A stretch of 56,370 nucleotides of DNA from an uncultured Myxococcales bacterium (lineage in GTDB: Bacteria; Myxococcota_A; UBA9042), in the NCBI GenBank assembly GCA_903955385.1, contig CAJBNH010000154.1:1-56370 (forward strand). The letters run 5' to 3'. Below the pieces are notes generated by a model. The model was given only the letters and a program-made list of their open reading frames with translations. It ran no database searches and was not told the origin of the DNA. Both the position numbers and the translations under genes were made by a program. Below are positions 1-56,370 of this stretch, piece after piece (position 1 is the stretch's first letter; every line of letters begins with the position of its first letter).

Positions 1-1241
1 CCGCCAGCACCTGGGTCGTCGAAGGCGTGGACTACGGCAACCTGGCCTACGATGTCCTGCGACGTTCGCCCTCCAGCCCCGCCCCCGCCCTCAAGAACGG
101 CCGCTTCAAGGGCTACGTCGCGCGCGGCGAGGCGCCCGTCGAGTGCCGGTTGGACCAGCTGCTGACCCCAGACCTCAACGGCGACGGCCGCAAGGACGCG
201 GTCACGCGGATCGGCTGTGGGCGCATGGTCCCCGGCGAGGTCGGGCGGATTCGGGTCAGCCAGGACTACACCGCCGCGTTCGTGTCGACCGACCGCGGGC
301 CGCGGCAGGTGCTCGCGCGCTTCTGCGACGGCGCGACGGGCTACGAATGGGCCACCGAAACCTCGCTCGCGTTTGCCGACGGCGCGCTGACGTGCGTGAG
401 CTCGACGTTCGGCGACACCGACACCGAGGGCAGCGTGCGCATCTGGGAGTGGCAGCCCGGCGAGAGCGGCGCCCTGGTCCGGACCGTGGCGCGGTATTGG
501 GACGAAACGTGCAGCACGCCGCTTTACGACGCGTTGGCCAAGTTGCGCCCCGGGACGGCCGACGAAGACGAGGCCCCCGAAGTGGCCGCGCTGTGCGCCG
601 AAAAGCCCAGGGCGTGCGCGGGTCTGCCGTTGCCGGGCGAGGCGTGTCAGGGCCACCAGCAGGCGATGGAGCGGTTCGAGGCGGGGATGGACGCCCTGGC
701 GCGCGGAGATCTGCAAGAGGCGCGCCGGGTTGCCAAGGCGATGGGCGACCCGCTGATCACGCCCGCCAGTGTGCTGCTGGACGAAATTGCCGCCCGCGTC
801 GAGCAGGTCCGCTGCGGGTGGGCCGAGGTCAAGCTGGCGACCGCGCGCACCTATGCCGACGCGGGGTTCGGGGTCGAGGCGGTTGCCGCTGCCGACGAGG
901 CGCTGGCCGTGTGCCCGACCGATGCGACCAAGCAACGGCGCGCCGCCCTGGTGCGCCAGGTGCAAGTGCGGACGGACCGCTACGACCGCGCCAGTGGCAA
1001 GCGCAGGCAGCGATGGGACAAGGACGTTGCTGTGTGCGATCTGCGCGCCCGGTCATGCGAGGCCACCGCCACCGGGTTAGCCCGGCTGGATGCCTGCCGC
1101 ACCAAGCGCACGCTGTGTCTGGAAGCGGCAGAGAAGGCCGTCGAGCCGCCGCCCTCGCCGTCGAAGCCTGAGATCCGCGAGCCCACGCCGCCCGCGCCCG
1201 AGTGGCTGGAGGACGAATCGCCGGCCGCTACCCAACCGTGA
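1..1241 (+). CDS. Hypothetical protein, 5' end cut by window edge
   Basis: The frame is open from the first complete codon at position 3, and codons 3-26 read as plausible protein (ASTWVVEG). The first in-frame start-like codon, GTG at 27, has no sensible ribosome binding site, so the gene probably begins before the window. About residues 49-58 (counted from GTG 27) contain DLNGDGRKD, an acidic Ca-binding-like loop as found in VCBS/FG-GAP or dockerin-like proteins. The middle is Cys-containing and helical (about residues 215-300, with a TPR-like ALARGDLQEAR segment). The tail is Pro/Glu-rich and probably unstructured. I do not recognise the family. It converges with the gene at 1245, with only 3 bp between the stops. 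Confidence 0.6.
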   Translation, partial: ASTWVVEGVDYGNLAYDVLRRSPSSPAPALKNGRFKGYVARGEAPVECRLDQLLTPDLNGDGRKDAVTRIGCGRMVPGEVGRIRVSQDYTAAFVSTDRGPRQVLARFCDGATGYEWATETSLAFADGALTCVSSTFGDTDTEGSVRIWEWQPGESGALVRTVARYWDETCSTPLYDALAKLRPGTADEDEAPEVAALCAEKPRACAGLPLPGEACQGHQQAMERFEAGMDALARGDLQEARRVAKAMGDPLITPASVLLDEIAARVEQVRCGWAEVKLATARTYADAGFGVEAVAAADEALAVCPTDATKQRRAALVRQVQVRTDRYDRASGKRRQRWDKDVAVCDLRARSCEATATGLARLDACRTKRTLCLEAAEKAVEPPPSPSKPEIREPTPPAPEWLEDESPAATQP

Positions 1242-1244
1242 CCG

Positions 1245-2198
1245 TCACCAGCCCGACAAATCCAGCACGACCGGACAATGGTCCGAAGCCTTGGGACGGT
1301 CCCAGCCCACGCCCGGCAGTCGCGCACCCTCATAGCGCTGGGCACGGCCGGGCTGTCCGCGACGTTCGATGCGGGGCGGCCACGGGTTCGCCAGGGCGAC
1401 GCGTCGGGACGGCAGGATGAAGTCCAGCTGCTGATAGGTCGGCTGAAGCTCGCGGTCGGGTTGGCCCTTCCAAAAGTGCGTCCAGCGTTCGTCGGGCGGC
1501 AGGCGCTCGACGACGTTGACGACTTGCGGCCAGCGCACCAAGTCGGCGATGCCGGTTTCGCCCTGTTCGTCGGTCTCCAGATAGTCGTTGAAGTCGCCCA
1601 ACACCACGAACGGGTGGTCGCCCGCGTCGGGGCCGAACCGGGTCTGGACCACCTCCATCACCGCGCGGCACTGCTGCTGCCGAATCCACCGGGTGCGCGC
1701 CCGCCCGCCGTCTGCCTCGCCGTCGCGCATCGACTTGAGGTGGTTGGCATACAGCGTCAGCGTGCCGTGGTCGGGATGGTGGACGTCGACTTCGAGACAA
1801 TCGCGATTGAAGACAGGATGATGCGAGGCCGGATCGACCATGTGCTGCCACGAGCGAATGTGCGTCACTGGCAGACGCGACAGCACACCGACCTCGATGC
1901 CCCGCGAGTCGTTGCCCTCCAGCACGACGACATACGGATAGGCGTTGCGGCCGCCCAGATAGCGGTCGCGAAACTGCTTCAGCGTGGCCATGCCCTCGAC
2001 CTCTTGCAGCACCAGCACATCGGCGTCCAGCAGGTCGATCAGGTCGGCAGTCAGGATTTTCGCGTCGGTATCCGCGATCCGCTCACGCAGCATCTCGGTC
2101 GTAAAGCCCTGCTCTGCCGCCAGACGCGGGTCGACGCCGCGGGCAAAGCGGAATTTGGTGTACAGGTTTTCGACGTTGAAAGTGGCGAGTCGCAACAT
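1245..2198 (-). CDS. Endonuclease/exonuclease/phosphatase family protein
   Basis: This is a 317-residue metal-dependent phosphoesterase fold (DNase I / exonuclease III / sphingomyelinase superfamily). Visible motifs are RLATFNVENLY at the N-terminus (metal-binding Asn), LVLQEVEG (catalytic Glu), YANHLKS, VVLGDFNDY (Asp/Asn) and ASDHCPVVLDL at the C-terminus (catalytic Asp-His). There is no signal peptide. The start ATG at 2198 was chosen over the in-frame ATG at 2210 because GGAG sits 6 nt before it. It lies 18 bp downstream of the exported protein gene 2217-3080 and is probably co-transcribed. The substrate (DNA, nucleotide or lipid phosphate) cannot be told from sequence. Confidence 0.85.
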   Translation of the reverse strand: MLRLATFNVENLYTKFRFARGVDPRLAAEQGFTTEMLRERIADTDAKILTADLIDLLDADVLVLQEVEGMATLKQFRDRYLGGRNAYPYVVVLEGNDSRGIEVGVLSRLPVTHIRSWQHMVDPASHHPVFNRDCLEVDVHHPDHGTLTLYANHLKSMRDGEADGGRARTRWIRQQQCRAVMEVVQTRFGPDAGDHPFVVLGDFNDYLETDEQGETGIADLVRWPQVVNVVERLPPDERWTHFWKGQPDRELQPTYQQLDFILPSRRVALANPWPPRIERRGQPGRAQRYEGARLPGVGWDRPKASDHCPVVLDLSGW

Positions 2199-2216
2199 GG
2201 CAGGCTCCATCCGGGG

Positions 2217-3080
2217 TCAGGCACCGTCACCCGTCAGCGTCACCACCGTCGGCGCGCCCTTGTCCCACTTCAGCAGCAGCCGGTAATCGCCCTCGTAATA
2301 GACCGAGTCGAACAGCAGCTCGTCCAGACCGTCGCGGTCCAGATCGATGGCATACCGGGGCACGTAATGGTCGATGCCCACCGAGAAAGGCGCGTGCGCG
2401 GCGACCGCCTCTCCCGTGGCGGACACGTAAATCATCCCGGAAAAGACTTCCGTCAGGCTCAGCTTCTTCGCGCACGTCACGATCCAGCGAATGTCCGACG
2501 GCATGCGCGCGGTGTACGCCTTCAGGTCGCCGGTGGTGGGCTTGCGCTTGCCCAGGAGCGCCTTCTCTTCGGCCGACAGCCCCGCCAGCGCCTGCGCCAG
2601 CAGCTTTGCCCCGATCGGCTTGGGCAAGGCCACGGCCTTCAACGGCGTCAGCTTGGGGCGAAAATCCTGCGGCAGCCACGCCTCGGGGACCGCCAGCCCT
2701 TCCTTGCCTGCACCCTTGGGCAGCTTGTCCAGATAGACCAGCAGGTGGGCCTCGCTGGCTCCGCGCGTGGCGGCGAACCCCACAATGCCCAGACCGTAGG
2801 TGCCCTTGGCCGTGATGACGGCATAGCGCTCGCCGACGCGAAAGCGCGGCAGCAGCAACGGTTCGTCGGCGGGGATGCGCGGGGCCCCCTTGCCCTCGTC
2901 GGGGTACTTGTCGGCCATTTGCTCGACGCTCGCCCGCTCACCCTCGCTCAAGGCGGTCACGTCCAGCAGGGTTTCGCCAGCGAAGGTTTCGGCCCAGAAC
3001 GTCCGCTCGGGCACCTCTGCCAACGCCACGGCAGGCGACAGAGCGGTCAGGGCCAGCAGGAACAGCGGAACGATGCGCAT
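2217..3080 (-). CDS. Exported hypothetical protein
   Basis: The 287-residue protein starts with a clear Sec signal peptide (MRIVPLFLLALTALSPAVALA, cleavage after ALA about residue 21). GGAGG lies about 6 nt before the ATG. The mature protein has no recognised domain; near its C-terminus is DLDRDGLDELLF, an acidic loop like those in FG-GAP/VCBS repeats, suggesting Ca binding or a beta-propeller-like part. It is first in a two-gene unit with the EEP-family protein and follows menE by 92 bp. Function unknown. Confidence 0.7.
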   Translation of the reverse strand: MRIVPLFLLALTALSPAVALAEVPERTFWAETFAGETLLDVTALSEGERASVEQMADKYPDEGKGAPRIPADEPLLLPRFRVGERYAVITAKGTYGLGIVGFAATRGASEAHLLVYLDKLPKGAGKEGLAVPEAWLPQDFRPKLTPLKAVALPKPIGAKLLAQALAGLSAEEKALLGKRKPTTGDLKAYTARMPSDIRWIVTCAKKLSLTEVFSGMIYVSATGEAVAAHAPFSVGIDHYVPRYAIDLDRDGLDELLFDSVYYEGDYRLLLKWDKGAPTVVTLTGDGA

Positions 3081-3100
3081 GGGGGGACCTCCGGGACGGC

Positions 3101-3129
3101 ACCATGCTTGGGCGCGCGGGGAAGGTCAA
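3101..3129 (-). promoter_or_regulatory. Possible promoter for the exported protein gene
   Basis: On the minus strand TTGACC (3129-3124) is followed after exactly 17 bp by CATGGT (3106-3101), 21 bp upstream of the ATG at 3080. The -35 is good and the -10 is weak, so this is tentative. Confidence 0.35.
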
Positions 3130-3172
3130 GGCATCGCCTGGCGACCGCGCCGCATCCGGGCGGCCACATCCC

Positions 3173-4579
3173 CTACTCGAACTGCCGCCGCACCGCCGCG
3201 CGATCGACCTTGCCGCCCGAGTTCCGGGGCAATGCCAACGCTTGCGCCCACTTTCGTGGCCTCGCATGGACGGCCAGCCGGTCCGCTGCCTGCACGGCCA
3301 CCGTCGGAAAATCCAGCGGCGTCCCGGGCACGGCCACCAGCAGTGCCGCCACGACCTCGCCCCACCGTTCGTCCGGCACGCCCACTACGACTGCGTCGGC
3401 CACGCCCGGACAGGCGCGCAACACGGCCTCGACCTCAGCGGGGTCAACGTTTTCTCCGCCCGAGATCAGCCGGTCCGACCGCCGGCCGGCCACAAGCAAC
3501 CGCCCTGTCCCGTCCTGAAGGCCCAGATCACCGGTGCGGAAGAAACCCTGTGCATCCACGTGGGATTCGCGTTGCCCCCAGTAGCCGCTGCACAAGCTGG
3601 CGCCGCGTACCGCCACCTCTCCCGTCACGCCCGCCGCGACCGGCAGCCCGGCGTCGTCCAGCACCGCCAGCTCGACCCCGGGCAAGGCAAACGCGCCGCC
3701 CGACGGGTCCTGGGGCCGCGCCGTCGCCACTTGTGCACAGGTTTCCGTCAGCCCATACGACGGCAGCGCCGGCCACCCGCGCGCCCAGGCCTCTGCCAGC
3801 AACCGGGGCGGACAGCGGTCGCCACCGACCAGCAGGATCCGCAGCCGGGACAGCAGGTTGCCCGTATCCGCCGCCAGCAGATCGTGCAGCATTGCCGGCA
3901 CCACCGACAGCAGCGTCACCCGCCCCGTCGTAACCTGTTGCAGCACCGCCGTGACGTCAAACCGGGGCAGCAACGCCACCTTGCGCCGCCCTGCCAGCAT
4001 GCGCGTCACAATCGACAGCCCACCCACATGCGCCAGCGGCATCGCCAGCAGCCACGCGTCGTCGTCCGTCGTCCCCAGGTGCAGCGCGCTGGCGTGTGCG
4101 GCGGCCTGCAGGTTGCGGCGGGTCAGGACCGCGGCCTTGGGCCTTCCCGACGTGCCCGAGGTGAAGATCAACGCCGCAGCATCCCAAGGCGAGTCGGGCG
4201 CTTGCAGGTCACGGCCGGCGACGTTCAGCCCCGGGTCCAGCGTCAGGTGCGGCGTCACGTGGGCCAGACGGGCCGTACGCTCGGCATCGGTCCAGCGGGG
4301 ATGCAGGGGAACGGCGCACAGCCCGCGGTCCAGCAGCGCCCACAGCAACGCCAGGGTCTGTGGCGTGTTGGGGGCGGCAAAGGCGACGCGGGCGGCGACG
4401 GGCAGCGCGTCCAGGTCCAGCCGCAACGCCAGCGCCTCGGCCTGCGTGTGCAGCTGCGCAAAGGTCCAGACGACATCTGCGGTTGCCAAGGCCGGCCGAT
4501 GCGCGACGCCGGGCTCGGCCATTGCCAGCCGGGGCGACAGGCGGTCGTCGAGGGCGGGTGTCCAGCGCGACTCGGTCAC
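3173..4579 (-). CDS. menE: o-Succinylbenzoate-CoA ligase
   Basis: MenE activates o-succinylbenzoate to its CoA ester through an acyl-adenylate, ahead of ring closure by MenB. The 468-residue protein shows the ANL-superfamily signatures in order: IFTSGTSGRPKAA (P-loop), PSYGLTETCAQ (A5), FRTGDLGLQDG (A7, Asp), SGGENVDPAEVE (A8 hinge) and NSGGKVDR (A10 catalytic Lys) close to the C-terminus. GTG at 4579 was chosen because it overlaps the menC stop (GTGA) and has GGAGG 8 nt upstream; the upstream extension of the frame is shadow of menC. It is last in menA-menC-menE. Length fits the family. Confidence 0.93.
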   Translation of the reverse strand: MTESRWTPALDDRLSPRLAMAEPGVAHRPALATADVVWTFAQLHTQAEALALRLDLDALPVAARVAFAAPNTPQTLALLWALLDRGLCAVPLHPRWTDAERTARLAHVTPHLTLDPGLNVAGRDLQAPDSPWDAAALIFTSGTSGRPKAAVLTRRNLQAAAHASALHLGTTDDDAWLLAMPLAHVGGLSIVTRMLAGRRKVALLPRFDVTAVLQQVTTGRVTLLSVVPAMLHDLLAADTGNLLSRLRILLVGGDRCPPRLLAEAWARGWPALPSYGLTETCAQVATARPQDPSGGAFALPGVELAVLDDAGLPVAAGVTGEVAVRGASLCSGYWGQRESHVDAQGFFRTGDLGLQDGTGRLLVAGRRSDRLISGGENVDPAEVEAVLRACPGVADAVVVGVPDERWGEVVAALLVAVPGTPLDFPTVAVQAADRLAVHARPRKWAQALALPRNSGGKVDRAAVRRQFE

Positions 4580-5607
4580 GGAACCGCCTCCGAGAACCAC
4601 GCAACAAAGGGCGGTTGCATCAGTCGCAAGTGCGGCAGCAGCGGCGCCAGAGCCTCCAGTCGGCTGGGGTCGGGCAGTAGACCGCACGCCAGCGTCCGCG
4701 GCAGCGCCAACGCCACCTCGCAGCAAAGCCGAATGGCCACGGGACCTTCGAACGCGTGCGTGACGGTGACGTCCAGACCGGTCGCCAGCGCTGCCATGCC
4801 CTGCTCCCACGCGCCCAGCAGCCCCAACCGCGTCGGCTTGAGGACCACGCCAGCGCAACCGGTGCGCCCCTCCATGATCCGCTCGACCGCGTCGTCGTCC
4901 TGCATCGACTCGTCGGCGAACACCGGCACCGGGCCGCGCGGCAACAGCGGCAGATCCGCAGGCGGCACGGGCTGTTCCACATAGGCGATGGCCAACCCCG
5001 CGTCGACCAGCGCCTGCAGGTACCCCGGCGCGTCCTGCAGCGACCAAGTGCCGTTCACGTCCAGCCGCAAGGTCACCTCGGGGCCCAGCGCCCGCGCCAG
5101 CCGCCGCAACCCTTCCAGCTCACTCTGGAAGTCCCGACGCCCGACCTTGATCTTGACGGTCCGCAGCCCCAACCGCCGCGTGTCGGTCAGGTCCTGGTCC
5201 AGCGCCTGCAGGCCGTTGACCTCGATGACGCGATCCGAGTCGAAACCGCTGAGCAGCCGCGCCACCGTGCGCCCGGTCGCCCGCGCCGTCAGGTCCAGCA
5301 GTGCGCCCTCCAAGGCAAACCGCGCCGCCGGCAGGTCCTGCAGCAGGTCGTCAAAGCGGTCCAGAAACGGCCGCAGCGTCCGCAGCGTCTTGCCCGGCGC
5401 CTGCAGCTTGCCCAGGCGCTGCATGGCGTTGCGCAGGGCCGCCTCGTCTGCGTCGAGCGTTTCGCGGGGGTCGCCGGTCAGCGGTGCGGCCTCTCCCACG
5501 CCCTCGCGTCCCTGGTCGTCGCGCAGCGTCAGCAGCAGGCACTCGCGCCGATACGCGGGGTGCGAGTCGGCCCACGAGCGCTGAAGGGTGGCGGTCAGAC
5601 GGGTCAT
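4576..5607 (-). CDS. menC: o-Succinylbenzoate synthase
   Basis: MenC dehydrates SHCHC to o-succinylbenzoate. The 343-residue protein has the enolase-superfamily muconate-lactonizing subgroup layout: an N-terminal capping domain, then the barrel with the KIKVGR lysine pair, metal ligands in RLDVNGTW, YVEQPV and VFADES, and the distal lysine in VVLKPTRLG. The ATG at 5607 is preceded by AAGGA and fits the family N-terminus; a more distal in-frame start at 5655 would overlap menA. It is 28 bp downstream of menA and overlaps the menE start. o-Succinylamino-acid racemases share this fold, but the men context decides the call. Confidence 0.92.
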   Translation of the reverse strand: MTRLTATLQRSWADSHPAYRRECLLLTLRDDQGREGVGEAAPLTGDPRETLDADEAALRNAMQRLGKLQAPGKTLRTLRPFLDRFDDLLQDLPAARFALEGALLDLTARATGRTVARLLSGFDSDRVIEVNGLQALDQDLTDTRRLGLRTVKIKVGRRDFQSELEGLRRLARALGPEVTLRLDVNGTWSLQDAPGYLQALVDAGLAIAYVEQPVPPADLPLLPRGPVPVFADESMQDDDAVERIMEGRTGCAGVVLKPTRLGLLGAWEQGMAALATGLDVTVTHAFEGPVAIRLCCEVALALPRTLACGLLPDPSRLEALAPLLPHLRLMQPPFVAWFSEAVP

Positions 5608-5635
5608 GCGAGCTTCCTTGGGCGTTGCGAGCGGT

Positions 5636-6619
5636 TCACCTGGCCTGCACGGCAATGCCGATGGCGAACAGGGCGGCGTGCACGACGCCCAGCTTGGCGG
5701 TGGACGCGAGGGTTTCGTTCAACGTGGGGCCGTCGGTCGACCGCGCAAGCGTCCGCAACAGCATGACCCCCCACGGGATCGTCAGCAGTGGCAGCAGCAG
5801 GAAGCCGGACGAGTCAAACCACGCGCCGGGGATGAACGCCGCCGACCACAGTGCGACCGGTGCGCCCGCCGCCAAGCCCAACATCGCCCCGTACTCGACC
5901 ACGCCGAAGCGGCGACCGAACCGGACCGCCAGCGTGCGCTTGCCGACCGCCGCGTCGGTGGGCAGATCCCTGACGTTGTTGACGATCAGCACGGCTGTGG
6001 CCAACGCGCCCACCGGCAACGACGCCAACCACACCGCGCTGGGCAGCGCCGCCAGTTTGACCAACAGCGACGTGCCGCCCGCATTCGGCAGCCCGTGCAG
6101 CTGCACCCAGACGGTGCCGGCGACCGCGACGGGTCCGAAGAACACGAACACGAACAGGTCGCCCAGACCATTCCACCCCAGCGGATACGGACCGCCGGTG
6201 TACGCAACGCCGCACAGGATCGAGGCAATACCGATCGCGACGATGGGCCACCCGCCCACATACACCAGGTAGAGGCCGACCAAAGTGGCGAGACCGAATG
6301 CGGCGACGGTGCCGTTGCGCACCTGTGCGGGCGTCAGCAGACCGGCAGCAGCCGCGCGGACCGGACCGATGCGCGCTGCGGTGTCGGCGCCCTTGCGGAA
6401 GTCGAACAGGTCATTGGCGAAATTGGTGCCGATCTGGATCAGGACCGAGCCCACCAGCGCCGCAAGCGCCGGTCCCGCCGAGAAGGCACCGGCGGCATAC
6501 GCGACCGCCATGCCCAACAACACGGGCGCCACGCCGACCGGCAGTGTCTTGGGGCGGGCAGCCAGCACCCAAGCGCCCAAAGAACCGGGGGCGGGCAGGC
6601 GGAGCGTGTCAGACGTCAT
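5636..6619 (-). CDS. menA: 1,4-Dihydroxy-2-naphthoate polyprenyltransferase
   Basis: MenA is an integral membrane UbiA-family prenyltransferase that attaches the polyprenyl tail to DHNA, giving demethylmenaquinone. The 327-residue protein has about eight hydrophobic helices. It has the first Asp-rich motif in NFANDLFDF (Mg-pyrophosphate binding) and the second in NNVRDLPTDAAVGK. The N-terminal ARPKTLPVGVAPVLLG is typical of bacterial MenA. GGAAAG lies before the ATG. It heads menA-menC-menE and is divergent from the first Cys-rich lipoprotein. The polyprenyl diphosphate synthase at 18464-19552 is the likely tail supplier. Confidence 0.93.
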   Translation of the reverse strand: MTSDTLRLPAPGSLGAWVLAARPKTLPVGVAPVLLGMAVAYAAGAFSAGPALAALVGSVLIQIGTNFANDLFDFRKGADTAARIGPVRAAAAGLLTPAQVRNGTVAAFGLATLVGLYLVYVGGWPIVAIGIASILCGVAYTGGPYPLGWNGLGDLFVFVFFGPVAVAGTVWVQLHGLPNAGGTSLLVKLAALPSAVWLASLPVGALATAVLIVNNVRDLPTDAAVGKRTLAVRFGRRFGVVEYGAMLGLAAGAPVALWSAAFIPGAWFDSSGFLLLPLLTIPWGVMLLRTLARSTDGPTLNETLASTAKLGVVHAALFAIGIAVQAR

Positions 6620-6658
6620 GGGGGCTTTCCGCGCGGCGACGGGCGCCAGCGGCCACGG

Positions 6659-6687
6659 AAGCTAGGGAGTTTGTGGGGTGGGGTCAA
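6659..6687 (-). promoter_or_regulatory. Predicted promoter of menA-menC-menE
   Basis: On the minus strand TTGACC (6687-6682), 17 bp, TAGCTT (6664-6659), about 40 bp before the menA start. It shares its layout with several other predicted promoters in this window. Confidence 0.5.
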
Positions 6688-6729
6688 GGACGCGGCGCAT
6701 GGACCCGCAACCTCACCCCGTGTTCCTGC

Positions 6730-6758
6730 TTGTTCCACCCGACCGAAAGACATAGCCT
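6730..6758 (+). promoter_or_regulatory. Predicted promoter of Cys-rich lipoprotein 1
   Basis: TTGTTC (6730-6735), exactly 17 bp, TAGCCT (6753-6758), giving a leader of about 60 nt before the ATG at 6825. The paralogue downstream has the same -10 and spacing (9667-9695). Confidence 0.45.
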
Positions 6759-6824
6759 TGCGGTGGTTCGGCGCTCTTCCCCCCTCGCGACGAACACCGC
6801 GGCCCCCTGCGCTGAGATACGCCC

Positions 6825-9650
6825 ATGAGAATCGCCATCTACGGATCTTTGCTGACCTTTCTGCTGCTGACGGCGTGCGGCACCGACGCGGTCCTCGACC
6901 CTGTCGGCACTTCGGCGGACACCGACGCGCCGACAGGCGACCTGGATGGTCTGGACGACACCGACCCCGGCCCCTGTCAAAGCAACGAAGCCTGCGCCGG
7001 ACAAGGCGTTTGCGACCTCGAGACGGGTGCCTGCGTGCCCTGCCTGACGTCGGACGACTGCCCTGGCGACCAGGACCTGTGCATCGCCAAGCAGTGCGTA
7101 CCGCAGACACCGTGCGTGTCCGACAAGCAGTGCGCCTCGCAAGACATGGTGTGCGATCTGGACCAAGGCGTTTGCGTGATGTGCCTGGCCGACGTCGACT
7201 GCGTGGACGAAAAGGTCTGCAAGGCCAAGACTTGCGTCGCCCCCCCGCCCAAGTGCGCCAGCAGCAAGGAATGCGCCGACGGCCTGATTTGCGACAAGCT
7301 GGCCGGCTACTGCGTCGAGTGCGTCGGAGACGACGACTGCGACCCGCTGCAGCACTGCCTCGAGACGGTCTGCGTGCCCGACGTGTGTCAGGCAGGGGCC
7401 GTCGCGTGCGCCAACCCCTCGACCCGCAAGGTCTGTTCGGACAACGGCAGCGTCTGGACCGAGCAGGCGTGTGGCGACGGCACCTCGTGCGTGGACGGTG
7501 CCTGCAAGTCCACCATCTGCGTCCCCGACACGACCGTGTGCGACGCAAGCGGCAAGGCGACCCAGACGTGCAGCGCGACCGGCACCGAGCTGGGGGCGCC
7601 CGTTGCGTGTCCCGTCGACCAGGTGTGCAAGGACGGCCAGTGCAACGTTGCGCAAGTCTGCGAACCCGCTGCCAAGTCTTGCCAGGACCAGAAGGTCGTC
7701 GCGTGCAACGCCGCCGGCACCGCGCTGCAAACCGTCGCCGACTGCACCCTGCCCGACAAGGACGGCAAGGCTCAGACGTGCCTGGGCGGCGCTTGCGTTG
7801 CCGTGGCGTGCACCGCGGGCGCGATGTCGTGCGCCGATACCGAGACGCTGGCCACCTGCAAGGCCGACGGACAAGGCTTCGTCAAGTCCGCGTGCGGCCC
7901 CAACAAAGCGTGCGAGAACGACGCCTGTCGGCCCATCGTCTGCACCGCGGGCGCCAAGACGTGCGAGGGCACCGTGGCCATGAAGTGCAGCGCCGCCGGC
8001 ACGACCTCCACCGTCACCGCCGATTGCGCCCTGACCAACAAGGTGTGCCAGAACGGCATCTGCATGGCCAAGGTATGCGCGCCCGGCGCGCTGCAGTGTC
8101 AGGCAGGCAGCGTCGGGACCTGCAAGGCTGACGGCACCGGCTGGACGCTGCAGGCGTGCCCCGTCGATCAGGTGTGCGCTTCGGGCAAGTGCGCGGCCAA
8201 GGTGTGTGAGCCCGAGACGATTGGCTGCAACGGCGCCATCGCCTCGGCCTGCAACGGCACCGGCTCGGCGTGGGTGGCGATGGATGACTGCGGCAAGAAG
8301 GGCGAGACGTGCGTCGATGGCGCGTGCCTCGCCGTCTCGTGTCAGGCGGGCACGATCGGCTGCAAGGGCAAGGTGTTGGCGCTGTGCAACGCACAGGGAA
8401 CCGGCGTGACGCTGGGCCTCGACTGCGGCGCGCAGGGCCAGACGTGCGACGCTGGCAAGTGCGTTGCCATCGCGTGTTCCGTCGACGCGCTGACGTGCCA
8501 GAACGGCCAGCTGGCCAGCTGCAACGCCGCACAGAGCGGCTGGGACCTTGCGGCGTGTCCGGTGAATCAGGTCTGCTCTGGCGGCAAGTGCCTGAACTGC
8601 GTTCCCGGAACGACCAGCTGCAGCGGCGACATGGTGGCCACCTGCCAGAACGACGGGTCTCTCGCGCTTGCGGTGTGCGACGACGGCAACACCTGCACGA
8701 CGGAAGCGTGCTCGGGCTTTGGACAGTGCAAGTTCTCGGCGGTAGCGGACGGCACGCCGTGTCCGGTCGGCAACGGCTGGAAGTGCAAGTCCGGCAAGTG
8801 CGCAACCCCGGACTGCCCCAAGGGAACCGTGACGATTCTGGTCGACGTCGACGGGCAAAAGGTCCAGACGTGCGGCGCGATGGGACCGATCTGGGGCCAG
8901 CGCGCTGAGAGTCCCAACACCCTCAGCGACAAGGGCAACGGCACCATTGCGGACGCGCAGACCGGCCTGACGTGGCAGAAGGACCACTTCATGAACGCGA
9001 ACTGGCAGAACTCACGCGACGCCTGCGACTCGCTCGACATCGGTGGGCAGAAGGACTGGCGGCTGCCGACGGTCTACGAGCTTGCTTCGCTGGTCGACTG
9101 GAAAAAGACCGGCCCCTCGATCGACAAAACCTACTTCCCCACCGCGTCTTCCGGCGCGATGTACTGGACGGTGAACCCTCGGGTCGGAACGCTGGACAAT
9201 GTCTGGACCGTCTTCTTCTCGGCCGGCGGCGTCCACGACAAGGCCAAGACGAGTTTGCAGGCGGCGCGATGCGTTCGCGGCTCGTTCGACACCACCGTGT
9301 GGCCACGCTTCACCGTCAGCGGCGACGGCAAGACCGCGACCGACAACTGGACCAGCTTGGTGTGGAACCGCGCGACCACGGCCACGTCGCTGACCTGGTT
9401 CGAGGGCAAGGTCCATTGTGCAGGACTGGGCTTCCGTGTGCCCCAGATCCGCGAGCTGCACGGACTGCTGGACTACGAAGCGCAGCAGATGCCGTACATC
9501 GACACCGTGACGTTCCCCGACACCGCGAAATCCGAGTATTGGGCGGCCAATGAGCTGAGCGCACAGGGCGGGTGGGAGGCCCACTTTGCGTGGGGCGAGG
9601 TCAATGCGCAGGGCAAGGATAAGAAATGGGCCTACCGCTGCGTGAAGTGA
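6825..9650 (+). CDS. Cys-rich repeat surface lipoprotein with C-terminal Lcl/DUF1566 domains (copy 1)
   Basis: This is a 941-residue exported lipoprotein with signal peptide and lipobox (LLLTAC, Cys about 18). The N-terminal fifth has dickkopf/Cys-knot-like units with Asp-rich spacers (TSDDCP, VGDDDCD). The middle (about 185-640) consists of roughly 45-residue tandem repeats of the form C-x-PG-x-C...C-x-ADGTGW-x-C-P-x-C-x-GKC. The last 250 residues hold two Lcl C-terminal (DUF1566) units, each with GLTW and the second with FRVPQIRELHG. Such proteins are usually outer-surface lectin-like or adhesive; the ligand is unknown. A paralogue follows 114 bp downstream. It may instead be matrix- or fruiting-body-associated. 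Confidence 0.8.
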   Translation: MRIAIYGSLLTFLLLTACGTDAVLDPVGTSADTDAPTGDLDGLDDTDPGPCQSNEACAGQGVCDLETGACVPCLTSDDCPGDQDLCIAKQCVPQTPCVSDKQCASQDMVCDLDQGVCVMCLADVDCVDEKVCKAKTCVAPPPKCASSKECADGLICDKLAGYCVECVGDDDCDPLQHCLETVCVPDVCQAGAVACANPSTRKVCSDNGSVWTEQACGDGTSCVDGACKSTICVPDTTVCDASGKATQTCSATGTELGAPVACPVDQVCKDGQCNVAQVCEPAAKSCQDQKVVACNAAGTALQTVADCTLPDKDGKAQTCLGGACVAVACTAGAMSCADTETLATCKADGQGFVKSACGPNKACENDACRPIVCTAGAKTCEGTVAMKCSAAGTTSTVTADCALTNKVCQNGICMAKVCAPGALQCQAGSVGTCKADGTGWTLQACPVDQVCASGKCAAKVCEPETIGCNGAIASACNGTGSAWVAMDDCGKKGETCVDGACLAVSCQAGTIGCKGKVLALCNAQGTGVTLGLDCGAQGQTCDAGKCVAIACSVDALTCQNGQLASCNAAQSGWDLAACPVNQVCSGGKCLNCVPGTTSCSGDMVATCQNDGSLALAVCDDGNTCTTEACSGFGQCKFSAVADGTPCPVGNGWKCKSGKCATPDCPKGTVTILVDVDGQKVQTCGAMGPIWGQRAESPNTLSDKGNGTIADAQTGLTWQKDHFMNANWQNSRDACDSLDIGGQKDWRLPTVYELASLVDWKKTGPSIDKTYFPTASSGAMYWTVNPRVGTLDNVWTVFFSAGGVHDKAKTSLQAARCVRGSFDTTVWPRFTVSGDGKTATDNWTSLVWNRATTATSLTWFEGKVHCAGLGFRVPQIRELHGLLDYEAQQMPYIDTVTFPDTAKSEYWAANELSAQGGWEAHFAWGEVNAQGKDKKWAYRCVK

Positions 9651-9666
9651 CCTGACCTGCCCTCAC

Positions 9667-9695
9667 TTGCCCTGACCCTGCGCAAAGCCTAGCCT
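9667..9695 (+). promoter_or_regulatory. Predicted promoter of Cys-rich lipoprotein 2
   Basis: TTGCCC (9667-9672), 17 bp, TAGCCT (9690-9695), about 70 bp before the ATG at 9765. The two paralogues may therefore each have a promoter rather than form one operon. Confidence 0.45.
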
Positions 9696-9764
9696 TCCCG
9701 GGTGCCTCGCGTCGGCCTCGTGGGGGGTGTCCGGCGCGTGACGTCTTCCCCCGATTGGATGACC

Positions 9765-12611
9765 ATGAAGCGCATCGGCCTAGTGCTGCCCTTTTTGCCC
9801 GTGTTGGCTGCCCTGCTGCCCGCTTGCGGAAGTGACCAACCACTGGAGCAGCCGGTCCTCCTCGAGTCGGACGCGGGCATCGACACTTCGGCGCTGGACG
9901 GCCCCGACGACGTCACCGCAACCACCTGCCAGACCAAGCAAGACTGCGCCGGCAAGGGCGTCTGCGACCCCGCGACGGGGGCTTGCGTGCCCTGTTTGGT
10001 GTCCGACGACTGCCCCAGCGATCTGGAGGTTTGCACGGACCAGACGTGCGTGGCCCAGACCGGTTGCACCTCGGACAAGCAGTGCCTGGACCAAGGCAAG
10101 ATCTGCGACACCGCCCAAGGAATCTGCGTCCCGTGTCTGGAGGACACCGACTGCGACGCCGGTCAGTCGTGCAAGGCCAAGACGTGTCTGGACGCTCCGC
10201 TGCCGTGCGCAAGCAGCAAGGACTGCAACAACAACCTGATCTGCGACAAGGTGGCCGGCCTGTGCGTCGCGTGCGTCGGGGATGACGACTGCGGCGATCT
10301 GGACCACTGCCTCGAGACCCTGTGCGTGCCCGACACGTGCCTTGCCGGCGCCATCGAGTGCGTGGACGGCAAGACCAAGCGCACGTGCACGGCGAACGGC
10401 AGCGGTTGGACGACGACGGCGTGCGGCGACGGCCAGACGTGCTTCGGCGGCGTGTGCGGCTCGCAGGCCTGCGCCCCCAACGCGACGGTGTGCGACGCCA
10501 CAGGCAAGGCCGTGCAGACGTGCAGCGCTGACGGCACGGTGTGGGGCGCTCCCGTGGCGTGCCCCGGCAACCAGACCTGCGTGGACGGTACCTGCAAGAT
10601 GGCGACCGCGTGTCCTGCCGGCGACGTCAAGTGCTTGGATCAGCAGGTGGTTCAGTGCGATCCGGCCGGTGCCGCCTATCAGCCCACCGACGACTGCACC
10701 AAGCCCGGCCCTGCGGGTGAGGCGCGGACCTGCCTCAGTGGCGCGTGCGTGCCGACGCAGTGCCAGCCGGGTGCGGCGCTGTGTGCGGACTCGGACAATG
10801 AGGCGACGTGCAAGGCCGACGGGTCCGGTTACGCCAAAAAAGCGTGCACGGGCGGCCAGTTGTGCGAGGTCACCCACTGCGAGCCGATCGTATGCCAGCC
10901 GGGAACCCCGAGCTGCAGCGGCGCCGTGGCCCAAACGTGCAGTCCGATGGGTACCCACCAGGAGCAGACGAGCGACTGCGGCTTGCAAGGCAAGGCGTGC
11001 GTCAACGGGGCGTGTGTGGCCAAGGTGTGCGCTCCCAGCGCGGTACAGTGTCAGGCGGGCAAGGTCGGCACCTGCAAGGCGGACGGCACCGGTTGGAACC
11101 TGCAGGCGTGCCCGCAGGGTGAGGTCTGCGCTGGCGGCAAGTGCCTGCCCACGGTATGCGAGCCGGGGACGCTGGGCTGCAACGGCATGTTCACCTCGAC
11201 CTGCAATGCCAGCGGCACCGCGTGGGTCATCGGCGAGGACTGCGCGAAATCGGGCCAAATGTGCGAAGGCGGCGCGTGCGTTGCGCTGTCCTGCAAGCCA
11301 GGTGTGGTCGGCTGCCAGGGCAAGGTGTTGGCAGAGTGCAACGCGACCGGGTCGGGGTGGAACCTGGGCCAGGACTGCGCCACGCTGGGCCAGACCTGCG
11401 ACGTCGGCAAGTGCGTGGCCCTCACCTGCGCGGTGGGCGTGGTGTCTTGCCAGAGCGGCCAGCTGGGCACCTGCAACGCGGCGCAGAACGGCTGGGACCT
11501 GACACCGTGCGGCGTCGGCCAAGTGTGCGCCAACAACAAGTGCCTGAACTGCCAGCCGAATGCGACCAAGTGCACCGGCGATCTCGTCTCGACCTGTCAG
11601 AGCGACGGCTCTTGGGTCGACCAGGGCTGCGACGACGCCAACACCTGCACGACCGACGCCTGCTCGGCCGGCCAGTGCGCTTTCACGCCCGTCGCCGACG
11701 GCACACCCTGCCCGGCCGGCAACGGCTTTCAGTGCAAGAGCGGCCAGTGCGTGGTGGCGGGCTGCCCGGAGGGCACGGTCACGATTGCCGTCGACGTCGG
11801 CGGCCAGAAGAAGAGCGCCTGCGGTGCGATGGGGCCGATCTGGGGCCCACGCGCTGAGAGCCCGAGCACTTTCGTCAATGACACCGGCAAGTTCTACGAC
11901 TCGCAGACGAAGCTGACCTGGATGTTCAACGTCGCCCAGAACCAGGACTGGACCTCGGCCCAGTGGGACTGCGACAATCTGGTCAACGGCATCTACGGCG
12001 ACTGGCGGCTGCCAACCGTGCACGAGCTGGCCACGCTAATCGACTGGGCCAAGGTCAACCCGGCCCTTGCCGCGGCCTTTGCGGGCAGTCCCGGTGGTTC
12101 GTACTGGACCTGGAACGCGGTGGCGGGAAGCTCAGGCTCCGCTTGGACTTTGTCGTCGCAGACCGGCGAGACCAAGGCCCGACAGAAGACCGACAAGATC
12201 TACTCCCGCTGTGTCAGAGGGTCTTTCGACACGACGGTGACCCCGCGCTACGTCGCTGCGGCGAACCAGACTGCGGTCATGGACAAGTGGACGAATCAAA
12301 CGTGGCAGCTGGTTCCGGGCAACAACCAGAACTGGTCGCAAGCCAAGGGCTACTGCTCAACCCTGGCGGTTGCTGGCGGTGGCTGGCGAGTCCCGAAAGC
12401 CAACGAACTTCAAGGGATTGTAGACTACTCCCTCGCACCGCCGGGCGCGCTGATCAACGTCACCGCGTTTCCCGGCACTGCGGCCCAGCGTTTCTGGACC
12501 GACACGTCGCGCGCTGGCGACAATCAGGAGGGCTGGCGCGTGGATTTCGCAAACGGAGAGGTCACGGTCGGCGGCAAGGACAAGGGGTACTACGTCCGCT
12601 GCACCAAGTAG
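9765..12611 (+). CDS. Cys-rich repeat surface lipoprotein with C-terminal Lcl/DUF1566 domains (copy 2)
   Basis: This is a 948-residue paralogue of the preceding gene, collinear along its full length: lipobox LLPAC (Cys about 21), N-terminal Cys-knot-like units, a chain of 45-residue Cys repeats (for example GTCKADGTGWNLQACP) and two C-terminal Lcl/DUF1566 units (DWRLPTVHELATL and WRVPKANELQG). Many repeat segments are identical or nearly so to copy 1, so the pair arose by tandem duplication followed by divergence, mostly in the C-terminal domains. Start ATG 9765 (MKRIG) was taken by analogy with copy 1; ATG 9759 is equally close to the weak GGAT site. It converges with menB, 39 bp apart. Confidence 0.8.
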   Translation: MKRIGLVLPFLPVLAALLPACGSDQPLEQPVLLESDAGIDTSALDGPDDVTATTCQTKQDCAGKGVCDPATGACVPCLVSDDCPSDLEVCTDQTCVAQTGCTSDKQCLDQGKICDTAQGICVPCLEDTDCDAGQSCKAKTCLDAPLPCASSKDCNNNLICDKVAGLCVACVGDDDCGDLDHCLETLCVPDTCLAGAIECVDGKTKRTCTANGSGWTTTACGDGQTCFGGVCGSQACAPNATVCDATGKAVQTCSADGTVWGAPVACPGNQTCVDGTCKMATACPAGDVKCLDQQVVQCDPAGAAYQPTDDCTKPGPAGEARTCLSGACVPTQCQPGAALCADSDNEATCKADGSGYAKKACTGGQLCEVTHCEPIVCQPGTPSCSGAVAQTCSPMGTHQEQTSDCGLQGKACVNGACVAKVCAPSAVQCQAGKVGTCKADGTGWNLQACPQGEVCAGGKCLPTVCEPGTLGCNGMFTSTCNASGTAWVIGEDCAKSGQMCEGGACVALSCKPGVVGCQGKVLAECNATGSGWNLGQDCATLGQTCDVGKCVALTCAVGVVSCQSGQLGTCNAAQNGWDLTPCGVGQVCANNKCLNCQPNATKCTGDLVSTCQSDGSWVDQGCDDANTCTTDACSAGQCAFTPVADGTPCPAGNGFQCKSGQCVVAGCPEGTVTIAVDVGGQKKSACGAMGPIWGPRAESPSTFVNDTGKFYDSQTKLTWMFNVAQNQDWTSAQWDCDNLVNGIYGDWRLPTVHELATLIDWAKVNPALAAAFAGSPGGSYWTWNAVAGSSGSAWTLSSQTGETKARQKTDKIYSRCVRGSFDTTVTPRYVAAANQTAVMDKWTNQTWQLVPGNNQNWSQAKGYCSTLAVAGGGWRVPKANELQGIVDYSLAPPGALINVTAFPGTAAQRFWTDTSRAGDNQEGWRVDFANGEVTVGGKDKGYYVRCTK

Positions 12612-12650
12612 TTCGGTGACGCGTCGTGGGGACGTTGTTCTGCCTCGAGC

Positions 12651-13475
12651 CTACGGAAACCGCTTGAACTTCTTGAAGTCCGGCTTGCGCTTCTCCAGAA
12701 ACGCCTGCTTGCCTTCCTTGCCCTCTTCCGACTGGTAGAACAGCAACGTCGCGCTGCCCGCCAGCTCCTGCAGGCCCGCCTGACCGTCGCAGTCCGCGTT
12801 CAGCGCCGCCTTCAGGAAACGCAACGCCGTGGGGCTGTGCTGCAGAATCTCGCGGCACCACTTCACCGTCTCCGCTTCAAGGTCGGCCAACGGCACCACG
12901 GTGTTGACGAGGCCCATCTCCAACGCCTGCTTGGCGTCGTACTGTCGGCACAGGAACCAGATCTCGCGCGCCTTCTTCTGGCCGACGATGCGCGCCATGT
13001 AGCTGGCGCCGTAGCCGCCGTCGAAGCTGCCCACCTTGGGGCCGGTCTGGCCGAACTTTGCGTTGTCGGCGGCAATCGTCAGGTCGCAGAGCAGGTGCAG
13101 CACATGGCCACCGCCAATCGCGTAGCCGGCCACCGCGGCGATCACGGGCTTGGGCAAGGTCCTGATTTGACGCTGCAAGTCCAACACGTTCAGTCTCGGG
13201 ATGCCGTCGGCGCCCACATAGCCGCCGTCGCCGCGCACGCGCTGGTCGCCGCCAGAGCAAAACGCGTCGGGACCTTCGCCCGTCAGGATCACCACGCCGA
13301 CGTCGCCGTCTTCTCGCGCGTCCACAAACGCCTTGCTCAGTTCCATCACGGTGCGGGGGCGGAAGGCGTTGCGGACCTCAGGGCGGCAGATGGTGATGCG
13401 CGCGATGCCCTCGCCGTCCTTCTCGTAGCGCACGTCCTCGAATCCCATCTCGATCTTCTGCCACTGCACGGTCAT
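12651..13475 (-). CDS. menB: 1,4-Dihydroxy-2-naphthoyl-CoA synthase
   Basis: MenB is a crotonase-fold enzyme that closes the second ring of o-succinylbenzoyl-CoA. The 274-residue protein has the oxyanion-hole segments [11 protein letters not shown] and [13 protein letters not shown]. It also has the MenB-specific [18 protein letters not shown] with the active-site Asp and the conserved C-terminal [15 protein letters not shown] 13475 has CAGGAG 8 nt upstream and starts 4 bp after the menD-menH stop, so translation is probably coupled. It is the last gene of the seven-gene operon. Confidence 0.95.
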
Positions 13476-13479
13476 GCGG

Positions 13480-16110
13480 TCACTCCTGAACGGTTGCGTT
13501 GGCGGCCCGCAGCACCTCGGCGGCGACTTCGGCCGGGGCTTCGAGCAGCAGGTTGTGGCCCGCATCGGGGACCACGCGATGGTGGAGGCGGTCGGGGTTC
13601 AATGCGTTCAATTCGGCTGCGATCCGGGTGAACTTCTCGTCCAATGCGCCAGTCAGCAGCCACACCGGCGGCCCGGCAACGGCCAGCGACGGCGCGAAGT
13701 CGGGCATGGCGCCCAGCCCCAAGGTCTCGAGAGATCTGGCGATTCCCTCGTCGTCGTGGCCAAGCCTGATGCGGCGTTGCGCGTCCAACACGGCCGTGGG
13801 CAGCCGGGCCTGCGAGGCAAACAGCGGCAGGCGCTGCCAATCGGCAACGAAATCGGCCAAACCGTCGCGCTGGATCGCCGTGGCCTGGGCCAGCTCGTGC
13901 CGCGTCCTGGCCTCTCGCTCTGTCGTCTGCAGCGGACCGAAGCCGGGGTTCACGCCGACCAGCACGGCCGACCGCACGCGCTGCGAATGACGCGCCAACA
14001 GGCCCAGCGCCACCCGCGCACCCAGCGAGTAACCGACCAGAACCACTGGAGACTCTGGCAGCGTGGCCGCAAGCCGGTCGATGGCCTGCGCAAACGACTC
14101 GTGCGAATCCGGATGGACACCGCCGTGGCCAGGCAGCGTCGGAATCACGACGGGTCCCGGCCAGTTCAACGCGTCGAGTACCCCGTGCCAGGCGCTGGGC
14201 AGGCCCAGAAACCCGTGCAGGAGGACGAGGGTGGGGGCGTCGCTGACTTCTGAGCCCGCTTCTGAGCCCGCGAAGGCGGGCTTCCCATGTGATAGCCCAC
14301 CATTTGAATGGTGGGTTGCCTTCGGACGCCCGGCCCCCCCCAGCGCGGCCTGACCCGCCACAGCGACGCCCATCGCCCTGCGCGCCTCGCCCCCCGCGTC
14401 AGCCGCCACGACCGCCTCGACCAACATCGCGCCCGGCCGCTGCCAGGCTTCGCGCAGCACCGCCGCCAAATTCGGCCCATCGGTCACCCGCGCGAACGGC
14501 AAGTCGAACGCAGCGGTCACGTGCTGAAAGTCCAGCTGCTGCGGCGTGATCAGGTGCCGCTCGACCGTTTGGGCCAGCTCCGGGATGCGTCCCACCGGCA
14601 GCTCGGCAAAGATGCGGCCGCCCTGGTTGTTCGTGACGACGATCACCAACGGTTGCTGCAGGTTGCGCAGGCTCGCAAAGCCGCCAAGGTCGTGCTGGGC
14701 CGCCAGGTCACCCAGCAGCAGAGCCGTCGGCCGGTCGGCGCCCAGACATGCGCCTGCCGCGCCGGACACCAGACCGTCGATGCCGGCCACCCCACGCTGA
14801 TGCAGCACCGTGACGCCGTGGTTGGCCGGCGGACTCCAGGTGTCCAGATCTCGCACCGCCATGCTGTTGCCCACGCAGAGCAGCGCGCCCGCGGGCAGAG
14901 ACTCGACCAGCGCCCGCGCCACCGTGCCGTCGTGCCAGACGGCGGTCGTGCCCATGCGAGCCGCCTCGCGGACCGACGACTCCAGCCGCCACAGCTCGGC
15001 ACTCCACGCCGCGTCACAGCGAGCGCGCACGTCGGTCGGCTCCAGCAACTCAGCCAGCGCGTTTGCGAATTCGACAGGTTGGGCGTGGACCACCGCATCG
15101 GCGCGGCCCTGCGGGTCGTACCAGCCGTGCGGCGCGACGTGGACCCGCACCCGGGTCACCGCCGTGCCGGTCCAAGCCGCCAAGGCCTGCGTCACCGGCG
15201 TCATGCCCAGCTGCACCACCAGCTCGGGACGAGGGGGCCGTCGGGACGCGTCGCGCAGGAACCCCTCGAATCCACCGAGAAACGCGTCGGCTCCGGCTCC
15301 CGTCCAGCGCGCGCCGCTGGGGCCTTCGACCAGCACCGGCCATCCAGTCGCCGCCTGCAACCGCGTCAGCGCCTCGCTCAGCCCGTCAACGGCCGGACCC
15401 ACCGACGGCCCCGCGACCACCAGCACCCGCCGACACGCCCGCGCCTGCTGGGCCAGCCACGCCACCGGGGCCTCGCAACCCACCGTGCCCGCTGCAAAAT
15501 GCCGCGTCGGAGCCATCGCCATCGCCCGCCGCCACGCCGGACCCCAGGCAGGGGCTTCGGCCGAGTCGCGCGGCTCCAACGGCTTGCGAAACCGCAGGTT
15601 GACGTGCACCGGTCCCGGTTCCGGCGACTGCGCCAAAGCCACTGCCTGCGCCGCCACCCGGGCAACGGCACCAAAGGCCGGCGTCAAGGCATCGGCCTCG
15701 CCCACCTCGAGCACCGCGCGGACATAGGGTTGGAACATCGGCAGCTGCGTCAGCGTCTGCGAGGCCCCGGCCTGTTGCAGCTCCCACGGCCGGTCGGCCG
15801 ACAGCAGCACCAACGGCAACCGCGCCTCGTGGGCCTCGAGCACGGCCGGCAGCCAGTGGCCCAGCGCTGTGCCAGAAGTACAGAGGATCGCTGCTGGAAT
15901 GCCCGTCGCCCGCACCAGCCCGAGGGCAAAGAACGCGGCGTCGCGCTCGTCAAGGACCGGATGCACCTGCAGCCCGGGCTCGGCCCCCGCCGCCAGCGCC
16001 AGCGGCATCGATCTCGCGCCGGGACTGAGCACCAAGTGCCGCACGCCGCAACGCGCAAGCGACGCGAGAAACAGGCGCGCGTAGGCGGTTTGGAGGTCGG
16101 GCCAGCTCAT
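13480..16110 (-). CDS. menD: MenD-MenH fusion: SEPHCHC synthase + SHCHC synthase
   Basis: The 876-residue single frame joins two successive pathway enzymes. Residues about 1-580 are MenD, a ThDP enzyme adding 2-oxoglutarate-derived succinyl semialdehyde to isochorismate: [26 protein letters not shown] (catalytic Glu region), [14 protein letters not shown] and the ThDP motif GDLAAQHD...NNQGG. Residues about 625-876 are MenH, an alpha/beta hydrolase: [23 protein letters not shown] (nucleophile Ser, about 692) and [12 protein letters not shown] (His, about 853). The linker (about 592-625) is encoded by palindromic DNA (14249-14325). ATG 16110 overlaps the menF stop (ATGA). Start and stop are clean, and no frameshift is seen. 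Confidence 0.93.
14249..14325. repeat. REP-like palindrome pair and 12-bp direct repeat inside the menD-menH linker
   Basis: Three repeats sit side by side. A 12-nt tandem repeat (TTCTGAGCCCGC twice, 14249-14272) overlaps hairpin A, GCCCGC-GAAG-GCGGGC (14266-14281). Hairpin B is the perfect palindrome CCCACCATT-TG-AATGGTGGG (14296-14315), enclosed by CGAAGGC (14271-14277) and GCCTTCG (14317-14323). All are read through in frame as linker residues. Paired short hairpins of this kind resemble REP/RAYT-type elements, but no transposase is nearby. Confidence 0.6.
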
Positions 16111-17444
16111 GCCGTCCCCCCGAGCGCACGCAACATCGGCTGCAGCTTCCAACGGGTCTCGGCCCACTCGGCCTGCGCGTCAGAGCCACGGACCAGTCCC
16201 GCGCCTGCGAACAGCCGCACCCGGTCGGCCTCGACCAGCCCGCACCGCAGCGCGACCACGAAGCAGCCATCGCCCGCTGCGTCGAACCAACCCACGGCGC
16301 CGGCATACCAGCCGCGGTCGAACCCCTCGTGCGCCTTGAGGAAAGCCAGCGCCACCTGCCGCGGCGTGCCGCAGGTCGCGGGCGTCGGATGCAGCCGCTC
16401 GACCAGATCCAGCACGTGTACGTCGGCCGCCAGCGTCCCCTGAACCCGCGAGCGCAGGTGGCGCAGGCCATGCAACTCGCGCACGGTCGGCTGCTCGTCG
16501 ATGTGCAGGGTGTCGCACAGGGGCCCCAGCGCCTCGCGCACGGCCTCGCGCACCCACCCGTGCTCCCGCTCGACCTTGTCGCCCTGCAGCGTCGACTGGG
16601 GCGCAGCGTCGGCCGCGGTCCCGGCCAACGCCTCGCTGGTGACCTGGCGGCCCGTGCGACGCACCAGCAGCTCCGGCGTGGCCCCCAGGAAGGTCTTGCC
16701 CTGCCTCTGGAAAGCAAACACGGTCGCGTCGCGCTCTACCGCCGCCAGCCGCTGCACCACGCCATCGGGGTCCAGGGGACGGTCCAGCCGCACGGTCGCT
16801 TCGCGCGCCAGCACGACCTTGTCCAGCTGCCCGGCGGTCATCGCCTCCAGAGCGACGTGCACCGTCTCGCCCCAGCGCGTCGAGTCAGCGTCGGCGTCCT
16901 GATGGGCGCAGGCGTAGGGATTCGTTTCCAGATCCGCGTGTTGGCCGATCTGCGCGGCTTCCAGCGCCAGCGCTCGCGCCTCGTTGGGGTCGTGCAATTC
17001 GCCCGCCACCAGCGTCAGGCGCACGAACGAACGGCCGTCGGCCTGCCCCCACACCCAGCGCGGCAAGGTGAAGCTGCCGTCGCCGAATGCCGCCCACGCC
17101 GCGTCACGCTGCGCATCGGGGCGAAAGGCAACGCCACCGACCAACACCGGTCCCGGCAGCCCCTGCAGCCCAGGCCCCCGCAAGTCCGCCATGCGCGTGA
17201 GCAATTCCTGGGCCGACTGGCGCACGTGGACGAATCGTCGGTCCCCGGACGCCGTCACGTGGACGGTCGCCCCGCGCCAGACCAGTCGCAACCCACCGTC
17301 ACTGGGCAGGAACGCGCCGCATTCGCCCTCGCCTGCCAGCAGTCCATCCGGCCCCCGGTCGCAGCCGACCGTCACCGACACGAGGTCGTTGGGTCGCACC
17401 GTCCGGGCGACCTGGTCGAACAGGCGCAGCCAGCGATCAGGCAT
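16107..17444 (-). CDS. menF: Isochorismate synthase
   Basis: MenF converts chorismate to isochorismate, the committed step to menaquinone. The 445-residue protein has the chorismate-binding domain in its C-terminal 260 residues: DKVVLAREATV (general-base Lys), FLGATPELLVRR, VTSEALAGTA, TPATCGTPRQVALAFL and the C-terminal FAGAGLVRGSDAQAEWAET (metal-binding Glu). It overlaps the aroF stop by 8 bp and the menD start by 4 bp, so it is expressed within the operon. A siderophore-type EntC is possible by sequence class but the neighbours argue for MenF. Confidence 0.93.
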   Translation of the reverse strand: MPDRWLRLFDQVARTVRPNDLVSVTVGCDRGPDGLLAGEGECGAFLPSDGGLRLVWRGATVHVTASGDRRFVHVRQSAQELLTRMADLRGPGLQGLPGPVLVGGVAFRPDAQRDAAWAAFGDGSFTLPRWVWGQADGRSFVRLTLVAGELHDPNEARALALEAAQIGQHADLETNPYACAHQDADADSTRWGETVHVALEAMTAGQLDKVVLAREATVRLDRPLDPDGVVQRLAAVERDATVFAFQRQGKTFLGATPELLVRRTGRQVTSEALAGTAADAAPQSTLQGDKVEREHGWVREAVREALGPLCDTLHIDEQPTVRELHGLRHLRSRVQGTLAADVHVLDLVERLHPTPATCGTPRQVALAFLKAHEGFDRGWYAGAVGWFDAAGDGCFVVALRCGLVEADRVRLFAGAGLVRGSDAQAEWAETRWKLQPMLRALGGTA

Positions 17445-18456
17445 GTGCCGTGGCCTCTGGGTCGACGGATGGCAAGGGCTCGCGCCCCAAGCGCAATTCC
17501 TGCATCAGCGACGCCAGCTCGGCGGTCGACAGCGCCTGCGCTCCGTCGCTCAACGCCTGCCCCGGCGCGTCATGGACCTCAACCATCACCGCTGCGGCCC
17601 CGGCACCCACGGCAGCGCGCACCAGCGGCGCGATCAGGTCGCGGCGGCCGGTCGCGTGCGAGGGATCCACCACCACGGGCAGCCGCTCGCCATGGGAAAG
17701 CAGCGCCACTGCGCCCAGATCCAGCAGGTTGCGGGTCGAGTCGTCAAAGCCCCGCACACCGCGCTCACAAAACGCGACGCCTTGGCAGCCGGCCGACAGC
17801 AGGTACTCGCCCGCCAGCAACCACTCGTCGATGCGCGCCGCCATGCCCCGCTTCAACAGCACCGGCCGTCCGGTCTTGCCGACCGCCCGCAACAGCGCGA
17901 AATTCTGCATGTTTCGCGAGCCGATCTGCATCACGTCGGCGTGCTCTGCCACCGCCTCGGCGTCGGCCTCACTCATCACTTCCGTCACAACCCGCAGCCC
18001 GTGGCGGTCCGCCGCCTGCCGCAACCAGTCGAGCGCCCGTGCGCCGTGACCTTGGAACGAATACGGTGACGTGCGCGGTTTGAAGGCGCCCCCGCGCAAA
18101 AACGCCACGCCCATCCCGGCCAGACGCGCGGCGACGCTGTCGATGTGGTCTTGCGACTCGACGCTGCACGGCCCGGCGAACACCAGCGGCCGCTGCGACG
18201 ACAGCACCACGCCGCCCACGTTCAGCGAGGGCCCCATCGCGCGCACCAGCGGCCATGCGGACTTGGGCACGGCGACGGCCGACACGCCGGGAATGCGGCG
18301 CAGCTCGTCCGGGTCGACGACGGCGCTGAAGGGCGCGATGACCAGTAGCGACTCGCCACCGGGAGCGTCCTCCACCGAGGCGATCCAGAGGCCGCGTGCG
18401 GTCAATTCCCGCTGCACTGCATCGACTTGCTGCTTGTTGTGAACCGTAACGATCAT
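17437..18456 (-). CDS. aroF: 3-Deoxy-7-phosphoheptulonate synthase (DAHP synthase, type I beta with N-terminal regulatory domain)
   Basis: It condenses PEP and erythrose 4-phosphate at the entry of the shikimate pathway. The 339-residue protein has a short N-terminal ferredoxin-like regulatory domain (about 1-70, beginning MIVTVHNKQQVD) and a KDO8P-synthase-like barrel with FAGPCSVES, RGGAFKPRTSPYSFQG, LLKRGM, ERGVRGFDD and DPSHATGRRDL. The N-terminal domain is typical of Thermotoga-type enzymes fed back by Tyr/Phe. ATG 18456 was chosen because the family N-terminus begins there; the upstream part of the frame is noise inside the previous gene. It sits between the polyprenyl synthase and menF, so the operon carries its own chorismate supply step. 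Confidence 0.93.
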   Translation of the reverse strand: MIVTVHNKQQVDAVQRELTARGLWIASVEDAPGGESLLVIAPFSAVVDPDELRRIPGVSAVAVPKSAWPLVRAMGPSLNVGGVVLSSQRPLVFAGPCSVESQDHIDSVAARLAGMGVAFLRGGAFKPRTSPYSFQGHGARALDWLRQAADRHGLRVVTEVMSEADAEAVAEHADVMQIGSRNMQNFALLRAVGKTGRPVLLKRGMAARIDEWLLAGEYLLSAGCQGVAFCERGVRGFDDSTRNLLDLGAVALLSHGERLPVVVDPSHATGRRDLIAPLVRAAVGAGAAAVMVEVHDAPGQALSDGAQALSTAELASLMQELRLGREPLPSVDPEATAHA

Positions 18457-18463
18457 CGAAAGC

Positions 18464-19552
18464 TCACTTGCTGCGGGCGAGCGACGCCCAGGCCACAGTC
18501 TCCAGCGCTTCCTTGGCCCAACACGCTGGCACCGCGTCCAGTCGCGCAACGGCAGACTCGGCATACGCCCGGGCGCGGGCCAGCGAGTCCTCGACGGCAT
18601 GGGTCTGCTGCACCGAACGCTGCACTGCGCGGGCCGTCTCGGTGTCGACCGGGGCGTCCAGATTCGCCGCGATCCCCTCCAGCAACGGCCGCAGCGCCGG
18701 GTCGCGCGCCAGGGCCAGCAAAAGCGGATACGTCATCTTGCCTTCGCGCAGGTCGGTGAACAGCGCCTTGCCCGTCACCGCCGGATCCCCGGCGATGTCC
18801 AGCACGTCGTCGACGATCTGGAACGCAAGGCCCAAGTCCTGCCCGTACGCCTCGAGCGCACGCGCCACCTGCTCGTCGACACCGCCAGCCCGCGCGCCGG
18901 AGAACAGCGCAGCGCGGAACAGCGCCGCCGTCTTGCCTTCAATGACGGCAAAGTACGTGGCCTCGTCGGCGTCGACCTTGCCGCGCCGACCCAGCTGCAG
19001 GGCCTCTGCGACGACCATCTGGCGGATCACGCTGAGCACGTGGTCGATCAGGTCGACCAGCCCAGTTTCACGAATCAACTCGAGCGCTTCCACCAGCAGC
19101 AGGTCGCCACCGTAGATCGACGCCGCGTTGCCCCAAATCATGCGGGCCGTCGGGGTGCCACGCCGAAGCTCGCCCAGATCCACCACATCGTCGTGCAGCA
19201 GCGTGGCGTTGTGCACCAACTCGACGGCCGCGGCGACCTTGCGCGCGTTCTCGCCAAAGCCGGTACCAATGCGTGAGGCCAGCGCGACGCACATCGGACG
19301 CAAGCGCTTTCCTTCGGCGGCCAGCAGGTGGCGTGCGCTTTGATGCGCCACCGAACGACCGTGCGCGATGCCCGTCAGCAGCGACTCTATCACCGCAATG
19401 TCGTCCGCCATTTCCTGACGAATGACCTCGAGCTTGTCGATCAGCTCCAGCGGGTCCTGACCCGCCGCAGTCGACCGGAGCGGCGCCGGACGCGGATCGA
19501 CCGGCAGGTCGACGCGCCGCGCGTGCTCGACGGGAAGAGGAAGGGTGCTCAC
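18464..19552 (-). CDS. Polyprenyl diphosphate synthase (menaquinone side chain)
   Basis: It extends allylic diphosphates with isopentenyl diphosphate. The 362-residue trans-prenyltransferase has the first Asp-rich motif HDDVVD preceded by VELVHNATLL, GEEL-like GKRLRPMC, YGGDLLLVEAL, the KTAALF segment and the second motif VDDVLDIAG. Small residues five positions before the first Asp motif suit long-chain (C35-C50) products, but chain length is inferred. The start GTG overlaps the regulator stop (GTGA) and the gene ends 7 bp before aroF. With MenA present in the neighbouring cluster, it most likely makes the menaquinone tail. Confidence 0.88.
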   Translation of the reverse strand: MSTLPLPVEHARRVDLPVDPRPAPLRSTAAGQDPLELIDKLEVIRQEMADDIAVIESLLTGIAHGRSVAHQSARHLLAAEGKRLRPMCVALASRIGTGFGENARKVAAAVELVHNATLLHDDVVDLGELRRGTPTARMIWGNAASIYGGDLLLVEALELIRETGLVDLIDHVLSVIRQMVVAEALQLGRRGKVDADEATYFAVIEGKTAALFRAALFSGARAGGVDEQVARALEAYGQDLGLAFQIVDDVLDIAGDPAVTGKALFTDLREGKMTYPLLLALARDPALRPLLEGIAANLDAPVDTETARAVQRSVQQTHAVEDSLARARAYAESAVARLDAVPACWAKEALETVAWASLARSK

Positions 19553-20211
19553 GGGTGCTCCTTGAGGCGACGCAGGCCCTCCAGGGGAAAGCGGACGAGG
19601 TCGCCGAAGCCGGTCAAATCGACGCGACGTGACGCGATGAAGGCGTCCAGCGTGGTCTTGGCGAGGAGGATGAAGGCCAGCAGTCGGCGCAGTCGGTCGC
19701 GCGTCACTTGAGGAACTGAACCGCGGGGAGCCTGGTCCAACAGGGCCTGAGCGCGCTGCAGCCGCCCCAGCACGGACTCGCCCAGCAGCTTCTCCCGCTG
19801 CTCGAAGACCTTGGAGATCATGCGCCAGAAGTCGGTCTCGGCCTCAAAGTAGTCCTTGCGTTCTCCGGGCTTCCACACGCGCTTGACGACGGCCCAGCGT
19901 TGCAGCTCGTGCATGGCCGTGTTGACGCCACCCGCGCTCATCTGCAGGCGCTCGCCGATGACGGCGGCCGGCAGCGGCTCGCCAGCCAGAAACAGCACGG
20001 TCCAGATGCGACCCAGACACTTGCGGAAACCCCAGTGCTCGATGATGTCGCCCATCGCATCCGCGGCGAGCAACTCGGCTTCCAGTCGGTAGTTTCTTGG
20101 TGGGTCGGGCATCATGGGTGCGGGTGTTTTCTCATCTTTCAGAAAGTTCTGAAACAGGATAGTGCGAGCCTGAGTTTCGGACAAGGGCTCGCTGGGAAAC
20201 ACCGTGTTCAC
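19549..20211 (-). CDS. GbsR/MarR-type transcriptional regulator
   Basis: The 220-residue protein has a winged-helix domain at about 60-135: GRIWTVLFLAGEPLP, then a recognition helix in MSAGGVNTAMHELQRW, and a wing with VKRVWKPGERKDYFEAE. This is the layout of GbsR-family MarR relatives. The C-terminal part is helical and may form a dimer or ligand pocket. The GTG start overlaps the thioesterase stop and the TGA overlaps the next GTG, locking it into the menaquinone operon. An autoregulatory role on the promoter at 20741-20769 is likely but inferred; the ligand is unknown. Confidence 0.82.
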   Translation of the reverse strand: MNTVFPSEPLSETQARTILFQNFLKDEKTPAPMMPDPPRNYRLEAELLAADAMGDIIEHWGFRKCLGRIWTVLFLAGEPLPAAVIGERLQMSAGGVNTAMHELQRWAVVKRVWKPGERKDYFEAETDFWRMISKVFEQREKLLGESVLGRLQRAQALLDQAPRGSVPQVTRDRLRRLLAFILLAKTTLDAFIASRRVDLTGFGDLVRFPLEGLRRLKEHP

Positions 20212-20729
20212 GCTGGGCCCCGGACGCTGTCGAACCGGTCAAGCGCCGGCCAGCCCGCGAACACCGACCAGTCGGGCGGCGCAATCGCCACGAACAGCCC
20301 TTCAGCGCTGGCGCACACGCGCCCGGCCTTGGTCACCTCAGCCCGCAGACTCAGCTTTCGGCCGGCGACGGCCTCGACCCACGCCTCGATCGTCACCGTG
20401 TCGCCGACGTGCTGCGCCACCCGGAAGTCGGTCGACACCCTGGCGCCCGCCGCCACCCAACCGGCCATCCAGCAGGTCCAGCCCATCGCCTCGTCGCACA
20501 GTGCGGCCACCAGACCACCGTGGACATGCAGCGGCAGCCCCTCGGCCTGTGCGCCCCACGTCATCTCGCCGTGCAGACGCTGCTTTTCACCCGACCACGA
20601 CCACGTCCCCGACACATCGGCGCGCCCCAGGTGACGGCTGGGCGGCCATGGCAACGGCAGGTCGACCACGACGGGTCCGCCGAAGGGCGGAGGGGCGGAC
20701 GCGGGCAATGGAGAGGAGGGCAGACTCAT
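20208..20729 (-). CDS. Hotdog-fold acyl-CoA thioesterase, candidate DHNA-CoA hydrolase
   Basis: The 173-residue single hotdog domain has the PaaI-type signature VHGGLVAALCDEAMGW (His-Gly-Gly with an acidic residue ten positions on) and a second half with VSTDFRVAQHVGDTVTIEAWV. This family hydrolyses aryl- or acyl-CoA esters. It is first gene in the operon that carries menF-menDH-menB. Because MenB yields DHNA-CoA and MenA needs free DHNA, a DHNA-CoA thioesterase role fits; that is inference from position. The Pro/Ala-rich first 25 residues are unusual. No Shine-Dalgarno is evident before ATG 20729. Confidence 0.8.
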   Translation of the reverse strand: MSLPSSPLPASAPPPFGGPVVVDLPLPWPPSRHLGRADVSGTWSWSGEKQRLHGEMTWGAQAEGLPLHVHGGLVAALCDEAMGWTCWMAGWVAAGARVSTDFRVAQHVGDTVTIEAWVEAVAGRKLSLRAEVTKAGRVCASAEGLFVAIAPPDWSVFAGWPALDRFDSVRGPA

Positions 20730-20740
20730 GAGGGGCCGCG

Positions 20741-20769
20741 AGTCTAGGGCGAATTCCGGGTCACGTCGA
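20741..20769 (-). promoter_or_regulatory. Predicted promoter of the menaquinone operon
   Basis: On the minus strand TCGACG (20769-20764), 17 bp, TAGACT (20746-20741). The -10 ends only 12 bp before the ATG at 20729, so the transcript would have almost no leader, which fits the lack of a ribosome binding site. Confidence 0.4.
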
Positions 20770-20815
20770 GCCGGGGACCGGGACGGCTTGCCCGCTGCGC
20801 AAACGGCCCTGACCG

Positions 20816-21745
20816 CTACAACGTCCGCCCGGCCAAGTCTCGCCCGGCGATGTCGCGTACAGTTAAAGCGCTAGCTTCTGTATCACCATGCAGCCTTATG
20901 TAATCACTTCGCAAGCCACGACAGCTGGATCGGGCCGCACAGGCCTCGCAGGTGGTTGGGTAGACGCCCTGCTCATAGGCAGACGTCTCCATCGCAAACG
21001 CCCGCCCGTCCGGCTGCACCACGACCAACGACATCCCGGCCGCGTCGAACAGGCCGTCCCAAAGCTCAGGCGGCGTCGTGCAAGGCGGGGTGTGCAGGGT
21101 GCAAAGCGTCACCCCCCCGCGGTCTGCCGCGGCCCGTGCCTGCCGCAACACCGGCGTCAGGTCGGCCAGCCGCGGCACCAGGTCGCGTACCGCATCGCCG
21201 CCCTCGTGGGCCGAGAACAGCCACAGGTTGAAATGCCGAAGCCCTTCGCGCGCATACGCCTCCACCAGCATCGGCAGCTCGCGAAGCGTCGGCGTGGTCA
21301 GCAGCACGTCCCCTTCCAACCGCACGTTGGTCGCCTGCAGCGCCTGCAGCCCCGCCCGCATCGCCGCATGGGCGCCGGGTGTCTGATGCAGTTCGTCATG
21401 CAGCGCAGGGTCCAGCGTCCTCAGCAGCAGGTTGACCTCGGTCATGCCCGCGGCGACCGCGTTGTGCGCAAAACCCTCGTACGCAAACAGCATGCCGTTG
21501 GTCTGGACCTTGATGCGCTGGTATCCCAGCTGCCGCGCGGCACGCAGGGTCGCCAAGAAGTCGCGTCGCAGCGTGGGCTCGCCGCCGCCCAGCCAAAGGT
21601 GGTCTGCCCCCTGCCGACGCCCCCGCCGCAGCCAAGCCAGCACGTCCACGGGCGCCATCTGATCACTTGAAGCATCACTGCACGCTTGACATCCGATACA
21701 TCTGCAATTGCAGGCGTATCCAGCGGCAAGCTCAAGCCACTTCAT
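20816..21745 (-). CDS. Radical SAM protein with C-terminal SPASM-like cysteines
   Basis: The 309-residue protein binds a 4Fe-4S cluster through C-x3-C-x2-C (Cys12, 16, 19 in CNCRCIGC). It has the SAM-binding GGGEPTLR, the beta-strand KVQTNG and GDVLLTTPT. The C-terminal CEACAARSSCRGL is a short auxiliary cluster motif like SPASM proteins, which modify peptides or proteins. No precursor peptide gene is evident within 100 bp. GAGGAGAG precedes the ATG, which overlaps the kinase stop (ATGA), so it is translationally coupled to the Ser/Thr kinase. Substrate unknown. Confidence 0.82.
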   Translation of the reverse strand: MKWLELAAGYACNCRCIGCQACSDASSDQMAPVDVLAWLRRGRRQGADHLWLGGGEPTLRRDFLATLRAARQLGYQRIKVQTNGMLFAYEGFAHNAVAAGMTEVNLLLRTLDPALHDELHQTPGAHAAMRAGLQALQATNVRLEGDVLLTTPTLRELPMLVEAYAREGLRHFNLWLFSAHEGGDAVRDLVPRLADLTPVLRQARAAADRGGVTLCTLHTPPCTTPPELWDGLFDAAGMSLVVVQPDGRAFAMETSAYEQGVYPTTCEACAARSSCRGLRSDYIRLHGDTEASALTVRDIAGRDLAGRTL

Positions 21746-22752
21746 GGACTCTCCTCGTCCCGAACCTGCGTGACGTCGTCCATGGCCGGGTCGGTGACCT
21801 GCTCGCCCCGCAGCTCTGCCGCGTCCATCCAGCTGCGCTGTGTCGGCACCGGCACCGCGCGCACGCGCTCGATCAGCGTCTGGCGCCAGTCGTCGCCCGG
21901 CACCATGCGCCCCAACACCGCCGCCACCTGATCGCCATTCGCCGGTCGGTCCTGCGCGGCATGGCGCAACAACGCTTGCAGCAAAGTGTTCAGCTCGTCG
22001 GCCACCGCACCCGGCAGTCCCGGCACCGGCTCAAACCGCGCCGCCTGAATGCGCCCGAGCGTGTCGTGGCGGTCCGTGCCGGCAAATGGCGGGCGCCCCG
22101 TCAGCATCTCGACCAGCACCGAACCCAGCGCAAACAGGTCGCTGCGGCCGTCGATGGGCCCCCCGGCGATCTGCTCGGGCGACAGGTAGGCCCACTTGCC
22201 CCGCAACCCTTGCCCGTGCGTCGTCTGCGCCATGCCCGCAACCCGCGCGATGCCAAAATCCAGCAGATGGACCAGGCCTTGCGCCGTGCACTGGACGTTG
22301 GCGGGCGATACGTCGCGGTGGACGATGCCCTCGCGGTGCGCGGCGGCCAACCCCTCTGCCATGCGCCCCGCCACCCCCAGCGCCACCGGCACCGGCAGCG
22401 GTAGCACCGGCGCGTCGTCCTGCGGGTCGGGCACCAGCACCCGGCGCAGACTGACGCCGTCCAGCAGCGGCATCACCAAGAACGGCAGCCCGTTGCTCTC
22501 GCCGTGGTCCAGCAGGCGCACCACCGCTGGGTGGTCGATGCGGTCCAAGGCCCCGATCTCACGCAGGAACAACTGGACCAGCGACGGGTCCTCGGCCAGC
22601 GGTGGCAGCATCCGCTTCAACGCCACGTCTGGGTCGCCGGGTCGCCTGCCCCGCCGCACGGCGCGAAAGATCTCGGCCGTGCCGCCCACGCCAATGCGCT
22701 GCAACAACAGGTAGTCGCCAAACGGGATGGGACGCGCGGGCGTTTGGGCCAT
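21742..22752 (-). CDS. Eukaryote-type Ser/Thr protein kinase
   Basis: The 336-residue cytosolic kinase has the glycine-rich loop IGVGGTAEIF, catalytic Lys in VALKRM, Glu in FLREIGALDRI, catalytic loop VHRDVSPANV, LLDFGIAR (DFG) and an activation segment ending YLSPEQ. The HRDVSPANV form is common in myxobacterial kinases. There is no transmembrane segment or sensor domain after residue about 290, only a short acidic tail. It starts 1 bp after the stop of the large kinase/sigma-54 regulator and overlaps the radical SAM gene, so the three form one signalling operon. Confidence 0.92.
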   Translation of the reverse strand: MAQTPARPIPFGDYLLLQRIGVGGTAEIFRAVRRGRRPGDPDVALKRMLPPLAEDPSLVQLFLREIGALDRIDHPAVVRLLDHGESNGLPFLVMPLLDGVSLRRVLVPDPQDDAPVLPLPVPVALGVAGRMAEGLAAAHREGIVHRDVSPANVQCTAQGLVHLLDFGIARVAGMAQTTHGQGLRGKWAYLSPEQIAGGPIDGRSDLFALGSVLVEMLTGRPPFAGTDRHDTLGRIQAARFEPVPGLPGAVADELNTLLQALLRHAAQDRPANGDQVAAVLGRMVPGDDWRQTLIERVRAVPVPTQRSWMDAAELRGEQVTDPAMDDVTQVRDEESP

Positions 22753-22753
22753 G

Positions 22754-25700
22754 TCAGGACACCGTGTTGCCGCGCAGGCGGTTGTAGAGGGTACTGCGGT
22801 CGATGCCCAAGCTCTCAGCCGCCTGCCGCTTGTTGCCGCCCAGGGCCGCGACGCGGGCGCGGATCACCGCCGACTCGATCTCTTCCAAGCTCGCCGTCAT
22901 CAGCCAACCGTGCGGCAACACACCGGGATCCTGCGGGTTCGGAGCCTCGACCGGCATCGCCCGCTCGCGGGTCAGCAGCGGCTCCACGTCCGCCACGTCC
23001 AGGGTGGTGCCATTGGCGAACAGACATGCGGACTTCAGCAGCGTCTCCAGCTGCCGCACGTTGCCCGGCCACGGGTGCTGGCGCAGACGGGACAGCGCGG
23101 CGGCCGAGACGCGCTCGACCTGCCCCACATGCGCCTTGCGATTCTCAGCCAGAAAGTGCTCGACCAGCAGGGGCAGGTCCTCGACCCGCTCGCGCAGGGC
23201 CGGCACCTCCAGTTCCACGACACGCAAGCGGTACATCAGGTCTTCGCGGAACGTGCCCGCCTCGACCATGGCCGCCAGGTTGCGGTGCGTCGCCGCCACC
23301 ACGCGCACGTCGACCTTGCGCACCGACGAGTCGCCCACGCGCTGGATCTCGCCGGTCTGCAACACGCGCAGCAGCTTGACCTGCATGTCCAGCGGCATGT
23401 CGCCGACCTCGTCGAGCAGCAGCGTCCCGCAGTGCGCCGACTCGAACAGACCGCGACGGTCGACGGTCGCGCCGGTAAACGACCCGCGCACGTGACCAAA
23501 CAGCTCGGATTCCAGAAGGTTGCTGGGCAGCGCGCCGCAGTTCACCGCGACGAACGGCCCGCGCTTGCGCTTGCCGGTAAAGTGGATCGCGCGGGCGACC
23601 AGCTCTTTGCCCGTCCCGCTCTCGCCCAGGATCAGCACCGGAAAGTCGTGGTCGCGCACCCGGTCCATCAACTGGAACAGCTTGTACATGCGGGGACTTT
23701 CGCCGCGAATCTGCGAGTAGTCGCTGCGACGGGCCAGCTCGGCGCGCTGGGCGGCCAGGTCCTCGCGGGCGTCGTCCAACGCGCTGGCGACGTCGGCCAA
23801 CTGCACGCGCAGCTGGGCATTCAACTGCTCGACCTCGGCACGACTGCGCGCAAGGGCTTCGGCGGTGGCGCGCTCGTGGGCAATCAGGCGCGCCGACTGG
23901 ATCGCGATGGCCGCCTGGTCCGCCAGGGCCTCCAGCACACCGGCGTGGTCTTGGGTAAACGCGCCTGACGTAAAGCGATTGTCGACGTACAGCACGCCGA
24001 TGGTGCGCCCCTGCCAGCCCAGCGGCACGCACAGGATCGACCGCAGACTGCCCGCGTGGATGCTCGCCTGGTCGGCAAAGCGCTCGTCGGCCTGCGCATC
24101 GGTCGACAGCACCCGGTCGCCCGAGTTGAACACACGCAAGGCAATGGACTGGCTGAGTTTGTGCGCCGGCTTGCGCAAGTTCTCGCGGTCCAGGTTGCGC
24201 GCGATGGCCACCCGCAGCTCGGGCTTGCCGGGCTTGCCGCTCGTCGGTGCGTCGCTCTCGGTCTCGGCCGCGTCGTCGAGCAGCAGAAAGCCGCGCTCGG
24301 CCCCCGTCAGCAACACCGCGGCATCCATCACGATCTCCAGCAGGTGGCCCAGATCGCGCTCCGTCCCCAGCCGCCGGTTGATCGCCAACACCGCCTGCAG
24401 CGCCGCGCTGGAGCCACTGGCCGCCGCCAACGACGCCCCGCCTGTGAACTCGGGCAACCCCGCCAACAGCCTCAGCATCATGCGCATCTGCGCGTGGGCC
24501 GCTGCCCGCTCGAAGCCCAGCCGCTCCGTCGCCGCCAGCGTCGCACCCATGCGGTCCAGCCGGGCCAGCTGGTCGCGCGCCACGGTCCTTGCGCCTGCCA
24601 GATCCCCGCCCCAAGCCAGCACCCGCGCGTGCTCGGCCGCCAGCGCGACTTGCAGCAAGGGCTTGGAAGCAGGGGCCAATTGCCGCGCCGCCGCCAGCGT
24701 CTCACGCGCCTCGGCCAGCGCCGTCGCCACCGGTACGGCTTGGGCACCCGCCACGCGACCGTCGACCTGCACCGCCGCCAGCAGGCCCAGCGCGCGCGCC
24801 TGCAGCTCGGGGCTGTGCAGCTTCGCCGCCTCGTCGCCCACCTGGACCGCCCATTCGCGTGCCTGCTCCGGCTCGTCGTGGGCCAGGTGCAAGTACCCGC
24901 GCTCCAACTGGATCTCCAGCAGCTCGCTCTGTGCGCCCGCGTCCCGCAGGGTCTGCTCGGCCCGGTCCAGATGCGCCGCCGCCGACGTCAGGTGCCCGCG
25001 CCGCCGGTCCAGCTCGGCCAGCACGCAGCGCACGTTGCCCTCCAGGTACGCGTTGCCCGCTTGCTGCAGGGCCTCCAACGCCGCCGCCAGATCCGCCGCC
25101 GCCCGCTCGTCGCAGCCCAGCAGTGCCAGCAAATTCCCGCGGTTGTTCAACGCGCGCGACAATGCCCCGGTGTTGCCCAGCTGCTGCGCCGACGTCACCA
25201 CCCGGTCATAGCCTTCCAGCGCTCGCCCGGGATCGCCCGCTTCGTGGTCCAGCACCGCCGCGTTCATGCCCATGTTCAGCGCCCTCGGACGGTCGCCCGC
25301 CTGCTCAGCCAAATGCCGAGCGCGATCATAGTGTTCCCTCGCCTGCTCCAACTGCCCACGCCGATGCGCCACCAGCCCCCGGCCGCCCGTCGCCGCCGCT
25401 TGCAGGGTCGGGTCACCGCCGTCGACCAGCTGCGCGAACCCCGCATCGGCCGCGTCCAGGTCGCCTGCGTAGTACAGGCCCAGCGCCGCCAGATAGTCGA
25501 ACAGAGGCAAAGACTTGGGCGAGTCGGCGGCCGCATCTGCGCGCCCCTGCTCGACCGCCTGAGCTGCCGCCGCGCGGTCGCCCTGCCACGTCGCCGCAAA
25601 GGCACGCCAAATCCGCGCACGTCCACGCATGGATCCGCCGCCGCCAAGGTCGCCGATGGACAGCAGCTGCTCTGCCAGCTCCCGACACTTGGGATAGTCG

Positions 25701-27823
25701 CCGCGGCGAAATGCCCCCTCTGCCGTCGCCAGCAGCACTTCCGGGTCGCGCCGCTGGGCTTCGGCGGCTCGATCCAAGTCCTCGTCAACGTGGGTGAATT
25801 GCCCAAGCGCGACGCGGGCCCGCAGCAACGCCGCCAGCACTGCACTCGCTTCGACGTCGTGCTGATCGCCCTTCGCCTCGCGCCACCCGCTGGCCATCTC
25901 GACCGCGCGGTGCGCTTCGCCGCGTCCCAGCATGCGCTGCAGCACGGGCACGACCGTCGCACCGGCCGGACGACAGGGCCCGCCCCACTCAGCCGCAAGC
26001 ACCTCGCACCGCACCGCCTCGTCGGGGTCCAGCGTCTGCAGCGCGCCCGCCCGCACCAATGCCGCGTGCGACACCGCCTTTTGCGGCAAGTGCTCCAGCA
26101 AGAACCGCCGCGCCCCCTCGCCCGCCAGCGTCCACGCGCCGCCGGCATCCTGACGGACCAGCGCCAACCTGCCGAACACCTTGGGATCTTGCAGACTCCG
26201 GACGCCCTGCTCGCCCGGCACACAACGCCCCGCGACCAGCAGATGCCCCAGCACGACCAAGTCGTCGCCCACCGGCAACTCGAAGTGCTGACGCCGTGTC
26301 ATCGCGTCGTGCAGCGCCTGTTCGACATCGGCGTCGGGACCCGAGGGCTCGACGCGGTCGGCGAACGTCTTCACGGCGCCCACGTGCAGCAAGGCCGCCG
26401 CCAGGTCCAGCAATCCCGCGCGCAGACCTCCCGTCGCCGCCAGCAACCGCTTCACCACCGCAGCGTCCCAGGTCCGCCCGCCGCTTGCGGCCTGCAGCAC
26501 CGCCGCCAGCTCGTTCACGGTGGCCAACGGCAACCACCACGCCGTCCCGGCAGCGCCCACCGGCAGGTCCGGCGCCGCCACTACCAGTGCGGCAAGGTGC
26601 CTCGTGTCTTCCGCCTCGTCACGTCCAACCAGCGCTTGCTGCCAGACTTGGGGCAACGCCTCCAGCCCGTCGACCGCCAGCACGACGTCGGGTCCCAACT
26701 GCTCCCGCAGCTTGTGGAACTTTCGCCGCAGCCGCGCCACGGCCGCGCCCGTCTGGTCGCCCAGTGCGCCTGCGTCCGCAGCCAGGTCCAGTGCGTCGCC
26801 TTCCAGAGCCGCGACCCCATGCAGATAGACGCCCCGCCGACCCGTGTCACGCGCTTGCTCGACCAGCCCCGCCAGCGCCCCACTGCGCCCCGACCCACGC
26901 GGTCCCACCAGCCACTGCGTCTGGCCCGCCGCGACCCTCGGCACACCGTCAGCCAAACGCCACCGCCAAGGCCGCCGCGCCAACGCCTCGAGATCCTGAG
27001 CCAAGGCCAGGGCTTCCACAGCGTCACCACCGGGCAGCGCGCACCACTGACGCAGCGCGGGCTCGGCACCGTCGGGCCGATGGTCACGGTCGACCGTCAG
27101 CCACGTGGCCAGCACGGCCAGGACCTGACGCTTCTCGGCTGCGTGGAGCCCCTTCAGCGCGGGCACGACCGGGCGCCCTCCCGACTCGGGCAGCAGTGCC
27201 GGGTAGTCGGGGTACGGCGCAGGCAGCCCCCAGCTGCACCAGACCGACATTGCCAGCGAAAACAGGTCGTCGCGAGCGTCAGCAAGATTGCCGCGCAGCC
27301 GGTCGGGCGCCGCAAACGCCAATCGCCCGGGACCACGCACCGTCGTCCCCGGTCGCTGCACCAACCCCAAGTCCAGCAGGGAGACCGCCGCGCCCTCTGC
27401 CGTGACGTCCAGCAGGATGTTGCCGGGATGCAGGTCGCCATGGACCAAGCCCGCCGCGTGCAAGGCTGCGAGTCCACGCAGGATCTGCCGCACCACCTCG
27501 CGCACCAAGGCTACCGGAGCGTCGTGCAACGCCTGGTCCAGCGGCACGCCGGGTCGCCGGAGCATGACCAAGCGAGGCGGCTCGGATCCGTAGGCGTCCT
27601 GCCAAGCAACCGGCTGCGGCAGCAGCGGCGAGGGCACGTCGTACAGCGCCAGCCACTCGGTCCGCAGCGCGGATTCCTGACCGGGTTCAGGGACCTTGAC
27701 GACGAAGCGTGCGTCCCTCTCGCCCCGCAGGCGTGCCGACCAGACGGTGCCGCCGCCTCCCCCGCCGATGCGGTCGAGAACCTCGAGGTCAAGCGTGGTG
27801 GCAGCAAGCGGATCGCGCGACAT
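22754..27823 (-). CDS. Kinase-like/ATPase/TPR/GAF/sigma-54 AAA+/Fis regulator
   Basis: The 1689-residue protein has six parts. About 10-270 is a protein-kinase domain with [12 protein letters not shown] (125) and LLDLGL (150) in place of DFG. About 290-480 is an STAND-like ATPase with GPRGSGRS (304). About 675-1110 is a TPR-type helical array. About 1150-1310 is a GAF domain, followed by a coiled coil. About 1380-1610 is a sigma-54 AAA+ domain: GESGTGKE, loop GSFTGA (usual form GAFTGA) and [10 protein letters not shown] Fis-type HTH is at 1660-1685 ([22 protein letters not shown]). It probably integrates signals and activates sigma-54 promoters. ATG 27823 was preferred to 27841, which lies at the likely transcription start. 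Confidence 0.92.
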
Positions 27824-27849
27824 GGTGGGTTCCCTCCACATGTCGGAAC

Positions 27850-27878
27850 TTTCTACATGGTGTGGAAGAATCCGACAA
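27850..27878 (-). promoter_or_regulatory. Predicted promoter with flanking inverted repeat
   Basis: On the minus strand TTGTCG (27878-27873), 17 bp, TAGAAA (27855-27850), about 27 bp before the ATG at 27823. GTCGGA (27842-27847) and TCCGAC (27871-27876) form an inverted repeat that brackets the -10 and enters the -35, a possible operator. Confidence 0.45.
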
Positions 27879-27901
27879 CCGCAGCAAGTCGGGAGGGGTC
27901 A

Positions 27902-29680
27902 CTAGCCGCCGTACCAGTAGCACCCGCCGTTCCAGCAGAAGTAGTCAAAGCCGTTGCACAAGGTCCCGTTGGCCACGACCTGATTCGCGCACGCGGTCGT
28001 CACGTTGCAGCTGTCGGTCGTGCACGGGTTGGTGTCGTTGCAGTTCTTCGCGGTTCCGGTGCAGACGACGCCGGAGCACGTGTCGTTGATGGTGCACGCG
28101 TTCTTGTCGTCGCAGGCGACGCCGTTGGGCGTGAAGGCGCAGGCGCCGGTCGCGGGGTTGCACGCGTCGTTGGTGCACAAGTTGTTGTCGTTGCAGACCA
28201 CGGCCTTGCCGGCGCACACGCCGTTGCTGCACACGTCGCTCACCGTGCACGCCTTGCCGTCGTTGCACGCGTTCACGGTGTTCACGAACAGGCACCCGCC
28301 GGCGGGGAAGCAAAGATCGTCGGTGCACGCGTTGCCGTCCGTGCATGGGACGTCCACGCCCTTGCAGACGCCGCCGCCACACACGTCGTCCTTGGTGCAC
28401 ACGCTGCCGTCGTCACACGGGGCGGTGTTGAACGGAAACACGCAACCTGTCAGTGGGTTGCACGACTCGTTGGTACACACCTTGTCGTCCGCGCACGTCA
28501 CGGCCTTGCCCGCGCACACCCCTGCCGCGCAGGTGTCGTCGCTGGTGCACTGGCTGGCGTCGTCGCAAGGCAGCTTGTTGGGCACAGCCACGCAACCCAG
28601 CTTGGGGTCACACGAATCGTCCGTGCACGAGTTGCTGTCACCACAAGCTTTGGCCTCAGCGCCCGGCTGGCACGCGGACTGGCCACAGGTGTCGCCCAAG
28701 GTGCAAACGTTGCCGTCGTCACAAGGAACTTGGTTGGGGGTGGCGATGCAGGCACCAGTCTCGGGCACGCAGCTGTCCGCAGTGCAAAGGAGGCCGTCGT
28801 CGCAGGACTTGTCGGTGCCGGCCTGGCAGGCGGCATTCTGGCAGAAGTCGTTCAAGGTGCAGGCGTTACCGTCCGAGCAGACTCCGGGGATTCCCGCCGT
28901 CCCGCAGTCGCCCGACGCCAGGCAGGTGTCCTGCGTGCACACGTTCGCGTCGTCGCAGACCTTGGGCGTGCCCTTGCAAACGGTGGCGGCGCAGGTGTCG
29001 GCCACCGTGCACGCGTCGCCGTCGTCACACGGCAGCACGTTCGCAGTGAAGACGCAGCCCACCATCGGCACGCACGCGTCGTCGGTGCAAGGGTTGGTGT
29101 CGTCGCATTCCAGCGGGGTGCCGCCAGAGCAGTCGCCCTTGGTGCAGAACGTGTCGAGCGAGCATGGGTTGCCGTCCTCGCAAGGCTTTGTTTCTTCAAT
29201 CGAATACAGCTGGCACTGCCCGGCGATGCAGGCACCCGCGCGGCACGGGCCCAGCGCCTCGGGCGTCCACAAGCCCTGACACTCCGCCGTCTTCTTGCAG
29301 CCAGGCACCGTGTCTCCACCCACGTCGGTGGCATCGAACACGTCCACTTCTGCGGTGTCGGGGCCCAAGTCGGGCTGCACATCGACAACGGTATCTGGCA
29401 CGTCGACCGGCGGTTGCGTGTCGACATCGGCGTCCGTGAGGTCAGGCTGGTCGGGCAGGTCAGACACATCCACGTCGGGGTCAACCTGCTGGTCTGGCGA
29501 CGAAAGGTCGGCGTCGGGCAGGTCCGCAGCGACGTCGACGGTGGTCTCGGCGACGGAATCAAGCGTCGCATCGGTCGCGACGCCGTCCGCAGACGTAAAC
29601 TGGTCCTCAGTGGGCAGCGGACGAACGCACGACGCCGCAAGCCACACCAAAACCAGAAGGCAACCTTTTCGAAGCCGCAT
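27902..29680 (-). CDS. Asp-rich, 16-unit Cys-repeat surface lipoprotein
   Basis: The 592-residue lipoprotein has lipobox LAASC (Cys about 18). Residues about 20-130 are an Asp/Val/Pro-rich acidic stalk (DADLSSPDQQ, DVDVSDLPDQ). The rest contains 16 units of the form C-x-D-x3-C-T-x-D-x-C, alternating two sub-types of about 22 and 18 residues, a pattern of disulfide-rich modules frequent in myxobacterial surface proteins. It ends with aromatic YFCWNGGCYWYGG. ATG 29680 was chosen because GGAG lies 7 nt upstream and the signal peptide begins there. A related single unit occurs near the C-terminus of the Cys-rich proteins at 6825 and 9765. Ligand unknown. Confidence 0.82.
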   Translation of the reverse strand: MRLRKGCLLVLVWLAASCVRPLPTEDQFTSADGVATDATLDSVAETTVDVAADLPDADLSSPDQQVDPDVDVSDLPDQPDLTDADVDTQPPVDVPDTVVDVQPDLGPDTAEVDVFDATDVGGDTVPGCKKTAECQGLWTPEALGPCRAGACIAGQCQLYSIEETKPCEDGNPCSLDTFCTKGDCSGGTPLECDDTNPCTDDACVPMVGCVFTANVLPCDDGDACTVADTCAATVCKGTPKVCDDANVCTQDTCLASGDCGTAGIPGVCSDGNACTLNDFCQNAACQAGTDKSCDDGLLCTADSCVPETGACIATPNQVPCDDGNVCTLGDTCGQSACQPGAEAKACGDSNSCTDDSCDPKLGCVAVPNKLPCDDASQCTSDDTCAAGVCAGKAVTCADDKVCTNESCNPLTGCVFPFNTAPCDDGSVCTKDDVCGGGVCKGVDVPCTDGNACTDDLCFPAGGCLFVNTVNACNDGKACTVSDVCSNGVCAGKAVVCNDNNLCTNDACNPATGACAFTPNGVACDDKNACTINDTCSGVVCTGTAKNCNDTNPCTTDSCNVTTACANQVVANGTLCNGFDYFCWNGGCYWYGG

Positions 29681-29701
29681 GGTGAGTCTCCGGAACGGCG
29701 C

Positions 29702-29730
29702 GTGTGGGAGGAGAGGTTCCTCCCGGACAC
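29702..29730 (-). promoter_or_regulatory. Hairpin in the leader of the Cys-rich lipoprotein gene
   Basis: GTGT-GGGAGGA (29702-29712) pairs with TCCTCCC (29718-29724) and ACAC (29727-29730) across a 2-nt bulge, with loop GAGGT. It lies between the predicted transcription start and the ribosome binding site. There is no T-tract, so an intrinsic terminator is unlikely; a translation or RNA-stability element is possible. Confidence 0.4.
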
Positions 29731-29758
29731 ACTTCGCGCCAGTTCCTTGGGGGAGCGG

Positions 29759-29787
29759 ACCATAACGCTGCGATTGCTGAGTCTCAA
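29759..29787 (-). promoter_or_regulatory. Predicted promoter of the Cys-rich lipoprotein gene
   Basis: On the minus strand TTGAGA (29787-29782), 17 bp, TATGGT (29764-29759), giving a leader of about 70 nt. Confidence 0.5.
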
Positions 29788-29984
29788 GAGAACGCGGGCG
29801 TTCGACGCACTGCCTTGGGGTGCCGACGCCTTTCACGGAATCTGCAACCGGCACGATCGTACAGGTCTGCCCCTTCGCCATCCTTCACACTTCTTCACAC
29901 TCACAATTCGTCATCATTTCGCGTCCTACTACCCCGGACCACCCATCGATTCCCCTGTGTTTGCAACCCACAGTATCGCGCCGC

Positions 29985-30014
29985 TTGCCCGCCTGCCACA
30001 TCGCCCGTTACGGT
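29985..30014 (+). promoter_or_regulatory. Possible promoter of the P-domain protein gene
   Basis: TTGCCC (29985-29990), 18 bp, TACGGT (30009-30014), about 70 bp before the ATG at 30084. Weak. Confidence 0.3.
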
Positions 30015-30083
30015 CGATTTCGGTGTGCCGCCTTCATCATTCTTCGCATCGGCATGCCCACGGTCTCCCAACTGAGGACTGCC

Positions 30084-31943
30084 ATGAGAAAGCCCATCCT
30101 CCACACGATGCTCGCCTCCTCGCTCATCGGCTTGTGGGTACTGCTCTTCGCAAGCATCGCGACCGCATCCGTGCCGGCCAACACGCAGATCGAGGGTATT
30201 CTGTCGTCTGTTGGCGGCGGCCCCGTGGCCGACGGCGACTACGCCGTCACCTTCGCGGTCTACGCGACAGAGACTGCCGTCGACCCGACTTGGGCCGAGG
30301 GGCCGGTCGTCCTCACGGTCAAGAACGGCGCCTTCAACCACGTGCTCGGGTCCAAGGTCCCGTTCGACAGCGCCAAAATCACTGGCAATCTGTGGATTGG
30401 TCTGAAGGTCGGCAACGATCCGGAGCTGCCCCGCCGCCCTCTGGCGGGTTCGTTCTTTGCCGTGCGGGCAGCACTGGCCGAGGGGCTGGACTGCTCTGGC
30501 TGCATCGGTCCCGGTCAGGTTTCTGCTGCGCTGCTCGAGCCCTATGCCAAGGCGGCGGCCCTCGCCAAGGTTGCATTCTCCGGTGCGTATGCCGACCTGA
30601 CGGGCGGTCCAGACCTCTCGCCCTACGCCAAGTCCGCCTCGCTGGCTGACGTCGCAACGACGGGTGCGTATGCCGACCTGGTGGGAAGTCCGGCGTTCGC
30701 CAAGGTCGCCGCCACCGGCGCGTACGCCGACCTGGCCAATACGCCGGTGCTACCCAAGGTGGGCACATCCTGCGGAACTGGTCTCGTCATCAAGGGATTC
30801 CTGGCCGACGGCACCTACGATTGCGTCAAGGCGATGGACCCTGCTGCGCTGCCTGCCGATGGCATTGACGAGATCAGCAACGGCCTGCTGAAGAACCAGT
30901 ACGTCGACTCGATCGCAGGCAAGGCCGCTGTGCCCATCCCTGACCACAACCCGGTGGGCATCTCAGACGTGCTCGACTTCCCCGACATCGGCCTCGCGCA
31001 GAAACTGGGGGTGTCGGTCAACCTCACCAACTCCAAGATCGGCACCCTCGTCGTGTCGATCATCGACCCCAATTCGGTGGAGTACGTCCTGCACGCCAAG
31101 ACCGGCACTGGCACCGTGCTGAAGACCACCTATCCCGACCCGACCAAGACCGTGTCCGGTGATCTGACGACGTGGGTTGGCAAGAACCCCAAGGGAAAGT
31201 GGTACTTGAAGGTGATCGACAACGACTACTTCAACAACGGGACCGACGGCGCAATTACCTCGTGGTCGGTCGACGTCCAGACGCTCTCGAACAAGAAGAT
31301 CAGCGTCTCGGGTGCCCTGATCGTCGACGGGACCAGCACGCTGACCGGCAAGGTGACGGCAACCGGCGGCGTCGAGTCCACCGGCCTGGTGCAGGCGACG
31401 GGAGGACTGACCCTCGGCACCCCGACCACGTGCTTGGCAGGCAACAAGGGAACCCTGCGCTGGGCCGCCACCACGGGTCTGCAGGCGTGCAACGGTGCGA
31501 CTTGGGTGGCCGCCCTGCCCCGGCCGGTCATTTATCAGGGGCGTTGCGGGACGAATGCCGCGGGCGGTGTGTTCTACTACTGCCTCAACTCGGAGATCCG
31601 CAACACAGCGGCCGACTACCTGACGATTGAGACGACGAACAGCGCCACCTCGACCGTCAACACCGTTGGGCGCATTACCGCCAAGATTCCAGGCTACTAC
31701 CGCTTCAGCTTCAACCAGGCCGGGTCGGGTTACCTGACCTACTGGTACATGTACAAGAACGGCGGTGCGATTGCGTACGGCTACGACAACCGCTACTCAG
31801 GCAGCGCAGTCACGCACGACACCGGCAGCCGCATCGAGTACTTGGGCGCTGGGGAGTTCTTCAACCTGCGCATGTACGGGTCGACGGTTGCCTGGAATCA
31901 GGATTCCTACTTGGAAGTCGCGTACTTGGGGCAGGATTGGTAA
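30084..31943 (+). CDS. Exported P-domain protein with fibre-like repeats and C1q-like C-terminus
   Basis: The 619-residue exported protein has a signal peptide ending near TATA/SVPAN (about residue 32). An N-terminal domain of about 110 residues follows (YAVTFAVYATE, FNHVLGSK). Next are three copies of GAYADL (about 170-215), spaced like the trimeric fibre repeats of phage tail proteins. A proprotein-convertase P domain spans about 265-405 (ISDVLDFPDIG, GKWYLKVIDND, TSWSVDVQTL), without any protease. The last 140 residues (IPGYYRFSFNQAG, EYLGAGEFFNLRMYG) resemble the C1q/TNF jelly roll. ATG 30084 has GAGGA upstream. It is likely a secreted or surface trimeric adhesin; role inferred. Confidence 0.75.
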   Translation: MRKPILHTMLASSLIGLWVLLFASIATASVPANTQIEGILSSVGGGPVADGDYAVTFAVYATETAVDPTWAEGPVVLTVKNGAFNHVLGSKVPFDSAKITGNLWIGLKVGNDPELPRRPLAGSFFAVRAALAEGLDCSGCIGPGQVSAALLEPYAKAAALAKVAFSGAYADLTGGPDLSPYAKSASLADVATTGAYADLVGSPAFAKVAATGAYADLANTPVLPKVGTSCGTGLVIKGFLADGTYDCVKAMDPAALPADGIDEISNGLLKNQYVDSIAGKAAVPIPDHNPVGISDVLDFPDIGLAQKLGVSVNLTNSKIGTLVVSIIDPNSVEYVLHAKTGTGTVLKTTYPDPTKTVSGDLTTWVGKNPKGKWYLKVIDNDYFNNGTDGAITSWSVDVQTLSNKKISVSGALIVDGTSTLTGKVTATGGVESTGLVQATGGLTLGTPTTCLAGNKGTLRWAATTGLQACNGATWVAALPRPVIYQGRCGTNAAGGVFYYCLNSEIRNTAADYLTIETTNSATSTVNTVGRITAKIPGYYRFSFNQAGSGYLTYWYMYKNGGAIAYGYDNRYSGSAVTHDTGSRIEYLGAGEFFNLRMYGSTVAWNQDSYLEVAYLGQDW

Positions 31944-31949
31944 CCGGCC

Positions 31950-33182
31950 CTACCCTTGCCGCAGAACCCACGACCGCAGCTCTGCCAGCGCCAAGTGCGC
32001 CACCGACAGCTTGAAGCGGCTGCGGTCGATCCCGACGTAGCGCACGCCCCGCACCACCGTGCCGTCCGGACCTGCCACGGCGACGAAGACGGTGCCGACC
32101 GGCTTGGCGTCCGTCCCTCCCGCGGGTCCGGCGATGCCGGTGGTGGCCACGGCGACGGTCGCCCCGCTGCGGTACCGCACACCTTCGGCCATCTCGCGGG
32201 CGGTTTGCTCGCTGACGGCGCCGTGCGTCGCCAGGGTGCCTGCTGCAACACCCAAGAATTCCCGTTTGGCATCATCGGCATAGGTCACGGCGTCGACCAG
32301 CAACGTCGCGCTTGCCCCCGGAACCTCGGTCAGCAGGTGGCCGATCAGCCCACCGGTGCAGGACTCTGCCACGGCCAGTGTCGCCCCCCGCACGGCAAGG
32401 GCACGCAGCGTCGCTGCAGCGTGGGTGTCTTCGCGACGCTCACTGTAGATCCGCGTGCCCAAAGCCCCGCGCACATGCGTCAGCAGGGTCGCGAAGGCCT
32501 CAGCGTCGCCGCGCGGCGCCAGCATCAAACGAATCTCTGGCCAGCTGGGCAGCGAACGCATGGTGGCGGCGGACCAATGCGGCAGCCGCGACAACAGCAC
32601 CTGCAGGTCACTCTCGGGGATGCCGAACAGACGAAACGTCGCCTCGTGCCGATGCAGGGTCGCAACCCCGCTTCGCTGCAGCAGATCGTCCAGGTGGTCG
32701 TCCAGCATGGCCGCGAACTCGCGCGGCACGCCAGGAAGACAGGCGATGCGCGCCGCGCCGTGGATCAGCGTGAAGCCCGGCGCCGTGCCGTGCAGGTTCG
32801 CCAACACCTCAGCACCTTGCGGAAAGTCCGCCTGCCGGTGGTTTGCCTCGGCCATGGTTCGCCCGCGCGCCTGGTACCACACCCGCAGGCCATCGAGGAC
32901 GGACTCGTCCCGCACGACCTCGACCCCCACCGCGCGCGCCACGGCTGCACGCGTGAAGTCGTCGTCGGTGGGACCCAGACCGCCGCTGACGACGATAAGG
33001 GTCGGCGTGCGACACAAGTCCTGAAGCGCACTTGCGATGGTCTCGAAATCGTCCCGAAGGACCCGGACTTGGTCCAACCGCACACCGCGCGTGCCCAGCC
33101 GGTCGGACAGGACTGCGCCGTTGCCCTCGCGCGACTCGCCGCGCAAGAGTTCGTCGCCGATGGCCAGAAAGACAATGCGCAC
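31950..33182 (-). CDS. cinA: CinA-family nicotinamide-nucleotide amidohydrolase
   Basis: The 410-residue protein has the two CinA domains. The N-terminal MoCF-biosynthesis-like domain (1-165) shows FLAIGDELLRGE, SGGLGPTDDDFTR and LPGVPREF and is linked to ADP-ribose/NAD cleavage. The C-terminal amidohydrolase (about 250-405) shows VAESCTGGLIGHLLTEVPGAS, VTYADDAKREFLGV, TTGIAGPAGGT and KPVGTVFVAV. It acts in pyridine nucleotide salvage, deamidating NMN. GTG 33182 was chosen because GGAGG lies 8 nt upstream and the family N-terminus (VRIVFLAIGDE) starts there. It converges with the P-domain gene, 6 bp apart. Confidence 0.93.
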   Translation of the reverse strand: MRIVFLAIGDELLRGESREGNGAVLSDRLGTRGVRLDQVRVLRDDFETIASALQDLCRTPTLIVVSGGLGPTDDDFTRAAVARAVGVEVVRDESVLDGLRVWYQARGRTMAEANHRQADFPQGAEVLANLHGTAPGFTLIHGAARIACLPGVPREFAAMLDDHLDDLLQRSGVATLHRHEATFRLFGIPESDLQVLLSRLPHWSAATMRSLPSWPEIRLMLAPRGDAEAFATLLTHVRGALGTRIYSERREDTHAAATLRALAVRGATLAVAESCTGGLIGHLLTEVPGASATLLVDAVTYADDAKREFLGVAAGTLATHGAVSEQTAREMAEGVRYRSGATVAVATTGIAGPAGGTDAKPVGTVFVAVAGPDGTVVRGVRYVGIDRSRFKLSVAHLALAELRSWVLRQG

Positions 33183-33276
33183 GCCGAAGCCCTCCAGACG
33201 GGATTGCGGGCGCAAGGTGACAGAACCGGCCCGGCGACACCAGTGCGGCGACTTCCGGCAGCGGCGGGAAGGCCGA

Positions 33277-34065
33277 CTACAGGATCGTGATGGTCTTGAT
33301 GTAGTCGAGCTGCGGGAAGTCCTTCTTCATGTACGCGTTGCCTTCCATCTGCACGCGCATCTGGTCGGGACCGTTGCCCTGGGGCGCGCCCTCGCCGTAG
33401 CCGCTGTAGAGGCCGTCGACGATGTCCAGACCCTCGACGACCTCACCGACGGGCGAAAAGCCCATGCCGTCCAGGTTGGCGTTGTCCACCAGGTTGATGA
33501 AGAACTGGTTGCTGCGGCTATTGGGGCCGCGGGTGGCGAACGTCAGGCGGCCACGCTTGTTCGACTGCTTGACCGGGTCGTCCTGAATAATCGAGTCGCG
33601 CCAGATCGCGCTGACCGCCGGGTCGCCGTGGATGCCGAACTGCGCCATGAAGCCAGAGACGACGCGGAAGACGGCGATGTCCTGAAAGTAGCCGATCTTG
33701 ACGAGGTTGTAGAAGCGGTCGGCGCCGCGCGGGGCCCACTCGCGGTTGACCAGCACGACGAACGCGCCCTTGGTCGTGTCGAACTTGGCCTTGAACGTGG
33801 CCGGCGCCTGCGCGATCGCCTGCGCGGGATCCTTCAGGGCGGGGTTGGCCTCAGCGGTGGGCGCGGCGGGAGTCGCTTCGGCGGGGGCGGCGACCGGGGT
33901 AACCTCAGTCGGTGCAGCGGTTTCGGTGACAGCAGCGGGGGCTTCGACGGCGGGCTCAACGGCGGGCGCCGGCTCGGCAACGACGGGCTTCTCTTCTTTC
34001 TTGCAAGCCGCGGCACCGACGGCCACAACGGCCAAGGCGACGAGGAACATACGGGAAACGTTCAT
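33277..34065 (-). CDS. Cyclophilin-type peptidyl-prolyl isomerase lipoprotein
   Basis: The 262-residue protein has a lipoprotein signal (VGAAAC, Cys about 20), a Pro/Ala/Glu-rich linker of about 65 residues and a cyclophilin domain. The catalytic Arg region is FRVVSGFMAQFG (FHRV in classical members); also present are GRLTFATRG, NSRSNQFFIN and GEVVEGLDIVD. It probably assists folding of envelope proteins from the periplasmic face of a membrane. GGAG lies 6 nt before ATG 34065. It is divergent from the cytochrome lipoprotein, which has a similar lipobox-plus-AP-rich linker design. Confidence 0.9.
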   Translation of the reverse strand: MNVSRMFLVALAVVAVGAAACKKEEKPVVAEPAPAVEPAVEAPAAVTETAAPTEVTPVAAPAEATPAAPTAEANPALKDPAQAIAQAPATFKAKFDTTKGAFVVLVNREWAPRGADRFYNLVKIGYFQDIAVFRVVSGFMAQFGIHGDPAVSAIWRDSIIQDDPVKQSNKRGRLTFATRGPNSRSNQFFINLVDNANLDGMGFSPVGEVVEGLDIVDGLYSGYGEGAPQGNGPDQMRVQMEGNAYMKKDFPQLDYIKTITIL

Positions 34066-34131
34066 CTTGTTCTCCAGTGAATGGGCCGCAGGGGCACGCG
34101 ACAAGGCGGCGGCGCGGCAAAACGGCGCGCG

Positions 34132-34160
34132 GAGATAGCCGAATTGGCGCTCGACCGCAA
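34132..34160 (-). promoter_or_regulatory. Possible promoter of the cyclophilin gene
   Basis: On the minus strand TTGCGG (34160-34155), 17 bp, TATCTC (34137-34132), about 67 bp before the ATG at 34065. Confidence 0.35.
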
Positions 34161-34253
34161 CAGGTCGCGCCCGACTTGACAGCCGTGGCCACCTCTGTTG
34201 CCGTTGCCGGGTCGGATCGACCGTCACAACTGCGTCAAAGGGGGGATACTGCC

Positions 34254-35069
34254 ATGCGTTTTGCTAGCGCCTCGTTCCGCTTCGTTCTGGGTTTTGCCAC
34301 CGCTGGCGTCCTGCTGGCTGCCGTCGCGTGTCAGCCGAAGGAGGTGCCAGCCCCGGCTGCCGATCCGGCTGCTGCAGCCGATCCTGCGCCGGCCGCCGCG
34401 CCACCTCCGGCGGTCGAAGCGGCCCCTGCCCCAGCGCCGGCGCCCGCGGTGGAACCCGCACCCGCACCGGCTGCTGAGCCCGTGCCCGCCGCCGAACCTG
34501 CGCCGACGGCTGCTCCCGCTGCCGAGCCTGCCGCCAAACCTGCTGCCATTCCTGAGGCAACGCCCGCCAAGCCCGCGGTCGGCAAGCCCGCCCCCGCACC
34601 GGTTGCCGCTGCCGCACCGGCAAAGGCCGCCCCCGAACCGGCACCGGCACCGGCGCCGGCCAAGGTGGTGGCAGCACCGACGCCCGCTCCGGCCCCGACA
34701 CCACCGCCCGCGGCTGAACCGGCCAAGCCCGCCGACCCGCCCGCTGCCGCCGCCGGGGGCCACAAGGAAGCAACCGGCAAGGTGGTGTCGATCGCTGGCG
34801 CCAAGGTCAAGAAGCCGGCGGTTCCCTTCCACCACGACTTCCACAAGGGCAAGGACGGTCTGGGGATCTCGTGCAAGACCTGCCACCACCCGGTAGACGG
34901 CGCCAAGGTCGAAAAGGCGTGCACCGACTGCCACAAGGCCGACAGCACGGACAAGCCGACCGCCGAAGATGCCTTCCACGACACGTGTCGCGCTTGCCAC
35001 AAGAAGCAGATGGCCAAGGACCCCACGCTGAAGGCCCCGACTACGTGCAAGGGTTGCCACGCCGGATAG
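34254..35069 (+). CDS. Four-haem c7/c3-type cytochrome lipoprotein
   Basis: The 271-residue protein has a lipoprotein signal (AAVAC, Cys26), an Ala/Pro-rich linker of about 140 residues with little else, and a C-terminal haem domain of about 85 residues. The domain has four CxxCH sites (CKTCH, CTDCH, CRACH, CKGCH) and extra His residues in FHHDFHKG and CHHP that fit bis-His ligation, as in class III cytochromes. The long linker would let the haem domain reach across the periplasm or away from the membrane. Electron transfer linked to the menaquinone pool is a plausible but inferred role. GGGGG precedes ATG 34254. Confidence 0.9.
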   Translation: MRFASASFRFVLGFATAGVLLAAVACQPKEVPAPAADPAAAADPAPAAAPPPAVEAAPAPAPAPAVEPAPAPAAEPVPAAEPAPTAAPAAEPAAKPAAIPEATPAKPAVGKPAPAPVAAAAPAKAAPEPAPAPAPAKVVAAPTPAPAPTPPPAAEPAKPADPPAAAAGGHKEATGKVVSIAGAKVKKPAVPFHHDFHKGKDGLGISCKTCHHPVDGAKVEKACTDCHKADSTDKPTAEDAFHDTCRACHKKQMAKDPTLKAPTTCKGCHAG

Positions 35070-35131
35070 GTGGACCGGATGCCTGTGACGGAAGGGGGGG
35101 GGGAGAGAAGCGCGATGCGGGAAACTGCACC

Positions 35132-36049
35132 CTACGGCGCCAGCACCCAAGCACCCTTGCGGTCGATCAGGCCGGGCTTGCCAGCGAGCTCGACGGTGGC
35201 CAGACCGGCCAGAAACGGCGTCGCGGCGTCAAAGCCACGCGGAATCGCGACGTTGCCAGCGCGATCGACATAGCCCCAGACGCCGTCCAGACGAACTGCG
35301 GCCAGCCCTTCCGAGAAATCGCCCACCGTGTCGTACCGCGGCGCGATGACGACTTGGCCTTGCGGTCCGACCCAGCCCCAGCCCGCGTCGCCTTGCACGG
35401 CTGCGTAACCTTCTGAAAACCTTCGGGCGTTTGACCACACGGCGGCCACGACCAGCTTGCCGCCGCGGTCGACGTACCCCCAGCGGTCGCCAGCGAGGAC
35501 GGCGGCGAAGCCCTCTGCGAAGTCGCCTGCGTCGGGGTGACAGCCGGCGGCGGCAGGGCGTCCCTCACGGTCGATGAAACACATCTGGTCGCCGTCGGTC
35601 ACGCGCGCCAGACCCTCGTGGAAGGACCAGACATCCTCCCAACTAGGCTGAATCACCCAAGATCCGGTGGTGTCGATGAAGCCCCAATGCTGCCCGGCGC
35701 GGGCGGGCGCCAAGTCGTCCTGAAAGGGTCGCAGGTCGTCGAACACCAGCGGCACCGCCACCTCGCCGTCGCGACCGATGGCGCCTGCCTTGCCGTCGCG
35801 CACCACAACCGCCAGTCCGTCGGAGAAGGGGTGGGCGTCGTCGAAAGCAGGGGGAACCGTCCACGTGCCGGTCAGGTTCAAGTAGCCCCAGACATCGCCT
35901 GCACGTGCGGCGGCCAGACCCTCGCGGAAGGGTTGTGCGTCGGCAAAGGTTGCGGGGATGACGAGGCGCCCCGTGCGGTCGATGAAACCGACCAAACCGT
36001 CGCGGCGCACTGGAAAGGCCACGAGCGGCGCGGTGACTGAGTGGGCCAT
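35132..36049 (-). CDS. WG-repeat protein
   Basis: The 305-residue protein consists almost entirely of WG (KWG) repeats of about 43 residues, six to seven in number, for example WGYLNLTG, WGFIDTTG, WGYVDRGG, WGWVGPQG and WGYVDRAG, each followed by a PFxxGLAxV-type segment; this folds as a beta-propeller-like array. There is no signal peptide. It begins 19 bp after the stop of the Tae4-like gene, on the same strand, so it may be an immunity, adaptor or chaperone partner. The absence of an export signal argues against simple periplasmic immunity. AGGA precedes ATG 36049. Confidence 0.85.
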   Translation of the reverse strand: MAHSVTAPLVAFPVRRDGLVGFIDRTGRLVIPATFADAQPFREGLAAARAGDVWGYLNLTGTWTVPPAFDDAHPFSDGLAVVVRDGKAGAIGRDGEVAVPLVFDDLRPFQDDLAPARAGQHWGFIDTTGSWVIQPSWEDVWSFHEGLARVTDGDQMCFIDREGRPAAAGCHPDAGDFAEGFAAVLAGDRWGYVDRGGKLVVAAVWSNARRFSEGYAAVQGDAGWGWVGPQGQVVIAPRYDTVGDFSEGLAAVRLDGVWGYVDRAGNVAIPRGFDAATPFLAGLATVELAGKPGLIDRKGAWVLAP

Positions 36050-36068
36050 GGTTGAGTCCTGGTTGGGG

Positions 36069-37169
36069 CTATACAAACCAGAGCTTCAGCGCCTGACTCG
36101 GGTACCAGTTGCCGTCTGAGAGCTGCATGCCGTCAAAGATGTCGACATGACCGGTGCCCGAGAACGTGAAGATCTTGTCGAAAGCGACGATGCCGCGCTT
36201 GCTGGACACCAAGGGCTGGATCTCTTCGTCGAACGTCTTCTGAAACTGCTCGGCATTGGCGAACCGACCGCGCGCCGGGAACTCGGCGTGGGGCTTGCCG
36301 GCGTGGAACTCGAGGAAAGTCCACATCTCCTTGGCCGCCAACAGGTAGTACCACCCCGTCTTCTTGCTGAAAGGCACGCGGCCCGGGTCGATGCCGGCAG
36401 CCTTGGCCTTTTCTCGCGTGATCGTCAGGGGGCCGCCCAGCTTGTTGAGCATGATGCTGAGGCGAATCGCGCACGTATTGCTGTACGTGTCCGGATTCCA
36501 CCCCTGCTGCACCTGCAGGTCGCCGCTGTCGGTGTTTTGCGTACCGTCGGTCTGGTAGTTGTGCGGGTGCGCGTCCCACATCTTCTGGAAGTCGGCGGGC
36601 AAGCCTCCATTGCTGCTTCCGGGCGGCGCTTGCTGCGGACCGTTGCCACCCTGAGCCTGGGCCGGCGTCGCCGGACCGGGTTGGGTGGTGGGCGGGCGCG
36701 GCGTCTGTCCACTCGCTGCGGGCGCCGTGGCCGGCGTGGTCGCACCGGGGGCCGGGGCCGACACGGCCGACTGACGGTCCATCGCGCCCAGCGTGTCCTT
36801 GCCCACCACCGCGTCGGGATTCAGGCCGTGGGACGCCTGCCAGGTTCGCACGGCCTTGGTCGTCGCATCGCCCCACACACCGTCGGCACCCGAGCGGCCC
36901 ACCTGAATGCCCTGACCCAACAGGAAGTTCTGCAGCGCGCGCACCGACGGACCGCGGGCGCCCTGCTTCAGCGTGCCCTGCCCGGCGGCAACGGCCTCAA
37001 GCACGTGGTCGCCAGAGAACAGCGGCTGCGTCAACGCGCCTCCGCCCGGGGCAGCCGGCGGCACGGGCGTCTGGGCAACTTGCGCTGGAGCCTGCTGCGG
37101 CGCCGGACCCGAACGCGGCTGTTGGGCCTGCTGCGTGTTCTGCTGTGGAGTCGGCCGTGGCGTGGGCAT
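36069..37169 (-). CDS. Peptidoglycan-binding protein with Tae4-like amidase domain (candidate antibacterial effector)
   Basis: The 366-residue protein lacks a signal peptide and starts with a Pro/Gln-rich stretch. Residues about 65-132 are a PG_binding_1 domain (VRALQNFLLGQGI, GVWGDATTKAVRTWQ). A Pro/Gly linker follows. Residues about 190-366 match the NlpC/P60-like Tae4 layout: NTCAIRLSIMLN (catalytic Cys233), WYYLLAAKEMWTFL, KRGIVAFDKI and SGTGHVDIFDG (His341, Asp343). Tae4 enzymes cut peptide crosslinks and are exported by type VI systems. No secretion genes are in the window, so the delivery route is open. The WG-repeat gene follows. No clear ribosome binding site precedes the ATG; a short palindrome is there instead. 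Confidence 0.8.
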   Translation of the reverse strand: MPTPRPTPQQNTQQAQQPRSGPAPQQAPAQVAQTPVPPAAPGGGALTQPLFSGDHVLEAVAAGQGTLKQGARGPSVRALQNFLLGQGIQVGRSGADGVWGDATTKAVRTWQASHGLNPDAVVGKDTLGAMDRQSAVSAPAPGATTPATAPAASGQTPRPPTTQPGPATPAQAQGGNGPQQAPPGSSNGGLPADFQKMWDAHPHNYQTDGTQNTDSGDLQVQQGWNPDTYSNTCAIRLSIMLNKLGGPLTITREKAKAAGIDPGRVPFSKKTGWYYLLAAKEMWTFLEFHAGKPHAEFPARGRFANAEQFQKTFDEEIQPLVSSKRGIVAFDKIFTFSGTGHVDIFDGMQLSDGNWYPSQALKLWFV

Positions 37170-37172
37170 GGC

Positions 37173-37186
37173 GCATTGTCCAATGC
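37173..37186 (-). promoter_or_regulatory. Inverted repeat just before the effector start codon
   Basis: GCATTG-TC-CAATGC is a perfect 6-bp palindrome ending 3 bp from the start codon, in the place of a Shine-Dalgarno. It could be an operator or an RNA element. A weak promoter-like pair (TTCGTC 37243-37238, 17 bp, TAGGAT 37220-37215) lies upstream. Confidence 0.35.
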
Positions 37187-37341
37187 ACGCGGGATGCTGG
37201 CGCGTGCAACGGCCATCCTAAACGACCGTTGCCCACCGACGAAGCAATCTCTGCGGCGTGCGGTGCGTCCAGACCCCATCCAACGGGTCTGCAAGGTCCG
37301 AAATCGCCGCCAAGACCGCTTGCCGCTATTTTCACGAGCCG

Positions 37342-37845
37342 TCAGGCGCCCTTGCGGCGAAACACGTCGGTCTTCAGGCTGGAGACGCGGTCGAGGAACA
37401 ACAGGCCGTCCAGATGGTCCAGCTCGTGCTGAATCGCGACCGCCTCGAACCCCCGCGCTTGGAGCTGGTGCGCGCCACCCCGCACATCCAGATACGCCAA
37501 GGTGATCTCGCAGGCGCGGGTCACGTTGCCCGTGTAGTCGGGCACGCTCATACAGCCCTCGCGAAAGACCTGCTGGCCTCGGCGGTCGACGATGCGCGGG
37601 TTCACCAGCAGCAGGCGGCCGTGGTGGTCGTCCTTGCCCAGCTTGGACTTCGATACGTCGACGATGACCACGCGGCGGGTGTCACCGATCTGCGACGCCG
37701 CCACGCCAACCGAGTGCCCTGACGCGACCATCGTGTCCTCGAGATCCTGCGCCAGCGCGGCCAGATCGGCGTCGAACACCGTCACGGGCTCGCACACGAC
37801 CTTGAGGATCGGGTCGGGATAGACGCGGATGGGACGAACCGCCAT
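37342..37845 (-). CDS. def: Peptide deformylase
   Basis: It removes the N-formyl group from new proteins. The 167-residue metalloenzyme has the three family motifs: GVAASQIG (motif I), EGCMSVP (motif II, metal Cys) and QHELDHLDG (motif III, HExxH). MAVRPIRVYPDPIL is a typical N-terminus. It starts 3 bp after the stop of the ACT-domain gene, so the two are co-transcribed. Confidence 0.97.
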   Translation of the reverse strand: MAVRPIRVYPDPILKVVCEPVTVFDADLAALAQDLEDTMVASGHSVGVAASQIGDTRRVVIVDVSKSKLGKDDHHGRLLLVNPRIVDRRGQQVFREGCMSVPDYTGNVTRACEITLAYLDVRGGAHQLQARGFEAVAIQHELDHLDGLLFLDRVSSLKTDVFRRKGA

Positions 37846-37848
37846 GCG

Positions 37849-38388
37849 CTACAGTTCCACCGGGGTGATCGAGCGCACCGACAGGTCGACATGCAGGTCG
37901 CGCCCCAGCTGCTGCAGGTCTTGCGCGACGGCGTCGATGGTCACGTCTTCAGGCAAGACGCCTTCCAGCATCATCACATACACCGGACTGTCCGCCGTGC
38001 CGACCAGCTTGGTGTTCATGTCCGTTACATTGATGCGCCGGGCCGCCAGTTCTTGCGTGACGCGGTAGACGATGCCGGGCTGGTCGGCGCCGTAGACAGA
38101 GACCAGACACAGCTCGCCCCGCAGACGCGGCGACTGCTCACCGCCCGGGGGCAGCGCCCGCAACACTACGGCAAGGTCGTCGTCGGCCAGCGCAGAGAAC
38201 GCGTCGTCGAAACCCGCCACCGTCGCCACCGTGGGGTGCGAGACGATGAGGATCATGGCGAATTGCCCGCCCAGAATGGTGCAACTGGAGTCGGCGAGGT
38301 TGGCACCGCGCTGGTACAGGATCTGGGTCAGGCGGGCGACGATGCCGGGGCGGTCGCTTCCGATCAGCGTAAGCGCGAAGTGGTGCAT
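37849..38388 (-). CDS. GcvR-like double ACT-domain protein
   Basis: The 179-residue protein has two ACT domains: residues 1-85 (FALTLIGSDRPGIVARLTQIL, ANLADSSCTILGGQFAMIL) and about 95-175 (LVSVYGADQPGIVYRVTQELA, INVTDMNTKLV). This is the architecture of GcvR, which modulates glycine cleavage expression by protein-protein contacts in Gammaproteobacteria; outside that group function is uncertain and may be amino-acid sensing in general. It heads a two-gene unit with def. Confidence 0.85.
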   Translation of the reverse strand: MHHFALTLIGSDRPGIVARLTQILYQRGANLADSSCTILGGQFAMILIVSHPTVATVAGFDDAFSALADDDLAVVLRALPPGGEQSPRLRGELCLVSVYGADQPGIVYRVTQELAARRINVTDMNTKLVGTADSPVYVMMLEGVLPEDVTIDAVAQDLQQLGRDLHVDLSVRSITPVEL

Positions 38389-38412
38389 GGGGCTCCGTGA
38401 GGCAAGGGCGTC

Positions 38413-38441
38413 AGGCTAGAGGACTGCTGGCGTTCTCTCAA
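38413..38441 (-). promoter_or_regulatory. Predicted promoter of the ACT protein-def operon
   Basis: On the minus strand TTGAGA (38441-38436), 17 bp, TAGCCT (38418-38413), 25 bp before the ATG at 38388. Confidence 0.5.
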
Positions 38442-38500
38442 GCCCGGGGCCGAAACCGCGTCGTCGGCGACGGTCGGTCGGACCCACTGGCAACCCCGCG

Positions 38501-39436
38501 TCATCGCTGCAGCTTCACCTGAGTCCACGCCACCCCGCCGAAGTCGTCTCGCGCCACGGCCCAGACATCGACCGTCTTGCCGGCCTCGACCCCATCGGAC
38601 AGCCACTTGTTGTCGGGATAGTCCTGATAGCTGCGCTGCTGGTCGAAGTCACCTGCCGTCGAGTACCACGCGAACAACACGTCGCCGGTCGCAGTGGCAT
38701 CGACCGGAAGGCCCGCCGGGGTCAGCTCGGTCCACTGGGGCGACAAGGCGACCTCGGCCTTGCCGACGACTTGCGCCGTCTCTCCCGACAGCAGGGCCTT
38801 GCCGTCCACCTTGAGCAGGTCGATCTCCGGGTTGGCGTGGAAGTCTTTGACATCGCTGGGGATGGCGAGGCTGCGGTAGCCGATGATGCAGCGGTCGCGG
38901 TCGGGGCAGCCCTGGGCCAGGAACGCCGTCGCGGTGGTCGGGCACTTGCCGCCGAACGACGCAGCCTCAGCCATGCCGAACAACAGCTTGATCTCCGGGG
39001 GGCCCTTGGCGCCGGGAATGCTGGAAGGAATGCCGCCGACGCCCGACGCGCCGCCGATGCCCGGGTTCGCCTGCTGATAGGCCACCAGCCCGGCGGCAAG
39101 TGTCGTCAGGTGGTCGAACGTCGCGGTCGCCGTCGCCTGCACGCCCAGATCGACCTGCAGCTGCGGGTCCACACACGCGAATCGACCGTCCACGGTGGTG
39201 GCGAACAGACACAGCGCCCAGGCGTGGCAGACCTCAGTCTCGGGCGCCACGCCCACCACCTTGGCGTCCAGCACGGTCGAGCTACCGGGCACACCGGCCA
39301 GGAACGGCGGCTCGGCGCGGACGGCCAGCACACGCAAACCCTTGACCAGCGACGGCGGGTCGAATTCGCTGCTGCAACCGGCAACGGCGGCCGCCGCAAG
39401 CGCGAGGACGAACAAGGACAGGCGGAATCGGGACAT
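38501..39436 (-). CDS. Hypothetical lipoprotein of the TonB operon
   Basis: The 311-residue protein has a lipoprotein signal (AVAGC, Cys about 20, followed by SS, favouring the outer membrane). The mature part has several Cys residues and a Gly-rich loop (GIGGASGVGGIP) but no family I recognise. Its end, VDVWAVARDDFGGVAW, looks like a beta-sandwich edge as in many myxobacterial surface lipoproteins. It follows the TonB gene by 35 bp, so it may be an accessory of the exbB-exbD-tonB unit. GGAG lies 7 nt before ATG 39436. Confidence 0.7.
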   Translation of the reverse strand: MSRFRLSLFVLALAAAAVAGCSSEFDPPSLVKGLRVLAVRAEPPFLAGVPGSSTVLDAKVVGVAPETEVCHAWALCLFATTVDGRFACVDPQLQVDLGVQATATATFDHLTTLAAGLVAYQQANPGIGGASGVGGIPSSIPGAKGPPEIKLLFGMAEAASFGGKCPTTATAFLAQGCPDRDRCIIGYRSLAIPSDVKDFHANPEIDLLKVDGKALLSGETAQVVGKAEVALSPQWTELTPAGLPVDATATGDVLFAWYSTAGDFDQQRSYQDYPDNKWLSDGVEAGKTVDVWAVARDDFGGVAWTQVKLQR

Positions 39437-39471
39437 GGCTGGGCTCCTGACACGGCGTGGGCGACGGCGGA

Positions 39472-40251
39472 TCACGCGTCGCGCGGCTTGAACTCCACGA
39501 CGAAGGGGACACGGTCGACCATGGGCTCGCCGTTGCGGCGGCCGGGTTCAAACGGACAGCGCTCCAGCGCTTCGCGGGCGGCGCGGTCGAACGGTTCGCC
39601 GACACCGCGCAGTACCTTGACGCCCGTCACGCGGCCGTCGCGGTCTACCGTCAGCAACAGCTTGACCTCGACGATGCGGCGCTCGACCAAGGCGTCGGCC
39701 GGCCACTCGACCGGGCAGGCGTTGCGCGGCACGGCGCGTCGAATCACATCTTCTGGCCGCACCACGGCAGGCGTGGCGGCGACCGGGGCCTGGAACGTGC
39801 GCGGCGCCTCGGGGGCATCGGGCGCGTTGCGTCGGTTGCGCTCGTTGGCTTCGACCGCGGGGTCGCCCAACACGTCTTCGTCGCCCTTTTCGGCCACGAT
39901 GCTGCCGCCGCCCTCGTACACCTGCGACAGCACCAGCGGCGCCGGCTCAGACGGCGAAGGCGCATCGGCGGGGCTTGGCTTGGTGGATCTGGGCTTGGGA
40001 CGGGCCACGGGCTGGGGGGCTTCGGGCTCAGCCTTGGCGACCAAAGTCGGTTTGGGCGGTTCTGGCAGCGGGTCCTGGACGACTTCGGGCTTGGGCAGCT
40101 CGACATCGAACTGCACGGTCTTGGCCACGTGGATGTTGATCGGTTCTGGCGGCGGCGGCTCGCGATCGAGCGTCATCGCCGCGCCGATGAGCGCGACATG
40201 CGTGCCCACCGCCACCAGCCAAGCGATCTTTTGTTCGCGCGTCACCACCAT
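39472..40251 (-). CDS. TonB-family energy transducer
   Basis: The 259-residue protein has an N-terminal membrane helix (about 9-27, IAWLVAVGTHVALIGAAMTL), a Pro-rich periplasmic spacer with the typical PKP/EPP repeats (LPEPPKPTL, PVARPKPRSTKP) and a C-terminal TonB domain (about 185-259: VEVKLLLTVDRDGRVTGVKV, ALERCPFEPG, VPFVVEFKP). It links the proton-driven ExbB-ExbD motor to outer-membrane receptors. ATG 40251 has AGGA upstream; TTG 40257 is an alternative. It is between exbD and the lipoprotein. Confidence 0.9.
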   Translation of the reverse strand: MVVTREQKIAWLVAVGTHVALIGAAMTLDREPPPPEPINIHVAKTVQFDVELPKPEVVQDPLPEPPKPTLVAKAEPEAPQPVARPKPRSTKPSPADAPSPSEPAPLVLSQVYEGGGSIVAEKGDEDVLGDPAVEANERNRRNAPDAPEAPRTFQAPVAATPAVVRPEDVIRRAVPRNACPVEWPADALVERRIVEVKLLLTVDRDGRVTGVKVLRGVGEPFDRAAREALERCPFEPGRRNGEPMVDRVPFVVEFKPRDA

Positions 40252-40284
40252 CTCCAAGTCCTCGTCTTTGCTACACGTTGGCGG

Positions 40285-40710
40285 CTAGTCGATGTCCTGC
40301 GCCTTGGTGTTGACGGCGATATCGGTCACGCCCTGCAGCCGCAGCAGGTCCATCAGCTGGATCACACTGCCGTGGGTCGCGTCGCGGTCGGCGCTCAGGA
40401 TGGCGGGCACCTTGGGGTCGGCCTTCGCGCGCGACCGGGCTTCGGTCCGCAGCTGGTCTGGGGTCGTCGGCTTGCCGTCGAGAAACAGCTGCCCCTGCTT
40501 GTTCAGCACCACCGACAGCGGCCGTGAGGGCTTGGCCTCAGCGCTGGCGGCAGCGGGCAGGTTCACTTCGACCACCTTGGGCGTTTGCATGGCGGCAATG
40601 CTGGTGCTGGTCAGCATGAAGATGATCAGCAGCACAAGCATGATGTCGACCAGCGGGGTCACGTTGATGTCGGCGACGATGTCGTCTCCGGAGTTCGTGC
40701 GGGCGGCCAT
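40285..40710 (-). CDS. exbD: ExbD/TolR-type biopolymer transport protein
   Basis: The 141-residue protein has one transmembrane helix near the N-terminus with the motor Asp in NVTPLVDIMLVLLIIFMLTS (Asp about 22) and a small periplasmic domain (LSVVLNKQGQLFLDG, ILSADRDATHGSVIQLMDLLR). It forms the proton-driven motor with ExbB upstream and energises TonB. TolR is the alternative; the TonB and receptor neighbours favour ExbD. Confidence 0.92.
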   Translation of the reverse strand: MAARTNSGDDIVADINVTPLVDIMLVLLIIFMLTSTSIAAMQTPKVVEVNLPAAASAEAKPSRPLSVVLNKQGQLFLDGKPTTPDQLRTEARSRAKADPKVPAILSADRDATHGSVIQLMDLLRLQGVTDIAVNTKAQDID

Positions 40711-40763
40711 GGTCTACCTCGTTCGGGGGGCGAGCAGTTCAGGATCCGGCGGCAGTACCAAGG

Positions 40764-41453
40764 TCAGGCGACGCGGCGAAAGGACGGCGAGCCTGCGTCG
40801 CCGCGAGGTGCCTCTTGCTTCGTCCACGCGAGCACGATGCCGGCCAACACGCGGGTATCGGCCTGCGCTTCTTTCACGCGAGTGCGCAGGTAGTTGAACG
40901 CGACCACGGCCGGGATGGCGACGAACAGACCGATGGCGGTGGCCACCAATGCTTCCGAGATGCTGGACATGATCGCCTGGTTGGCGGTCGCCGCGGCGGC
41001 ACCGGTGGCCAGCTTCAAGTCCGCGAACGCGCCCATGATGCCGATCACGGTACCCAGCAGACCGACGAACGGCGCATTCGAGCCGATGGTGCCCAGCCAA
41101 CCCAGCCGCTGGTCATACCGCTTGGACTCGGCCGCCTCGCGGGCGCCCATCACTTCCTCGACCGACGCCGAACCGCGGTGCAGCTCGGCGACGCCCGCCA
41201 GCGCGACCTGGGCCGCCATGCCCGAATACGGGGCCAGCAGCTTCTCGACGGCCTCGCGCCCCTCGTCCATGGCCTTCAGCAACGGCTGCTGCAGCTTCTC
41301 AACCGGTACGCGGTTGCGGCGCAGGAAGAGCAGACGCTCGACGGCAATCGCGACCAGAAAGACCGACATGAACATCAGCAGATAGAGAATCCACGCGGCG
41401 CCGAACAGGTCCAGCACTTGCGCGGTGTGGTCGACGATCTCGTGCGTCATCAT
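40764..41453 (-). CDS. exbB: ExbB/TolQ-type proton channel protein
   Basis: The 229-residue MotA/TolQ/ExbB-family protein has three transmembrane helices: AAWILYLLMFMSVFLVAIAV near the N-terminus and a C-terminal pair (APFVGLLGTVIGIMGAF and EALVATAIGLFVAIPAVVAFNYL). The conserved GLLGTVIG and EALVATAIGL stretches line the proton path. ATG 41453 has GAGGAG upstream; the next codon is also ATG. It is first in exbB-exbD-tonB-lipoprotein and divergent from the TonB-dependent receptor. Confidence 0.92.
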   Translation of the reverse strand: MMTHEIVDHTAQVLDLFGAAWILYLLMFMSVFLVAIAVERLLFLRRNRVPVEKLQQPLLKAMDEGREAVEKLLAPYSGMAAQVALAGVAELHRGSASVEEVMGAREAAESKRYDQRLGWLGTIGSNAPFVGLLGTVIGIMGAFADLKLATGAAAATANQAIMSSISEALVATAIGLFVAIPAVVAFNYLRTRVKEAQADTRVLAGIVLAWTKQEAPRGDAGSPSFRRVA

Positions 41454-41575
41454 CTCGGGCGTCTCCTCAATAGTTCGACTCGTCCTGCGCTTTGGATGCA
41501 TCGGCTGGCGGGCGGATGCGCAGCTCTTGCCGGGGCGGTACTTGTTGCGTCCTGCGGGCGTCCATCGACTTCCCC

Positions 41576-41603
41576 ACAATAGGCGGTTTAGCCGACTTGT
41601 CAA
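41576..41603 (-). promoter_or_regulatory. Predicted promoter of exbB-exbD-tonB
   Basis: On the minus strand a consensus TTGACA (41603-41598), 16 bp, TATTGT (41581-41576), leaving a leader of about 115 nt before exbB. Confidence 0.5.
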
Positions 41604-41634
41604 CCGGAACTTTGCACCATGTCATTTTTTGTCC

Positions 41635-41663
41635 TTGCCAAGGTCGACCCAACCGCCTATGTT
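41635..41663 (+). promoter_or_regulatory. Predicted promoter of the TonB-dependent receptor
   Basis: TTGCCA (41635-41640), 17 bp, TATGTT (41658-41663), about 45 bp before ATG 41708. It lies back to back with the exbB promoter, 32 bp apart, allowing shared control. Confidence 0.5.
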
Positions 41664-41707
41664 GTCCGTCGACAGTCGGCCCCACCCACCGGCTCAGGAG
41701 CCCCCGA

Positions 41708-44476
41708 ATGCACGTCGCAAGCCTTCGAACGCTGCACTATCTCGTTGTACTGGCAGGCCTTTCGGCCGCGGTTGCCACCATGGCGCAGACCCCGTCCCCC
41801 GCCCCTCAGAAGGCTGGACGACCCTCGCAAACAGGCGGTAAAGCCGGTTCAGACGGTTCGGTCGGTTCCGCGGACAAGACGGCGCCGGTGGTGGTGCCCC
41901 CCAAGCTGGTGCGCGACTCGCGGCCGGTGTACCCGCCGGTGCTGGCCGGGTCAGGTCAGGAAGGCGTCGTCGTCCTGGAGCTGGAGGTTGCCCCGGACGG
42001 TCAGGTGCGCGACGCCAAGGTGCTGACGTCGGCAGGCGAGGTGTTCGATCAGGCGGCGCTTGCGGCGGCGAAGGGGCTGGGCTTTGAGCCAGCGACGTCG
42101 AACGGCAAGCCTGTCGCCGTCAAGATTCAGTTTCGCTACCGCATTCGGGAGGATGCCAAGCCGGTTGCGCCGGTCGCCCTGCCCGCTGAAGCCACGGTTC
42201 CGGTCGCACCGGAGACGCCCCAGCCCTCTTTGGATGCGCCGCCCGCCGCCGAGGTTCGCAAGGGTGCGCGGGTGGTCGGTCGCGTGCTGGAGCGCGGGAC
42301 CAAGCGGCCGGTTGCAGGCGCGCTGGTGGTGCTGCCCGCGCACGAGATGGAAACGTACACCGAGAACGACGGCCGATTCGTGTTCGAAGGCGTCCCCGCG
42401 GGTTCCACACCGATCTTCCTGCCGGGCACCGACCATCAGCCGCTGCGGACGACGATTCGCGTGCCCCAGCAGGGCGAGGTCGAGACTGTGTTGCGCCCGG
42501 AGCTGAAGAGCTACGTGCTGTATCGCGCCTCGGCCGTCGCCCCTGCAGAGTCGGGAGAAGTCGCCAAGCGCACCATCTCGCGCGAGGAAATTGCCAAGGT
42601 TCCAGGAGTTTACGGCGACAGCTTCAAGGTCGTCACCAACCTGCCGGGCGTGGCGCGCACCGGCAACTCGGGCAGCGGCCAGATCGTGGTGCGGGGCTCG
42701 GCTCCCGGAGACACGCAGTCGGTGGTCGAGGGCGTCGAGATCCCGGCGCTGTTCCACTTCGGCGGCATCTACTCGGTCTTCAACACCGACTTCCTTGACG
42801 CCGTCGACTTCCAGCCGGGCAACCAGCCCGTTCGCTACGGTCGGCGCACCGGCGGCCTGATCGAGACGCGTCTGGCCATCCCCAAGCCCGACGACGGCTG
42901 GCGCACCGTCATCGAGGCCAACCTCTTCCACACCGGCGTGATCTCCGGCGGCCCGATTGGCAAGGACACGAACATCGCGTTGGCGGCCCGCCGGTCGTAC
43001 ATCGACGTGGTGCTGGACACGGTGGTGCCTGCGGGCGCCCTGCCATTCGCGCTGGCGCCCCGCTACTACGACTACCAGGCCAAGGTCGACCACCGGCTGT
43101 CGGCCAAGGCGTCGGCGACGCTGTTCCTGTTCGGATCCGACGACAAGTTCGAGGCACTGGTCGACAAGCCGCCGGCCGGCTTTCCCGATGCCCGCGGCGG
43201 CGTGTCGGCTGGCACGTCGTTCTTCGGCGGCTTGGGCGTGTTCCGCTATGCCGACAAGCACTTCCGCGCGCAGTCGACGCTGGGCATCGTGCCGCAGACG
43301 CTGAACCTGGGCGTGGGCGACGCGCTGAAGTTCGACCTGACGTCCACGCGCGTCACCTTGCGGCAAGACCTGGCCTACGACCTGGGGCCGGCGACGGTGC
43401 GGGGCGGCATGGACTGGCAGTGGCAACCCTATGAGATCGCAATCAAGTTGCCATTTTCCCCGTCGAGCCAGGAACCCGGTACCGGCGACACGGGGGCACC
43501 GGCAACCACGGTTGAGGTCGCGCAAAAGGGTGCGTTCTACTACCCCGCCCTGTGGCTGGACGCCGTGTGGCGGCCGACCAAGACGACCGAGGTCGTTCCG
43601 GGTGTGCGGCTCGACTACTTCATGAGTTACGAAGACCTGGCCGACGGCACCACGACCAAGAATCGCCTCGACTCGACCCTGTTGCCACGGTTGGCGGCGC
43701 GTCAAAAGATCGGCGCGAAGTGGACCGTCGAGGCGGCCGCCGGCTTCACGTCGCAGTCACCCGACCCGCAGCAGCTGGGCACCGCGGTCGGTAACCCGAA
43801 CCTGAAGGCGATCCATGGCTTCGAGGTCTCGACCGGCGTCGAGGGCCAAGTGACCGACGCGATTCAGGTCGAGCTGCAACTGTTCGACAAGACGCTGTCG
43901 GACCTGGTGTCGCCCAACCCCAACTGGCCGGCCAGCGGCGTATCGTACGAGAACATCGGCGAGGGCAAGGTGCGCGGCCTCGAGCTGCTGGTGCGTCACG
44001 CGCCCGTCGGCAAGTTCTTCGGCTGGGTCAGCTACACGCTGCAGCGCGCGACCCGCATCGATCGCCCGGGCGAAGTCGAGCGGCTGTTCGGCTGGGACCA
44101 GACGCACATCCTGACGGCGCTGGGGTCCTACAAGCTGCCGCGCAATTGGGAGATCGGCGCACGCTGGCGCTTCAGCACCGGCAGTCCGTACACGCCCGTG
44201 GTGGGTTCGACCTGGAGCTCGGACAACGACACCTGGTCCAACGTGTCGTCGACCTGCGTCAACTGCGAGCGACTGCCCGCCTTTCACCAGCTGGACATCC
44301 GCGTCGACAAGACGTGGGCCTTCGACTCGTGGGTGCTGTCGACGTACCTGGACCTGCAGAATGCGTACAACCGCGCGAATGCCGAAGGGATCACCTACAG
44401 CTACGACGCCCGTCAGAAGGTGTATCAGTCGGGGCTGCCGATCATCCCTTCGTTCGGGATCCGGGGTGAGTTTTGA
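41708..44476 (+). CDS. TonB-dependent receptor with N-terminal TonB-C-like domain
   Basis: The 922-residue outer-membrane protein has, after a signal peptide, a domain at about 55-140 that reads like a TonB C-terminal domain (VVLELEVAPDGQVRDAKVL, GLGFEPATSNGKPV). A carboxypeptidase-regulatory-like domain follows at about 180-250 (RPVAGALVVLPAHE, TENDGRFVFEGVPAGS). The plug domain is at about 270-390 (GQIVVRGSAPGDTQSVVEGVEIP) and a 22-strand-type barrel ends at FGIRGEF, a typical aromatic C-terminal residue. The substrate is not evident. It overlaps the last 35 bp of the convergent small gene. GGAG lies 9 nt before the ATG. Confidence 0.9.
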   Translation: MHVASLRTLHYLVVLAGLSAAVATMAQTPSPAPQKAGRPSQTGGKAGSDGSVGSADKTAPVVVPPKLVRDSRPVYPPVLAGSGQEGVVVLELEVAPDGQVRDAKVLTSAGEVFDQAALAAAKGLGFEPATSNGKPVAVKIQFRYRIREDAKPVAPVALPAEATVPVAPETPQPSLDAPPAAEVRKGARVVGRVLERGTKRPVAGALVVLPAHEMETYTENDGRFVFEGVPAGSTPIFLPGTDHQPLRTTIRVPQQGEVETVLRPELKSYVLYRASAVAPAESGEVAKRTISREEIAKVPGVYGDSFKVVTNLPGVARTGNSGSGQIVVRGSAPGDTQSVVEGVEIPALFHFGGIYSVFNTDFLDAVDFQPGNQPVRYGRRTGGLIETRLAIPKPDDGWRTVIEANLFHTGVISGGPIGKDTNIALAARRSYIDVVLDTVVPAGALPFALAPRYYDYQAKVDHRLSAKASATLFLFGSDDKFEALVDKPPAGFPDARGGVSAGTSFFGGLGVFRYADKHFRAQSTLGIVPQTLNLGVGDALKFDLTSTRVTLRQDLAYDLGPATVRGGMDWQWQPYEIAIKLPFSPSSQEPGTGDTGAPATTVEVAQKGAFYYPALWLDAVWRPTKTTEVVPGVRLDYFMSYEDLADGTTTKNRLDSTLLPRLAARQKIGAKWTVEAAAGFTSQSPDPQQLGTAVGNPNLKAIHGFEVSTGVEGQVTDAIQVELQLFDKTLSDLVSPNPNWPASGVSYENIGEGKVRGLELLVRHAPVGKFFGWVSYTLQRATRIDRPGEVERLFGWDQTHILTALGSYKLPRNWEIGARWRFSTGSPYTPVVGSTWSSDNDTWSNVSSTCVNCERLPAFHQLDIRVDKTWAFDSWVLSTYLDLQNAYNRANAEGITYSYDARQKVYQSGLPIIPSFGIRGEF

Positions 44477-44696
44477 CGTCCGGCGGCGGCGGAGGCGGCG
44501 GCGGAGCCCCGTGGTGGAAGGCTGCCTCGCGCTGGGCGTACACGTCGGCCAGCTGCACCTCGAGGCCGCGGACCAAGGCGACCACTTCGTCGGCGTCGGC
44601 GGTGCCCAGCTCGCGGAACAGGTGCTCGCGCTCTGCGTACAGCGACTCGAGCTGCGTGGCCATGTCGATTTCCGGGGGCTTGGGGCGGGGCGTCAT
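44442..44696 (-). CDS. Small hypothetical protein, helical with poly-Pro tail
   Basis: The 84-residue soluble protein has a predicted helical or coiled-coil core (about 12-60: [37 protein letters not shown]). It is followed by eight prolines in a row and a basic end. GAGGA lies 6 nt before ATG 44696, supporting translation. It overlaps the receptor 3' end tail to tail and is divergent from the HTH-PYP gene with a strong inverted repeat between. Unknown family; possibly a target of that regulator. Confidence 0.6.
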
Positions 44697-44707
44697 GGCA
44701 GGTCCTC

Positions 44708-44738
44708 GACGGCTACGGAGAACACAAGCGTAGCCGTC
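44708..44738. promoter_or_regulatory. Perfect 10-bp inverted repeat, candidate operator
   Basis: GACGGCTACG (44708-44717) and CGTAGCCGTC (44729-44738) are exact reverse complements separated by 11 bp, so half-site centres are 21 bp (two helical turns) apart. It is placed in the 122-bp divergent region next to the HTH-PYP gene, as expected for a dimeric regulator site. A hairpin role cannot be excluded. Confidence 0.55.
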
Positions 44739-44784
44739 CCTGCACGCGACGCAAGCTGCGGGGTCCGGCGCGAACGGCAGGGAC

Positions 44785-44813
44785 TCGACAAAGGCCACCG
44801 TGGGCAATAGGTG
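44785..44813 (+). promoter_or_regulatory. Possible promoter of the HTH-PYP gene
   Basis: TCGACA (44785-44790), 17 bp, TAGGTG (44808-44813), ending just before ATG 44819. If used, the message would be leaderless or would start translation at the in-frame ATG 44831. Confidence 0.3.
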
Positions 44814-44818
44814 GCAGG

Positions 44819-45397
44819 ATGGTAGACGAAATGGACGATCTTCTGACCACCCAGGAAGCCGCGGAACGGCTCGGCGTTGGCCCCACCACCATCAAACGAT
44901 GGGCGGATGAAGGACGCATCGAGGCCGTCCGAACCCTGGGCGGTCACCGCCGGTTCACGGTCGATTCGGTCGAAAAGCTCCATCGGCTGGAGGTGGGCGA
45001 CGCGGACGCCGTGCACGTCGTTCCGGAAGGGCTGGCGCGCATGACGTCTGCCGAGATCGACGCCCTGCCGTTCGGCATCATCGGTTTCGACGACGACGCA
45101 CGCATCACCGTCTACAACCGCGCCGAGTCCGACTTCGCCCGCGTGTCGCCCGAAAGGGCGGTCGGCAAGCACCTGTTCGGCGAGCTGGCGCCCTGCATGA
45201 ACAACCGGCTGGTCTACGGCCGCGTCATGGCAGCCATTCGTCAGGGCGAGATGGATCTGGAGATGGACTACGTGTTCTCGTTCAAGATGCGGCCGCGCGC
45301 GGTGCGGTTGCGCTTCTACCGCGACCCGGCGACTGCCACGAACTGGCTGGTGGTGAAGCAGCGCCCGTCGGGTGCCGACGCAGGGACGCTGGAGTAG
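44819..45397 (+). CDS. HTH regulator with photoactive-yellow-protein-type PAS domain
   Basis: The 192-residue protein has a MerR/excisionase-type winged HTH (about 8-57: [36 protein letters not shown]) followed by a PYP-type PAS domain (about 75-185). Aligned without gaps to Halorhodospira PYP, Tyr99, Glu103, Cys126, Tyr151, Phe153 and Met157 match Tyr42, Glu46, Cys69, Tyr94, Phe96 and Met100. They include the thioester Cys that carries p-coumaric acid and both hydrogen-bond partners. Thr50 and Arg52 are not kept. It is likely a light- or redox-responsive one-component regulator. The chromophore could be absent, since no ammonia-lyase gene is nearby. Confidence 0.85.
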
Positions 45398-45406
45398 ACC
45401 CGTCGG

Positions 45407-46402
45407 CTACTCGTACAACCGCTTGATCACGTAAGGGTTCTCGCAGTCCGTCACGAACTCGACGCTGTCGTCGCCATCGGTCGTGTCCGTGGTCCACAGC
45501 TCGACGCCAGCGGCCTTCAGCTTGTCGACCGTCACCGACGCCGGGTGGCCGTACGAGTTCTTCTGGCCGACGCTCAGGATGCCGACCTCCGGCGAAACCG
45601 CTGCCAGAAACGCATCGGAAGTGGCCGAAGCTGCACCGTGGTGCGACACCTTCAGCACATCGATGTCTTCGAGCATCCCCGCCTTGTCCATGTCCGCCTC
45701 AGACCAAGTTTCCGCGTCGCCGGTCAACAGGACCATCGAGCCTGGGCAGCCGATCGACAGCACGATCGAGTCATCGTTGCTGTAGCCCGTCAGCGGACTG
45801 CCCGGGTTCAGCACGTTGGCCTGAAACCCGCCCAGCGGAATGCCGTCACCGCGCTTCAGCACGCCGATCGGCGCCTCTTCGTCCATGGCTGCGGTCAGAA
45901 ACTCCGCGAACACGTCGGTGTCCTTGGCAGTTCCGTTCCAATAGATATTCGCCACGTTGAACAGCGCCAGCGCACCGACCAGACCGCCCACATGGTCGGC
46001 GTCCGGGTGCGTCACGACGATGGTGTCCAGATGGTCGATGCCCAGATGCTGCAGGCGGTCCTTCAACACCGAGTCGTTCTTGCCGCCGTCGATCAGCATC
46101 GTCTCGCCGGTACCGGCCTCAATCAGGATCGCGTCGCCCTGCCCCACGTCGAAAAACACCACCCGGAAGCCGTTGTAGGGCACATCCGGCGGCGGAACGA
46201 CCACTTCCTCAACGGTCTCTTCCTGCGTGTCCTGAACGACCTCGACCGCGTCATCGGCGTCGCCGCCCGCTGTGTCACTTGCGTCCTGAACGACCCCGTC
46301 CTTGACGTCCTCTGCACCGGCGCCCGAGCTGCAGGCCGACGACGCCATGGCCACCGGCAAAAGGAGGAACACCGGCAACTTGCGAAGGGACAACCGCGTC
46401 AT
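45407..46402 (-). CDS. MBL-fold ComEC-type hydrolase lipoprotein
   Basis: The 331-residue protein has a lipobox (ASSAC, Cys about 24), an Asp/Glu/Val-rich stalk (about 30-75) and a metallo-beta-lactamase domain of the ComEC/Rec2 class: FDVGQGDAILIE, MLIDGGKND, VVTHPDADHVGG (HxDxDH), LLTGDAE, KVSHHGA and SYGHPA. ComEC-type MBL domains cut extracellular DNA; here the membrane channel is missing and the enzyme is anchored by lipid outside the cytoplasm. It may be a surface nuclease or phosphodiesterase. ATG 46402 has AGGA upstream. It is convergent with the HTH-PYP gene, 9 bp apart. Confidence 0.88.
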   Translation of the reverse strand: MTRLSLRKLPVFLLLPVAMASSACSSGAGAEDVKDGVVQDASDTAGGDADDAVEVVQDTQEETVEEVVVPPPDVPYNGFRVVFFDVGQGDAILIEAGTGETMLIDGGKNDSVLKDRLQHLGIDHLDTIVVTHPDADHVGGLVGALALFNVANIYWNGTAKDTDVFAEFLTAAMDEEAPIGVLKRGDGIPLGGFQANVLNPGSPLTGYSNDDSIVLSIGCPGSMVLLTGDAETWSEADMDKAGMLEDIDVLKVSHHGAASATSDAFLAAVSPEVGILSVGQKNSYGHPASVTVDKLKAAGVELWTTDTTDGDDSVEFVTDCENPYVIKRLYE

Positions 46403-46415
46403 GGAGATCCTGGCA

Positions 46416-46439
46416 CCCACGCAGGGGGATGGGCGTGGG
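46416..46439 (-). terminator. Hairpin after the TfoX-N gene
   Basis: CCCACGC (46416-46422) and GCGTGGG (46433-46439) form a 7-bp GC-rich stem with a 10-nt loop. It lies between the TfoX-N stop and the MBL gene start. No T-run follows, so it could instead be a leader structure of the MBL gene. Confidence 0.3.
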
Positions 46440-46444
46440 CTCGC

Positions 46445-46473
46445 AAGCTACCGTCCGCCGGGGCTGCGGGCAA
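46445..46473 (-). promoter_or_regulatory. Predicted promoter of the MBL lipoprotein, embedded in the TfoX-N gene end
   Basis: On the minus strand TTGCCC (46473-46468), 17 bp, TAGCTT (46450-46445). The TAG of the -10 is the stop codon of the upstream gene. Confidence 0.45.
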
Positions 46474-46804
46474 GAAAGCGGCCGCGCGGCTTCTTCGGCG
46501 CCGGCAAGGGCAGCTCAGCCGCGGTCAGTTGCACGAGCTGGGCCAGCCACGGTGGGTCGTCCAGCTGGTCCTGAATCAGAAAGTGGTTCTTGGCACGCGG
46601 ATACGGCGGGGCCTCTGCCGGCGTCCCGATGAAGGCACGCCCTGCCGCCGTGGGTCGCACGTACAGGCGGTCGTCGCAAATCAACGCCACCATCTTGTCG
46701 TCGCAGTAGACACCAAACTCGCCGAACATCTTTCGATACCTGACGTTGCCTGCACCGGCGATGCGGGCCAACACGTACTCGGCGGTCTCGACCCGTGATG
46801 CCAT
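46448..46804 (-). CDS. TfoX N-terminal domain protein
   Basis: The 118-residue protein consists of a TfoX-N domain (YRKMFGEFGVYCDDKMVALICDD, LYVRPT, PYPRAKNHFLI). This domain is found in the competence regulator TfoX/Sxy and in many stand-alone proteins of unknown role. There is no HTH or C-terminal TfoX-C domain. GGAAGG lies 4 nt before ATG 46804; the long upstream extension of the frame is not coding. With a ComEC-type hydrolase next to it, a DNA-uptake link is possible but unproven. Confidence 0.85.
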   Translation of the reverse strand: MASRVETAEYVLARIAGAGNVRYRKMFGEFGVYCDDKMVALICDDRLYVRPTAAGRAFIGTPAEAPPYPRAKNHFLIQDQLDDPPWLAQLVQLTAAELPLPAPKKPRGRFLARSPGGR

Positions 46805-46872
46805 CGGTCCTTCCCCCCCTTGCGGCGCTGCATCGCGCTGCGTGTTCGTCGTCGTCACCCGCGCAGACCTGT

Positions 46873-48087
46873 TCAACCCCCGATCCACGCGCGTTCTTCC
46901 GCCACCAGTGCGATTCGCTCGGCCTCGGTCAATGCCTCGCTGGCCTTGCGCCACTCTGGCCCCGGCTCGACCGTCACGCCCTCGGGCTGCGTCAGCAGCG
47001 AGCCAGCCAGCTGGCCACGTTCGACCAACGCGTGCTCCAAAGCCGCGCGCTGATGCAGGATCTCGGTGTCGGCACCCTGCTTTTGCTGCCACTCGACCGC
47101 CGCCCGCCGCGCCACCCGCGCACAACGCGAGCGCACGCGCGCCTGCACGCCCGGCAGCGGCCGCAGGGAGGGAATCGCCGGTCGACCCACCCGCTCGGCC
47201 AGGTGTTCCCAAGAGGGATCGCGGACTTGCGGGACCAGCGCGGCGGCACGCTGCCGGCAGTACGGCTCGTACCACGGCGGCAGGTCGTCGCCGGCCGCTT
47301 GCCAGGCCGCCAGCAATAGCGGCAGCGCACCGTCACCGTCCAACCGCGTCAGCGCATCCAGCGCCGCCCAGCGCACCGTGGCATCGGCAGAGGCAAGACC
47401 CGAGTCGTCCCCCTGCCCTGCGGCCAGCCGCAAGCACGCCCGCCACGGCTCGAAGGCCGCTGCATCGGCGCGCAGCCGGGCCGCCGCCAGCGAGACGGCG
47501 GTCAGACACTCCAGGCTCGCCACGCCAGTCCTCAGCAGGCGCAGGGTCCAGTCGGCGGCGCGGGGGTCCGTGAAACGCCCAAGCGCCGCGGTGGCCGCCA
47601 GGCGGTCGTCGGCATCCTCCGGGCCGTCGCGAAAAGCCACCAGCGCCATCGTCGCCAGACACGCCTCGGGACCGTGACCTGCCAGAAAGATCGCGGTGTT
47701 GCGGTCGGGAAGCTTCAGGTCACGCTCACGTCGCACCACATGGGCCAACCGCTTTGCCTCGGACTCGGACAGCGGGACGCCTTCCAGCACGCGCAACGCG
47801 GCGTTGGTGGACATCGGGTCGTCGACCTCGACGCTTCGCAACAACGCCTCGCGCAACGCGGGTCCCAGCTGCCCCTCTTCCAGCACCGGTCGCCAGCCCA
47901 GCGAGCGGGCGGTCGCCCCCGCGTGTGCCCAGAGGGTCGCCAGCGCGGCATCCAAGTCGGGGTCCTGTCCGACCGGGTCGACCTCACGCAACCGCCCACG
48001 CAGTCGACGGATCTCTTGCTGCACCAGGTCAGCGGCCTTGGTGGCCTGCAGCTCCGCAATCAGGGTCTGGAGCACGGTTCCGTTCAT
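46873..48087 (-). CDS. Hypothetical helical-repeat protein
   Basis: The 404-residue cytosolic protein is rich in Ala, Leu and Arg and predicted almost all helical. Short repeated helices around 100-260 (AALRVLEGVPLSESEAKRLA, LAATAALGRFTDPRAADWTL) look like HEAT-type repeats, but I cannot assign a family. It overlaps the stop of the upstream membrane protein (ATGA), so the two are translated together and probably cooperate. ATG 48087 was chosen on that overlap. Confidence 0.7.
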   Translation of the reverse strand: MNGTVLQTLIAELQATKAADLVQQEIRRLRGRLREVDPVGQDPDLDAALATLWAHAGATARSLGWRPVLEEGQLGPALREALLRSVEVDDPMSTNAALRVLEGVPLSESEAKRLAHVVRRERDLKLPDRNTAIFLAGHGPEACLATMALVAFRDGPEDADDRLAATAALGRFTDPRAADWTLRLLRTGVASLECLTAVSLAAARLRADAAAFEPWRACLRLAAGQGDDSGLASADATVRWAALDALTRLDGDGALPLLLAAWQAAGDDLPPWYEPYCRQRAAALVPQVRDPSWEHLAERVGRPAIPSLRPLPGVQARVRSRCARVARRAAVEWQQKQGADTEILHQRAALEHALVERGQLAGSLLTQPEGVTVEPGPEWRKASEALTEAERIALVAEERAWIGG

Positions 48088-49697
48088 GGTGCCGCCCTCA
48101 CCGCGGCCGCCTGCCGCTCTGTCACTCGCCTGCGCCTGCGCTGCACGCCCCATGCCACTCCGCCGACCAGCAGGACCAGCAGCAGCCCCTCGCCCACCGC
48201 CCAAATCGGCTCCACCAGATCGGTCGCCGCCGGGGGCGGGTGCTTCAGGTAGGTCGCGCGCCGCGCCTCGGCCGCGTCCAGTGCGTCCAGACGGATCTTG
48301 CGCAGACGGGTCAATGCCGCACCGGCCTCACCGTGCTCAAACACTTCGTCATAGCGACGACTTGCCGTGACCGCCCGCAGCAGCGACCGACCGTGCAGCG
48401 TCGCCATGCGGTCCAGCGCGGCCTTGACCTGCGGGTCGGACGGGTCACCCAAGTGCTCGGGCCCCAAGGTTTCTTCGTCACCGACGCGATAGTCCGGGTC
48501 GGTCAGCTTGGGGGCTCCCGCCGCCAGCGCCGCCGCATACAGCTCCGCTCCGTCCCTGGCCCCCAAACCGGCAAGCATCTGCATCACGAGCTCGCCGCGG
48601 TCGGTCGGCATCGCCTGCACCACGGCCGGGTCGTCGCCCTGCGCCTGCTGCCACGCCGCCGCCACCGCCGGATGCGCCGGCTGCCCCCGCAGCACCGACA
48701 CGAGCTCACGGGCGAGCCACTGCTCCGCCATCATGTGGTGGTTGTGCAGGAAGCCCAGGCCGATGGACACGAAACCTCGTCGAGTCCCCCAGACACCGCC
48801 GCCTGTGCGCAACGCCTCGATCCACGAAGCGATCTTGGCCCGCTTGAACAGGTCGTACGAGCCCACCTGCACTGTATGCAGCGGCCCGGCGATGTCCTGA
48901 ACGTAGTGCAGCCCCGCGCCCAGCCACAGGCCCGCAAGGGCCATGCCGGCGGGATTGGCCGTCTCGACGCCCCACTGCCGCGCCGCAATGGCCAGATCCA
49001 GGTGCATGGCCGCCATTGCCGCTGCGTAAGTCTCTACCGGTCCTGGGAAACCGGTCGCCAGTACGAAATTCCACGGCTGACGCTGCAGCGTCTCGACCGA
49101 GTCCGACGGGTGGTCTGCGCCCAGCTGGTAGTGCGCGTGCGCCTGACTCGACAAGCCGTCGACCGCGCCCATGTTCAGCGTCATCGGATCGAACGGCACC
49201 GGGCGACCGTCGGGCAGGCGCAGCGGCGTGCGGTCCGGGTTCGAAGCGAGCCGACTCTGGTTGCGCGCGTCCAGGTCGGGCTGCACCGAGGCCTGCACCA
49301 ACAGTCGCACGAACGTCTCTGGTCCGCCCGGCATTGCGCGGTCCAGACCGACAACACCCGATCCGTCGTGCTGTCCGAAGCCGAAGAACCCCCTGAGGTC
49401 AAAGGCATCCACGGCCGTTCCCAGCGGAAAACGCTTGCGAAACCGCGCGCGCTCGGGGCTGCTGTCGTCGCCCTCTGCCCGCATCCGGTCGACCATCCAC
49501 GCGATGAACGCGGCCTGATCCTGCACGGTAGCCATCGCGACCGGTCCCGGGGTCTTGCGCCCCTCCAGCGCGCGTGCCGTCACCGCCTGATGCACCTCGA
49601 GGGCAAACCCATGAGCGGAAGTTGGGGCCAAGAGCAAGGCACCGGACAGCGCAAGCAGCCCAAGGCCACTGAACATCGATTGGCAGAGAGTGTTCAT
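48084..49697 (-). CDS. Zinc-dependent phospholipase C-like exported membrane protein
   Basis: The 537-residue protein has a signal peptide (cleavage near AHG about residue 30), a large extracytoplasmic domain and a C-terminal transmembrane helix (about 497-515, GEGLLLVLLVGGVAWGV) with an Arg-rich tail, so it is anchored facing outward. FALEVHQAVTARAL right after the signal and GAGLHYVQDIAGPLHTV in the middle (HxxxDxxxPxH) resemble the metal ligands of the phospholipase C/P1 nuclease fold; HNHHMMAEQ adds His residues. Activity is inferred. A TTGAGC/TAGGCA pair (18 bp apart, 49758-49729) may be its promoter. It overlaps the helical-repeat gene. Confidence 0.65.
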   Translation of the reverse strand: MNTLCQSMFSGLGLLALSGALLLAPTSAHGFALEVHQAVTARALEGRKTPGPVAMATVQDQAAFIAWMVDRMRAEGDDSSPERARFRKRFPLGTAVDAFDLRGFFGFGQHDGSGVVGLDRAMPGGPETFVRLLVQASVQPDLDARNQSRLASNPDRTPLRLPDGRPVPFDPMTLNMGAVDGLSSQAHAHYQLGADHPSDSVETLQRQPWNFVLATGFPGPVETYAAAMAAMHLDLAIAARQWGVETANPAGMALAGLWLGAGLHYVQDIAGPLHTVQVGSYDLFKRAKIASWIEALRTGGGVWGTRRGFVSIGLGFLHNHHMMAEQWLARELVSVLRGQPAHPAVAAAWQQAQGDDPAVVQAMPTDRGELVMQMLAGLGARDGAELYAAALAAGAPKLTDPDYRVGDEETLGPEHLGDPSDPQVKAALDRMATLHGRSLLRAVTASRRYDEVFEHGEAGAALTRLRKIRLDALDAAEARRATYLKHPPPAATDLVEPIWAVGEGLLLVLLVGGVAWGVQRRRRRVTERQAAAVRAAP

Positions 49698-49754
49698 GGC
49701 GCACGAGGATAGCGGGTGCGACGGGCCGTGCCTACGTTGACCCGTGGGATGGGC

Positions 49755-50081
49755 TCAAAGGCGAAACGCTATCTCGCGCCCCACCTGCGCCGACACCGTG
49801 CGGGTCAGCGTTTCGGCCAGCTCGTCGCCGTTGCGCGGGTCGATCCAGCGCTGCGCGTCCGGGTCGAAGCGGTAGTGCCAGGCGCGGTCGCCGGCCGCGT
49901 ACCACACCTCGGTCAGCGGCGGCTGGATGTTCAGCACGAAGGTCGCCCCCTTGGCACTGCGGATCTTGACCACACCGGCAGAGTTCTCTCCCTCGATCTC
50001 ATCCGGGTCTTCCAGGTCCAGACGGGCCAGAACGGCTTGGAAGATGGCACGAGAGCGGTCGCGGAAGGTCTTTTCGTCCAT
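49755..50081 (-). CDS. cyaY: Frataxin/CyaY iron-binding protein
   Basis: The 108-residue protein matches bacterial frataxin end to end: an acidic N-terminal helix (FRDRSRAIFQAVLARLDLEDPDEIE) rich in Asp/Glu for iron, then strands ATFVLNIQPPLTEVWYAA, WHYRFD, RWIDPRNGDELAETL and a C-terminal helix. CyaY binds iron and modulates Fe-S assembly on IscS-IscU. ATG 50081 was chosen because the family starts there and GAGG lies upstream. It is divergent from the cysteine synthase gene, a sulfur-supply enzyme, with shared inverted repeats between. Confidence 0.9.
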   Translation of the reverse strand: MDEKTFRDRSRAIFQAVLARLDLEDPDEIEGENSAGVVKIRSAKGATFVLNIQPPLTEVWYAAGDRAWHYRFDPDAQRWIDPRNGDELAETLTRTVSAQVGREIAFRL

Positions 50082-50192
50082 GGGGGCCTCGCTCGAGGGG
50101 AAGAGCAGCCGCGCATCGTGACAGGCCCGCGGGACGCCGCCAAGGTCAGTGGGGCCAGCCCCGCATTCCCACTGCGTTTCCCCCAGCCACCC

Positions 50193-50221
50193 TTGACGCG
50201 AACCCAAGTCAACTTTAGCCT
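50193..50221 (+). promoter_or_regulatory. Predicted cysteine synthase promoter with inverted repeat
   Basis: TTGACG (50193-50198), 17 bp, TAGCCT (50216-50221). TTGAC (50193-50197) and GTCAA (50208-50212) form an inverted repeat that overlaps the -35, a place where a repressor could block RNA polymerase. Confidence 0.5.
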
Positions 50222-50222
50222 A

Positions 50223-50249
50223 CCGGAAAGATAGACAACAACCTTCCGG
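50223..50249 (+). promoter_or_regulatory. Inverted repeat overlapping the cysteine synthase ribosome binding site
   Basis: CCGGAA (50223-50228) and TTCCGG (50244-50249) are exact inverted copies 15 bp apart. The right arm runs into the GGAG that precedes ATG 50257. Either a DNA operator or an RNA hairpin hiding the ribosome binding site. Confidence 0.45.
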
Positions 50250-50256
50250 AGTCCGT

Positions 50257-51267
50257 ATGTCCCCGTCCACCAGCGTCCCCACGACCGGCAGCGTCTGGGA
50301 CAGCGTCGGCAACACCCCGCTGATCCTGTTGAAATCACTCTCTGACCGCACGGGCTGCCGCATCTACGGCAAGGCTGAGTTCCTCAACCCGGGCGGCAGC
50401 GTGAAGGACCGCGCGGCCAAAGGCATCCTGCGCGACGCTGAGCAGCGCGGCCTGCTCTCGCGCGGCGGCGTGGTCGTCGAAGGTACCGCGGGCAACACCG
50501 GCATCGGTCTGGCAACGCTTGCGGCCGAGCGGGGTTACCGCGTCCTGCTGGCGATGCCCGACAACCAGACGCAAGAGAAGTACGACCTGCTTGGGGCGCT
50601 GGGCGTCGACATTCGCAAGGTCCCGGCGGTTCCCTTTGCCAACCCGAATCACTTCTACCACACGGCCAAGCGTCTGGCGGACGAGACGCCGGGCGCCTAC
50701 TTCGCGAATCAGTTCGAGAATCCCGCCAACGGCGACTTTCACTTCGAGACGACCGGCCCCGAGATCTGGGCGCAGACCGGCGGCAAGATCGATGTGTTCA
50801 CCTGTTCGGTGGGCACCAGCGGCACCATGAGCGGCATCAGCCGGTACCTCAAGCAGCAGGACCCTTCGGTGCGCGTGGTGCTGGTCGACCCGCATGGCTC
50901 GGGCATGTACGACTACCTGCGCACCGGCACGATCACGGCCACGGGGTCGTCGGTGACGGAGGGCATCGGCATCATGCGCCTGACCGCGAACTTCCACGCC
51001 TCTCGCATCGACCATGCCCTGCGCCAGTCCGACCAGGACATGATCGACATGCTGTACCACCTGGCGCGGCACGACGGGCTGGTGGTCGGCACCTCAGCGG
51101 CGCTGAACGCGATGGCGGCGTATCGGCTGGCGCTGGCTGAGCGGGGATCGGGCAAGACGTTCGTGACCGTGCTGTGCGACCACGGCACACGCTATCAGTC
51201 GCGTGTGTTGAACCCGGCGTGGCTGAAGGAGAAAGGGCTGATGCCGCAGCCGCTCGCCGACGTGTAG
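50257..51267 (+). CDS. cysK: Cysteine synthase (PLP-dependent)
   Basis: It makes cysteine from O-acetylserine and sulfide. The 336-residue fold-type II PLP enzyme has NPGGSVKDRAAKGIL (Schiff-base Lys), EGTAGNTGIGLA (substrate loop), the phosphate-binding SVGTSGTMSG and SVTEGIGIMR. The unusual EGTAGNTG (rather than EPTSGNTG) and the C-terminal CDHGTRYQSRVLNP are shared with cysteine synthase A-like proteins and cystathionine beta-synthases lacking the CBS module; substrate preference is therefore not certain. GGAG lies 5 nt before the ATG. It is tail to tail with the next gene without a gap. Confidence 0.9.
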   Translation: MSPSTSVPTTGSVWDSVGNTPLILLKSLSDRTGCRIYGKAEFLNPGGSVKDRAAKGILRDAEQRGLLSRGGVVVEGTAGNTGIGLATLAAERGYRVLLAMPDNQTQEKYDLLGALGVDIRKVPAVPFANPNHFYHTAKRLADETPGAYFANQFENPANGDFHFETTGPEIWAQTGGKIDVFTCSVGTSGTMSGISRYLKQQDPSVRVVLVDPHGSGMYDYLRTGTITATGSSVTEGIGIMRLTANFHASRIDHALRQSDQDMIDMLYHLARHDGLVVGTSAALNAMAAYRLALAERGSGKTFVTVLCDHGTRYQSRVLNPAWLKEKGLMPQPLADV

Positions 51268-52350
51268 CTAGCGGCCAGGCCGACCGGCACCCGGACGCGA
51301 CGGTCGTTTCGCCGGTACGTCATCGGTCTTGGGGCGCACGCGGGTGTCCAGCGAGGCATCGGGGGGCGGCAGGCGCTTGCCGAACAGCTTCAGCACGGCG
51401 TTGCGGGCGATTTCGTCGACGATGGAGGCCCCGCGCCGCTCTGCCTTGTACGCGTGCTTGGCGAACCAGTCGCGCACCAGCGGCGGTTGCCGCGTACCGG
51501 TCGACAACGCGGCGGGGATGGTTTCCAGCGGGACCCAAGCCGAACGACTGTAATCGCCCCAAGTTCCGTCGCTCGACGCGTAGTCCCACTCGATCTGGAA
51601 CAGGTACTGCGGCACCAGCAGGCCTTCCGCGTTCCAGCGAGGAGTCATGGCCTGCAACGTGAGTTGGGAGGCGTCGTCGGCCTCCATCTTCCGCTCGGGG
51701 TCGTCCCGCCGCACGGCGTCGGCGATGGTCTGGAACGCGGCGCGGTGCCCCAGCCTGAGCAGCTCGATCTCTTCCGAGTCCGTCCACGGGCGAATCGCGC
51801 GGCCTTTGGCCACGTCGATCGCAATGAACTCGGCGGTCGCGTTGCCGTGTGCGGCGCCGCAGGTGTGGTTCCAGGTCCGGTCGGCGAAGAACACGACCGA
51901 GCCGGCTTGCCCCAGAACTTCGACCTCCCAGGTGCCGCCTCCCTCTTCGCCGCCGAACAGCAGGGCGGGCTTGCCGACCGGGATCACCTTGCCGGTGGCC
52001 GGTGCGAACAGCTCGACTCCCTTCATCTTTACGGTGCGAAGGCACTTCTTCGGCGGGTTGTCGGGGTCATAGTCGTCGCCCGCCACCTTCCACGCGCAGG
52101 CGCAGTCGACGTGCGACACCGGAAAGACCTTGTCCCGCACGACCCACGGCTGGCCCATGGCAGCGAAGACCAAACCCTTCATCGTTGCGCGGACTTCCGG
52201 GCCGGTAGGGGTGGACTCCAGCAGCATCGTCTCGCCGGGACCTGTCTCGGGGCCGGTCCAGGCAAGCGACAGCTCTCCCGCCAGCGCGGGTGCAGCGGAC
52301 AGACCAGCGGTCAGGATCAGGCACAGGGTCAGCAGGTTGCGGCGGTTCAT
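51268..52350 (-). CDS. Exported hypothetical protein
   Basis: The 360-residue protein has a Sec signal peptide (AAPALAGE, cleavage about residue 25). Four Cys residues lie in the mature part (DCACAWK, KKCLRT, NHTCGAAHG). There is a His-rich HTCGAAHGN motif and a Trp-rich region near the C-terminus (IEWDYASSDGTWGDYSRS). The last 40 residues are Pro/Arg-rich and probably disordered. I do not recognise the family. AGGAG lies 6 nt before ATG 52350, which decides the start over ATG 52368. Confidence 0.7.
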   Translation of the reverse strand: MNRRNLLTLCLILTAGLSAAPALAGELSLAWTGPETGPGETMLLESTPTGPEVRATMKGLVFAAMGQPWVVRDKVFPVSHVDCACAWKVAGDDYDPDNPPKKCLRTVKMKGVELFAPATGKVIPVGKPALLFGGEEGGGTWEVEVLGQAGSVVFFADRTWNHTCGAAHGNATAEFIAIDVAKGRAIRPWTDSEEIELLRLGHRAAFQTIADAVRRDDPERKMEADDASQLTLQAMTPRWNAEGLLVPQYLFQIEWDYASSDGTWGDYSRSAWVPLETIPAALSTGTRQPPLVRDWFAKHAYKAERRGASIVDEIARNAVLKLFGKRLPPPDASLDTRVRPKTDDVPAKRPSRPGAGRPGR

Positions 52351-52530
52351 CGGAGTCTCCTTGGTCATCGGAACGCGGCGTGCGGGCTAAGCATTGGGCT
52401 GGGGCTGCAACGGTTGGCCGGGGCGCGCGATTCGACGGATAAGCCTGCCAAGCCGCCGTTGACGCCGCAACCCCACCGCGCGAGCATGCCGCGGACGTGC
52501 AGACGACTGCACGCGGAACCAGGAGTTGCG

Positions 52531-53019
52531 ATGAAGAAGTGGTGGCTTGGCCTGATGATCGTCGCCGTGGCAGCGTGCAATCGCGAGAAGCCGGCCGAGC
52601 CGACGCCCGCGCCTGCGCCCGCCGCACCTGCCCCCGAGGCGGTGGCTCCGCCTGCTGAAGCGTCCCCTGCTGCCCCTGCCCCGGTCGTGCCCGCCGCAGT
52701 CGCGCCGGTGGCTGCCGAGCCTGTTGCCCCAGTCGACGCCGCCAAGCTGCACCCGGACGGTCGTGGCGAAGGCAAGGGCAAGCTGGACCAGCTGCCGGAC
52801 GAAGCGCCGCCCGCGACCATCCCGACGCCCGACGGCTTTGCCGACGACTGCGCCAAGGACGGCAAGTGCAAGGGCAATCTGGTCTGCTTCGAGTTCGGCG
52901 ACGGCAGCAAGCACTGCACCACGAAGTGCAAGACCCACGAGGAATGCCCGGCCGGCAAGTACCGAAGCGGCTGCAACGGCCAGGGCTATTGCCGCCATGG
53001 CGCGAATCCGCCCGATTGA
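52531..53019 (+). CDS. Small Cys-rich lipoprotein
   Basis: The 162-residue protein has a lipoprotein signal (AVAAC, Cys16), an Ala/Pro/Val-rich linker (about 20-75) and a Cys-rich C-terminal module with eight Cys residues (DDCAKDGKCKGNLVC, KHCTTKCKTHEECP, GCNGQGYC), similar in style to a single dickkopf-like unit of the larger Cys-rich lipoproteins. The design of lipobox plus AP linker plus compact domain matches the cytochrome at 34254. AGGAG lies 5 nt before the ATG; the long frame upstream of it is not coding. Role unknown. Confidence 0.78.
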   Translation: MKKWWLGLMIVAVAACNREKPAEPTPAPAPAAPAPEAVAPPAEASPAAPAPVVPAAVAPVAAEPVAPVDAAKLHPDGRGEGKGKLDQLPDEAPPATIPTPDGFADDCAKDGKCKGNLVCFEFGDGSKHCTTKCKTHEECPAGKYRSGCNGQGYCRHGANPPD

Positions 53020-53149
53020 CCTGAGCTTGGGCCTCGGTTGCTTCGCCGCAGCAGTTGGTTCGACCTCAACCGTCCGTGCCGGTCGTTTGCGACCGACCTG
53101 AGGTCGCTGGCACGCGTCGCTGCGGTGGCAGATCCAGGGCCCGCGAGGT

Positions 53150-54238
53150 TCAATGCTCGCGCATCTGATGGCCGATACGACGGAATTTCGCCTCGACTGA
53201 GTGAAACGCGGCCACGACGTCGGGGTCGAAGTGCGAGCCACCCTCCTGATGGATGATCCGACACGCGTCTTCGTGGCTGAAGGCCTTGCGGTAGCAGCGG
53301 TTCGACGTCAGTGCATCGTACACGTCGGCGAGCGCAACGATTCGAGCGGACAACGGAATCGCATCCCGGGACAGCTTGTCAGGGTAGCCCTTGCCATCCC
53401 ACCGTTCGTGGTGCGACCGCGCGACGTCGACGCCCATGCGCAAGAACTGGTTGCCGGGGTGCCGCTGCAGCGCAGCCTCCAGAGTTGTCGCGCCGCGCAA
53501 CGAGTGCTTCCGCATTTCAGCGAATTCGTCGTCGGTCAGCACGCCGGGCTTCAGAAGCACAGCGTCTGGAGTGGCCACCTTGCCGATGTCATGTAGCGAA
53601 GCGGTCTCGAAGATGAACTCGACGAATGTGGGGTTCAGCACGTTCGGGTGCATCCCCATTTCTTGCATCCGGGTGGCCAGCTCCCTGCTGAACGTCTGGA
53701 CCCGTTCGATGTGCTGACCGGTGTCGTCGTCGCGCGTCTCAGCCAGCTTGGCCAGCGCATAGATCGTGGCCAACTGCGATGCGGTGGTCGCCTTGACCTG
53801 GTCAGCGATCCGGTGCTCGAGGGTCAGGTTGATGGCCTCCATGGCCAAGTGCAGCTTCCTGAGATGCAGATGCGTTCCGACGCGAGCCAAGACCTCTTCT
53901 TCGTTGAACGGCTTGGAAATGAAGTCGACGCATCCGGCGCGAAACGCCGTGACCTTGTCTGTCCAGTCCTGCACGCCGCTGATGAAGATAACGGGAATGC
54001 TGCTGAGCGGTTGGTACTGCTTCAGCCACCGACAGACCTCCAGGCCGGACATCTCGGGCATGTGAATGTCCAGCACCACCAGGTCAGGAGCGTCGGCCAC
54101 CGCCGCCTCGATGGCTGCCTTGCCGCTGGTCACCGGTCGGGGCACCAGCCCCCCGCGCTTCAGGACCATCGCCAGCAAACGGAGGTTCTCGATGGAATCG
54201 TCCGCGATCAACACTGTGCTGCCTGCCACGGTCTCCAT
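53150..54238 (-). CDS. Response regulator with HD-GYP output domain
   Basis: The 362-residue RpfG-type protein has a receiver domain (1-125: LIADDS, LVVLDIHMPEMSG phospho-acceptor Asp55 region, FISGV, SKPF Lys). After a helical linker comes an HD-GYP domain (about 160-350): HIERVQTFS, LHDIGKVATPD, RSHHERWDGKGYPD and ARIVALADVYDALTSNR. All HD and GYP residues are present, so it should hydrolyse cyclic di-GMP. It starts 12 bp after the hybrid kinase stop, so the kinase is its likely partner. Confidence 0.93.
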   Translation of the reverse strand: METVAGSTVLIADDSIENLRLLAMVLKRGGLVPRPVTSGKAAIEAAVADAPDLVVLDIHMPEMSGLEVCRWLKQYQPLSSIPVIFISGVQDWTDKVTAFRAGCVDFISKPFNEEEVLARVGTHLHLRKLHLAMEAINLTLEHRIADQVKATTASQLATIYALAKLAETRDDDTGQHIERVQTFSRELATRMQEMGMHPNVLNPTFVEFIFETASLHDIGKVATPDAVLLKPGVLTDDEFAEMRKHSLRGATTLEAALQRHPGNQFLRMGVDVARSHHERWDGKGYPDKLSRDAIPLSARIVALADVYDALTSNRCYRKAFSHEDACRIIHQEGGSHFDPDVVAAFHSVEAKFRRIGHQMREH

Positions 54239-54250
54239 GGACGGTCTACC

Positions 54251-56370
54251 TCACGCGCGCAGCACGCTGCGCATGCCTGCATAGTCAAAACGATGCGCCA
54301 GGTCGGTCAGGTGGTCGGCCAAGACCGGATGGGTCAACGCAACGACCGCAATCAGGGCGGTCACGTCGTCCAGTCGTGCCGCACCCACGGCCTTGTGCAG
54401 CTTCGCCACCAGTTCTTCCGGCAAAGCGAGCACGTCGGCCCACACGGCTTCCTCGTCCAGAGATTCCACATCGATCGGCTTGACTCGGAACGGTATGGCG
54501 CCGCCGGGAGCCCCGCCACGGTCCAGCACCTCCCGCACGCGCGTGGTCAGCGACGCCGGACTAAACGGCTTGGGCAGGAAGTGCGCCTGCGACGACAGCA
54601 GCCCCTGAAACACCACTGCATTGTCGGGATAGCCGGATGTATAGAGCACCAGAACGTCCGGCCTTACTTTGAGGAGGCGCTCGGCCAAGGCCGGGCCGCC
54701 CATGCGCGGCATCACGACGTCCGTCAGGAGCAGGTCGATGTGGCCTTCGAACGCACTGGCGGCTTGCAATGCCGCCTCGCCGCTCGCCGCCGACAAGACC
54801 GTGTACCCGGCGCTCGTCAGCGTCCTTGCGGCAACGCGGCGCAGGGCGTCCACATCTTCGACCAGAAGGACCGTCTCGCTTCCCGACGAAGGCCGCTTGG
54901 CCACCGCCGCCGGCACAACCGCTTCTCCTGCGTCCAAGGTCGCCCGCGGCAACAGGATCTTGAAGGCCGTGCCCTTGCCCACCTCGCTGTAGACCCAGAC
55001 CCCGCCGCCGCTTTGCTTGACAATGCCGTACACCGTCGACAATCCCAGGCCCGTACCCCTGCCGACCTCCTTGGTCGTGAAGAAGGGTTCGAAGATGCGG
55101 GCTTGCGTCTCCTCGTCCATGCCCGATCCGGTGTCCGACACCGCCAGCATCACGTAGGGCCCCGCCTTCAGCGAGTTCTGCTGCCCCGTATACTGCTCGG
55201 ACACATCGACGTTGGCCGTCTCGATGGTCAGCCGGCCGCCGGCGGGCATCGCGTCGCGTGCGTTGACCACCAGGTTCATCAACACCTGTTCGATCTGCCC
55301 TGGGTCGGCGATCGTCGGCCCCAGATCCGGCGATGGCACACGGACGAGTTCGATGTCCTCTCGCAGCACCCGCCGAAGCATCTTCTCGACACCGGCGGTG
55401 ACCTCGTTCAAGTCCAGCGAAACGGGCTGCAGCATCTGTTTGCGGCTGAAGGCCAGCAGCTGTCGGGTCAGCGAGGCGGCGGATTCGCCCGCATGCTTGA
55501 TCTCGAGCAGATCCTGTTTCTGCGGGCTGTCGTCGGGCACGCCCTCGAGGGCAAAACCGACGTTGTTCAGGATGACGCACAGCAAGTTGTTGAAGTCGTG
55601 GGCCACCCCTCCTGCGAGACTGCCGATCGCCTCCATCTTCTGCGCAACGCGAAGCTGTTCCTTCAACTTCTCGCGCTCGGCCGTCGCGCGCACCTGCGGC
55701 GTCACGTCGCGCACCGTGGCCAGCACCACGACTTCGCCTGCGATTGCCGTTCGCGACATCAGCACAGTTGCCGGAAAGGTCTCGCCACCGAGGCGTCGGT
55801 GGGTCCAGTCGAACAGGTGGGAACCGGTCGCCACGGCCATTTCGACCATCGCGACGGCCTTGTCTCGCGAGGACTCGCCATCGACCTGAAGCGCTGGAGA
55901 GAGTTCCCATGGATGCAGCTTCAGGAAGGCATCGAGATCGGCGACCTCGAACATCTCGAGCGTCGCCGGATTGGCGCTGGTGAACCGGCCGGTCGACGGC
56001 GAGACCGTCATGATGGCATCGCTGGACCCCTCAAAGAGCGTGCGGTGCCGCTCCTCGCTGGCGAGCAGGGCCTGTTCTGCCCGCTTGCGGTCCGAGACGT
56101 CGTGCTGGATACCCAGGAAGCCGGCGACCTGTCCGTTGTCGTCGCGAATCGGCGTGGCAGACCCCTCGACCGAGATCAACGTGCCGTCGCGTCTGCGGTT
56201 CGTGATTCCGCCGCGGACCTCGCCGCCCTGAAGCATTCTGGTCCAGAAGCGCTCGTAGTCGGCAGCATCGAGCAGGCCGCTCTTCAGGACGCGCGGCGTC
56301 TGCTTGCCGATGATGTCCTCGGCGCGGTGGCCGTATGTGGCAGTGAAGCCTGGGTTGACGAAGGTGAAGA
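54251..56370 (-). CDS. PAS hybrid histidine kinase, 5' end cut by window edge
   Basis: The frame is open to the right edge; the codons beyond the ATG at 56236 read as PAS sequence (FTFVNPGFTATYGHRAED), so the true start is outside. From there come the rest of this PAS/PAC, a second PAS (EERHRTLFEGSSDAIM), a HisKA domain with GGVAHDFNNLL (phospho-His), and HATPase motifs NARDAMPAGG, DTGSGMD and RGTGLGLSTVYGIVKQ. A receiver domain (LLVEDVDALRR, LLLTDVVMPRMGG, PKPFS) and a short helical C-terminus follow. It is cytosolic as far as seen. Signalling probably passes to the HD-GYP regulator downstream. Confidence 0.92.
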   Translation of the reverse strand, partial: FTFVNPGFTATYGHRAEDIIGKQTPRVLKSGLLDAADYERFWTRMLQGGEVRGGITNRRRDGTLISVEGSATPIRDDNGQVAGFLGIQHDVSDRKRAEQALLASEERHRTLFEGSSDAIMTVSPSTGRFTSANPATLEMFEVADLDAFLKLHPWELSPALQVDGESSRDKAVAMVEMAVATGSHLFDWTHRRLGGETFPATVLMSRTAIAGEVVVLATVRDVTPQVRATAEREKLKEQLRVAQKMEAIGSLAGGVAHDFNNLLCVILNNVGFALEGVPDDSPQKQDLLEIKHAGESAASLTRQLLAFSRKQMLQPVSLDLNEVTAGVEKMLRRVLREDIELVRVPSPDLGPTIADPGQIEQVLMNLVVNARDAMPAGGRLTIETANVDVSEQYTGQQNSLKAGPYVMLAVSDTGSGMDEETQARIFEPFFTTKEVGRGTGLGLSTVYGIVKQSGGGVWVYSEVGKGTAFKILLPRATLDAGEAVVPAAVAKRPSSGSETVLLVEDVDALRRVAARTLTSAGYTVLSAASGEAALQAASAFEGHIDLLLTDVVMPRMGGPALAERLLKVRPDVLVLYTSGYPDNAVVFQGLLSSQAHFLPKPFSPASLTTRVREVLDRGGAPGGAIPFRVKPIDVESLDEEAVWADVLALPEELVAKLHKAVGAARLDDVTALIAVVALTHPVLADHLTDLAHRFDYAGMRSVLRA

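Follow-up and report, generated by a model that had tools for sequence, protein, structure and literature searches.

Light striking photoactive yellow protein (PYP) isomerises its chromophore, and Glu46 gives up a proton. In the resulting signalling state the N-terminal cap (about 25 residues) detaches. Where the signal goes from there has been an open question since the protein was discovered, and the 2025 survey of the family names signal transmission as an important gap (PMC12826048). That survey covers 984 PYPs and another covers 789 (PMC9664959), and the fusions they describe join PYP to phytochrome/kinase, GGDEF/EAL, MCP, V4R, REC and PAS-kinase parts. The main texts of both contain no mention of MerR, HTH or helix-turn-helix, and that of the 2025 survey none of DNA-binding either, while the supplements may list such proteins. 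Only proteins of >200 aa count as multidomain in the 2025 survey (PMC12826048), so the 192-aa protein described here and several of its relatives would be passed over.

Light-controlled DNA binding in a single small protein is known from CarH and LitR, which join a MerR-type helix-turn-helix (HTH) to a B12 photosensor. Wx9EH is one of two CarH signature motifs (PMC8156234), and operons that respond to light under LitR control typically contain RudS, photolyase and carotenoid genes (PMC11417400, PMC9758184). The literature on PYP together with MerR, helix-turn-helix, CarH or one-component transcription factors yielded no protein that combines an HTH with PYP. Class III LitR, which is light-responsive and lacks B12, was considered as a hidden HTH-PYP and rejected, as the part of the literature consulted gives it a C-terminus resembling no known domain.

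Here we describe such a fusion in a 56,370-nucleotide stretch of DNA (the window) from an uncultured Myxococcales bacterium. Beside it lies a gene for a small protein that accompanies the fusion wherever we found it (Table 1).

Results

Table 1. Features of the locus, with positions in the window
Feature	Position	Strand	Basis and remarks
TonB-dependent-receptor-like gene	41492..44476	+	ORF as listed, true start probably downstream; type by direct sequence reading
Small coiled-coil-like partner gene, 84 aa	44442..44696	-	Divergent from fusion gene; match 44469-44696, E=3.5e-29; ATG start at 44696, ORF reaches 44807 with TTG start
Candidate operator, perfect inverted repeat GACGGCTACG-N11-CGTAGCCGTC	44708..44738	.	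In the 122 bp between the divergent genes
HTH-PYP fusion gene, 192 aa	44819..45397	+	ORF; coding-type GC3; same architecture in 9 other genomes
HTH domain, residues 8-53 (HTH_17/MerR/BldC-like)	44840..44977	+	Pfam, NCBIfam
Linker, residues 54-68, running into the equivalent of the PYP N-terminal cap (residues 69-82)	44978..45022	+	Alignment; low model confidence
PYP domain, residues 69-181	45023..45361	+	PDB matches, NCBIfam, alignment, Foldseek

When the fusion protein was compared with all PDB sequences by phmmer, PYPs made up the top 33 distinct sequences. Ppr-PYP (1mzu) matched residues 74-180 at E=1.8e-18 and Halorhodospira halophila PYP residues 69-181 at E=1.7e-17 (mutants up to 3.3e-18), both gap-free. 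The gap-free alignment that an earlier note on this DNA had put at 58 positions or more thus extends over residues 69/74-181. The pocket residues named there are borne out, with Tyr99 equivalent to Tyr42, Glu103 to Glu46, Cys126 to Cys69, Tyr151 to Tyr94, Phe153 to Phe96 and Met157 to Met100; Trp119 is kept too. The NCBIfam model TIGR02373 (photo_yellow) scored 97.3 bits (E=6.4e-28), under its equivalog cut-off of 143. A score under that mark does not decide membership, as the model picks up only about 20% of PYPs (PMC9664959).

The earlier note had also seen that Thr50 and Arg52 of H. halophila PYP are replaced, and took this to mean that tuning or chromophore use may differ. The replacements are real, with Ala at position 50 and Val at 52, but ordinary: Ala50 and Leu52 are the consensus of 984 PYPs, and those with Ala50 have their absorption at 435-465 nm (PMC12826048).

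Fold modelling gave a PYP fold. The AlphaFold model, built from a thin alignment of four sequences, has pLDDT 76-92 over most of residues 71-180 and about 60 near 151-160. Foldseek put PYP structures at the top (E=7e-12, TMt 0.88; Ppr-PYP TMt 0.92), with other PAS domains behind at TMt about 0.7 or less. By sequence, modelled fold and triad, the C-terminal domain is a PYP, and it is predicted to bind the chromophore. The HTH part of the model is of low confidence because the alignment rows hold no HTH.

The N-terminal assignment therefore comes from profiles, which agree with the DNA-binding HTH proposed earlier. Pfam places HTH_17 (E=8.9e-14) and MerR (5.8e-10) on residues 8-53 and PAS on 76-164. 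HTH_BldC (NF033787) matched at E=1.1e-16 and 60.4 bits, under its cut-off of 77. Below the PYPs in the PDB ranking, the N-terminal part drew BldC-type DNA-binding proteins and the cobalamin-binding regulator 8jbs. Among homologues that share only the HTH, 10 of the 12 classified are of the Wx9EH CarH/LitR type, and within the phylum the full-length proteins closest to it in the HTH are regulators of the CarH/LitR type.

Homologues with the same domain order exist, as the earlier note had thought worth checking. Searches of 52 genomes of the class, 379 of the phylum and two orders gave 11 fusion genes in 10 genomes, spread over three families of one phylum. The members are the window genome, G049, G041 and G051 in the window's own family, G173 and G489 in family f45, and G055 (a tandem pair), G257, G147 and G163 in family f16. 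The window protein is 40-50% identical to the others. In H. halophila numbering, all aligned fusions share Tyr42, Asn43, Glu46, Gly59, Phe63, Pro68, Cys69, Tyr94, Phe96 and Trp119; the G489 protein, 98.5% identical to that of G173, stands outside this alignment. Met100 is kept in 10 of 11 and is Val in G257. Loss of the Cys/Tyr/Glu set among homologues, named earlier as a sign of a non-photoactive sensor, occurs in 0 of 11 fusions. Pairwise dN/dS is 0.11-0.35, a rough range with high dS in some pairs, and the fusion is under purifying selection. In G055 the HTH-PYP genes form a tandem, overlapping, diverged pair (L052:8347-9623), which suggests hetero-oligomers or two differently tuned sensors.

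In a PYP tree the fusions group with PYPs carrying CxNN and do not form one clade, and the G147 and G163 proteins fall, without strong support, with stand-alone clade-C-like PYPs. One fusion followed by HTH losses, or two fusions, would produce this picture, and the tree does not separate them. Among 398 Pseudomonadota genomes there were 4 PYPs and 0 HTH fusions. Plasmids gave PYP-only matches (Caballeronia, Methylobacterium and others) and no HTH-PYP fusion, and none was found in phages. One plasmid match in Calothrix that spanned the HTH and more was set aside as an IS607-type HTH, as it lies beside an IS605 OrfB transposase. At L045, L047 and L050, PYP is the C-terminal part of longer ORFs, which measure about 240-290 aa in L045 and L047; a coiled-coil-like stretch precedes it, and no output domain was recognised.

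The conserved partner gene was absent from the earlier note's reading. It lies directly beside every fusion (the window, L022, L023, L024, L051, L052, L053, L054, L055 and G489) and encodes a helical, probably coiled-coil protein of 70-118 aa with the core motif QLxxLYxERxxLxRxLGTADAxxIIAMVRSLExQLVxLY. Its orientation relative to the fusion is divergent, convergent or co-directional depending on the locus, which argues for function and not mere operon inheritance. A dN/dS of 0.23-0.42 supports its being a real gene. Searches of Pfam, NCBIfam and PHROGs placed the protein in no family, and no PDB match was significant. In G055 and G257 a conserved gene follows directly after it (L052:9042-11712, L053:8691-11417), whose product combines a DUF455 (ferritin-like) domain with a C-terminal part of ATP-grasp-like appearance.

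The distribution of the partner follows the PYP. A profile search of the 379 phylum genomes recovered it from all 9 fusion genomes of that set and, beyond them, only from G105, with one marginal match in G123 (E=2e-4). Among 184 genomes of the order of G173 it occurs only in G173, G489, G105 and G485. G105 and G485 have stand-alone PYPs of a related type, so that among about 490 phylum genomes the partner is confined, the marginal G123 aside, to genomes with the fusion or with one of these two PYPs. It was not found in Pseudomonas and Pseudoduganella genomes with CxNN PYPs. In G485 the partner gene lies immediately upstream of the PYP gene. There the coil gene, PYP, an ORF without a family and a CheA-like kinase are all co-directional (L115:1-4825), possibly a complete signalling operon of a stand-alone PYP that uses the coil protein. 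The short ORF after this PYP was considered as a CoA ligase and rejected, as it matched no NCBIfam family. In G105 a coil-repeat protein gene lies about 4.5 kb downstream of the PYP (L056:12986-13714); it encodes 242 aa in which the coil motif occurs about three times, and an unannotated 481-aa protein is encoded between it and the CxNN PYP. Because the coil protein follows the PYP and not the HTH, the simplest reading makes it a partner for this PYP clade in dimerisation or regulation.

The region between the two divergent genes holds the only perfect inverted repeat in the window with arms of at least 10 and a gap of 3-20; none is expected in shuffled sequence, with up to 3 mismatches allowed. 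The repeat was not found at the relatives' loci or at the carotenoid cluster of its own genome. As it is not conserved at the relatives' loci, it is a lead and not proof. The 11-bp direct-repeat consensus of CarH is absent from this intergenic region, and a search for consensus sigma-70 promoters found none.

In three relatives, light-response genes adjoin the fusion. In G147 the fusion gene faces, in convergent orientation, an operon made up of a crtI-family desaturase, a squalene/phytoene synthase-family gene and a second crtI-family desaturase (TIGR02734, 517 and 356 bits; PF00494, 123 bits), and genes for a class II photolyase (PDB match 1.4e-57) and for DUF1722 and SOUL proteins come next. 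G163 keeps the same carotenoid genes up to the contig end. In G055 a TudS-DUF1722 (RudS) gene lies directly upstream and runs into the tandem fusion genes. The window itself contains no light-response gene in its 56 kb. An orthologue of its TonB-dependent-receptor-like gene precedes the fusion in 4 of 4 genomes of the window's family and is at most a candidate member of the system. The product of that gene has an apparent TonB C-terminal-type domain near its N-terminus, and ExbB/ExbD-like genes lie nearby (40285-41603, minus strand).

Elsewhere in the window's genome, a cluster (L122, G000:C180:2000-21000) contains crtI, a phytoene-synthase-like gene, a Wx9EH CarH-type regulator and an ECF-type sigma factor, an arrangement that recalls the Myxococcus car system. 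Since this carotenoid cluster has a CarH-type regulator of its own, the HTH-PYP of the window probably serves other targets, the first of them probably its own divergent promoter.

Chromophore supply gave a less favourable result. The earlier note had pointed to a tyrosine ammonia-lyase (TAL) and a p-coumaroyl-CoA ligase (pCL) as genes to look for. The single aromatic lyase of the window genome has the RSHA motif of histidases, no TAL was found there, and none of its CoA ligases scores over the cut-off of TIGR02372, the model for PYP-type pCL. This absence of a clear dedicated route to p-coumaroyl-CoA is the main weak point of a photoreceptor reading. Missing supply genes are usually explained by environmental uptake or broad-specificity enzymes. 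They are also usual within operons, since only 5% of pyp operons contain TAL and 32% pCL (PMC12826048).

A histidase-type lyase (RSHA or RSHS) occurs in 9 of 9 fusion genomes searched. Only G173 among these nine has a second, TAL-like lyase (RYHG), whose best NCBIfam model is tyrosine ammonia-lyase, below cut-off; the AMP ligase nearest to PYP-type pCL lies close to it. The surrounding cluster (L113, G173:C65:156000-172000) comprises the TAL-like gene, a CoA ligase, a thioesterase, an FAD oxidoreductase and a ketosynthase. It looks like an aryl-polyene/flexirubin-type pigment cluster and could also supply p-coumarate.

Discussion

We read the fusion as a one-component blue-light transcription factor of CarH-like design that has a PYP sensor and works with a coiled-coil partner, and give this reading a probability of roughly three in four. 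The light-switched regulator proposed in the earlier note is supported, light sensing being predicted from sequence: domain order and pocket are kept in 10 genomes, the nearest non-PYP relatives of the HTH are Wx9EH CarH/LitR-like, and light-response genes adjoin the fusion in three relatives. The PYP fold, the low dN/dS, the coil gene next to each fusion and next to the stand-alone PYP of G485, and the inverted repeat that is unique in the window speak for the reading as well. Chromophore binding, a photocycle, the direction of regulation and the targets are what we infer. Counted against the reading are the missing TAL, the lack of a pCL over cut-off, the TIGR02373 score, the lack of a light gene in the window, the separate CarH-type regulator of this genome's carotenoid cluster, the unconserved inverted repeat and the absent CarH direct repeat.

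In the proposed mechanism, Cys126 would carry p-coumarate through a thioester bond, with Tyr99 and Glu103 as the chromophore's hydrogen-bond partners, in a PYP domain that a short linker joins to a CarH/LitR-like HTH. Light would isomerise the chromophore, and the signalling state would loosen the N-terminal cap exactly where the HTH attaches. Because of this attachment, photoactivation should alter the position or pairing of the HTH. This would change how the protein binds DNA, or how its HTH pairs, at an operator close to its own divergent promoter and, in relatives, at light-protection genes. The coil protein would be a dedicated partner, either a dimerisation aid or a light-dependent co- or anti-regulator. 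By analogy with CarH/LitR we tentatively picture binding and repression in the dark and release in the light; the reverse is possible. As to origin and output, we lean towards a CarH-type chassis refitted with PYP in place of its B12 sensor, acting directly on DNA with an undescribed dedicated coiled-coil partner.

The domain could instead be a non-photoactive ligand or redox sensor, detecting free p-coumarate or coumaroyl-CoA, another thioester or thiol-reactive stress via Cys126, with the HTH as regulator. The genome's lack of TAL and PYP-type CoA ligase would fit, and some Ppr-PYPs, though ones that have lost Cys69, are proposed to have undergone redox neofunctionalisation (PMC9664959). We consider this unlikely, as the whole photochemical pocket is retained beyond the Cys (Tyr42, Glu46, Tyr94, Phe96, Met100, Trp119), light-response genes lie beside the relatives' fusions, and pyp operons in general seldom contain TAL or pCL.

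Even less probable is a photoreceptor that uses its HTH for anchoring to DNA or in an architectural role, in the manner of BldC, excisionase or RacA, and not for switching transcription, its output passing through the coiled-coil protein. BldC and excisionase-type models do score highest on the HTH, the protein is short, and the coil gene accompanies two stand-alone PYPs that have no HTH. Against this, the nearest full-length HTH relatives in the phylum are of CarH/LitR type, and three fusion loci have light-response genes beside them. That two unrelated pieces were called as one ORF, or that the gene is decayed, has nothing in its favour beyond draft, fragmented assemblies and is refuted by homologues, given identical architecture in 10 genomes, coding-type GC3 and dN/dS well below 1.

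If the one-component light-regulator reading is true, two small genes hold a complete path from PYP to gene expression. Having an HTH fused to the PYP, together with a candidate operator and just one conserved partner, makes PYP signalling directly testable in vitro. At about 190 aa, the protein would be a very small DNA-binding protein under reversible control by blue light, which would interest optogenetics. It would also exemplify sensor exchange on one regulator chassis, from B12 to p-coumarate.

The likeness to the PYP family (clades A-C; PMC9664959, PMC12826048) lies in the complete domain, Tyr42/Glu46/Cys69, the aromatic pocket and Ala50; the fusion adds a DNA-binding HTH and a dedicated coiled-coil partner gene. 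CxNN is common to the fusions and the clade-C-like PYPs of Pseudomonas and Pseudoduganella, most of which stand alone; unlike clade C, the fusions keep Phe96 and Trp119. Ppr and Ppd (PYP-phytochrome-kinase and PYP-phytochrome-GGDEF-EAL) also use PYP as the input domain of a multidomain protein, and Ppr-PYP is the nearest solved structure to the PYP domain of the fusion. Their PYP is N-terminal and their output is a kinase or c-di-GMP, whereas in the fusion PYP is C-terminal and the output is DNA binding.

The short LOV protein PmSB-LOV and the class II LitR PmlR2 (PMC9758184) likewise have a blue-light PAS-type sensor governing a MerR-type regulator of light-protection genes. There sensor and regulator are separate and flavin-based, whereas HTH-PYP is one polypeptide with PYP. 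Finally, CarH and LitR share with the fusion a related N-terminal HTH, the small one-component design of a light regulator and, at three fusion relatives, nearby light-response genes. The fusion lacks Wx9EH and has PYP in place of the four-helix bundle and B12-binding domains, and a reversible photocycle is expected where CarH undergoes irreversible photolysis. Without the B12 domain the fusion protein is not a CarH or LitR, but it probably works like one.
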